A stretch of DNA of 37,817 bases from Oscillospiraceae bacterium (GTDB taxonomy: Bacteria; Bacillota; Clostridia; Oscillospirales; Ruminococcaceae): contig JAEEIA010000082.1 of assembly GCA_016281125.1 (NCBI GenBank), forward strand, positions 1 to 37,817. Direction: 5' to 3'. Shown here piece by piece: positions 1 through 37,817 of the stretch (positions are counted from its first letter, which is position 1; every line of letters begins with the position of its first letter). The position numbers were made by a program, and so were the translations under genes. The notes beneath the pieces were generated by a model. The model searched no databases and was not told where the DNA came from. It saw nothing but the letters and a program-made list of their open reading frames with translations.

Positions 1-340
1 GCTCAGTTGTTGCACCAGGCTCGGTTGTTGCACCAGGCTCAGTGGTTGCACCAGGCTCGGTTGTTGCACCAGGCTCGGTTGTTGCACCAGGCTCAGTGGT
101 TGCACCAGGCTCAGTGGTTGCACCAGGCTCGGTCGTTGCGATAGGCTCAGTGGTAGCACCAGGCTCAGTGGTTGCACCAGGTTCAGTGGTAGCACCAGGT
201 TCAGTGGTAGCACCAGGTTCAGTGGTAGCACCAGGCTCAGTGGTAGCACCAGGCTCAGTAGTAGCACCAGGCTCAGTGGTAGCACCAGGCTCAGTGGTAG
301 CACCAGGCTCAGTGGTAGCACCAGGAGCAGTGGTTTCATC
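1..340 (-). repeat. 18-bp tandem repeat coding an EPGATT linker in scaB
   Basis: About 18 tandem copies of an 18-bp unit (plus-strand form GTTGCACCAGGCTCAGTG with small variations) encode the hexapeptide EPGATT on the minus strand. One unit near 139-156 reads EPIATT instead. The array reaches the left edge, so the true copy number is unknown. It would form a long flexible, possibly O-glycosylated, linker between cohesin 8 and whatever follows. Confidence 0.95.
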
Positions 341-3300
341 CGGGATATCCTTCACGATGACTGCGCCGTTGAACTTCACGAAATCAAGCGGATTCTGATC
401 AGTATCAACAACTTCCAGATCGGTAAAGGTGACCGGATATGTGCCCTCTTCGTTCGGTGCGATGAACACGAGGTTCAGAACAACGGAATCATCCGGAGCA
501 GCGATGTTAGAGCCCTGCTCTGCTGCCCAGACTGCCAGCATCTCGTCCTTATTGAGCTCAGGCTCACCTGTATAGGTGTTGCCCCACTCAAAGCCGACGA
601 ACTGGAGCTTCGGATCGTAACCGAAGGATGCAACGAAGCCAGCCGTACCGGTGTCGCCCTTCACGGTGACCGGAACCTTCACGGTTGCGCCCTTAGCTGC
701 TTCCTTGGTGCCGATGTACCAGCCGGTCTTGCCCTGCGGCAGCGTCGTGCTGGTGGTGGTGGTCGGCTCAACAGTGGTCGTGACTGCTGCGGTGGTCATC
801 ACCGGGTTCACGATGACTGCGCCGTCCTTCTTGGTGACAGTCAGCTGCTGCTGATCGGTGTTGGTCACATCCATGAGAGAGAACTCGACCGGATATGTGC
901 CTTGCTCAGCAGGTGCGGTGAAGTTCAGGTAAAGAACCACGCCGTCAGCCTTCTGGTCTGCGCCCTTATCGTCTGCCCACACAACTGCGAGCTGATCGTT
1001 GTTGAGCTCTGCTTCGCCGGTGTAGCCGTTGGCCCACTCGAAGCCGTTGAACTGGAGCTTGCTGTCATGCTTGAACATCACGACGAAGCCCGCGGTGCCC
1101 TCGTCACCGGTGACAGTGACCGGAACCTTCACCTGTGCGCTCGGAGCGACAGTTTCGGTACCGATGGTCCAGTTGGACTTGCCCGCCGGAACGATGTTCT
1201 TGTCAACGATGACTGCACCATTGGTCTTGGTTGCGGTCAGCTCTGCGCCCTCGGTGTTGGTAACCTCGAGGCTTGCAAAGTTGACAGGGAATGTGCCTTC
1301 TTCATCCGGTGCTGTGAAGTTCAGATACATCACAACATCGTTTGCGTTCTGGTTGCTGCCCTTGGTGCTTGCCCAGACTGCAACAGCCTTTTCGTTATTG
1401 AGCGTGACATCGCCTTCATAGCCGTTTGCCCACTCAATGCCGTTGAACTTCAGCTTGTCGCTGTAATCGAACTGAACGACGAAGCCTGCGGAGCCGTCAT
1501 CGTCGGTAACGGTAACCGGAACCTTGACCTCTGCGCCCTGCGCAGCCTTCTTGGTGCCGATGGTCCAGTTGGTCTTGCCTGCAACAGGCATATCCTTAAC
1601 AATGACCTTACCGTTCACGGTAGATGCTTCGATCGGCTTGCCTTCGGTATTGGTGACTTCCAGCTTATCGAAGCTGACCGGATACTCACCAAATGCCGTC
1701 GGTGCGATGAAGTTCAGGTACATGACGATACCGTCAGCATTCTGGTTGGAGCCGTTGGCATCCGCCCAGACAACGACCTGCTTGTCGTTGTTGATCGTTG
1801 CTTCGCCCTTATAGCCGTCTGCCCACTCGATACCGACGAAGGTCAGATCCTTATAAGCGAAGTTGACAACGAAGCCGGAGGACCCGTCATCATTGGTAAC
1901 GCGAACCGGAACCTTTGCAGCAGCGCCCGGAGCAACGGTCTTTTCACCGATGATCCACTGGGACTTGCCTGCCGGCTGAACCGGTGCTGTGGTAACGATA
2001 ACCGGAGCCGTGGTAGCCACCTCGGGTGCGATCGTCGTTCCTGCCTGTGTTCCGGCAGCGGTGGTCGCCGGAGCCGTTGTGACAGGCACATCGGAAACGA
2101 TGATATCGAGGTTGATGAAATCGAATGCGTACGGCTTATCCTGATCAACCGGCACGACCTTATTGGCCTGCTGCTTGTCAAGACCGACCGTGTAGGTACC
2201 GTTCGTTTCCGGTACCTTGACATTGAAGGTATAGATAACTGCGTTATCAGCTGCCTTCATCGTAGCAGACTGTGCCCATGTGTAGACAACTTCGCCATTC
2301 TTGAGCTTGCTGCTGGTCTGCGAATCACTGTATGTCGGGGAAACTCTGTAAGCGTTGCCCTTTTCAGAGGAAACGAGCGTGACCTGCTTGAAGTCGAAGT
2401 TCATCTGCATACCGGCAGTACCCAGGTCGTTCTTCACGATCCAGTCGAGCGAAAGCGCTTCGCCGGGGCTGGCAACGACAACATTCTTGTCGCCGCTGGT
2501 GGTGTACTCCTTGCCGTTCGGGATGATCTCATAATGGATCTTGTCACCGGACGGTGCTGCTGTGGTCACATCCGCCGGCGGATTACCGACAACGATATCC
2601 AGACCGAAGAATGCGAACTTGTGCGGGCTGTTCTCGTCAACCGGGACAACCTTGTTGACGTCGCTGGAGCTCAGGCCGATGGAGTAGGTGCCGTCAGCGG
2701 ACGGGACCTTGACCTTGAAGGAGTAGATGACTGCGTCATTCGCTGCCTTCAGCGCATTGGACTGTGCCCAGGTGTAAACATACTCGCCTTCCTTGAGGCT
2801 CTTTGCGGTGGTGTGATCGCTGAACGTCGGGGACACTCTGTAAGCGCTGCCCTTTTCGGAATCCGTAACCTTGACCTGCGTGAAGTCAAAGTTCATCTGG
2901 ATACCGGCAGTACCCTGGTCGTTCTTGATCGTCCAGTCAACCGTCAGCTCTTCGCCTGCGGTTGCGTTGTAAACGTTGTTCTTCAGACCGTTCTCCTGTG
3001 CAGACTTGTAAGTCTTGCCGCTCGGGATCAGGTTGTAGATAATCGTTTCCGCATCGAGTGCAACCGTGGTGGTCGGAGCAGGTGTGGTGGTCGGGGTCGG
3101 ACCCGGGTTGCCAACAACAACATCCAGACCGTAGAACACGAACTTGTGCGGCTTGTTCTCGTCAACCGGGACAACCTTGTTGACGTCGCTGGAGCTCAGG
3201 CCGATGGAGTAGGTGCCGTCAGCGGACGGAACCTTGATCTTGAAGGAGTAGATGACTGCGTCATTCGCTGCCTTCAGCGCATTGGACTGTGCCCAGGTGT

Positions 3301-4219
3301 AAACATACTCGCCTTCCTTCAGGCTCTTTGCGGTGGTGTGGTCGCTGAATGTCGGGGACACTCTGTACGCGCTGCCCTTTTCGGAATCCGTGACCTTGAC
3401 CTGCGTGAAGTCAAAGTTCATCTGGATGCCTGCGGTGCCCTGGTCATTCTTGATGGTCCAGTCAACCGTCAGTTCTTCACCGGCAGTAGCAGTGTATACA
3501 TTGTTCTTCAGACCGTTTTCCTGTGCAGACTTGTAGGTCTTGCCGCTCGGAATCAGGTTATAAATAATCGTATCCTCGCTGACCTGTGCCGGGGTACCCG
3601 GAGCAGGCGTCGTGGACGGCGCCGGGGTAGTGGTCGGGTTGCCGACGGTGATTGCCAGACCGTAGAAATCGAAATCGTACGGCTTGGTTTCATCAACCGG
3701 AACAACCTTGTTGGTATCCTTGCCGTTCTTGCTCAGACCGACAGTGTAAACACCGTCTGCTGAGGGAACCTTAATGTTGAAAGAGTAAATGACGCTGCCG
3801 TCACTTGCTTTCAGCGCACTCGACTGTGCCCAGGTATAGACACACTCGCCTTCTTTCAGGTCCTTCGCAGTTTTATAATCACTGAACGTCGGACTGACTC
3901 TGTAAGCATTGCCCTTTTCAGAGTCAACGAGTGTAACCTGTGTGAAATCGAAGTTCATCTGGATACCTGCGGTACCCTGATCTCCGGTCACAATCCAGTC
4001 AACGGTGAGGGATTCACCTGCGGTCGCTGTGTAAGAATTGTTTGCGGTACCGTTGTCCTTTGCAGACTTGTATTCCTTGTCACGCGGGACGAGGTTGTAA
4101 ACAATCTTATCAGCTGCGTTTGCTGTAATTACATTTTCAGCATGCAGCGCAGGGAATGCACCGGACAAAGACGTGACTGCCAGGCACAGGGAGGAAAGAG
4201 CAGAAATGAGTTTCTTCAT
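1..4219 (-). CDS. scaB: ScaB-type multi-cohesin scaffoldin (5' part, runs off left edge)
   Basis: Structural scaffoldin of a ruminococcal cellulosome, secreted. ATG at 4219 follows AAAGGGA. Residues 1 to about 33 are a signal peptide ([10 protein letters not shown] start). Eight cohesins are visible. Cohesins 1-4 (about nt 4110-3655, 3590-3115, 3055-2590, 2550-2100) are of the same type as those in the neighbouring Sca[25 protein letters not shown] and FYGLDVVVG-like motifs, separated by Thr/Pro linkers. Cohesins 5-8 (about nt 1975-1590, 1588-1215, 1212-815, 743-350) are shorter, start with a WxIG motif and contain KVPVTV and GFVV.F.Y. Numbers 5-7 are joined almost without linkers. From about 340 to the edge the protein is EPGATT repeats. 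In R. flavefaciens ScaB the first class binds enzyme-type dockerins and the second binds the ScaA dockerin. The same split here is inference. The C-terminus lies outside the window. Confidence 0.9.
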
Positions 4220-4239
4220 CTTATTCCCTTTCTGGATTT

Positions 4240-4269
4240 ATGTGCGCAGAGGTTAGCCTCCGCGCACAT
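4240..4269 (-). promoter_or_regulatory. Strong intercistronic stem-loop between scaA and scaB
   Basis: ATGTGCGCAGAGG (4240-4252) pairs with CCTCCGCGCACAT (4257-4269): a 13-bp stem with one G-U pair in the minus-strand RNA and a 4-nt loop. It sits between the scaA stop (4318) and the scaB start (4219). No U-run follows it on the minus strand, so it is not a classical terminator. An RNA processing or stabilising element, or a partial barrier setting the scaA:scaB ratio, fits better. The role is inferred. Confidence 0.7.
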
Positions 4270-4317
4270 AATCCGCATCTTTGTGAAGTGTATCAGCCGT
4301 TTGGCTGCATATTCTGA

Positions 4318-6669
4318 TTATGACTTTTTGCCGAGCTCGGAGCGGTCGATCAGCAGAGCCAGGAACTGCTTGATCTTCGTTGCGTCCTTCGTATCGACCT
4401 TGTCATCCTTCTCGCAGTCAGCGTTCTTCAGACCCTGTGCGGTGACTGTTGCGTTCTTTGCGAGATACTTGTTGAGCAGGACAACGTCGTTGATGCGAAC
4501 GTCGCCGTCGCAGTTGACGTCACCGTAGAGAACGGTGTCAGACGGTGCCGGCGTGGTAGCGGTCGGCTCCGGTGTGGTAGCGATCGGCTCCGGCGTGGTG
4601 GTCGGCTCCGGCGTGGTGATCGGCTCAGTGGTAACGGTCGGCTCCGGCGTGGTGGTCGGTTCCGGCGTGGTGGTAGTTTCGGGCGTCTGGCCGACAACGA
4701 TGTCCAGACCGTAGAATGCAAACTTGTGCGGCTTGTTCTCGTCAACCGGAACAACCTTGTTGACGTCGCTGGAGCTCAGGCCGATGGAGTAGGTGCCGTT
4801 TGCTTCCGGAACCTTAATCTTGAAGGAGAAGATGACTGCGTCATTTGCTGCCTTCAGTGCGTTGGACTGTGCCCAGGTGTAGACATACTCGCCTTCCTTC
4901 AGGCTCTTTGCAGTTGTGTAATCGCTGAACGTCGGGGAAACTCTGTAAGCGCTGCCCTTTTCGTAATCAACAACCTTAACCTGCGTGAAGTCGAAGTTCA
5001 TCTGGATACCTGCGGTACCCTGATCGTTCTTGATGGTCCAGTCAACCGTGAGATCCTCGCCTGCGGTTGCATTGTACACGTTGTTCTTCAGACCCTTTTC
5101 CTGTGCGGAGGTGTACTCCTTGCCGCTCGGGACCAGGTTGTAGATGATAGTGTCAGCATCGAGCTGTGCCGGGGTGACGGGTTCCGGAGTGGTGGTCGGA
5201 GCCGGAGTCGTCTGCGGCACATCGCCCGGAACGACGATATCCAGACCGTAGAACTGGAACTTGTGCGGCTTGTTCTCGTCAACCGGAACAACCTTGTTGA
5301 CGTCGCTGGAGCTCAGGCCGATGGAGTAGGTGCCTGCGGTTTCCGGTGCCTTGATCTTGAAGGAGTAGATGACTGCGTCATTTGCTGCCTTCAGCGCATT
5401 GGACTGTGCCCAGGTGTAGACATACTCGCCTTCCTTGAGACTCTTTGCGGTGGTGTGATCACTGAACGTCGGGGAAACTCTGTAAGCGCTGCCCTTCTCG
5501 TTATCGGTGACCTTCACCTGTGTGAAATCGAAGTTCATCTGGATGCCTGCGGTGCCCTGGTCATTCTTGATGGTCCAGTCAACCGTCAGCTCCTCGCCGG
5601 CCTTCTCAGCGGTATAAACGTTGTTCTTGAGGCCGTTCTCCTGTGCGGACTTGTAAGTCTTGCCGCTCGGGACGAGGTTGTAGATGATGGTATCCTCACT
5701 CAGCTGTGCCGGAGTACCCTGTTCCGGTGTCGTGGTCGGAGCCGGAGTCGTGGTCGGAGCCGGAGTGGTGGAAGGCGGAGTTGTGCCGGTGCCGTCATCG
5801 ACTTTGATGACCAGCTTCTCGACGCTGAACGGCTGCTTGCCGTTCGGGCTGTTGAAGTTGGAAGTGACCTTGCCCTTCTTCTCATCCGGGAACTCGACGT
5901 TGTCATCGCTGAACAGCGAGGTCGGATGCGTGTTGACATATTCCTTCGTGTAAACGGAGAAATCGTAAGTGCCGTTTGCCAGATTGGACGGGAGCTCAAG
6001 GTCAAATCTCAGGAACTCATACTTATATGCCCAGGTTTCATCCTTTGACCAGGTGGTAACCGGGGTGTAGGTAGAATAATCGAACTTCTTCTCCGGAACG
6101 CCGCCTGCTGCTTCCCATGCTGCGAAGGAATCGACCAGCTGACCGGCCTTGATTTCCTTATCAGCCTGATACAGAACACTCCAGGACTCCGGGTTCACCA
6201 TCGAAATTGCGGTGTAAACAACGTCGCCGGCGTACATGGAGTCGCCCTTGCCGTTGCCTTCCAGACGGCCGCTCTCGAGGCAGTTCGGATACACGAAATC
6301 GCTCGGTGTGCCGCCGATTTCGTCGCCCTTCGGCACCATCTTGATGCCGTAGTTGCCGAACGAATCCTTGTGGTTTTCGATCTTGGTGCCCTTACGGTCA
6401 ATGACATAGCCCTGACCGATGGTCTCATCGAAATTGCCGTCCTTGCCGATCGCGAACTTCAGCTGGAGAGAATAGAAACCGCTGGACTGCGGAATATAAA
6501 CGGAAACAGGGACCTTATCGCCAGGCTTCGCAGATATTTCATGCACGCCATTGGAGCGAATAGAAACGATGGTCTCGCTGACAGCAGCATCAGTGCTGAG
6601 CGTCATGGTGCCGCCCATTGCCGTTGCTGCGATCACAAACGACGAAAGAGCAGAGATGAATTTCTTCAT
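4318..6669 (-). CDS. scaA: ScaA-type scaffoldin: N-terminal domain, two cohesins, C-terminal dockerin
   Basis: Secreted primary scaffoldin, 783 aa. ATG at 6669 is preceded by AGAAAGGA. Signal peptide about 1-28. Residues about 30-292 form an N-terminal domain beginning with a cohesin-like strand pattern (KPGDKVPVSVYIPQ). Cohesin 1 spans about 324-482 and cohesin 2 about 502-660. Both end in FYGLDIVV and are nearly identical to ScaB cohesins 1-4. A linker of TTPEPT-type repeats leads to a dockerin at about 711-783, with two calcium loops (DVNCDGDVRIND and DCEKDDKVDTKD). In R. flavefaciens, ScaA binds enzymes through its cohesins and docks on ScaB through its dockerin. The domain layout and the position just upstream of scaB make that role likely here. 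scaB follows after a 98-nt gap. Confidence 0.93.
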   Translation of the reverse strand: MKKFISALSSFVIAATAMGGTMTLSTDAAVSETIVSIRSNGVHEISAKPGDKVPVSVYIPQSSGFYSLQLKFAIGKDGNFDETIGQGYVIDRKGTKIENHKDSFGNYGIKMVPKGDEIGGTPSDFVYPNCLESGRLEGNGKGDSMYAGDVVYTAISMVNPESWSVLYQADKEIKAGQLVDSFAAWEAAGGVPEKKFDYSTYTPVTTWSKDETWAYKYEFLRFDLELPSNLANGTYDFSVYTKEYVNTHPTSLFSDDNVEFPDEKKGKVTSNFNSPNGKQPFSVEKLVIKVDDGTGTTPPSTTPAPTTTPAPTTTPEQGTPAQLSEDTIIYNLVPSGKTYKSAQENGLKNNVYTAEKAGEELTVDWTIKNDQGTAGIQMNFDFTQVKVTDNEKGSAYRVSPTFSDHTTAKSLKEGEYVYTWAQSNALKAANDAVIYSFKIKAPETAGTYSIGLSSSDVNKVVPVDENKPHKFQFYGLDIVVPGDVPQTTPAPTTTPEPVTPAQLDADTIIYNLVPSGKEYTSAQEKGLKNNVYNATAGEDLTVDWTIKNDQGTAGIQMNFDFTQVKVVDYEKGSAYRVSPTFSDYTTAKSLKEGEYVYTWAQSNALKAANDAVIFSFKIKVPEANGTYSIGLSSSDVNKVVPVDENKPHKFAFYGLDIVVGQTPETTTTPEPTTTPEPTVTTEPITTPEPTTTPEPIATTPEPTATTPAPSDTVLYGDVNCDGDVRINDVVLLNKYLAKNATVTAQGLKNADCEKDDKVDTKDATKIKQFLALLIDRSELGKKS

Positions 6670-6875
6670 GACAACTTATTCCTTTCTGGTTTTCTTCCCG
6701 GGGTGCCGCATTGCCCGGTTCAAACACATTGTATTTGGTTTTCTCAGGTTTTTGCTCCGGCATTCTGTCTGCGGCTTTTTGCCGGTACGTTGAAATGTTG
6801 CAGCTGATACGCGCCTCCCGGCAGCATATCACGGATCGCGGAACAGCAGCTTACCCGTGGTCTGCGTTCCCCGTG

Positions 6876-7697
6876 TCATGAGCCTTTCCTTGCACCGAGC
6901 GCAACTGCATCCGGCCCCTTCAGCAGGGATTCCAGCAGCAGTCTTACATCAGCGAGCGTCAGTACACCGTCAAACTCACAATCTGCATTAGCGTATCCTG
7001 CGGCGCTCAGAGCAAGCTCTTCCGCAAGCACGCGATGCATCAGCACTGCGTCCGACACCGACCGCTTTCCGTCCAGATCGAGATCCCCGTACATGGTTGC
7101 ACCGGTTTCGTCGATCGGCTTCCAGACGGCTCCGTGTGTCACAGAGGTTTTACAGTAATGCGCGTTCCCGTCTGCATCCACATAGCCAGCAGCTATTTCC
7201 GCTTTCGCGGTTTCCCCCGCCGCAGGAACGATCCGAAGCTCCGTCCGCGTACCCGCCGGCATATTTTCCGACAAGGTTCCGCTGATCCGGAAAAAGGGAC
7301 GCTCCTCTTTGAGCCAGTAGTCTGCATTCATCAATCCGGTTCCCCAGCGAATCCAGAGTCTGTCGCCCTTGTCTTCATACGAAAACACGGGAGGCTCCAG
7401 CTTCGCAAAGTCCTCTGCATTCTGTGCACCTGTGTCATACAGCAGCTCCACACCGGTCATGCTCAGAGCAGCAGCGTCATATGCAACTGCGAATTCTGCC
7501 GCACACAATCCTGTTTCCGGCAGCTGACTCAGACTGACCGTCGCGGTGAACGCACCGTTCCCGTCTGCGACTGCTGTTTCCGCAGTAATCGCAGTCAGTG
7601 CCTCCTCCGTATCATCAGCCCGGGTAATCAATCCTGCCGCAGGACTGAACGCTGAACAGAATGCAAGCATAGCGGCTGCCGCCTTCTGCGCCTTCAT
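6876..7697 (-). CDS. scaC: ScaC-type adaptor scaffoldin: one cohesin-like domain plus dockerin
   Basis: 273 aa, starting at ATG 7697 because AAGGAGG lies 6 nt upstream. The frame stays open further upstream but has no comparable site. A signal peptide covers about 1-28. A divergent cohesin-like domain at about 38-195 has the usual pattern of beta-strand segments (GLCAAEFAVAYD). A dockerin at about 198-265 has calcium loops DLDLDGKRSVSD and DCEFDGVLTLAD. In R. flavefaciens, ScaC is an adaptor: its dockerin docks into ScaA and its own cohesin recruits a different enzyme set. Position (first of scaC-scaA-scaB) and architecture support the same name. scaA starts 206 nt downstream, and I see no strong promoter in that gap, so co-transcription is plausible. 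Confidence 0.85.
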   Translation of the reverse strand: MKAQKAAAAMLAFCSAFSPAAGLITRADDTEEALTAITAETAVADGNGAFTATVSLSQLPETGLCAAEFAVAYDAAALSMTGVELLYDTGAQNAEDFAKLEPPVFSYEDKGDRLWIRWGTGLMNADYWLKEERPFFRISGTLSENMPAGTRTELRIVPAAGETAKAEIAAGYVDADGNAHYCKTSVTHGAVWKPIDETGATMYGDLDLDGKRSVSDAVLMHRVLAEELALSAAGYANADCEFDGVLTLADVRLLLESLLKGPDAVALGARKGS

Positions 7698-7923
7698 TCC
7701 TTTCCTCCTTCTTTCAAGTAGAGTTATTTCATCAGGAAATGCGCTGATACATTTCTCCGATGCCCGCGCCCGCATCCGTCCCTGTACAGATTTAGGGCAT
7801 ACAGCGGCCGATCCGGCGAGGAAACCCCGACGCACGGGAACAGCCCTTTCTGCTTTCAGAGCATCTGTACGATGCCCGTTCCGGCAAAAGGGTATACGTA
7901 CCCGCACAGTACGGCTTATTATC

Positions 7924-7952
7924 ATTATAAAGGACACATGGCACAAAGTCAA
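7924..7952 (-). promoter_or_regulatory. Promoter of the scaC-scaA-scaB cluster
   Basis: Minus-strand TTGACT (7947-7952), 17-bp spacer, TATAAT (7924-7929). The start of transcription would be near 7917. That leaves a leader of about 220 nt before the scaC start codon. Confidence 0.85.
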
Positions 7953-8017
7953 GACTTCGATACCGTTTTTGTCATTATTGATAAATCAAGCGTATTAAAA
8001 TTATGCAATCCGACAAC

Positions 8018-8071
8018 GAAAAGCCCGCAGGCCAAATCCGCGGTATGTTCCGGCGGTTTTGATCTGCGGGT
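8018..8071 (-). terminator. Probable terminator of the capA-like gene
   Basis: On the minus strand CCCGCAG pairs with CTGCGGG across about 30 nt that contain a second small CCGC/GCGG stem, followed by CTTTTCGTTG. It lies just after the stop codon at 8098. The loop is long, so this is moderately supported. Confidence 0.5.
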
Positions 8072-8097
8072 TATCTTAGAATATGTTTCAGAATGCG

Positions 8098-9363
8098 TCA
8101 GCTGAGGCGCTGAAACTCCTGCGGAATATTCGCATTGATGATCTGGTTGACCACGTCCATGTTAAATGCCTTTGCGGTGCCCATCGGCGCATACGGCAGA
8201 CCGTGGGAGGCTGCCAGCTCCGGCGTGTACATATTATAAGGATACAGCCGGAGATTTGCGAACTGGCCGTTGTCATAATGCGTGATGACCGGGATGCATC
8301 CCACGTTCAGCACGCTGACCTTGCCGGTCGCGCCGTCCTTCACGAGGTCGTAGGTGCCCATTTCACCGATCATGTTGAAGTTGTCGGTCTGGGCGGAAAT
8401 GAAGTTGCCGAGCGAATAATACACAAAGCCCATGGTGCCGTCATCGCGCTCGACATATTCCATCGTCTGTGCGGTGTGCGGGTGCGAACCGAGAATGACG
8501 TCCGCGCCCCAGTTGATCATCTTGTGCGCCAGCTCCTGTACGTCCGGGCGGACAACATGCGTATCCTCAGCGCCCCAGTGCGCTGCAACCACAACGGCAT
8601 CCGCGATCTCCTTTGCCTCTTTGATCTGGCGCTCAATCAGCGCCTCATCCGAGGTCAGGCCGATTTTAATCGGGGAATCCGCCGGCACCTGATACATATT
8701 CATATGCTCCGTGTAGGCGAGGTACGCGATGGTCATGCCGTTGACCTCCTGCACGCGGATGCGGTTCTGATCCGCCTCGTCGCGGTAAGCGCCGACTGCA
8801 AGGATCGGATACTTCTGCATCATGCCGTCCCAGTAATCCAGCGATGCGGACAGGCCGTTGATCGTTTTGTCGAGCATGTGGTTATTTGCGAGCGTGAACA
8901 CATCAAAGCCGAGATTCACCATATCCTCGCCGAGCTGCGGCGGCGAATTGAAGTTGAAATTCGAGCCGGAGATTTCCCAGCCCTCACCGCAGATCAGCGT
9001 TTCCTGATTGATGACCGCAACATCCGCCGCCTCGACATAGGAACGGATATTCTCGTAAAGCGGCAGGAAATTATAGGATACGCCGTCCATAGACTGCGCC
9101 TGTGCCGCAAGATAAACATAGGTCTGAACAAGGTTGTCGCCGACCGCGAGCATATTCACGGTGATATCGGGCGGAACCGGCGGCTCCGTGGTGGTCGTAA
9201 TGACCGTGGTCGTGGTCGCAAGGGTTACCGGCGCCGTTTCCTGCTCCGGCTGAGAAATGCTTTCCAGTCCGATGCCCGGACGGTCTTTGGCAGAACAGCT
9301 GCATCCGATCAGCAGAACCGAGAACAGCGTCAGTCCGGCTGCGAGCTTTCCGATATGATTCAT
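8098..9363 (-). CDS. CapA-family (poly-gamma-glutamate synthesis type) lipoprotein
   Basis: 421 aa from ATG 9363, preceded by GAAAGGA. The N-terminus is a lipoprotein signal with lipobox LLIGC (Cys21), then a short Thr-rich tether (residues about 40-70). The rest is a CapA-type metallophosphatase-like domain: AVGDNLV, NQETLI, LANNHMLD, AAHWGAED, GSHPHTAQ and YYSLGNFIS are the family's hallmark metal-site segments in order. CapA proteins are linked to poly-gamma-glutamate capsule export or anchoring, but many family members in clostridia have no known substrate. No capB or capC neighbour is present, so the exact role is open. It is a single-gene unit with its own promoter and terminator, divergent from the germination locus. 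Confidence 0.85.
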   Translation of the reverse strand: MNHIGKLAAGLTLFSVLLIGCSCSAKDRPGIGLESISQPEQETAPVTLATTTTVITTTTEPPVPPDITVNMLAVGDNLVQTYVYLAAQAQSMDGVSYNFLPLYENIRSYVEAADVAVINQETLICGEGWEISGSNFNFNSPPQLGEDMVNLGFDVFTLANNHMLDKTINGLSASLDYWDGMMQKYPILAVGAYRDEADQNRIRVQEVNGMTIAYLAYTEHMNMYQVPADSPIKIGLTSDEALIERQIKEAKEIADAVVVAAHWGAEDTHVVRPDVQELAHKMINWGADVILGSHPHTAQTMEYVERDDGTMGFVYYSLGNFISAQTDNFNMIGEMGTYDLVKDGATGKVSVLNVGCIPVITHYDNGQFANLRLYPYNMYTPELAASHGLPYAPMGTAKAFNMDVVNQIINANIPQEFQRLS

Positions 9364-9396
9364 GTAACGATTCCTTTCTGTACACATCTCTGAAAC

Positions 9397-9414
9397 GGCG
9401 CTCCGCGGAGCGCC
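9397..9414. promoter_or_regulatory. Perfect 18-bp palindrome in the capA-like leader
   Basis: GGCGCTCCGCGGAGCGCC is a perfect palindrome located in the 5' leader between the TATAAT (9431-9436) and the start codon (9363). It could be an operator or an RNA hairpin. Function unknown. Confidence 0.5.
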
Positions 9415-9430
9415 CTGTTGCTTCGGCACT

Positions 9431-9459
9431 ATTATAACATATTCAAACAGAAAATGCAA
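9431..9459 (-). promoter_or_regulatory. Promoter of the capA-like gene
   Basis: Minus-strand TTGCAT (9454-9459), 17-bp spacer, TATAAT (9431-9436). The leader is about 60 nt. Confidence 0.7.
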
Positions 9460-9653
9460 TGCCTTAATTCTGAAATAAATATGAAATTCGGGCGTCCGCC
9501 GCATGCACTGGCCGCCCTGATTTCACAGTGCCCTTCACTATTTAAGACAGAAACCGTCAGCTTTCGTCACACGTCCGGATCCGTTTTTCTGCATTTTGTA
9601 TATTATCGCCAAACTCTGCCGATATTATATTCAAAAAAACAGGGAGGTACAAC

Positions 9654-11090
9654 ATGAATCTGTCTGCGTCATGCACGGACAATCTCCGGCTGCTGCAACA
9701 CGAAGCGGGCGGCACCGCAGATCTGATTGTCAGCCGCGTCACGGTCTGCGGGATCCGCTGCGCGCTGCTGACCTGTGAGGGCATGTGCTCCGCCGCGCTG
9801 CTCGGGGAGCAGATCGCAAAGCCGCTTTCGCAGCTGAAGATTCCCTGCGAAAGCGGCGCGGCACTGATTCGCTTTCTGCGGGAATACCGGCTGACCGCTG
9901 CGGACACCGCCGAAGCTGCGGATACAAACACCGCGCTGCATCTGATATTCAGCGGATTTGCGCTGCTGCTCTGCGACGGCACGGATACCGCACTCGCATT
10001 CGGCATTCAGGGCTATGCATCCCGCGGGATCACGGAGCCCTCCGGAGAACTGAATATCTACGGCGCCAAGGAAGGCTTCACCGAGCCGCTGCGGACAAAT
10101 CTCTCTCTGATCCGCCGCCGGATGAAATCCCCGGAACTGACCTTTGAGATTCTGACCGCCGGAACCGCGTCGCAAACGGATATCTGCATCTGTCAGATGC
10201 GCGGGCGCGCCCCGCAGGACATGGTGCGGCAGATCCGCGAACGGCTTGCGGCGCTCCCGCTGGAATCCGTCCTGTCAAGCGGATATATCCGGCCGTTTCT
10301 GGAGCAGAGCGACACGCAGCTGATTCACAGCGTCGGCACCACGGAGCGTCCGGACGTATTCTGCGCCAAGCTCCTGGAAGGCAGAGTCGGCATTCTGATC
10401 GACGGCACGCCCTTTGCGCTGGTCGTACCGCAGCTGTTCTGCGAAACCTTCCAGACACTCGACGATTACAATTATCCGCCGCTGTATGCGACCGTTCTGC
10501 GCTGGCTGAAATATGCTGCGGCGGTCATCGCGCTGCTGCTGCCTGCGGGGTATCTGGCGGCGGCGCTGCATCATCCGGCGCTGCTGCATGAAACGCTGCT
10601 GCGCATCCTGACAGAGGCAGAGCAGAATGTGCCGTTCTCCCCGGCCGCTGAACTGCTCGGCGTGCTGTTCATGTTTGAGGCTGTGCGCGAGGCCGGACTC
10701 CGGCTCCCGAAGGCGGTCGGCGGGGCGGTCGGGATGATCGGCGGGCTGCTGCTCGGGGATGCGGCGGTTTCCGCAGGACTGCTCAGCACGCCGGTACTGA
10801 CCGCTGCGGCGCTCTCTGCAACAGCGGGGTTTGTCATCCCGGAGCACCATGCCGCACTCGCCGTGCTGCGTCCGGCATTCGTGCTGGCAGCGGCACTCGC
10901 GGGACTGCCCGCAGTCGCGCTGCTCGGAACGGCGCTGCTGCTGCATATCTGCGGGCTGGAGGCGTTCGGCTGCCCCGTGACGGCGCCCGTCGCGCCCGTC
11001 CGGACGAACAAGCTGCACGATATCCTCTGCCGCGCCGGATTCCGCAGGCTCTCGCAGGGCAACTTCCGCATCTCCGACATCCGGCGGTAA
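9654..11090 (+). CDS. Spore germination receptor A subunit (GerA/GerKA family)
   Basis: 478 aa from ATG 9654, with AGGGAGG 6 nt upstream. The family signature is clear: KEGFTEPLRTNLSLIRRR (about residues 142-159), then LEGRVGILIDGTPFALVVPQ and a DDYNYPP segment just before the first membrane helix. The C-terminal 190 residues hold about five or six hydrophobic helices. GerA-family A subunits sit in the inner spore membrane with B and C subunits and respond to germinants. The matching B and C genes are found 2.5 kb downstream, beyond an inserted antisense gene. A possible non-SigA promoter lies at about 9597-9632 (TGTATA and an AT-rich -10), but I cannot assign a sporulation sigma factor with confidence. 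Confidence 0.9.
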   Translation: MNLSASCTDNLRLLQHEAGGTADLIVSRVTVCGIRCALLTCEGMCSAALLGEQIAKPLSQLKIPCESGAALIRFLREYRLTAADTAEAADTNTALHLIFSGFALLLCDGTDTALAFGIQGYASRGITEPSGELNIYGAKEGFTEPLRTNLSLIRRRMKSPELTFEILTAGTASQTDICICQMRGRAPQDMVRQIRERLAALPLESVLSSGYIRPFLEQSDTQLIHSVGTTERPDVFCAKLLEGRVGILIDGTPFALVVPQLFCETFQTLDDYNYPPLYATVLRWLKYAAAVIALLLPAGYLAAALHHPALLHETLLRILTEAEQNVPFSPAAELLGVLFMFEAVREAGLRLPKAVGGAVGMIGGLLLGDAAVSAGLLSTPVLTAAALSATAGFVIPEHHAALAVLRPAFVLAAALAGLPAVALLGTALLLHICGLEAFGCPVTAPVAPVRTNKLHDILCRAGFRRLSQGNFRISDIRR

Positions 11091-11095
11091 AAAGC

Positions 11096-11175
11096 GGTAT
11101 CTCCGATGGATTGATAATGGGGCGCTGCCCCATACCCCGCCAAAGGGACGAATCCCTTTGGAATCCCGAAATAAT
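11096..11175 (+). repeat. MITE-like palindromic element, copy 1 (one end only)
   Basis: Starts with GGTATCTCCGATGG (11096-11109), followed by a hairpin GGGGCGCTGCCCC, an ACCCCGC spacer, a second hairpin CCAAAGGGACGAATCCCTTTGG-type (11150-11161 region), and GAATCCC. This matches copy 2 at 23585 segment by segment. No inverted CCATCGGAGATAC end was found downstream, so the copy looks truncated. The remaining 11176-11321 carries only the hairpin near 11270-11300. Confidence 0.8.
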
Positions 11176-11269
11176 CGTTTTGGGTCATGTCTGCCTGCTG
11201 ACATTGGCTTTCTTCCAAAAAGCTCGCGGGTCGAGGGCAAAATCCTCGTCACACACGTTTGCCGCAGAC

Positions 11270-11300
11270 AACCAGCAGAGCCCCCTGCTTTCGCAGAGGG
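11270..11300. terminator. Weak hairpin downstream of the LRR gene
   Basis: An 11-bp stem (GAGCCCCCTGC with GCAGAGGGCTC, one mismatch) and a TTTC loop lie just after the stop codon of the minus-strand LRR gene (11322). The following minus-strand sequence is not U-rich, so it is a weak terminator candidate. Confidence 0.4.
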
Positions 11301-11321
11301 CTCCGGTATCACGCATCATGC

Positions 11322-13529
11322 TCAGAATGTGATCTGTTTTGCGATATACTGAAGAATCATGGAAAGATCCGTGCCGTCGCGCTGACCGTTTTTATCGCAG
11401 TCGGCATTCGCAATGCCCTGCTCGGTAATCTTCGCTTCGCCGTCCGCAACCAGATACCGCGCATACAGCACCGCATCGGACACATCCACGCTGCCGCTGC
11501 AATCGACGTCGCCGGTCATCTGCGCTGCGCCGATCACCCGGAACGGGAGCCTGTGCGCCTTTGCATAGCTTTCCGCATAGGAACCCGCGCCGCCGCACAG
11601 CGTCAGGTTTGCACATGCGTCAAACGCATTGTCCGCAATTTCCGTGACGGTATCCGGCACGATGATCGTATTCAGATTCACGCAGCCGTAAAACGCCTCA
11701 GTGCCGATGCTTCTCAGATCGTCCGGCAGCGTGACTGCCGTCAGATTCTCACAGAACGAGAATGCGCCCAGTCCGATCTCCGTCACGTTCGACGGGATCA
11801 CAAGCTCGGTCAGGCCGCTGTGCTCAAATGCAAAATCGCCGATCTTTGTCACGCTGTCCGGAATCTGCACACGGAGCAGATCCGCGCATTCCCGGAAGGC
11901 ATAATCCGCAATCTCACGGATTCCGTCCGGCAGTTCGATCTCGCCGCTTGCCGCAGTCCCGCCGCGCATCAGGATCTCATTGAAGATGACAAACGGATCC
12001 GTGCTTTCTCTGGCCGTCTGCCACGGTGTTCCGTCAAATGCCCCGGCGCCGATCTCGGCAAGCGCCGCCGGGAGCGTCACAGACGTCAGCTGTTCGTTCT
12101 CACTGAACGCCAGAACGCCGAGCGATTCCAGTCCCTCCGGCAGCACGACCGACAGCAGACCGTCCTGCGCAAACGCGCTCTCGCCGATGTTTTTCAGCGA
12201 ATCCGGGAAGGTGACTTCCGTCAGTGCCGGGCAGGATGCAAATGCGTTGAAGCCGATATCCTCCAGCGATGCCGGAAGATTCAGCGAACGCAGCGCGCTG
12301 CATTCAAAAAATGCGCCGTCCCCGATTGTTTTCACAGTGTCCGGCAGATCCGCTTCACTGAGCAGCGGACAGCAGGAAAACGCGTATTTGCCGATGTGCT
12401 CCAGGCCGTCCGGGAACTGCACGGAGGTCAGATTCGCACAGCCTCCGAATGCGCTCTCGCCGATCACCTTCACGCTGTCCGGAATCACCACGGAGGTGAT
12501 GCCCGTACACTCACAGAAGGCCAGCGTGCCGATTTCCTTTACGCCGTCCGGAATCGTGACCGCGCCGCTCTGTTCCGTACCGGCCTTGAGCAGGATGCCG
12601 TTCAGGATCGCAAACGGCTCTGTTTCCGCAATCTCCAAAAAGAACGGTGCGGTATTGAAAGCACCGCCGCCGAGCTTCTCCACGCTTGCAGGCAGTTCAA
12701 AGCCCGGGCGCAGATCCGTGCCGCCGAACGCAAGCGAGCCGATCTCCTTCAGCGTATCCGGCAGGTCGGCCTTCACCAGATAGGTGCAGCAGTAAAACGC
12801 CTCCGCGCCGATCTTTTCCACGCCCTCCGGCACGGTCAGCGTGATCATCTCATAACAGCCTGCAAATGCCCTGTCTGCAATCGTCTTAACCCCGTCCGGG
12901 ATCGTCAGTGCATACATATCCTCAAAATAGAATTCATTGCCTGTCAATGCATAAACTTCCTCTGCGGTCAGCCGCTCCCCGGGGCATTCGTTTCCGCAGC
13001 AAAGCAGCACGTCGCCGACAATGACCATGCCCTGCGTTTCCTTCTGATGTTTAAGCCACGGCGTATCCAGAAACGCATATGCGCCGATGTCCTCAACACC
13101 GGCCGGAATATCCAGTTCTTCCAGGCTCCTGCATCCGTCGAATGCGCCCTGCCCGATGCGCTTCAGGCTCTCCGGCAGCGTGACAGACGTCAGCCGGTCA
13201 AAGCCGAGGAACGCATTGGCGCAGATGCCGGTGACGCCCTCTCCGATTACAATGCTTTGCACACTGCCTGCAATCGGCAGAAATCCGATCATCAGCTCCC
13301 GGTTGCTCATGGCCATATCGCCGGTGCCGGAAATCGTCAGCGTGCCGGTTTCCTCGTCCAAAGACCATGTCAACTGTTCGCCGCAGCTGCCCGTCTGATG
13401 AATGCCGAATACGCCGAGCCCCGGATCAAATCCCTCAAGCGCAGCTGCCGGCATGGCATATGCCGCCCCCGCAGCTGCCACGCTGACCGCACAGAGCAGA
13501 CTGACCAGCCTTCCCGTTTTGTGTTTCAT
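11322..13529 (-). CDS. BspA-type leucine-rich repeat surface protein with dockerin
   Basis: 735 aa from ATG 13529. A signal peptide covers about 1-30. A short N-terminal motif (LDEETGTLTISGTGDM) typical of BspA-like proteins precedes many LRR_5 repeats of about 23 residues (pattern IGEGAFxxCxxLTSVxLPxxL), which fill roughly residues 85-660. The C-terminus is a dockerin (about 668-735) with loops DVDCSGSVDVSD and DCDKNGQRDGTD. The dockerin means it should be a cellulosome component. LRR_5 domains usually mediate adhesion or protein binding, so it may be an attachment or accessory module rather than an enzyme. It lies on the opposite strand inside an otherwise contiguous germination gene set and has its own promoter (13594-13622), which overlaps the ribosome-binding region of the next gene. 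Confidence 0.9.
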   Translation of the reverse strand: MKHKTGRLVSLLCAVSVAAAGAAYAMPAAALEGFDPGLGVFGIHQTGSCGEQLTWSLDEETGTLTISGTGDMAMSNRELMIGFLPIAGSVQSIVIGEGVTGICANAFLGFDRLTSVTLPESLKRIGQGAFDGCRSLEELDIPAGVEDIGAYAFLDTPWLKHQKETQGMVIVGDVLLCCGNECPGERLTAEEVYALTGNEFYFEDMYALTIPDGVKTIADRAFAGCYEMITLTVPEGVEKIGAEAFYCCTYLVKADLPDTLKEIGSLAFGGTDLRPGFELPASVEKLGGGAFNTAPFFLEIAETEPFAILNGILLKAGTEQSGAVTIPDGVKEIGTLAFCECTGITSVVIPDSVKVIGESAFGGCANLTSVQFPDGLEHIGKYAFSCCPLLSEADLPDTVKTIGDGAFFECSALRSLNLPASLEDIGFNAFASCPALTEVTFPDSLKNIGESAFAQDGLLSVVLPEGLESLGVLAFSENEQLTSVTLPAALAEIGAGAFDGTPWQTARESTDPFVIFNEILMRGGTAASGEIELPDGIREIADYAFRECADLLRVQIPDSVTKIGDFAFEHSGLTELVIPSNVTEIGLGAFSFCENLTAVTLPDDLRSIGTEAFYGCVNLNTIIVPDTVTEIADNAFDACANLTLCGGAGSYAESYAKAHRLPFRVIGAAQMTGDVDCSGSVDVSDAVLYARYLVADGEAKITEQGIANADCDKNGQRDGTDLSMILQYIAKQITF

Positions 13530-13557
13530 AGAATTACCAACCCCTTTTCATCTGTTT

Positions 13558-13580
13558 CATGTGCGCCCGTACCGCACATG
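13558..13580 (-). promoter_or_regulatory. Leader hairpin of the LRR-dockerin gene
   Basis: CATGTGCG pairs with CGCACATG around a 7-nt loop, in the 5' leader between the promoter and the start codon. Role unknown. Confidence 0.4.
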
Positions 13581-13593
13581 TTTATACAATTAA

Positions 13594-13622
13594 ATAGTAG
13601 CACTATGCACCTGTTTTGTCAA
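13594..13622 (-). promoter_or_regulatory. Promoter of the LRR-dockerin gene
   Basis: Minus-strand TTGACA (13617-13622), 17-bp spacer, TACTAT (13594-13599). The -35 box abuts the plus-strand ribosome-binding site of the downstream germination gene (AGAGAGGAG ending at 13630), so the two units are packed back to back. Confidence 0.8.
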
Positions 13623-13637
13623 GAGAGGAGTATCTTT

Positions 13638-14582
13638 TTGGAGAATCACACAAAGAGCGCAGTCACCGCACAGGCTGCATTGCTGATTTTACCGAGCTTG
13701 TTCGGCTTTTTCTGCACGGATGTGCCGTATTCCGCTGCCGGTGCGCTCGGCATGCTGCTTGCAGTGATCCCGCAGGCGGCTGCCGTTTTTCTGCTGACGC
13801 GCCGCCGGGAACCGTTAGTCTTTCCGCCGAAGCTGCTGCAAATCTGCCGGATCGGCACGGTGCTGTACGCAGCAGACCTGACCGTGCAGTTCCGCGGGCT
13901 CTGCCGGGATCTGCTGCTGCCGCACTGCGGGATCATGCTTCTGCTTCTGGGGGCGCTGCTGCTGTTTGCACTGCGGCAGCCGGAAAACGCCTGCGGACGC
14001 GCCGCGGAGCTCCTGCTCTTTGCCGGTACCGCGGGACTGATTCTGCTGCCGTTCGCCGCATTCGGGACGCTGCGGGGCATCGCGCTGTTCATGCCGGACA
14101 GCATTGCCGCCGGCTTTTTCCGCGAACTGCGGCATTCCGGCGGGCTGCTGCTGATCCCGCTGCTGATGCAGAGGCAGTCCCCGCAGAATGCCCGCAAAGG
14201 CCTTGCCGCATGGATCATCGCGCGGGGGCTCCTCCTGCCGCTGCTCGTCCTGTTCGGCACCATGCAGAACGGGCGGCTCCGCGGCAGCATCGGGAACCCG
14301 TTTTTTCTGCTGCTCGCCCGGACGCCGCTGACCGAGGCCATCCGCACGGACGGCTTCTGGATTCTCTATGCCTTTGCCTGCGGCGGACTGAGCATCGCCG
14401 CGTGCCTGCGCATTTCCGCACGGCCGCATACAAAGCCGCTGCAAACCCTTCTGCCGTACTGCGCCGCCTGCGTCCTGTTCCGGCTTTTACCGCCTGCGCG
14501 GCTGCTCCTTACCACCGCCGCGCTGCTCACCGGAGCTGCCCTGCCGTTCATTCATCAAATCAAAAGGAGATGTGCTGCATGA
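13638..14582 (+). CDS. Spore germination receptor B subunit-like permease (GerB/GerKB family)
   Basis: 314 aa. The start is a TTG at 13638, chosen because AGAGAGGAG lies 7 nt upstream and the first residues (ENHTKSAVTAQAALLILPSLF) match the start of GerB-type transporters. The protein is almost entirely hydrophobic, with about nine or ten membrane helices, as expected for the amino-acid-permease-like B subunit. It is shorter than the usual 360 or so residues and quite divergent, so identification rests partly on the following gene being a C subunit and on the A subunit nearby. The stop overlaps the next start in ATGA (14579-14582), indicating translational coupling. Confidence 0.75.
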   Translation: MENHTKSAVTAQAALLILPSLFGFFCTDVPYSAAGALGMLLAVIPQAAAVFLLTRRREPLVFPPKLLQICRIGTVLYAADLTVQFRGLCRDLLLPHCGIMLLLLGALLLFALRQPENACGRAAELLLFAGTAGLILLPFAAFGTLRGIALFMPDSIAAGFFRELRHSGGLLLIPLLMQRQSPQNARKGLAAWIIARGLLLPLLVLFGTMQNGRLRGSIGNPFFLLLARTPLTEAIRTDGFWILYAFACGGLSIAACLRISARPHTKPLQTLLPYCAACVLFRLLPPARLLLTTAALLTGAALPFIHQIKRRCAA

Positions 14583-15511
14583 AAATTCATGTTCTGCCCC
14601 TGCTGCTGATGCCGCTGCTGCTCTGCGGCTGCACGGACATCCGCACAAGACGCGCCCCGGATATCCTGGCCGCCGATCTCGGGAACAGCATCCGGCTGGC
14701 GGCACATGCCACACAGTCGGATGAAATCATCACCGCAGAAGCAAAGGCGCTCCCGCTGCTGCCGGAGGCCTTGCAGAACGCGTCCGGTGCGGAAATCTCC
14801 GTGGGACACATCTCCCTGCTGCTGATGCACGGAAATCCCTGTGCAATGCTGGAAACCGCGCTGGAACAGCAATGGCTCCCGCCGACCGCCGCCGTGCTCT
14901 GTCTGCCGGGAAGCGCCTGCGATGCCCTCATAAACGGAACCGCGCCCGCGGCCGAGCGCCTGACCGCCGCGGCGGAAACCGGTCAGCTGCCGCTCCGCAC
15001 GGCGGATACCGTCCTCGGCGATCTGCTGGGCGGCTCCGGAATCACGGCGTTTCCCGCAGAAGCTGACGGCCGCCTGACGCTCCTGCTCTGCGACCGGGAA
15101 CGGGCATACGGCACACTTTCGGAGAACGCCTGCCGCGGTCTGGCGCTGCTCGGGAACCGCCGGAAGCAGTTCTGCTTTCCCTGCGGCGAATCGGTATGCA
15201 GCATTCGGAAAACGCGCTTGCAGATCCGCGTCACGGAACTGGCGGACAGGCTGTGCATCACAGTCAGCGGAAAAATTACTGCGGAAACAGACGCGCCCGC
15301 AGCCGCAGAACAGATCCTCACGGAGATGCTTTCCGCTGCACTGCGCGAAACCGCCTGCGATGCCGGTGCCGATCTGCTGTTTCTGCGCGAATATGCCGTC
15401 CGCGGCGGAATCCGTGCGGCAAAAACCTGTTCCCGGGCGGAATGGGCGGCGCTGCTCCGGCGGGCGGAATCCCGCGTGCAGATTGCCGTATCTGCGCTGG
15501 AAACCGGCTGA
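14579..15511 (+). CDS. Spore germination receptor C subunit-like lipoprotein (GerC/GerKC family)
   Basis: 310 aa from ATG 14579, overlapping the stop of the B subunit by 4 nt. The signal peptide ends in a lipobox LLLCGC (Cys near residue 18), followed by TDIRTRRAPDILAADL, which resembles the start of GerC proteins. The body is an alpha/beta protein ending in a Ger(x)C-like region (ADLLFLREYAVR, then SRVQIAVSALETG). C subunits are lipid-anchored on the outer face of the inner spore membrane. The sequence is divergent, so family membership is supported by position as well as by motifs. No hairpin is seen between its stop and the acpP promoter. Confidence 0.75.
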   Translation: MKIHVLPLLLMPLLLCGCTDIRTRRAPDILAADLGNSIRLAAHATQSDEIITAEAKALPLLPEALQNASGAEISVGHISLLLMHGNPCAMLETALEQQWLPPTAAVLCLPGSACDALINGTAPAAERLTAAAETGQLPLRTADTVLGDLLGGSGITAFPAEADGRLTLLLCDRERAYGTLSENACRGLALLGNRRKQFCFPCGESVCSIRKTRLQIRVTELADRLCITVSGKITAETDAPAAAEQILTEMLSAALRETACDAGADLLFLREYAVRGGIRAAKTCSRAEWAALLRRAESRVQIAVSALETG

Positions 15512-15571
15512 TTGTGCAAAGTATCCAAATACCATCCGCTCACTGTGTCCGAAATTTTGCGTAAAAAGATA

Positions 15572-15600
15572 TTGACGTTTTCCCTGCAAACGGATATACT
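15572..15600 (+). promoter_or_regulatory. Promoter of acpP
   Basis: TTGACG (15572-15577), 17-bp spacer, TATACT (15595-15600). The leader is about 65 nt, with AGAGAGGAG before the acpP start. Confidence 0.85.
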
Positions 15601-15673
15601 ATAAACGATGTGACCTGCAGAACAAGCTGCATGTGTGCACAGAAACATCACATAACAGAGAGGAGCAGATTAC

Positions 15674-15907
15674 ATGGTATTTGAAAAGCTCAAGGACATC
15701 ATTCTCGACCAGCTGGACGTGGATGAGGACGAGGTCACTATGGATGCGGATTTCATCGACGATCTTCAGGCAGATTCGCTCGACATCACGCTTCTGATGA
15801 AGACCATTTCCGAGGAGTTCGACATTGCTGTTGAGGACGACGCTGTGGATAAGATCAGCACCGTCGGTGACGCGGTCGAGTTTATCGAATCCTATATCAA
15901 TGACTGA
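15674..15907 (+). CDS. acpP: Acyl carrier protein
   Basis: 77 aa, the normal length for ACP. The protein is acidic, with the phosphopantetheine attachment motif DSLD (Ser35) following FIDDLQA. ACP carries growing acyl chains for fatty-acid synthesis in the cytoplasm. It is a single-gene unit here, with its own promoter (15572) and terminator (15909-15940). No fab or polyketide genes flank it, so it may be the housekeeping ACP or a second copy. The sequence cannot decide between these. Confidence 0.95.
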   Translation: MVFEKLKDIILDQLDVDEDEVTMDADFIDDLQADSLDITLLMKTISEEFDIAVEDDAVDKISTVGDAVEFIESYIND

Positions 15908-15908
15908 C

Positions 15909-15940
15909 AAAAAAGGCACAGCGCTTCTGCTGTGCCTTTT
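15909..15940 (+). terminator. Rho-independent terminator of acpP
   Basis: AAAAGGCACAGC pairs perfectly with GCTGTGCCTTTT around a 6-nt loop, directly after the stop codon. Confidence 0.9.
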
Positions 15941-15957
15941 GTCTTTCCGATATGCAG

Positions 15958-15990
15958 AAAGCAGACCGGATTTCCGTTCCGGTCTGCTTT
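15958..15990 (-). terminator. Terminator of the aldose-1-epimerase-like gene
   Basis: AAAGCAGACCGGA pairs with TCCGGTCTGCTTT around a short loop, 4 nt after the minus-strand stop codon at 15995. Confidence 0.85.
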
Positions 15991-15994
15991 GATT

Positions 15995-16999
15995 TTATAC
16001 GGTAAAGAAGCGCTGGTTTGCCTCAAAGACACCGTGCGGCTTCAGCTCCTGATAGCCGGTGACATCCGCGGGGAGCCCGAGGTTCGGCGCGTCGATCATC
16101 GCGGTCATCGGCTCCGGGCAGAAGTACCCGTTGAAGCCCTTGTCGTTCCAGATGATCCAGAACTTGTACTCCGGGCTGACCTCGTAGCAGATCTTCTTTC
16201 CGGTCGGCTCGTCCTCGACGATCGCGCCGTAGAAGTCCTGGCCGTCCAGCTTGCCTGCCTCGGCCTGATACATGTCATTGTCGAGATTCTGGAGCACCGG
16301 GCATTTCGTGCCGTTCTTGTATTCCAGATCGGAGAGCTTCAGATCCAGCAGACGCTCCGTCGGCAGGCAGCGCTCATTGAGCTCGCAGCGCTTGCCGATC
16401 GGCACGGTCAGCCGCATATTCTCCGGCTTTGCGCCGTCCAGGAACGGTGCCTGAATCGTGGTATGCGTTGCAACGGAAACCGGCAGTGCCTTCTCCGAAA
16501 GGTTAATCAGTGCGAACTTGTGCTCCAGGCCGTATTCGCTGAGCGTAAAGGTCAGCTCCACGCGGAACCGGAGCGGCAGATATTTGAAGAAAGGATCCTT
16601 CTCGTCGTAGTCATAGGATGTACGGAGCACGGCACAGTTCTCGTCTGCGTGGTGCGAAATCACCGTATGGACGCGCTTGTGCAGGAAACCGTGGATATGG
16701 TTGTGATAGGGCGCCGCCTCATTGACCGGCAGATGATAGACCGCGTCAGAGGTTTTCAGCACGCCGTCCGCAAAGCGGTTCGGCAGATACAGCGTCGGCA
16801 GGCCCCAGACCTCCGCGGACTGCTTCAGCGTTTCTTCGGTGTTGTCCGGGGAAAAGCGGAAGACATCAATGCCGTTTTTCACGTCGCGCAGCCGGATGAC
16901 ATTGGAGCCGATTTCATAGGCGATATAGGCCTCATAGCCGCCGGCGGAAAGCATAATGCAGGGCGTTCCGTTCAAAACTGTCTGCTGTGTCGTATTCAT
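15995..16999 (-). CDS. Aldose 1-epimerase (galactose mutarotase)-like protein
   Basis: 334 aa from ATG 16999, with AGGGAGG upstream. The fold-level signature is the mutarotase superfamily: an N-terminal beta-rich stretch, a histidine segment HNHIHGFLH (about residues 98-106), VATHTTIQAPF near the middle, and a C-terminal PEPMTAMIDAPN segment where these enzymes carry their catalytic Glu region. Mutarotases interconvert alpha and beta anomers of sugars such as galactose or glucose. A divergent member acting on another hexose or on an oligosaccharide end cannot be excluded. It is a monocistronic gene with its own promoter and terminator. Confidence 0.75.
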   Translation of the reverse strand: MNTTQQTVLNGTPCIMLSAGGYEAYIAYEIGSNVIRLRDVKNGIDVFRFSPDNTEETLKQSAEVWGLPTLYLPNRFADGVLKTSDAVYHLPVNEAAPYHNHIHGFLHKRVHTVISHHADENCAVLRTSYDYDEKDPFFKYLPLRFRVELTFTLSEYGLEHKFALINLSEKALPVSVATHTTIQAPFLDGAKPENMRLTVPIGKRCELNERCLPTERLLDLKLSDLEYKNGTKCPVLQNLDNDMYQAEAGKLDGQDFYGAIVEDEPTGKKICYEVSPEYKFWIIWNDKGFNGYFCPEPMTAMIDAPNLGLPADVTGYQELKPHGVFEANQRFFTV

Positions 17000-17062
17000 G
17001 ATACAGATATCCTCCCTTACGATCGTTCATGCTGAACGGGATCAGTGATAATCATTCAATTT

Positions 17063-17091
17063 AGTATAGCATATTTTGATCAAAAACGCAA
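17063..17091 (-). promoter_or_regulatory. Promoter of the epimerase-like gene
   Basis: Minus-strand TTGCGT (17086-17091), 17-bp spacer, TATACT (17063-17068). A TTGACA lies 7 bp further upstream but would give a 24-bp spacer. Confidence 0.65.
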
Positions 17092-17180
17092 GTGTCAAGT
17101 CACTTTTTGGCAATGTGTACGAATCTCGGTGCAAAATTTGGGCATATCGTAACAGAGATTTTGTCAGAACACGGCGAACG

Positions 17181-17218
17181 GAAAAATCCCGTCCGCACAA
17201 TGCCGCACGGACGGGTAA
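17181..17218 (-). terminator. Terminator of the DUF378 gene
   Basis: On the minus strand CCCGTCCG pairs with CGGACGGG, with additional inner pairing, followed by ATTTTTCC. It lies 15 nt after the stop codon at 17233. Confidence 0.85.
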
Positions 17219-17232
17219 TTCCGAGGGGCGGA

Positions 17233-17442
17233 TCAGGCTTCCGAGCGAACCGTCGCGTGATCGCGGAACAGGAAAGAGATACACCAGACGGCGGAAAGCG
17301 CCACCAGAATATAAATCAGTCTGCTCAGGACGGATGCGGCGCCGCCGAACATCCATGCGACAAGATCCAGCTCGAAGATGCCGACAAGCCCCCAGTTGAT
17401 GCCGCCGATTACCAGCAGGATCAACGCCAGCTTATCCCACAT
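17233..17442 (-). CDS. DUF378 family small membrane protein
   Basis: 69 aa from ATG 17442. This start is preferred over the longer frame because TGAGGAA lies 7 nt upstream and the family normally begins here. The motif ALILLVIGGINWGLVGIF followed by LDLVAWMFGG and SRLIYILVALSAV is the DUF378 signature, giving two membrane helices. Function of the family is unknown. A hairpin (ACTGCC-TGCAAA with its complement, 17491-17516 region) lies in the leader. Confidence 0.9.
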   Translation of the reverse strand: MWDKLALILLVIGGINWGLVGIFELDLVAWMFGGAASVLSRLIYILVALSAVWCISFLFRDHATVRSEA

Positions 17443-17661
17443 GCTTGATTCCTCATTTCGTGGATTGATACAGCCGCACACTGCCTGCAAATTGTGATTT
17501 GCAGGGCAGTTCTGCGTCTGCGCGGTTAGTATGTGCTGGGCAGCCGCAATATATGCGGACGATCCTGAAATATTTTCAAATTATTTCAGATTCATTTTAA
17601 GTTGAGCGATTATGATAGGAACAAAGCATCCGCTGTCTGTTATTGGGGGAAGAGGACTATG

Positions 17662-18339
17662 ATGGAAATTTTGCTGATTGAGCCGAACGATTCGCTGCGG
17701 GAGCTGCTCTGCGAGCGCCTCTGCGGAGAAGGCTTTGCACCGGTTGCGGTGCGGAACGGAACAGATGCGCTCCGGCTACTGACATCGCCGCGGTTTGAAT
17801 CGGTGCTGCTGGAATGGAACCTGCCGGACATGGAGGGCGTGTCCGTCCTGCGGGAAATGCGCACGAGAACACTGGATACGCCTGTTATGATTATCAGCAC
17901 GCGCGGCTCTGTCGCGGACAGAGTGCTCGCGCTGGACAGCGGCGCGGACGATTATCTGCTGCGGCCGTTCCATATGGATGAATGTATGGCGCGGGTGCGC
18001 AGAATGGTGCGGACCTACTGCCGGCGGTCAGCGGCAGTGCAGAAGGGACTGCACTGCATTGCCGATCTGACTGTTGATACCAACCGCCATGTGGTCACAC
18101 GCGGCGGCAGACGGATCCCGCTTTCCGCAAAGGAATGCGCAATCCTGGAGTATTTTGCAGTCCGTGCCGGTGCAACCGTCACCAGGGCGGAGCTCGAGCA
18201 GTATGTCACGCAGTCTGCGGCAGATTCCGCAATCGTGCCGGTTTACATTCACTATCTCCGCAAGAAGGTCGATGACGGCTTCACCGTGAAGCTGCTGCGG
18301 ACCGTCCGCAGCAAGGGCTATGTCCTCTCGGCCAGCTGA
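17662..18339 (+). CDS. Atypical OmpR-family response regulator (phospho-acceptor Asp replaced by Glu)
   Basis: 225 aa. Two adjacent ATGs (17659 and 17662) are possible. The second is 6 nt from AGAGG and is preferred. The N-terminal receiver domain (1-115) keeps the fold but not the chemistry. The phospho-acceptor position in LLEWNLPDMEG is Glu51 instead of Asp, the acidic pocket reads IEPND, the conserved Lys is Arg101 (LLRPF), and the switch Thr is Ser79. The C-terminal winged-helix domain (about 130-225; LSAKECAILEYF, YIHYLRKKV, LLRTVRSKGYVL) is a normal OmpR/PhoB DNA-binding domain. There is no histidine kinase next to it. It is likely a phosphorylation-independent regulator. Targets are unknown. 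A bidirectional terminator follows. Confidence 0.9.
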   Translation: MEILLIEPNDSLRELLCERLCGEGFAPVAVRNGTDALRLLTSPRFESVLLEWNLPDMEGVSVLREMRTRTLDTPVMIISTRGSVADRVLALDSGADDYLLRPFHMDECMARVRRMVRTYCRRSAAVQKGLHCIADLTVDTNRHVVTRGGRRIPLSAKECAILEYFAVRAGATVTRAELEQYVTQSAADSAIVPVYIHYLRKKVDDGFTVKLLRTVRSKGYVLSAS

Positions 18340-18385
18340 TGCAAGCGGTATCAATCCGCCGGAGGCACTTTATTCTACAAACTGA

Positions 18386-18413
18386 AACGCCGCAGCAAAA
18401 CGCTGCGGCGTTC
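18386..18413. terminator. Bidirectional terminator between regulator and anti-sigma genes
   Basis: AACGCCGCAGC pairs perfectly with GCTGCGGCGTT around AAAAC, followed on the plus strand by CTTGTTGTTT. It serves the convergent genes ending at 18339 and 18422. Confidence 0.9.
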
Positions 18414-18421
18414 TTGTTGTT

Positions 18422-20035
18422 TCAGAACCGGTAGATGGGCAAATCGTCTGAAATGCGCATGGGTTTGGTGTTGTCCACGATTTTAATCCCGCCAAACACA
18501 GTTGCACAGCGCTCCGTAATATCGACGCCGTTCTCGTCGCTGATATCAAGGGGATAAAAACCGAAAACCAGCTGCTGTCCGGGCTTCACGCGATCCGAAA
18601 TATCGAAATACAGCGTGAATGCCAGGCCAACCTGCGTCGTGTCCAATCCGTCTTCTGTGCCGAAGACGAGTCTTGTTTCCATCTCATCTTCATTATAACT
18701 TGCCTGAACAGCACCGAACAGATCGCCGTCATCCAGCTTTACCCTTTCACATCCCGCATATCCCGTTACGGTGGCCTCTATGGACGGTGTCACTCCCGCT
18801 GCATCATAGATCGTGAGTATCGCACCTGCAAAGCCTGTATTCTCCTCAAGATAGAACCGTACAGGAACATTTTTGGCTCCGGGCTGTGCTTCCACCGTTT
18901 CGTATCTGAATTGGATATCACCGAAATGATACTTCGTCCGTTCGGGATCTGTCAGATTCTCCGGCGGCGCTGTCCGCTCCGTCTGATCCGTAAACGGTTC
19001 AGCAGCAGCAGGAAGTGTGCCGTCCGCACCGACTATGATGTCAAGCCCATAGAACACATAGCCGGCCGGAGAACCCCAGTCGGGATCCAGATACATACCG
19101 TTGGAATAGCTCGGATCCGGTTTGATCGTATATCTTCCGGGCGTTTCCGGAGCAGTGACCGTGATAATTGCAACAGATGCGATTGCCTTGGCCTCCTGCT
19201 TTTCCGGATTGGTATTGACATAATACAGGCTGGTACCCAGATGCTGGAGCTTTCCGTATTCCGAGTATTCTAATGACGTCCACAGGTCGGTCAATCCAAG
19301 TTCCGGTGATACCGTCAGGCGAAGATCCATATTGGTGATGCCCGGGTCATTCCTGACACCCAATTCCATCATAAATGATTCACCCGGCTCCGCATAATAT
19401 ACATTGTTTGCGAGTCCGAGCTCCTCAGCCTTCCGGTAATCCCTGCTGAGCGGATGCAGATCGAATACGGCCCGCTGCGCCGTCCCGGCTTCGGGCGCTG
19501 CGGCCTCCGCATTCGTTTTTTTCGGTACTGTTGTGGTCTGTGCCTCGGTCACCGCGGCCGTGGTCAATGTTGTCCGCGGGGTTGTTTCCGTTGCACTTGC
19601 AGCTGTCGTTTCCGGCCTTGCTGTCGTTGCTGCGGGGACTGTTGTGCCTGTCTGTACTGTCTGATTGCCTGTTGTCACAGTGTTTGTCTGTCTGTCCGTC
19701 ACGGTTTTCGTCACAGCCGAGTGATCGGTCACGGCTTTTGTGACAACCGCTGTTACGTCTGTACCGGGCGCGGTGGTGGCAGTCACGACGGCGGTCACCA
19801 GCTCCTCTGATGCTTCGCTTGTTACAGTGCCGGACTCCTCAGCAGACCGGTGCAGCATATAGCCGCCGCCGATGTTCAGTGCAAGCAGAACAGCCGCAAC
19901 CGCGGTTCCCGTAATCATTCCGCGTCTGGATACTGAGATTTTCTTACGGCTTGCCCGCGCCAGCACTTCCTGTTTGCATGAAGGATCCTGCTTCAGCCTG
20001 TCCACTACACTGCAATATTGCTGTATGCCTTTCAT
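18422..20035 (-). CDS. Membrane anti-sigma-like protein with two extracellular cohesin-like domains
   Basis: 537 aa, ATG at 20035 overlapping the sigma-factor stop in ATGA. Order of parts: a cytoplasmic N-terminus of about 39 residues (1-39), one membrane helix (about 40-62), a Thr/Ser/Ala-rich linker (64-185), cohesin-like domain A (about 190-337) and cohesin-like domain B (about 368-521). Domain A tracks the ScaA/ScaB cohesins: LGLANNVYYAEPGESF aligns with [26 protein letters not shown] with [10 protein letters not shown], and YVFYGLDIIVG with KFAFYGLDIVVG. Domain B has AQPGAKNVPVRFYL and GFAGAILTIYD, also cohesin-like. The short N-terminus fused to a membrane helix and coupled to an ECF sigma gene fits an anti-sigma factor, although no ZAS motif is present. 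Sensing of dockerins or assembly state is inference. Confidence 0.85.
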   Translation of the reverse strand: MKGIQQYCSVVDRLKQDPSCKQEVLARASRKKISVSRRGMITGTAVAAVLLALNIGGGYMLHRSAEESGTVTSEASEELVTAVVTATTAPGTDVTAVVTKAVTDHSAVTKTVTDRQTNTVTTGNQTVQTGTTVPAATTARPETTAASATETTPRTTLTTAAVTEAQTTTVPKKTNAEAAAPEAGTAQRAVFDLHPLSRDYRKAEELGLANNVYYAEPGESFMMELGVRNDPGITNMDLRLTVSPELGLTDLWTSLEYSEYGKLQHLGTSLYYVNTNPEKQEAKAIASVAIITVTAPETPGRYTIKPDPSYSNGMYLDPDWGSPAGYVFYGLDIIVGADGTLPAAAEPFTDQTERTAPPENLTDPERTKYHFGDIQFRYETVEAQPGAKNVPVRFYLEENTGFAGAILTIYDAAGVTPSIEATVTGYAGCERVKLDDGDLFGAVQASYNEDEMETRLVFGTEDGLDTTQVGLAFTLYFDISDRVKPGQQLVFGFYPLDISDENGVDITERCATVFGGIKIVDNTKPMRISDDLPIYRF

Positions 20036-20505
20036 ATCTCAAACTCCTCTCCAAGCGCTTCCTTCAGCAGCCCTCTTGCACGGTAAAGCTGCGTCCGTAC
20101 AGCAGTTTCCGACCGTCCTGTAATCGACGCGATTTCCGCAGTCGAATAGCCCTCATAATAGAACAGATGGATGACCGAACGGTATTTTGCAGGGAGTTCC
20201 ATCACTGCATGATAAACGTCATGCTCCTCCGGCGTTTCACAGCAAAGTGCTGCCTCCTCCAGCGGCACAGTGAATCTGTACCGGAACGAACGAAGCAGGT
20301 CCTTTGCCTGATTGATCGTAACCCGCATGATCCAGCCGGTTTCATGACGCTCATTTTCAAACACCTTCCGGCACGCGAAGCGCTTGAGAAAAACCTCTGA
20401 GGTGATGTCCTCCGCATCCGCACGGTTTTTGCAGTATGTAAATGCCAGTCTGTATACCGAATCATGGTATTTATCATAGATCCGCTCCATTTCCAGTGTA
20501 TCCAC
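20032..20505 (-). CDS. ECF-type RNA polymerase sigma factor
   Basis: About 157 aa from GTG 20505. The frame is open to a GTG at 20613, but that has no ribosome-binding site, whereas GAGGTGAGG lies 6 nt before GTG 20505 and the protein then has the normal ECF length. Region 2 is visible at the start (YDKYHDSVYRLAFTYC, ADAEDITSEVFLKRF) and region 4 at the end (LPAKYRSVIHLFYYEGYSTAEI, then TAVRTQLYRARGLLKE). It directs RNA polymerase to a regulon and is presumably held by the downstream membrane protein, with which it is translationally coupled. The upstream promoter is a SigA type, so at least basal expression is housekeeping. Targets are not known. The divergent GH9 gene and the sca cluster are candidates. 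Confidence 0.92.
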   Translation of the reverse strand: MDTLEMERIYDKYHDSVYRLAFTYCKNRADAEDITSEVFLKRFACRKVFENERHETGWIMRVTINQAKDLLRSFRYRFTVPLEEAALCCETPEEHDVYHAVMELPAKYRSVIHLFYYEGYSTAEIASITGRSETAVRTQLYRARGLLKEALGEEFEI

Positions 20506-20642
20506 GAAGTCCCTCACCTCTTTGCCAAGTATTGCGCGCAGTTTCATCAGCTGATACAGAAATGCTCTGACCATTTCATTTTGTATACGAACGAAGCCGT
20601 CAAAATGTTGCACGCCGGAAAAAATTTTTTCGCACAGCCTCC

Positions 20643-20671
20643 ATTATACCTGTTCCGAACCGTTTTGTCAA
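20643..20671 (-). promoter_or_regulatory. Promoter of the ECF sigma/anti-sigma operon
   Basis: Minus-strand TTGACA (20666-20671), 17-bp spacer, TATAAT (20643-20648): consensus boxes at consensus spacing. Transcription would start near 20636, leaving a leader of about 130 nt to GTG 20505. Confidence 0.9.
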
Positions 20672-20738
20672 TGCTGTAACCGCAAGGATTGGGCATTCCG
20701 GTCAACTGTAAAGATTCGATGAATATTCACGAAAAGTC

Positions 20739-20767
20739 TTGACACAAAGCGGAAAACGTGTTATGAT
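20739..20767 (+). promoter_or_regulatory. Promoter of the GH9 cellulase gene
   Basis: TTGACA (20739-20744), 17-bp spacer, TATGAT (20762-20767). It is divergent from the sigma-operon promoter, with the -35 boxes 67 bp apart. Confidence 0.85.
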
Positions 20768-20830
20768 ATAAACGGTAGATTCTGCGTAGAGGGCGCAAAA
20801 TTACCGCAATTTTTGAGAGGGGGAATTCCC

Positions 20831-23518
20831 ATGAAATCCAAAAAGCTTGCTGCGCTGATGTCAGCAGCTGTGCTGACCGCAACGGCGATGCCGTTCGGCA
20901 ATGTCGGCACAGTCACCGCTGCGGGCAAGTATAATTATGCCGAAGCGCTGCAAAAATCCATGTTCTTCTACGAGGTGCAGCAGTCCGGTGTCCTGCCGGA
21001 ATGGAACACCGTCCAGTGGAGAGCCGATTCCATGGTCGATGAGAGCGGCAAGGAAACCGACGTCGTTCCCGGCGGCTGGTTCGACGCGGGCGACCACTTC
21101 AAATTCACGCTGACGAATGCGTATTCCGCATCCATCATGGCGTGGGGCTACCTGGAGTACAAGGACGCAATCAAGAAGGCAGGCCTGGAAGAGCTCTACC
21201 GCCAGAACATCATCTGGGGCATGGACTATGTCCTCGGCTGTGACAAGGGCGGCGGCTCCATGATCGGCACGATCGGCGACTTCACCGGCGGTTCGACTGA
21301 CCACAACATCTGGTGCAGTCCGGAGGTCTATCTGCGCAAGCATCACCTGAACAACGGTGACTGGAAGCGCCCGAGCGATACGATCAAGAATGCTTCCGTT
21401 GCGGCGCTCTCCGCTGCGGCGCTCGCAGAGGGCTACCTCATGCTGAAGGATACCGAGCCGGACAAGGCGGCAAATTATCTGAAACACGCAAAGGATCTCT
21501 TTGAAGGTGCGGACAAGATCCGCGACACCAAGCAGGTCGGCGGCATGGGCAACATGTATCCGACTTCTTCGTGGATCGATGACTGCATGTATGCAGCACT
21601 CTGGCTCTATAAGGCGACCGGCGATGCGTCCTATCTGAGCAAGGTCGAGAAGGACTACATCCCGCAGTTCCCGACGGAGAGCCAGTCCACCGACTGGAAG
21701 TATACCTGGGGTCTCTGCTGGGACGATACCACGCAGGCCGCGGCACTGCTCTACGCACAGCTGACCGAAAAGGAGGAGTGGGTCAACCACATCGACAAGC
21801 ACATCCGTTACTGGATGGGCGGTTCCTCCGATCTAAAAAAGTTTGAGGGAAACATTACCGCTGACGGCCTTTCCCATCTGACCGGCTGGGGCTGCCTGCG
21901 CCATGCAACCAATACCGCATGGATTACCAAGCTCGCATGTGATACGATCCTGAAAGACAGCGCAAATGCGTCCAAGTACAACGATTGGGCAGATTCGCAG
22001 GTTGACTACTGCTTCGGCGCCAATAAGCTGAACCTTTGCTACGTGCTCGGCATGGGCGAAAAGAATCCGAAAGCAATCCATCACAGAGCTGCTTCCGGTA
22101 TCCACGATGACCACTGGAACGAACTCGGCAAGTCCTCCGGTGGCGCAGAAGGCTGGCAGACTGAATATGCACATACGCTGTACGGTGCACTGATCGGCGG
22201 CCCTAAGAGTGACGGCTCCTATGATATGACGCAGATCGGTGTTTCAAATTACGAGCAGTCCGAGGTCGCAATCGACTACAACGCAGGCTACACGGCAGTG
22301 CTGTGCGCGATGATCGACGAGAACGGCGGCACGCCGCTTGCAGACTTCCCGGAGCGTGAGACCCCGAAGTGGGCGGAATGGGAGGTTGCAGCCACCCTGA
22401 ACGGCTCCGGCGACAGCTACACCGAGATCAAGATGTGGGCGATGAACCACACCGCATGGCCGGCAAGAGTCGCAAAGGACATCGAGGTGCGCTACTACTT
22501 CGACATCTCCGAGGCACTCGAAAAGAATCTGTCTGTCGATGATGTCAAGGTCGAAGGCAGAGCGCAGCAGTACAGTGCCGGAGAGCAGGGCTACGCCACC
22601 GTGACCGGCCCGATCCAGTACAAGGATAATATCTACTACGCAAGCATCAAGTTTGAGGACGGCAGAGCAATCCAGCCGACCGGCCAGTCCGAGCACCGCG
22701 ATGAGGTGCAGTTCCGCGTTGCCATTCCGGATGCCATCGACGGACAGTCCACCAAGGGTGCGTGGGATCCCTCCAATGACTGGTCCTACAAGGGCGTCGG
22801 CAAGACGGATCTGAAGTCTGACGATTCCCTCAACGAGCATTTCACGATGTACGTCAACGGCAAGCTGGTCTGGGGCGAGGAGCCGGACGGCACCAAGGCT
22901 GTTCCGGGTGCAGACCTCGACGATCCGACACCGGTCGCACCGACCACGACACCGGCACCCAGCACCACGCCTGCGCCGGAAACAACCACGGAACCGCTGT
23001 ATTATACGCTGGAGCTCCGTTCCAAGCCGACGAAAACGACATACGCCATCGGCGAAGCGCTGGATCTCACCGGCGGTACCGCAGAAGGCTGGGTCGGAAA
23101 CGGAACGCTCCACGGCGATACGTTCGAGCAGCCGCTCACATACAGCGGATTCACCATTGACGATTCGGAATTTGACAACACGAAGCCCGGCACGTATACG
23201 ATTTACGTCAAGTACGGCACGGCGACCGCTTCGTTCAAGGTCACCGTCAGCAACAATCCGGCTCCGGCCACAACGACGCTCCCCGGCACCGAGCAGTTTC
23301 GCTACGGTGACGCGAACCTCGATACTTATGTGGATGTTTCCGATGCTGTTCTTGTTGCTAAGTTTATCAATTCGGATGTATCGGGTCAGATCACGGACCA
23401 GGGACTGAAAAACGCTGACTGCGACGGCATTGCCGGTGTGGACGGCGGCGACGTTTCCCGCATCCTGCTGTATATTGCAAAGATCGTCACAAACGAGCAG
23501 ATGGGCAAGGCGCTCTGA
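20831..23518 (+). CDS. GH9 endoglucanase with CBM3, Ig-like domain and dockerin
   Basis: 895 aa from ATG 20831, with AGAGGGGG 7 nt upstream. Signal peptide about 1-32. GH9 catalytic domain about 34-510: GGWFDAGDHFKF carries the catalytic base Asp pair (D85, D88), and SEVAIDYNAGY near residue 480 carries the proton-donor Glu. A CBM3c-like module spans about 516-683 (WEVAATLN start, DPSNDWSYKG near its end). A Thr/Pro linker leads to an Ig-like domain (about 723-810) and then a dockerin (about 825-890). The GH9-CBM3c pairing is typical of processive endoglucanases. The dockerin's first calcium loop (DANLDTYVDVSD) is normal, but the second (DCDGIAGVDGGD) has Ile at position 5. The dockerin would attach it to a cohesin of the scaffoldins. 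Confidence 0.93.
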   Translation: MKSKKLAALMSAAVLTATAMPFGNVGTVTAAGKYNYAEALQKSMFFYEVQQSGVLPEWNTVQWRADSMVDESGKETDVVPGGWFDAGDHFKFTLTNAYSASIMAWGYLEYKDAIKKAGLEELYRQNIIWGMDYVLGCDKGGGSMIGTIGDFTGGSTDHNIWCSPEVYLRKHHLNNGDWKRPSDTIKNASVAALSAAALAEGYLMLKDTEPDKAANYLKHAKDLFEGADKIRDTKQVGGMGNMYPTSSWIDDCMYAALWLYKATGDASYLSKVEKDYIPQFPTESQSTDWKYTWGLCWDDTTQAAALLYAQLTEKEEWVNHIDKHIRYWMGGSSDLKKFEGNITADGLSHLTGWGCLRHATNTAWITKLACDTILKDSANASKYNDWADSQVDYCFGANKLNLCYVLGMGEKNPKAIHHRAASGIHDDHWNELGKSSGGAEGWQTEYAHTLYGALIGGPKSDGSYDMTQIGVSNYEQSEVAIDYNAGYTAVLCAMIDENGGTPLADFPERETPKWAEWEVAATLNGSGDSYTEIKMWAMNHTAWPARVAKDIEVRYYFDISEALEKNLSVDDVKVEGRAQQYSAGEQGYATVTGPIQYKDNIYYASIKFEDGRAIQPTGQSEHRDEVQFRVAIPDAIDGQSTKGAWDPSNDWSYKGVGKTDLKSDDSLNEHFTMYVNGKLVWGEEPDGTKAVPGADLDDPTPVAPTTTPAPSTTPAPETTTEPLYYTLELRSKPTKTTYAIGEALDLTGGTAEGWVGNGTLHGDTFEQPLTYSGFTIDDSEFDNTKPGTYTIYVKYGTATASFKVTVSNNPAPATTTLPGTEQFRYGDANLDTYVDVSDAVLVAKFINSDVSGQITDQGLKNADCDGIAGVDGGDVSRILLYIAKIVTNEQMGKAL

Positions 23519-23535
23519 TTGTTCTGAACACAAAG

Positions 23536-23569
23536 AAAGCGTCCTGCGGGAATCCCGCGGGACGCTTTT
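23536..23569 (+). terminator. Terminator of the GH9 gene
   Basis: AAAGCGTCCTGCGGG pairs with CCCGCGGGACGCTTT (one G-U) around AATC, followed by TGCTTT. Confidence 0.9.
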
Positions 23570-23584
23570 GCTTTCCTGTACAGA

Positions 23585-23788
23585 GGTATCTCCGATGGAT
23601 TTATAATGGGGCGCTGCCCCAAACCCCGCTTAAGGGACATGTCCCTTAAGAATCCCATTATGATGAAAGTTATGCATTTGCTTCATTTTCATATGCTGTG
23701 GGATTCCAATTTGGCGGGTTGGGTGAGTTTACGTTGCATAATCATAGCGAAGCGGGCGAGAGTTCCCTTATCAAACCATCGGAGATAC
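23585..23788 (+). repeat. MITE-like palindromic element, copy 2 (complete)
   Basis: About 204 bp bounded by perfect 13-bp inverted repeats: GTATCTCCGATGG (23586-23598) and CCATCGGAGATAC (23776-23788). Inside are two hairpins near the left end, GGGGCGCTGCCCC and TTAAGGGACATGTCCCTTAA, and no coding capacity. It lies between the terminators of the GH9 gene and the ftsH operon. The left 75 bp match copy 1 at 11096. Confidence 0.85.
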
Positions 23789-23810
23789 AGCTGATGCTTT
23801 TTCGCCGAAA

Positions 23811-23841
23811 AACGGGCGCTGACATCACATCAGCGCCCGTT
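23811..23841 (-). terminator. Terminator of the rnj-ftsH operon
   Basis: AACGGGCGCTGA pairs perfectly with TCAGCGCCCGTT. On the minus strand the stem is followed by TTTTCGG. It lies 48 nt after the ftsH stop codon. Confidence 0.9.
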
Positions 23842-23889
23842 CTGTTCTGATTGCATGTGCCGGGAGCTCTGCCCCGGCGGATACACCGC

Positions 23890-25839
23890 TTACTCCGCAG
23901 ATTCTGCCTTGGCCTCAGCCGGAGCTTCTGCCGTGGCCTCCGCAGGGGCTTCGGGCTGTTCCGGTTCAGCAGCAGGCTGCGCTGCAAGCTCTGCCTTACG
24001 GCTCTCAACTGTCAGCTCACCGCGCATGATTTGCAGGAATTCCTTCTCATTGACTTTCTCGTATTCAAGCAGGAACTCTGCCAGCGCATCCAGCTGATGC
24101 CGGTTCGATTTGAGAATCACCAGCGCCTTCTCATAACTTTCCTCCACGATTCTGCGCACCTCCGCGTCAATGCGGGCTGCGACCTCGTCGGAGTAATCGC
24201 GCACATGGCCGTAATCGCGGCCGAGGAACACCTCATCGTTTTCGGAGCCGTATGCGACCGGCCCAAGCGCCTCGGAAAGACCCCAGCGCGTGACCATATT
24301 CTTCGCCAGCTTGGTTGCACGCTCAATGTCATTGGACGCACCTGTGCAGATGTCGTCCAGCGCGGTCGCCTCACCTGCGCGGCCGCCCATCATCATGACA
24401 ATGGTTTCAAGCAGCTTGGTCTTGCTCATGTGGTTGTCCTCGGTATCCGGACGCGTCCACGTCATGCCGGCTGCCATGCCGCGCGGCACCACGCTGACCT
24501 GCTGCACGCGGTCCTGCGTTTCCAGGTGGTACGCCGTAACCGCATGACCGGCCTCATGGAACGCGGTGATGCGCTTGTCAGCCGCCGTCGGAACATGGGA
24601 CTTTTTCTCCGGACCGGAGAGCACCTTCATGGTCGCCTCCTCAATATCGGAAGCGATGATCGCCTTGCGGTCTGCTCTTGCCGCGAGAATTGCTGCCTCA
24701 TTCAGCAGGTTTTCAAGGTCTGCGCCGGTGAATCCCTGCGTATCCTTTGCAAGCTCGTGAAAATCAACATCCGGGCCGATCGGCTTCTTGCCCTTGTGGA
24801 CATTGAGGATCTCCTCTCTGCCCTTGACGTCAGGGTAATTGACCGTGATCTGGCGGTCGAATCTGCCCGGACGCAGCAGCGCGGGATCCAGAATATCGCG
24901 GCGGTTCGTTGCCGCAATGACAATGACGCTTTCCTTGTCGGTAAAGCCGTCCATTTCAACGAGGAGCTGGTTCAGCGTCTGCTCACGCTCATCGTGACCG
25001 CCGCCCAGACCGGAGCCTCTGTGCCGGCCGACAGCGTCGATCTCGTCGATGAACACAATCGAGGGCGCATGCTTTTTTGCCTGCTCAAACAGATCACGGA
25101 CACGGCTCGCGCCGACGCCGACGAACATTTCCACAAAGTCCGAACCGGAAATCGGGAAGAACGGCACGCCCGCCTCACCGGCGACAGCTCTTGCAAGCAG
25201 CGTCTTACCGGTACCGGGAGGGCCGAGCAGCAGAATGCCGCGCGGGATTCTTGCGCCGATGTCCTCAAACTTCTTCGGATTTTTCAGGAAGTCCACGACC
25301 TCGGCCATTTCGGCCTTTTCCTCATCCGCACCGGCGACATCCGCAAAGGTTGCCTTTTTCGCGGAGCCGGATGCGGCCTTGATATTCGCCTTGCCGAATG
25401 AATTGATCTTCCCGCCGCCGTTCGCCTGCCGGAACATCACAACAAACAGCACGATTGCCATGATCATCAGCAGCGCCGTCGGAACAACGGTCAGCAGCCA
25501 GGAATTATCCGTGACCTTGAAATAGTCCTGCGTCAGCTCATTTCCCTTGTGCCTTGCGTTGTACTGCTCGCGGTAATTCTCGGTGTCCTGAAGGAACAGC
25601 GATACGTTCGGCACCTCATAGGTATGCGTTTTCGGATCGTCCGTCAGCTTGTATTTCAGCTCGCCGCTGCCGAGATCCAGCGTATACTCCGTGACCTCAA
25701 AGCTGTCGAAATGCGCCATGATGTCAGAATACTTCGTCGCATGCTGGTTGCTCGCCAGAGAGGGCATCAGCACCCAGATTGCGATGATGAAGAGCAGTGC
25801 GATGATGACATAGGTCAGCAGTCCTCGATTCTTGCCCAA
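23890..25839 (-). CDS. ftsH: ATP-dependent zinc metalloprotease FtsH
   Basis: 649 aa with a TTG start at 25839 (AAGGAG 10 nt upstream). Two membrane helices (about 8-25 and 112-135) flank an extracytoplasmic domain. The AAA domain has Walker A GPPGTGKT (206-213), Walker B FIDEID (263-268) and the arginine-finger region RPGRFDRQ. The zinc site HEAGH is at 428-432. FtsH is a membrane-anchored hexameric protease that removes damaged or unassembled membrane proteins and some regulators. The last 30 or so residues are a low-complexity Glu/Ala/Pro tail ([14 protein letters not shown]-like). It is the last gene of the operon, 30 nt after tilS. The tilS-ftsH pairing is common in Firmicutes. Confidence 0.97.
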
Positions 25840-25869
25840 CTAACATTCACTCCTTTTGTTGTTATGCTG

Positions 25870-27195
25870 TCAGCCGCGGGAAATGCGCAGCGTCAGAAGG
25901 CGGCGGCTGTCCGCATCGGGCCTGACGCGCGCTGCAATACCGACCTGTTCGCAGTAAATGCAGCCCAGCCGGTCATAGAGCACATAAAGAAACCGCCGTT
26001 CCGGAGCCGGAACCTTCGCCTGCACACATTTTTTCAGCGTGCTGTCAAAATTCCGCCCGGGCAGCCGGATCGTATCCGTTCCGCGCCGCTCCCGGAAATA
26101 CGGTGTTCCTATTATTTTATCAAAATCCAACGTAGAGTATGTGTCTGCTTTGTGAAGATTCCGTGATATTGCACCAGCCTCCAGCAGCTCCGCGATGCAG
26201 GTTTTTCCTGCATAAAGCCGGTTTTCACCGGGTTCAAGCGGGTACTCCCCGGAGAGCGCGGCAGGCTCCTGCCGGAGATACAGCACATCCCGGTGAACCT
26301 GCGCATACACATCGGCGCTGACGGAAATCCTGCCGCCGTTCTGCATCACCAGCCGGTCAACCGCGGAAAGCAGCTCCAGCGATGGATCGACATGCACCGG
26401 AAGTGCCGCAAGCATCTGCATATAAACGCGCTTGCGCAGCGGCGCCGGATACGCGGAAAGGCCGCGCAGTCCGCCCTGAAATGCACATGCCTCTGCGGCT
26501 GCCGCAGCCTGCTCATGCAGAAGCGCATCGTCCTCCGCAGCCAGTGCCGCCGTTGCTGCAATGTGCCGCAGTGCCGCGGGATTCTCCCGCAAAAGCAGCG
26601 GCATAATGTCATGCCGGATGCGGTTGCGGCTGCTTTCGCTGCCGAGGTTTGTGCTGTCCTCGACAAAGGCTTCCCCGCGGGTTTGCAGATACGCCAGAAT
26701 CTCTGATTTTTCCGCTTCGAGCATCGGGCGCAGGATCCTGCCGTTTTTCGGCGGAATGCCGCAGAGCCCGCGCAGTCCGCTGCCGCGGATCAGATGAAAG
26801 AGCACGGTTTCGGCATTGTCGCCCGCATGGTGCGCTGTCACGATGACGCCCTCGGGCGCGGACTGTTCCAGCGCCTCATAGCGCAGACGGCGTGCCGCGG
26901 TTTCCTCAGAAAGCCGGTGCGCCGCTGCATAAGCCGGAACATCCACATGCACCGTTTGCAGCAGGATGCCGTATTTTTCACAGATATGCGCACAGAATGC
27001 GGCATCTCTGTCCGCCTCTGCGCCGCGGATCCCGTGGTGTACATGCACTGCCCGCAGATCCAGCGAAAGCTGCGCTTTCAGTTCATGCAGGCAGAGCAGC
27101 AGCGCCGTACTGTCGGCGCCGCCGGAAAATGCCGCCGTGCAGATGCCCGCAGGCGGAACCGCCGGGCCGTGCAGGATCCGTTCGGTCAGCGTCAT
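25870..27195 (-). CDS. tilS: tRNA(Ile)-lysidine synthetase
   Basis: 441 aa from ATG 27195, overlapping the dnaB stop in ATGA. The PP-loop SGGADST (24-30) binds ATP. HVHHGIRG and the EETAARRLRYEAL helix are TilS-specific, as is TAHHAGDNAETVLFHLIRG. A C-terminal extension (from about residue 320) corresponds to the TilS substrate-binding domains. The enzyme attaches lysine to C34 of the tRNA-Ile anticodon CAU so that it reads AUA, and is essential in most bacteria. Confidence 0.96.
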   Translation of the reverse strand: MTLTERILHGPAVPPAGICTAAFSGGADSTALLLCLHELKAQLSLDLRAVHVHHGIRGAEADRDAAFCAHICEKYGILLQTVHVDVPAYAAAHRLSEETAARRLRYEALEQSAPEGVIVTAHHAGDNAETVLFHLIRGSGLRGLCGIPPKNGRILRPMLEAEKSEILAYLQTRGEAFVEDSTNLGSESSRNRIRHDIMPLLLRENPAALRHIAATAALAAEDDALLHEQAAAAAEACAFQGGLRGLSAYPAPLRKRVYMQMLAALPVHVDPSLELLSAVDRLVMQNGGRISVSADVYAQVHRDVLYLRQEPAALSGEYPLEPGENRLYAGKTCIAELLEAGAISRNLHKADTYSTLDFDKIIGTPYFRERRGTDTIRLPGRNFDSTLKKCVQAKVPAPERRFLYVLYDRLGCIYCEQVGIAARVRPDADSRRLLTLRISRG

Positions 27196-28577
27196 GATAC
27201 GCCGGGCGGCGCTTCATCGTTTTCCGGCGTGGAGAAGCGCGTGAACTGCGGATCCCACACCAGCTTGATCGTCGCCGTTTCACCGTGACGGTTCTTTGCC
27301 ACGATGCATTCCGTGATATTCGGTGCCGTGGATTTTTCTTTCATATAGTAGAAATCATTATACAGGAACAGAATGATATCCGCATCCTGCTCAATCGAAC
27401 CGGATTCACGCAGGTCAGACATCATCGGGCGCTTGTCGGTACGGCTCTCGACGCCGCGGTTCAGCTGCGAGAGCAGAAGCACCGGCACATTGAGCTCCTT
27501 CGCCATCAGCTTCAGATTTCGCGTAATATCAGAAATAACCAGCACGCGGTTCTCCGACTTCAGCGGCGCATCCATGAGCTGCAAATAGTCGATGACGACC
27601 ATGCCGAGATTCTTGACGCGCCTCAGCTGTGCCTTCATCTGCGAAACGGTGATGCCGGTTGCCTCGGACAGATAGATATTCATGCCGGAGAGCACGTCCG
27701 CACTGGTTGCGATCCGTCCCCATTCCTTCGGCTCCAGCCTTCCGGTCCGGAGCTTGTGGGAATCGACGAGCGCCTCCGTGGACAGCATACGCGAAACAAG
27801 CTGCTCCATACTCATTTCCAGAGAATAGATTGCGACGGTTCTGCCGGTATGCCGCGTGACATTGCTTGCGAGGTTCAGCGCAAACGAGGTCTTGCCCATA
27901 CCCGGACGTGCCGCGAGAATCACAAGGTCGGAATTGTTCATGCCGCCCGTGACCGCATCCAGCCGCGAAAAGCCGGTCTTTGCGCCGACATACTTCTCAC
28001 GGTCGGGGCCGGAAATGTCACCGAGATGCCTGTATGTATCCACCATGACATCGCGGATCGGGACAAGCCCGTGCGTGTCGCGTCCCTGCCGGATATCATA
28101 GATCCGCTGCTCGGCGGAATCCAGCAGGGTCTGCGCGGATTCGGTGCCCATCGTGACCTCTTTGAGCAGATCTCTTGCGACGGTCGCCAGCGAACGCGCA
28201 CAGTATTTTTCTGCAAGAATCTTGCAGTAGCTTGCAATATTATCCGCAGAGGGAACCGTTTCCACAAGGCTTGTCAGATAGCGCCTGCCCTCTGCCTCGT
28301 TTTCAAAAATGCCTTGCCGCACAGCCTCGTTGAGCACGACGACATAATCCATCTGCTCGGCCTGCGTGCCGGTCGTATACATGGCGACCATGAGCCGGAA
28401 CAGCTCCTTGTGCTGCTCCACATAAAAGGTTTCCGGGCGGATATATTCCAGCGCGACCGACAGCATTTCCGGTGCCAGCAGAATGGCGCCGAGGACGGAC
28501 TGCTCCGCCTCTGTGCTGTGCGGCAGCGAACGCTCGGCAAAGCCCTCCTGAAGCTCCGAAAACCGGCTGTCAGGCAT
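27192..28577 (-). CDS. dnaB: Replicative DNA helicase DnaB
   Basis: 461 aa from ATG 28577, overlapping the rplI stop by 8 nt. The N-terminal domain (about 15-115; [17 protein letters not shown]) is typical of DnaB. The RecA-like helicase domain has Walker [12 protein letters not shown], the Walker B-like [10 protein letters not shown], and the [10 protein letters not shown] and [15 protein letters not shown] segments. It is the hexameric helicase that unwinds DNA at the replication fork. The order rplI-dnaB is conserved in many Firmicutes. No intein or fusion is seen. Confidence 0.97.
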
Positions 28578-29022
28578 CTTCCGCCACCACTGAAACCGTA
28601 AACTTCGCCGTGATGCCGGCGTAGAGCTTGGCCTCTGCGCTGTAATCGCCGGCGTTCTTCATTTCGCTGCTGACCGTCAGCTTGCGCTTGTCAACCGCAA
28701 AGCCGAACTGCTTTTCCAGCTCATCCGCGACATTGCCGGGCGTCACTGCGCCGAACAGTCTGCCGCCCTGACCTGCCTTTGCACGGATCACGAGCTTTTT
28801 ACCCTCCAGCTTTGCAGCCTGCTCCGCAGCCTCCTGCTTTGCGACGTCGATCTTATGCTGAGCGGATGCCTTCTGTCCCTCCAGCTTGTTGAGATTCGCA
28901 TTGGTCGCTTCGACCGCGAGCCCCTTGCCGATCAGAAAATTGCGGGCATAGCCGTCCGAAACATTCTTGATCTCGCCTTTTTTGCCGGTGCCCTTGACAT
29001 CCTGCAACAAAATAACCTTCAT
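28570..29022 (-). CDS. rplI: 50S ribosomal protein L9
   Basis: 150 aa. The start is ATG 29022 ([18 protein letters not shown]), the conserved N-terminus of L9, with AAAGGA upstream; the longer frame adds a non-conserved leader. The N-terminal domain contains the [13 protein letters not shown] motif, then a long connecting helix and a C-terminal domain with [16 protein letters not shown]. It binds 23S rRNA in the large subunit. It follows gdpP after 39 nt, and its 3' end overlaps dnaB. Confidence 0.97.
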
Positions 29023-29061
29023 AACAATCGTTCCTTTCTTTCCGGAATCTGACATGCAGAC

Positions 29062-31086
29062 TCATTCCTCCGGATAATCCTCCGGATAGTCCTCCGGTTC
29101 TTCTTCCGGATCTTCCTCCGGCTGCGCCGCTTCTGCGTCGGTCTGCTTCAGCACTGCGACCAGCTTCTCGCACAGCTGTATCAGCGAGCAGTCTTTCCGC
29201 TGCGTTGCGGCCATGATCTGATGCCCGCCGCCGCCGAGCTGCTCCATGATCACCTGTACATTGACTCTGCCGAGCGAACGTGCCGAGATGCACGCCTGAT
29301 CGCCGACCGTATACAGCACAAAGGACGCATCCACGCCCTCCACGCCGAGCAGCTCATCCGCTGCCTGCGACGAGATCACGCGAATATCCTTCACAGGATC
29401 CGCAGCCATTGCAATCGCATAACGGCCAAACAGCTTCGCCTCGGAAACCAGCCGCGAGCGCTGCTGATACGCCTCCAGCGACTCTGCAAACAGCGTCTTG
29501 ACTGCAATCGGATCCGCGCCGCGCTCCCGCAGGAACGCCGCGACTTCAAATGTATGCACGCCGGTCTGCATGACAAAATTCTTGGTATCCAGCATGATGC
29601 CCGCCATGAGCGCTTCCGCACAGAACTGCGGCATCTCATCGCGGAAATCGAAATACTGGATCATGCCCGTGACCAGCTCCGCCGCCGAGGATGCATGGGG
29701 ATCATGCAGCTTCAGCGTGGTGTTGTCCAGATAATTGACCATCTGTCTGTGATGGTCGATGACGACCACATGGTTTGCCATGCGGTAGAGCTCCGCATCC
29801 TCCACGATGTCCTTGCTGAATGTATCGACGATGACAAGCAGGTCATCCGGCCGGATCTGCTCTCTCGCCTCCTCGGGCGGGATCATGCAGCCGGGCAGCT
29901 CCTCCTCAATCCGGTCGGTCAGCAGTCTGGCCATTGTGGATTCCGTGCGGATTACAATGTTATACGGGATTTCGCACTGTTCCGCGATATACGCGACACC
30001 GACCGCCGCACCGACGGCGTCCAGATCGCTTGCGCGGTGTCCCATGATATACACATGCGTGCAGCGCAGCATCAGCTTGAGCAGATCCTTCGCAATCGCG
30101 CGGTTCTTGGCCTTGCTCTTGTGCTCAATGCCCTGCGACACGCCGCCGTAGAACGTAAAGCCGCTGTCAGTCTTGACGGCAGCCTGGTCGCCGCCGCGTC
30201 CGAGTGCCATATCGAGCGACTGCTGCGCGAAAAATTCATTCTGCGCCAGTGTTTCGCCGCTTCTGCCCACACCAATCGAAAGCGTCAGGCTGCTTCTGCC
30301 CCTGACCTTGATCTTGCGCGCCTCATCCAGCAGCGGGAAGTGTGCGCGCTCCATTTCCAGGCAGTGCCGCGCCTCCGTCACAATCAGCATCCGGTCATCG
30401 TCCATATGGCAGAACACGCTCTCGGTGCCCTCCAGCATCCGGTCGAACAGTGCTTCCAGAGATGCCAGCGCCGCCGCGCGTTCGCTCTGCCGCGTTCCGC
30501 TGAACAGATCCTCGTAATTATCCACAAGGATCATCAGCACACACGGTCTGGTATCCATATAGTGCTGACGCAGCTGGACGTAATTCGTAATATCCTCAAA
30601 ACAGAACAGGATTGCGTGGCCGTTCTTGCGCTCGTAATCGGCACGGCTCACGCGGTACCGGCGGTCGCGGATGACCGTTTCGATGGATTCCCCGTCCCCG
30701 ATTGCATCCGGCCGCAGCGGAATCACCGTATGGAGCTTTAAGCCGAACAGCTCTGCTCCGCCGGAAACCCGGTTCGTAAATTCCGCATTATACCATATGA
30801 TCTCGCCCTTCACATCGACGACTGCCATCGGCACCGGCATCTCATCCGGCGCGGTTTGCAGTGTCCGTGTCAGCGCGGCATTCATTCTTGCGACATAGCG
30901 CAGCGCGTTCTGCCGGATCCGGACAACCTCGAGAACCATCCAGACAAAACCGGCCAGAAACAGGATCACGGCAAGCCAGAACAGGATGCTGTGATACTGC
31001 GCACGCGCCATGATGACCGTAATCAGACAGCCCAGCGCCATCAGCGCACCTGATGAAATCAGCCGCCACGGCTGTTGGCTCTGCAT
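29062..31086 (-). CDS. gdpP: Cyclic-di-AMP phosphodiesterase GdpP-like (PAS-GGDEF-DHH/DHHA1)
   Basis: 674 aa from ATG 31086. Two membrane helices (about 10-50), a PAS-like domain (about 75-170), a degenerate GGDEF domain (about 175-310), then DHH (about 335-490; GHRASDLDAVGA, VIVDTFS, VVIDHHR metal-binding motifs) and DHHA1 domains (about 565-640; GGGGHQIMAA). This is the GdpP/YybT layout; the family hydrolyses c-di-AMP, which controls potassium and cell-wall homeostasis. A Glu/Asp/Pro-rich tail (EEDPEEEPEDYPEDYPEE) ends the protein. The ribosome-binding site is weak (GGCGGGTGA). It precedes rplI, as in many Firmicutes. Confidence 0.95.
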   Translation of the reverse strand: MQSQQPWRLISSGALMALGCLITVIMARAQYHSILFWLAVILFLAGFVWMVLEVVRIRQNALRYVARMNAALTRTLQTAPDEMPVPMAVVDVKGEIIWYNAEFTNRVSGGAELFGLKLHTVIPLRPDAIGDGESIETVIRDRRYRVSRADYERKNGHAILFCFEDITNYVQLRQHYMDTRPCVLMILVDNYEDLFSGTRQSERAAALASLEALFDRMLEGTESVFCHMDDDRMLIVTEARHCLEMERAHFPLLDEARKIKVRGRSSLTLSIGVGRSGETLAQNEFFAQQSLDMALGRGGDQAAVKTDSGFTFYGGVSQGIEHKSKAKNRAIAKDLLKLMLRCTHVYIMGHRASDLDAVGAAVGVAYIAEQCEIPYNIVIRTESTMARLLTDRIEEELPGCMIPPEEAREQIRPDDLLVIVDTFSKDIVEDAELYRMANHVVVIDHHRQMVNYLDNTTLKLHDPHASSAAELVTGMIQYFDFRDEMPQFCAEALMAGIMLDTKNFVMQTGVHTFEVAAFLRERGADPIAVKTLFAESLEAYQQRSRLVSEAKLFGRYAIAMAADPVKDIRVISSQAADELLGVEGVDASFVLYTVGDQACISARSLGRVNVQVIMEQLGGGGHQIMAATQRKDCSLIQLCEKLVAVLKQTDAEAAQPEEDPEEEPEDYPEDYPEE

Positions 31087-31136
31087 CCCGTATCACCCGC
31101 CTTTTTACTGTGATTTACTGTTTTCGCAGTATTGCT

Positions 31137-33101
31137 TCAAATCTCCATAATGATCGGCAGGATCATCGGAGAACGCTTCGTCTTGTGGAAGATGTGATCG
31201 GAAAGCACGTCGCGCAGCTTTGCTTTCAGTGCGTTCCAGTCACGCAGCTCCGCGGGACTGCAATGCTCCAGCGTTTCGGAGAGCAGCAGCCGCGCCTCGT
31301 CCATCATCTCCTCCGCCTCACGGACATAGACAAAGCCTCTGGAAATCAGCTCCGGGCCGGACACAACCTCATTTTCCGAGCGGTCGATGCCGACCACGAC
31401 GATAATCAGGCCGTCCTGTGCCAGATGCTTGCGGTCACGCAGGACAATGGAGCCGACGTCGCCGACGCCGAGGCCGTCCACGAGGATCCTGCCCGCAGGC
31501 GCCTGCCCGGTGATCCGCATATCGACGCCGTTCGTTTCAATGACGTCGCCGATCTGGCCGACGATGATGTGATCTCTGTCCATGCCGAGCTCCATCGCAA
31601 GCTCCGCATGCTTTTTCAGGTGCTTATACTCACCGTGAACCGGAATAAAATACTTCGGCTTAGTCAGGGAGAGCATCAGCTTCAGCTCCTCCTGGCAGGC
31701 ATGGCCGGAAACATGCACCTCGTACATGCGCTCATAGACCACATGCGCACCGGATTCCATCAGGTCGTTGACGACGCGCGTCACGAACTTCTCGTTGCCG
31801 GGAATCGGCGTTGCGGAAATGATGATGAAATCCTGCGGCGTGATCGTGACCTTTTTGTGGTCGCCCTTCGCCATTCTGGTCAGCGCGGACATCGGCTCAC
31901 CCTGGGAGCCGGTCGTGATCAGCACAATCTGATCCGCGGAATAGCGGTTCATCAGGTCGATGTCGATGATCGTGCCTTCCTTCGCCTCCAGATAGCCGAG
32001 CTCTCTTGCAATCGAAATGACGTTGACCATGCTTCTGCCGAACACGGCGACCTTTCTGCCGCACTGCTCGGCGCAGTCAATGATCTGCTGAACTCTGTGG
32101 ATATTGGACGAGAACGTCGCAATGATAATGCGCTTGCCCTCCGCCTCCGCAAAGAGCTTGTCGAACGACGCGCCGACCTTCCGTTCCGTCGGCGTATAGC
32201 CCGGGCGCTCTGCGTTGGTCGAATCCGCCATCAGTGCGAGCACGCCGCGGCTGCCGAGCTCGCCGAACCGGCCGAGGTCGATGATCCCGCCGTCAATCGG
32301 GGAGTAGTCCACCTTGAAATCGCCCGTGTGGACGAGCACGCCCGCAGGCGTATGCACCGCAAGGCCGACCGCATCCGGAATGGAGTGGTTGACGTGAATC
32401 AGCTCGACCGCCATGCAGCCCATGCGGATCGTCTTGCGCGGCTCGACGATATTCAGCCGCACCTTGCCGCTCAGCTGATGCTCCTTTAATTTTGCTTCCA
32501 CGAGCGCAAGCGTCAGTCTGGTGCCGTATACCGGCATATCAATCTTTTTCAGCAGATAGGCAAGGCCGCCGATGTGGTCCTCATGCCCGTGCGTCAGCAC
32601 GATGCCGCGCAGCTTATCCGCATTGCGCTCGACATAGGTGAAATCCGGGATGACCAGATCCACGCCGAGCATCTCCGCATCCGGAAATGCAAGGCCGCAG
32701 TCGATGATGAACATATCGTTCGCGCACTCGATCACGGTCATGTTCTTGCCGATCTCTCCGAGTCCGCCCAGCGGAATGATGCGCACAGGCGTCTTTGCAC
32801 GGGCGGTGCGCTCCTTCGGCGCCGCCTTCTGCTGTGCTGCCTTCTGCTGTGCTGCCTTCTGCTGTGCTGCCTTCTGCACATTCGCATGACGCGGCTGACT
32901 GCCCTCAGCACTGACTTTTTTTGAAACGGCGGCAGCAGCCTCTGCTTTCTTCCGTTCCTGCTTTTCGAGCTTCTCGCTGACAAGCTCTGCCGGCATGATC
33001 TTTCTGCCGACTGCCGACAGCGGCACCCCGCTGCGCTGCTTGCTGCGGAAGAATCCGCCCTTGATGCCCTTGGAGCCGGAACGCCCTGTATTTCTGTTCA
33101 A
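31137..33101 (-). CDS. rnj: Ribonuclease J with Ala/Gln/Lys-rich N-terminal extension
   Basis: 654 aa with a TTG start at 33101 (GAGAGG 8 nt upstream). The metallo-beta-lactamase and beta-CASP core starts near residue 105 (RIIPLGGLGEIGKNM), with metal motif HGHEDHIGG (171-179) and, further on, GDFKVDYSPIDGG, TGSQGEPMSAL and HVSGHACQEEL. It is a 5'-3' exo- and endoribonuclease central to mRNA turnover and rRNA maturation. The N-terminal 100 or so residues are an extra, basic, low-complexity region with four copies of QKAAQ (77-94), which RNase J usually lacks or has shorter. It is the first gene of the operon. Confidence 0.95.
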   Translation of the reverse strand: MNRNTGRSGSKGIKGGFFRSKQRSGVPLSAVGRKIMPAELVSEKLEKQERKKAEAAAAVSKKVSAEGSQPRHANVQKAAQQKAAQQKAAQQKAAPKERTARAKTPVRIIPLGGLGEIGKNMTVIECANDMFIIDCGLAFPDAEMLGVDLVIPDFTYVERNADKLRGIVLTHGHEDHIGGLAYLLKKIDMPVYGTRLTLALVEAKLKEHQLSGKVRLNIVEPRKTIRMGCMAVELIHVNHSIPDAVGLAVHTPAGVLVHTGDFKVDYSPIDGGIIDLGRFGELGSRGVLALMADSTNAERPGYTPTERKVGASFDKLFAEAEGKRIIIATFSSNIHRVQQIIDCAEQCGRKVAVFGRSMVNVISIARELGYLEAKEGTIIDIDLMNRYSADQIVLITTGSQGEPMSALTRMAKGDHKKVTITPQDFIIISATPIPGNEKFVTRVVNDLMESGAHVVYERMYEVHVSGHACQEELKLMLSLTKPKYFIPVHGEYKHLKKHAELAMELGMDRDHIIVGQIGDVIETNGVDMRITGQAPAGRILVDGLGVGDVGSIVLRDRKHLAQDGLIIVVVGIDRSENEVVSGPELISRGFVYVREAEEMMDEARLLLSETLEHCSPAELRDWNALKAKLRDVLSDHIFHKTKRSPMILPIIMEI

Positions 33102-33173
33102 TAGATTGCCTCTCTTTCCGCGGTTCTCTCGGGAGATCCCGCCTTTCTGTTCGGGGTATACCCATACAGATTT

Positions 33174-33202
33174 AGTATACGCGAAATATATAAAAATGTC
33201 AA
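33174..33202 (-). promoter_or_regulatory. Promoter of the rnj-gdpP-rplI-dnaB-tilS-ftsH operon
   Basis: Minus-strand TTGACA (33197-33202), 17-bp spacer, TATACT (33174-33179). No other clear promoter or terminator was seen between the six genes. Confidence 0.9.
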
Positions 33203-33517
33203 GTCAAAAACACATCCCGGCATGTATTTTCGGAATCTACGGCAAAAAACGCGGCGATTCTCATCGGATTTTGTAGCCTTATGCGGCCGGCAGGGCCGGC
33301 TGCCGTTTCCCTCCGGAGATATTTTGCAAAGCACACCCAATTCCATCTTGAACACGGTGCAATTCGCGCCTTTCGTTTCGTTGCTGCTCACCAAATGCTG
33401 CATAACAGCTTTCTAAATCCTATCATGAGTAAACACATGCAGATTTTCCTGAAAGCCTGCGGCTGGCTTTCGATCATTCAGCTGCCCGCCTGTATCATAA
33501 AGTGTCCCGCTCTCCGC
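33203..33517. other. Intergenic stretch without a recognised gene
   Basis: Between the rnj promoter and the GH53 promoter. It contains only a small GC-rich hairpin (CGGCAG and CTGCCG, 33288-33305). I see no credible small gene or known RNA here. Confidence 0.5.
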
Positions 33518-33546
33518 TTGCTTTTTGCAGCCTGTTATGCTATAAT
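33518..33546 (+). promoter_or_regulatory. Promoter of the GH53 gene
   Basis: TTGCTT (33518-33523), 17-bp spacer, TATAAT (33541-33546). The leader is about 55 nt, ending in AGGAGG before ATG 33609. Confidence 0.8.
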
Positions 33547-33608
33547 GAGCACAACAACGGCATCCAGAAAGCGATGCCGCGATCATCACAGAACAGGAGG
33601 TTCATACC

Positions 33609-35729
33609 ATGAAAATGCATAAGCTGATTTCAGTGCTCACATCAGCCGTCATGCTGCTGGGCAGCGGCGGACTTCTGCCGCCTGCAAGCGCTGCGGAAAC
33701 CGTTGCCTTTTCCGGTATCTCCGGGCTCCCGTTCGCAAACGGCGAACCGTTCAAGGGCGCGGATATCTCATCCGTCATCGCGCTGGAGCAAAGCGGCGTC
33801 AGATTCTATGACGGCAGCGGCAAGGAACAGGACATCTTCGTCACGCTGGCCGATGCGGGCATCAACTGCATCCGCGTGCGCATCTGGAACGACCCGACGG
33901 CATCGCAGTCCGGCGTCACCTACGGCGGCGGCGCGAACGACGCCAAGCAGGCCGTAAAAATCGCGGAGCGCTGCGCCCAAGCCGGATTAAAGCTCTTTGT
34001 GGATTTCCATTATTCCGATTTCTGGGCGGATCCCTCCAAGCAAAAGGCGCCGAAGGCATGGGCGTACTACTCCGTGCAGCAGAAAGCGGATGCGATCTAC
34101 AACTACACCAAGGAAACCCTCGGACAGCTGGACAAAACCGGCGCGGACATCGCCATGGTGCAGATCGGCAACGAAACCACCGCGGGCATGTGCGGTGTGC
34201 TGCTCTCCGACGGCAACTGGGGTGACGCAGTCTGGAACGACCTTGCCAAGCTCTGGAACGCGGGCTCGAAGGCCGTGCGCGAATACGATCCGAACGTGCT
34301 GGTCGCGCTGCACTTCACAAACCCGGAAAAAGCCTCGAATATGCAGTATCTTGCGAAAATGGTAAATCAGACCAAGGTCGATTACGACGTGTTCGCAACC
34401 TCCTACTATCCCTACTGGCACGGCACACTGCAAAATCTGACCTCGGTGCTGTCAGGCATCGCAAACACCTACCATAAAAAGGTACTGGTTGCAGAAACCT
34501 CTTGGGCATACACCTTCCAGAATTATGATCCCGGCGTCAACACAATCGGCAGTCAGAAGGATCTCGGCAGCAGCGTCAGCTATCCTGTCAGCGCGGCAGG
34601 ACAGACCGCGTTTCTGACCGATCTGTTCAAAGCGGTCGCAGCCGTCCCGGACGGCATGGGCATCGGCGTATTTTACTGGGAGCCCGCATGGCTGCCCGTC
34701 AGCAGCGATTTCAATACCGCAAAGCAGCTCTGGCAGCAGTACGGCGGCGGCTGGGCGTATGAATCCGCGCAGGAATACGATCCGGATGCCAAGGATTACG
34801 GCGGCTCCGGCTGGGAGAACCAGGCGCTCTTTTCCGCCGACGGCAAGCCGCTGGAATCGCTCTATATGTTCCGGTCTGTCACGGGCAGCGGGCAGAGCAA
34901 TCCGCAGCAGCCGCAGCAAACCGGCCGGAATCTGCTGAAAAATCCGGGCTTTGAAGCGGACGGCGGCTGGTCAGATCACCCGACCGGCTGGACGCTGAAC
35001 AGCACCGCCGCGGATCATTTCGATGTCCGCGCAGAGGATGTCCGCACCGGCGGCTATGCGCTGCACTGGTATTCCAAAACCGCATTCCGGGGCAGCACCG
35101 CATCGGCCTCCGTGCAGGTGCCGGAAGCCGGAACATATCGCTGCACGATGTATGTACAGGCCGACGAATCCACCTTCTATACCGTTGAAGCAGATGTTTC
35201 CGGCGAAATGCGGGAGGCTGTCACCGACAGCGGCCAAGGCTGGAGCATGTGGCAGCAGAAGGAGCTTCTGGTCACGGCAGAAGCCGGAGATACCGTCACG
35301 CTGCGGCTGACCGTGGAGGGCGGCGACGGCGCATACGGCTCTGCGGACGATTGCTGCATCGAAAAAATCACGGTTCCCGAAACAACCGAGCCGCCTGTCC
35401 CCGCCACGACGCCGGGGCCGGAAACCACAATCCGGTACGACGGCACAACCGGCGCGCCCGAGCTTCTCACGACAGCGGCTGCTGAAACAACGCCCGCAGC
35501 TGTCATTACGACGGAACCGGCGGTCACACTGCGCGGCGATGCCAACTGCGACAATTCCGCGGACGTGGCAGACGCTGTGCTGATCGCGCGCTTCTGCGTC
35601 GCGGATGCCGGTGCCTTGATGGACGAACAGGGGCTCCGGAACGCAGACTGCAACCGCGACGGCGGCGTCACGGCGGATGACGTCAGCACGCTGCTCCGGG
35701 CGATTGCAAAAATCATCGAGCTTTCGTGA
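33609..35729 (+). CDS. GH53 endo-beta-1,4-galactanase with CBM and dockerin
   Basis: 706 aa from ATG 33609, AGGAGG upstream. Signal peptide about 1-28. The GH53 catalytic domain (about 40-425) starts with KGADISSVIALEQSG and carries QIGNET (acid/base Glu189) and VAETSW (nucleophile Glu296). A jelly-roll module at about 440-590 begins NLLKNPGFE and resembles CBM61-type galactan-binding modules. After a Thr-rich linker comes a dockerin (about 637-706) with loops DANCDNSADVAD and DCNRDGGVTADD. The enzyme cuts beta-1,4-galactan side chains of pectin, so this cellulosome also handles pectic substrates. The CBM family is a tentative call. The 3' end overlaps the convergent gene by 17 bp. Confidence 0.92.
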   Translation: MKMHKLISVLTSAVMLLGSGGLLPPASAAETVAFSGISGLPFANGEPFKGADISSVIALEQSGVRFYDGSGKEQDIFVTLADAGINCIRVRIWNDPTASQSGVTYGGGANDAKQAVKIAERCAQAGLKLFVDFHYSDFWADPSKQKAPKAWAYYSVQQKADAIYNYTKETLGQLDKTGADIAMVQIGNETTAGMCGVLLSDGNWGDAVWNDLAKLWNAGSKAVREYDPNVLVALHFTNPEKASNMQYLAKMVNQTKVDYDVFATSYYPYWHGTLQNLTSVLSGIANTYHKKVLVAETSWAYTFQNYDPGVNTIGSQKDLGSSVSYPVSAAGQTAFLTDLFKAVAAVPDGMGIGVFYWEPAWLPVSSDFNTAKQLWQQYGGGWAYESAQEYDPDAKDYGGSGWENQALFSADGKPLESLYMFRSVTGSGQSNPQQPQQTGRNLLKNPGFEADGGWSDHPTGWTLNSTAADHFDVRAEDVRTGGYALHWYSKTAFRGSTASASVQVPEAGTYRCTMYVQADESTFYTVEADVSGEMREAVTDSGQGWSMWQQKELLVTAEAGDTVTLRLTVEGGDGAYGSADDCCIEKITVPETTEPPVPATTPGPETTIRYDGTTGAPELLTTAAAETTPAAVITTEPAVTLRGDANCDNSADVADAVLIARFCVADAGALMDEQGLRNADCNRDGGVTADDVSTLLRAIAKIIELS

Positions 35730-36156
35730 GATCCGGCGGACGGTGCCGGAACAGCAGCGCACAGCGGGTGCGCAGACGCGCCGCCCGGTGTGAACGCCTC
35801 CCCGGCAGCGGCAGCGCGGTATTGACACCGAACATCCCGCCGAGGCTGCCCGCGGGACAAGCTGCCAGCAGCAGCACCGGCGAGCGCAGCGTCCGCAGCA
35901 CAATGCAGGCTGCCGCATACCACATCAGCCCAAGCAGCAGCGCTGCAAATGCACCGTTTTTCAGTCCGTGCCGGCGGATGTGCTTTCCGGCGGAAAAGCC
36001 CGCGCAGAAGCATCCCGCCAGCAGCGGCAGCGCGCCCGCCCATGCGTAGGCGCGGTGCGGCAGATCCGTCAGTGTCAGCAGAACGGTCACGCACGCAAAC
36101 CCCAACACGGAAACCGGCAGGCCGCCCCGCAGGCAGGCCAGAAACAGCTCTCGCAT
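35713..36156 (-). CDS. Small four-helix membrane protein (TIGR04086-like)
   Basis: 147 aa from ATG 36156, chosen because AGGAGGGG lies upstream, within the longer open frame. About four hydrophobic helices, with FCAGFSAGKHIRRHGLKNGAF between helices 2 and 3, a Gly-rich pattern like that of TIGR04086/YrzE proteins, and a basic C-terminus. The family has no established function. The family call is tentative. Its stop lies inside the end of the GH53 gene on the other strand. Confidence 0.65.
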   Translation of the reverse strand: MRELFLACLRGGLPVSVLGFACVTVLLTLTDLPHRAYAWAGALPLLAGCFCAGFSAGKHIRRHGLKNGAFAALLLGLMWYAAACIVLRTLRSPVLLLAACPAGSLGGMFGVNTALPLPGRRSHRAARLRTRCALLFRHRPPDLTKAR

Positions 36157-36218
36157 ATCAATCCCCTCCTGCAATCAGGATATGCAGCCGCATAGGGCGC
36201 ACAGTACCCGATACGTAA

Positions 36219-36314
36219 GGTATCGCTGTGCGATGATTTATAATGAGGGTTCTCGCCCTCAATCTCCCGCCGGGGATGTATCCCGGGCCTCATTTTGAAT
36301 CCATCAAAGATACC
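36219..36314 (+). repeat. MITE-like palindromic element, copy 3 (short)
   Basis: About 96 bp from GGTATCGCTGTGCGATG to CCATCAAAGATACC. The ends are imperfect inverted repeats. The interior has the same order as copies 1 and 2: ATTTATAATG, hairpin GAGGGTTCTCGCCCTC, a C-rich spacer, hairpin CCCGGGGATGTATCCCGGG-like, then TTTTGAATCC. Confidence 0.7.
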
Positions 36315-36332
36315 GCTTTATTGACATCCCGG

Positions 36333-36368
36333 CTGCCCTTTGAACAGACTGCAAAGGGCAGTTTTTTT
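36333..36368 (+). terminator. Strong terminator-like hairpin with no obvious upstream gene
   Basis: CTGCCCTTTG pairs with CAAAGGGCAG, followed by seven T. The nearest upstream plus-strand gene ends 600 bp away, across an antisense gene. Confidence 0.8.
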
Positions 36369-36438
36369 GCGCCGAAGCCGTTACAAATGTCACTGCCGCA
36401 ATGACGGATGACATCTTCCGTTTCCGCCCGCGATCCGC

Positions 36439-36444
36439 TATAAT
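36439..36444 (+). promoter_or_regulatory. Possible -10 box of the membrane protein gene at 36484
   Basis: TATAAT at 36439-36444, about 40 nt before the start codon. No good -35 box is seen at 17 bp, so the promoter is only partly supported. Confidence 0.4.
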
Positions 36445-36483
36445 GATCTCAGAAGCAAACCAAAGCGGAGGGAGGTGAATTCC

Positions 36484-36894
36484 ATGACGGAAAAAAGCAC
36501 ACTGAAAAGCATCGTCATCATCATTGCGGCAATTCTGTTGGGAGGGATCATCCTTCTGGCAGGGCTGGATTCATTCCTCAGTTTTCCGGCGTGCCTGATC
36601 CTGTGGTTTGCAGTCGGCCTCGGCGCGACTGCGCTGGCGCATCTCATTTCGCTGATTGTCTGTCTGATCACAAAGAAGGATATTCTCTCCGTGATGCAGC
36701 TGATGTGTCCCGGTGTGCTGGCACTGGTCGCGCTGATCTTTGCCTGCCGTGAAAGGCACAGCTTTATGGGTTATATCGGTGCTGCGGTGATTGAGGTATT
36801 GTTTGTGATTCCGCTTGCCGCGGCCTTTCTGATCCGTCTGACAGCTGTGATTGTTCGCGTCATGCAGCAGCATAACAGCATTGCGGATAAATAA
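36484..36894 (+). CDS. Hypothetical four-helix membrane protein
   Basis: 136 aa from ATG 36484, with a strong GGAGGGAGGTGAA ribosome-binding site. A short charged N-terminus (MTEKSTLKS) is followed by four hydrophobic helices, with a conserved-looking short cytoplasmic loop (ITKKDILS) after helix 2 and CRERHS after helix 3. I do not recognise the family. It is monocistronic, followed by an imperfect hairpin at 36937-36975. Confidence 0.75.
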   Translation: MTEKSTLKSIVIIIAAILLGGIILLAGLDSFLSFPACLILWFAVGLGATALAHLISLIVCLITKKDILSVMQLMCPGVLALVALIFACRERHSFMGYIGAAVIEVLFVIPLAAAFLIRLTAVIVRVMQQHNSIADK

Positions 36895-36936
36895 ACGGCC
36901 GGATACGCCGCATCAAACAGAATACTGCCGTGCAGC

Positions 36937-36975
36937 AAAAACAGCCGCCGCCCGTTCAGGGGCAGCGGCCGTTTT
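36937..36975. terminator. Imperfect terminator hairpin between convergent genes
   Basis: AAAACAGCCGCCGCCC pairs imperfectly with GGGGCAGCGGCCGTTTT. It could serve both the plus-strand gene ending at 36894 and the minus-strand gene ending at 37007. Confidence 0.65.
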
Positions 36976-37006
36976 CGTTATTCAGTTGCCGGTTCCGGTT
37001 TGCGAA

Positions 37007-37817
37007 TCATTCGTCATCGCGCTTTCTGTACACGAATGCCGCTGCGCCGGCCATCAGCAGGGTGATGAACAGTGCGGTCGGAGCCTTGTCGCCCGTCCGG
37101 ACAGATCCGGTTCTGGTGTTGACGCCGCCGGTTCTGACCGTTGCCGCCGTGGTTCTGACGGTTTCGGTGTCCGTAACAGTTGCATTGCTCTGCGTGCGGA
37201 TATCGCCGATATCCGTTCCGTTTGCATCGTTCGTCACTTCCGGTGCTGTTGTCGTTTCCGCAGTGGTCGTCACTTCAGAAGTCGTCGTGACCTCGCTCGT
37301 CGTAACCGCTGTGGTGGTGGTTTCTGTCGTTGTCAATTCGGTCGTTGTCGTGATTTCTGTCGTCGTCACCTCAGTCGTTGTCGTGATTTCGGTCGTTGTC
37401 ACCGTAGTCGTTGTCGTGATTTTGGTCGTCGTCACTGTAGTCGTTGTGGTTTCCGTCGTCGTTGTGACTTCGGTTGTAACCTCTGTCGTGGTGACATTCG
37501 TCGTTGTCGTTTCCGTCGTCGTGGTGACTTCCGGCGTTGTCACAGTGGTTTCGGTCGTGCTCTCCGTCGTGGTGGTTTCTTCCGTCTGAATCTCGCCGGT
37601 CACCTCTTCCATCGTGGTCGTGGTGATCTCCGTCGTGATTTCAGCCGTCGTCGTTGTGGTGATGATCTTCTCATCGACCATTTCGATGATCTTGCCGTCC
37701 TCGACATCCTCGCCGTTGATCTTCACCAGCTTGCCGCCGGAAATCTCAAACGTCATGTTCGTTGCGACCTCGTAGCCGTTCGGTGCCGCCAGCTCATGCA
37801 GCAGGTACGTGCCGTCC
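37007..37817 (-). CDS. SpaA/Cna-B-type surface protein, C-terminal part (runs off right edge)
   Basis: The frame is open to the window edge. The first visible residues (GTYLLHELAAPNGYEVAT) are the end of a prealbumin-like Cna-B/SpaA domain, as in Gram-positive adhesins and pilins. It is followed by a short strand region, about 130 residues of Thr-rich linker (TTTEVTTTEI-type repeats), and a C-terminal anchor: RTGDKAPTALF, a hydrophobic helix, and RKRDDE. This resembles a sortase sorting signal, but the usual LPXTG is replaced by a TGD-containing segment. It is probably a cell-wall or membrane-attached adhesin. The N-terminal part and substrate are not visible. Confidence 0.85.
   Translation of the reverse strand, partial: DGTYLLHELAAPNGYEVATNMTFEISGGKLVKINGEDVEDGKIIEMVDEKIITTTTTAEITTEITTTTMEEVTGEIQTEETTTTESTTETTVTTPEVTTTTETTTTNVTTTEVTTEVTTTTETTTTTVTTTKITTTTTVTTTEITTTTEVTTTEITTTTELTTTETTTTAVTTSEVTTTSEVTTTAETTTAPEVTNDANGTDIGDIRTQSNATVTDTETVRTTAATVRTGGVNTRTGSVRTGDKAPTALFITLLMAGAAAFVYRKRDDE
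37290..37600 (-). repeat. Thr-rich low-complexity linker repeats
   Basis: Degenerate short repeats built on GTCGTTGT and GTCGTCGT (plus-strand view) code for TTT-E/T-V/I-TTT units on the minus strand. They form the wall-spanning stalk of the SpaA-type protein. Confidence 0.85.

Follow-up and report, generated by a model that had tools for sequence, protein, structure and literature searches.

The window analysed here, the whole 37,817-nucleotide stretch of contig JAEEIA010000082.1 from an Oscillospiraceae bacterium of the Ruminococcaceae, a rumen-type Ruminococcus, carries an extracytoplasmic function (ECF) sigma factor gene that shares an ATGA overlap (20032-20035) with the gene of a single-pass membrane protein, P0001, as a sequence-only reading of this DNA had described. 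The features discussed are the following.

2-4219, minus strand: ScaB-like scaffoldin with four A-type and four B-type cohesins; extends past the contig end
4318-6669, minus strand: ScaA-like scaffoldin (two A-type cohesins, a dockerin), used for the comparison
18422-20035, minus strand: membrane anti-sigma-like protein (P0001), 537 aa, single-pass
18473-18946, minus strand: D2, cohesin-like domain, aa 364-521 (PDB profile, hhalign to B-type cohesins)
19001-19480, minus strand: D1, cohesin-like domain, aa 186-345 (BLASTP to scaffoldins, hhalign, PDB profile, Foldseek)
19481-19852, minus strand: Thr/Ala/Val-rich linker, aa 62-185 (38 T, 22 A and 15 V in 124 aa)
19853-19918, minus strand: single transmembrane segment, aa 40-61 (hydropathy peak from aa 40, 19-residue mean 1.65)
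19919-20035, minus strand: basic N-terminal tail, aa 1-39 (10 K/R, 3 D/E), predicted cytoplasmic and a candidate for sigma binding
20032-20505, minus strand: ECF sigma factor gene, 157 aa, probable GTG start (Pfam Sigma70_r2 and r4_2, orthologue starts, 4-base overlap)
20643-20671, minus strand: sigma-A-like promoter, TTGACA-N17-TATAAT, 5' of the sigma/anti-sigma operon
20813-23518, plus strand: divergent neighbour, a cellulase of GH9-CBM3-Big_3 architecture whose dockerin match is weak (0.0061) and under the cut-off

The sigma factor is a member of the ECF group, with both region 2 (Sigma70_r2, 1.9e-12) and region 4 (Sigma70_r4_2, 7.6e-16) recognized by Pfam. Its longest open reading frame starts at 20613 and would give 193 aa. 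The length is probably 157 aa instead, since the residue equivalent to GTG 20505 is the first residue of the sigma orthologues and AGAGGTGAGG lies upstream of that codon. The TTGACA-N17-TATAAT layout is repeated at three orthologous cohesin-bearing loci; an ECF-type motif was not found at the window's own operon, which has the sigma-A-like promoter instead. A promoter of the kind expected for autoregulation, [TG]ATATT-N14-CGTC, is found 5' of the sigma gene in all four loci of the C1 type (C1 is a paralogous pair in the same genome). A scan of the genome with KATATT-N14-CGTYA found 17 sites (control, 8), from which no credible regulon emerged; 13 of the 17 lie inside an open frame of more than 200 codons on either strand, and one is the C1 pair's own sigma promoter.

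P0001 is co-encoded with the sigma factor, has a single transmembrane segment and begins with a basic, cytoplasmic N-terminus, the topology being judged from hydropathy and charge only. Gene organisation and conservation suggest that it is an anti-sigma factor that would bind and inhibit its partner. The first 39 residues match no Pfam family and resemble the N-terminus of orthologues whose ectodomains differ strongly. An NCBIfam match to GltJ (1.6e-5) covers aa 16-184, mostly the low-complexity linker, and was not useful.

The outer part was said by the sequence-only reading to share motifs with the ScaA/ScaB cohesins encoded on the same contig, and the quoted motifs are present. Cohesins of this kind are docking modules in the assembly of the enzyme complex that digests cellulose. 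In BLASTP the D1 stretch (aa 186-336) matches the scaffoldin at 4318-6669 with 30% identity and E 2e-13, and the scaffoldin at 2-4219 with E 4e-13, both single-pair E-values. D1 scores 46.0 bits (1e-12) against a profile of 11 scaffoldin cohesins, for which the best of 4000 shuffles (2000 per domain) reached 9.2 bits; hhalign gives it 99.7%, and the only PDB match of a D1 profile is the cohesin 5n5p (5.8e-5). D2 has no match to scaffoldin-only profiles. With a profile of its counterparts, P0001 left out, it scores 32.1 bits (best shuffle 9.2). At E<=10 the D2 profile has 15 PDB matches, every one named as a cohesin or scaffoldin chain, ScaE entries included, the best at 4.1e-7, and hhalign gives 92% to B-type cohesins and only 3.7% to A-type. 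Profile searches of the two outer regions thus agree with the earlier claim. By sequence, homology to the cohesin family is strong for D1 and is seen for D2 through its own family profile; D2 appears to be the more distant relative.

Pfam places nothing on P0001 at E<=1 and misses both cohesin-like domains, PF00963 included. The ScaA-like scaffoldin of the same contig is likewise unmatched by PF00963, and the C1 paralogue reaches 14.5 bits, below cut-off. A PDB search with P0001 alone returned no cohesin, only two P2X receptors at E>=1. One scaffoldin A-type cohesin used alone gave a single, non-cohesin match (0.12); the scaffoldin A-type profile gave three, two cohesins (9.6e-5 and 0.034) and that same non-cohesin (1.0). 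As neither Pfam nor the single-sequence PDB search recovers a cohesin, the assignment is based on the comparison of sequence pairs, profiles and folds.

Predicted structures were compared with the cohesin fold. Confidence is low in both models that were made: mean pLDDT is 50.2 in the first and 57.7 in the second, with D2 mostly below 60. The second had scaffoldin cohesins included as alignment rows. In Foldseek the second model has cohesin or cohesin-dockerin entries, by title, at ranks 1 to 10, with the cohesin dyad 3l8q first and 5n5p_C at TMt 0.72 (rmsd 3.2); non-cohesins begin at rank 11. The first model did not give this result at the top: its best match is an arrestin-type chain, and the lower ranks mix numerous antibody chains (TM-scores of about 0.2-0.3) with cohesins at TMt 0.5-0.7. 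As to the nine-stranded jelly-roll, single domains have TMt values of up to 0.72 to cohesins, in models whose confidence is low and worst in D2.

Ten proteins of the cohesin-bearing anti-sigma type were found, three of them encoded in the genome of the window, and the type is present in at least 6 of 30 genomes of the same genus, which bears out the expectation that the pair is conserved in other ruminococci. In all 36 sigma loci examined the next open reading frame encodes a hydrophobic stretch close to the N-terminus, and the 4-base overlap is present in 26. Both cohesin-like domains occur in 10 of the 36 and one alone in none; the other 26 have ectodomains with no cohesin match, one of them interrupted by a contig end. 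At family level a full-protein profile (E<=1e-25) matched 3 of 247 genomes, all of the same genus, and among these matches the anti-sigma factors are in G000 and G010 only. The three matches in G022 lie in frames of 881 and 1070 aa and span positions 125-376 of the profile; they are read as scaffoldin cohesins and not as anti-sigma factors. A class-level search of 391 genomes matched the window's own genome alone, and a plasmid search gave no match. A further protein of the own genome, 254 aa long, starts with a stretch that resembles a signal peptide and contains a single cohesin-like domain.

A neighbour that shares the N-terminal sequence of the GH9 protein is found at three orthologous loci. 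The C1 pair has a neighbour with a dockerin above cut-off, and the C76 pair lies beside a GH43/GH32 protein with no dockerin at E<=0.01. Adjoining dockerin genes were considered as a signal and were not used, as the neighbours scanned were those of the three own-genome pairs.

The ectodomain diverges fast and looks like a swappable cassette, a feature new here. For example, in cohesin-bearing proteins of genomes G002 and G015 the N-terminus plus transmembrane segment is 93.5% identical in amino acids and the ectodomain 42.0%; for a paralogue without cohesins, also compared between G002 and G015, the values are 98.4 and 91.3%. DNA identity of this pair, per 100 bases, is 84-100% upstream, 49-71% over the D1-D2 stretch (L068, 6401-7600) and 92-100% downstream. 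The comparison covered 18 hand-picked pairs, and some non-cohesin pairs are equally divergent (85.7-87.3% and 48.3-50.1%). Recovery of identity on the far side is absent for the window versus G002 and for C1 versus G010_C13, which leaves G002/G015 as the only pair with a sharp break. Ectodomain trees disagree with those of the sigma/N-terminal module (p-AU 2.9e-41, 6.6e-76 and 1.3e-82), with p values stronger than warranted because the ectodomain groups were named after the identities were known. The ectodomain thus appears to have been exchanged as a unit between related bacteria, with the inner switch constant. An artefact of metagenome assembly could also produce such a break, as G002 and G015 are both metagenome-assembled genomes and no other pair has the sharp break. 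This is very improbable: both ectodomains are complete and in frame, the divergence stops at about the stop codon, the stretch lies within contigs of 57 and 79 kb with high identity on either side, and the tree conflict extends to other genomes.

What the tandem might bind can be approached from the dockerin-binding face. The Y-T-W-Q set of face residues is present in 11 of 11 scaffoldin cohesins and, as a set, is lost in 9 of 9 D1s, most of its residues being changed; this count depends on the alignment. D1s retain 11-26 of the 51 scaffoldin-invariant columns, and the position equivalent to Ala777 of ScaB5 is hydrophobic or aromatic in all nine. Since the Y-T-W-Q set is lost, ScaA/ScaB-type dockerins are unlikely ligands, and sensing of free enzymes through their ordinary dockerins, as the sequence-only reading had proposed, becomes a less likely form of the dockerin idea. 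Dockerin sensing by D1 and D2 may still take another form; the state of cellulosome assembly, the other signal named in that reading, is likewise hypothetical. Dockerin ligands are plentiful, with at least 66 matches per genome in 30 of 30 genomes of the genus, most of the counts being held down by a ceiling of 149 scored candidates; for the same reason dockerin presence was rejected as an explanation of which species have the cohesin form, as the genomes offer no contrast.

The reading that we prefer, with a probability of about 50%, is a sigma/anti-sigma pair in which the D1-D2 tandem acts as a receptor that recognises a protein, one of a set of changeable cohesin sensors. The anti-sigma factor would cross the membrane and present the tandem on its long Thr-rich linker, while aa 1-39 would hold the sigma factor inside. 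A protein is the most likely ligand, and the likeliest candidate would be a dockerin-bearing protein outside the group that docks to ScaA/ScaB. Once the tandem is occupied, the anti-sigma factor would change in its cleavage or its conformation, and the sigma factor would be released to act on its target genes. As the ectodomain is apparently exchanged and the sigma factor, N-terminus and flanks are constant, a lineage could alter what is sensed and not what is switched.

Two other explanations of the protein have to be weighed. The domains may have kept the cohesin fold and lost dockerin binding, and serve as a generic beta-sandwich sensor, comparable to the carbohydrate-binding modules (CBMs) on RsgI, for a signal such as polysaccharide, strain in the cell wall or some other cue at the envelope. 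We regard this as the strongest rival, at less than even odds. It would account for the loss of most of the conserved face residues in D1, for the fast evolution of the ectodomain and for the relatives whose ectodomains have no cohesin match. It fits less well with the two domains always co-occurring or both being absent, with exchange taking place between cohesin forms, and with the abundance of dockerins. Cohesins anchored at the cell surface exist, and P0001 could be a scaffoldin in the membrane that keeps enzymes attached to the cell, its place beside a sigma gene being incidental. The ScaE entries among the D2 profile matches and the 254-aa protein are in keeping with such a role. The repeated 4-base overlap with the sigma gene, the similar N-terminus in orthologues that have no cohesin match and the presence of three such pairs in a single genome make it improbable.

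The receptor pair has likenesses to several known systems. In Acetivibrio (Clostridium) thermocellum and its relatives, which are cellulosome producers, membrane anti-sigma factors of the RsgI type carry varied outer modules (CBM3, CBM42, PA14 and others), with several SigI/RsgI paralogues per genome (PMC3413522). The outer modules here are cohesin-like, and the sigma factor has region 4, whereas SigI is described as having no usual region 4 (PMC6056542). RsgI_N gave two matches in the whole genome at E<=1, none above cut-off and neither at the locus; with the region 4 of the sigma factor, this led us to reject membership in SigI/RsgI. A Pseudobacteroides cellulosolvens SigI/RsgI biosensor (Dong 2024) is, by its title, also a non-CBM sensor regulating scaffoldins, but Fn3-like and of the SigI type, where the present one has cohesins on an ECF anti-sigma factor. 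Bacillus subtilis has an ECF pair, SigV/RsiV, whose anti-sigma factor itself senses a protein ligand, as proposed here; that ligand is lysozyme, and the account in PMC4183432, as far as it goes, describes no cohesin. The Ruminococcus flavefaciens cohesins ScaB5 (5n5p), ScaB3/ScaA (5m2s, 5m2o) and an autonomous cohesin (4wkz, 4n2o) share the sequence family and predicted fold; they sit in scaffoldins or alone, and their key face residues are unlike those of D1. As the sequence-only reading had supposed, no described system with a cohesin sensor on an anti-sigma factor was found in the open-access literature, among the matches listed.

A 2024 genome survey confines RsgI suites to cellulosome bacteria of the Acetivibrio type (PMC11557425). 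Cohesin-bearing anti-sigma factors would be a candidate regulator of ruminococcal cellulosomes. A wider proposal, which we put forward tentatively and consider rather unlikely as it stands, is that cellulosome genes in Ruminococcus are under ECF sigma factors with dockerin-reading cohesin receptors, and that the receptor half recombines between strains and between paralogous loci, re-targeting the system to other dockerin groups. Cassette exchange would provide a natural experiment in which one sigma factor is joined to different sensors. If the reading is true, the role of cohesins would be extended from structural parts to receptors.

The ECF sigma gene and the gene for the 537-residue membrane protein form an overlapping pair, as the sequence-only reading had described, and the reading frames, sigma regions 2 and 4 (both found with Pfam) and a single hydrophobic segment bear this out. 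The features concerned are listed here.

18422-20035, minus strand: anti-sigma-like membrane protein, 537 aa
20032-20035, minus strand: ATGA overlap joining the sigma and 537-aa frames
20505, minus strand: GTG, probable start of the sigma gene
20559-20577: inverted repeat GAAATG...CATTTC, lying 54-72 bases ahead of the sigma start

The sigma protein is probably 157 residues long, since its orthologues start at the position that corresponds to GTG 20505. The first 39 residues of its partner are basic (10 K/R, 3 D/E). The hydrophobic segment (about residues 40-61) is followed by a Thr-rich linker and then by two domains, D1 (186-345) and D2 (364-521). Pfam at E<=1 has no match anywhere in the 537-aa protein.

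The outer part had been likened to the cohesins of the contig's two scaffoldins, and for D1 the kinship is borne out. Single-pair alignments with those cohesins give E-values of 2e-13 and 4e-13. With a profile built from 11 A-type cohesins in scaffoldins of its own genome, D1 scores 46.0 bits (top of 4000 shuffled domains, 9.2), and profile-profile comparison with the A-type cohesins gives 99.7% probability (hhalign). A profile of nine D1s finds a single PDB chain at E<=10, the Ruminococcus flavefaciens cohesin ScaB5 (5n5p, 5.8e-5); the A-type scaffoldin profile finds 5n5p (9.6e-5), 5m2o (0.034) and, at E=1, a chain that is not a cohesin. D2 is a more distant cohesin relative. Scaffoldin-only profiles do not match it, and hhalign gives 92.2% against five B-type cohesins and 3.7% against the A-type. 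A D2 family profile, whose ten rows are nine D2s plus the one domain of a 254-aa protein, matches 15 PDB sequences at E<=10, all of them cohesin or scaffoldin chains by name. The autonomous cohesins 4wkz (4.1e-7) and 4n2o (4.7e-7) come first. The window's D2 scores 32.1 bits with a profile built without it (best shuffle, 9.2).

Structure predictions are weak. Model 1, from four sequences (mean pLDDT 50.2), has a non-cohesin at Foldseek rank 1 and cohesins interspersed with antibody chains of lower TM-score. Model 2, from ten rows with scaffoldin cohesins among them (mean pLDDT 57.7), has its ranks 1-10 filled by cohesin or cohesin-dockerin entries, led by the cohesin dyad 3l8q and including 5n5p_C (TMt 0.72, rmsd 3.2), and other folds from rank 11. 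By ten-residue blocks, pLDDT is mostly 64-89 in D1 outside an insertion and mostly below 60 in D2.

The pair is not confined to this locus. The same genome has two more of the same build, on contigs C1 and C76 (the window's own locus is C8-type). Searched with the sigma factor, 21 of the 30 same-genus genomes gave 34 matches; 31 of these matches, with five loci reached via the anti-sigma protein, make up the 36 surveyed. In all 36 the following frame has a hydrophobic stretch close to the N-terminus, and in 26 the overlap is of four bases. Both cohesin-like domains occur in ten loci (three in the window's genome G000, two each in G001 and G008, one each in G002, G010 and G015). In the other 26, one of which ends at a contig edge, neither domain profile matches at 1e-3. 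These profiles derive from nine of the ten cohesin-bearing proteins, so the independent evidence is the tenth (G010_C13) and the scaffoldin-only profile, which matches 9/10. The cohesin-bearing form is present in at least six of the 30 genomes, the window's own among them. Identical proteins identify the records behind three loci: G002 is Ruminococcus sp. Phil11, G015 a sheep omasum MAG and G001 Firm_04. Outside the genus, the full-protein profile at E<=1e-25 found none in 247 family and 391 class genomes.

Several related genes were seen in passing. Orthologous pairs at L062-L067 have large ectodomains of unassigned type without a cohesin match, and the membrane protein of a paralogous pair, C89 (L020 1801-3165), has a weak DUF4179 match (0.012). 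At L056 (G008:C14) the sigma frame ahead of the cohesin-bearing gene looks irregular, with an end unlike other loci. The 254-aa protein (L019 8856-9620) begins like a signal peptide/lipobox and has one cohesin-like domain; short frames containing this domain are listed for many of the 30 genomes. Own-genome contigs C82 and C86 (L021, L022) carry more ScaA/ScaB-like scaffoldin genes, as if a second cluster. A 358-aa frame in the window (6876-7952) has weak cohesin (0.0016) and dockerin (0.0007) matches, both below cut-off, and resembles a small adaptor scaffoldin.

CGTC at -10 is common in ECF promoters. The C1-type sigma genes have [TG]ATATT-N14-CGTC upstream in 4/4 loci, and among 14 sigma loci scanned such a motif was present in nine, including six non-cohesin C8-type orthologues. 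It was absent at C76 and at the four cohesin-bearing C8-type loci scanned (a set without G008_C14), which carry TTGACA-N17-TATAAT or TAAAAT in its place. A genome scan with the ECF-type motif yielded no regulon. Visual inspection shows the inverted repeat upstream of the sigma gene at four C8-type loci of the cohesin-bearing kind (the window, L057, L058 and L059), with a different loop in one; an RNA hairpin or an operator is possible.

The tandem sensors appear to have been exchanged as one unit between anti-sigma factors. Between G002 and G015, DNA identity at L068 3501-6400 is 84-100% per 100 bases (mostly 93-100%), drops to 49-71% at 6401-7600, and from 7601 onward is 92-100% of aligned bases; D1 starts at 6499 and the final codon ends at 7620. 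Protein identity is 93.5% for N-terminus plus TM, 74.0% for the linker and 42.0% for the ectodomain. Could rapid divergence alone account for this? A non-cohesin paralogue in the same two genomes retains 98.4% (N-terminus plus TM) and 91.3% (ectodomain), and six other non-cohesin pairs have 80.7-100% and 65.3-98.0%. Three more distant ones have 57.4-87.3% and 28.5-50.1%; non-cohesin pairs diverge too, so fast divergence alone is not peculiar to the cohesin forms. What is distinctive is the sharp local break flanked by near-identical DNA, in this pair only; for the window against G002 and C1 against G010_C13, identity does not recover beyond the ectodomain. In trees, five C8-locus proteins group together by the module of sigma plus N-terminus (100/100), and by ectodomain the ten proteins fall into two different groups (100/100) that cut across loci. 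AU tests reject the ectodomain group on the module tree and the locus groups on the ectodomain tree (p-AU 2.9e-41, 6.6e-76, 1.3e-82); the groups were named after the identities were seen, and the branches of G000_C76 and G000_C8 are flagged as long. The closest match to the G008_C14 ectodomain (45.7%) lies at a different locus in the same genome, G008_C11, and the G001_C45 ectodomain comes nearest to C1-type ones (56.2%, 53.6%). None of the ten proteins offers a near-identical donor ectodomain.

Dockerin sensing is a proposed and plausible mechanism of the putative receptor. Residues of ScaB5 reported to touch the ScaA dockerin (PMC5934362, in part) were mapped by alignment. Sites equivalent to Tyr810, Ala811, Phe812 and Glu814 read Y-T-W-Q in 11/11 scaffoldin cohesins and, as a set, in 0/9 D1s; singly, Y occurs in one D1 (the window's own), T in one, and W and Q in none. 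D1s retain 11-26 of 51 scaffoldin-invariant columns. The Ala777-equivalent position is hydrophobic or aromatic in 9/9, in an uncertain part of the alignment. In RfCohScaB3, binding is dominated by two hydrophobic face residues (PMC5429695, in part). Binding of ScaA/ScaB-type dockerins by D1 is therefore not expected. The ligand may instead be a different dockerin group or some other protein, or there may be no protein ligand.

By their logic the RsgI proteins are the nearest analogue, from which the present pair differs in sigma type, N-terminal domain and sensor; in the excerpted text of a 2024 survey, only producers of the Acetivibrio type are credited with RsgI suites (PMC11557425). RsiV, an anti-sigma factor that senses lysozyme directly (PMC4183432, in part), is the precedent for a protein ligand. 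The terms 'sigma', 'membrane' and 'sensor' are absent from the main text of the R. flavefaciens FD-1 cohesin-dockerin study (PMC5301203). Among the matches listed from the open-access literature on cohesins in connection with anti-sigma factors, sigma factors or regulation, no cohesin-bearing anti-sigma factor is described; the sequence-only reading knew of none. The original observation is correct and reaches further than was claimed: these ECF anti-sigma factors form a small family, and their tandem cohesin-like sensors are apparently exchanged as a unit.
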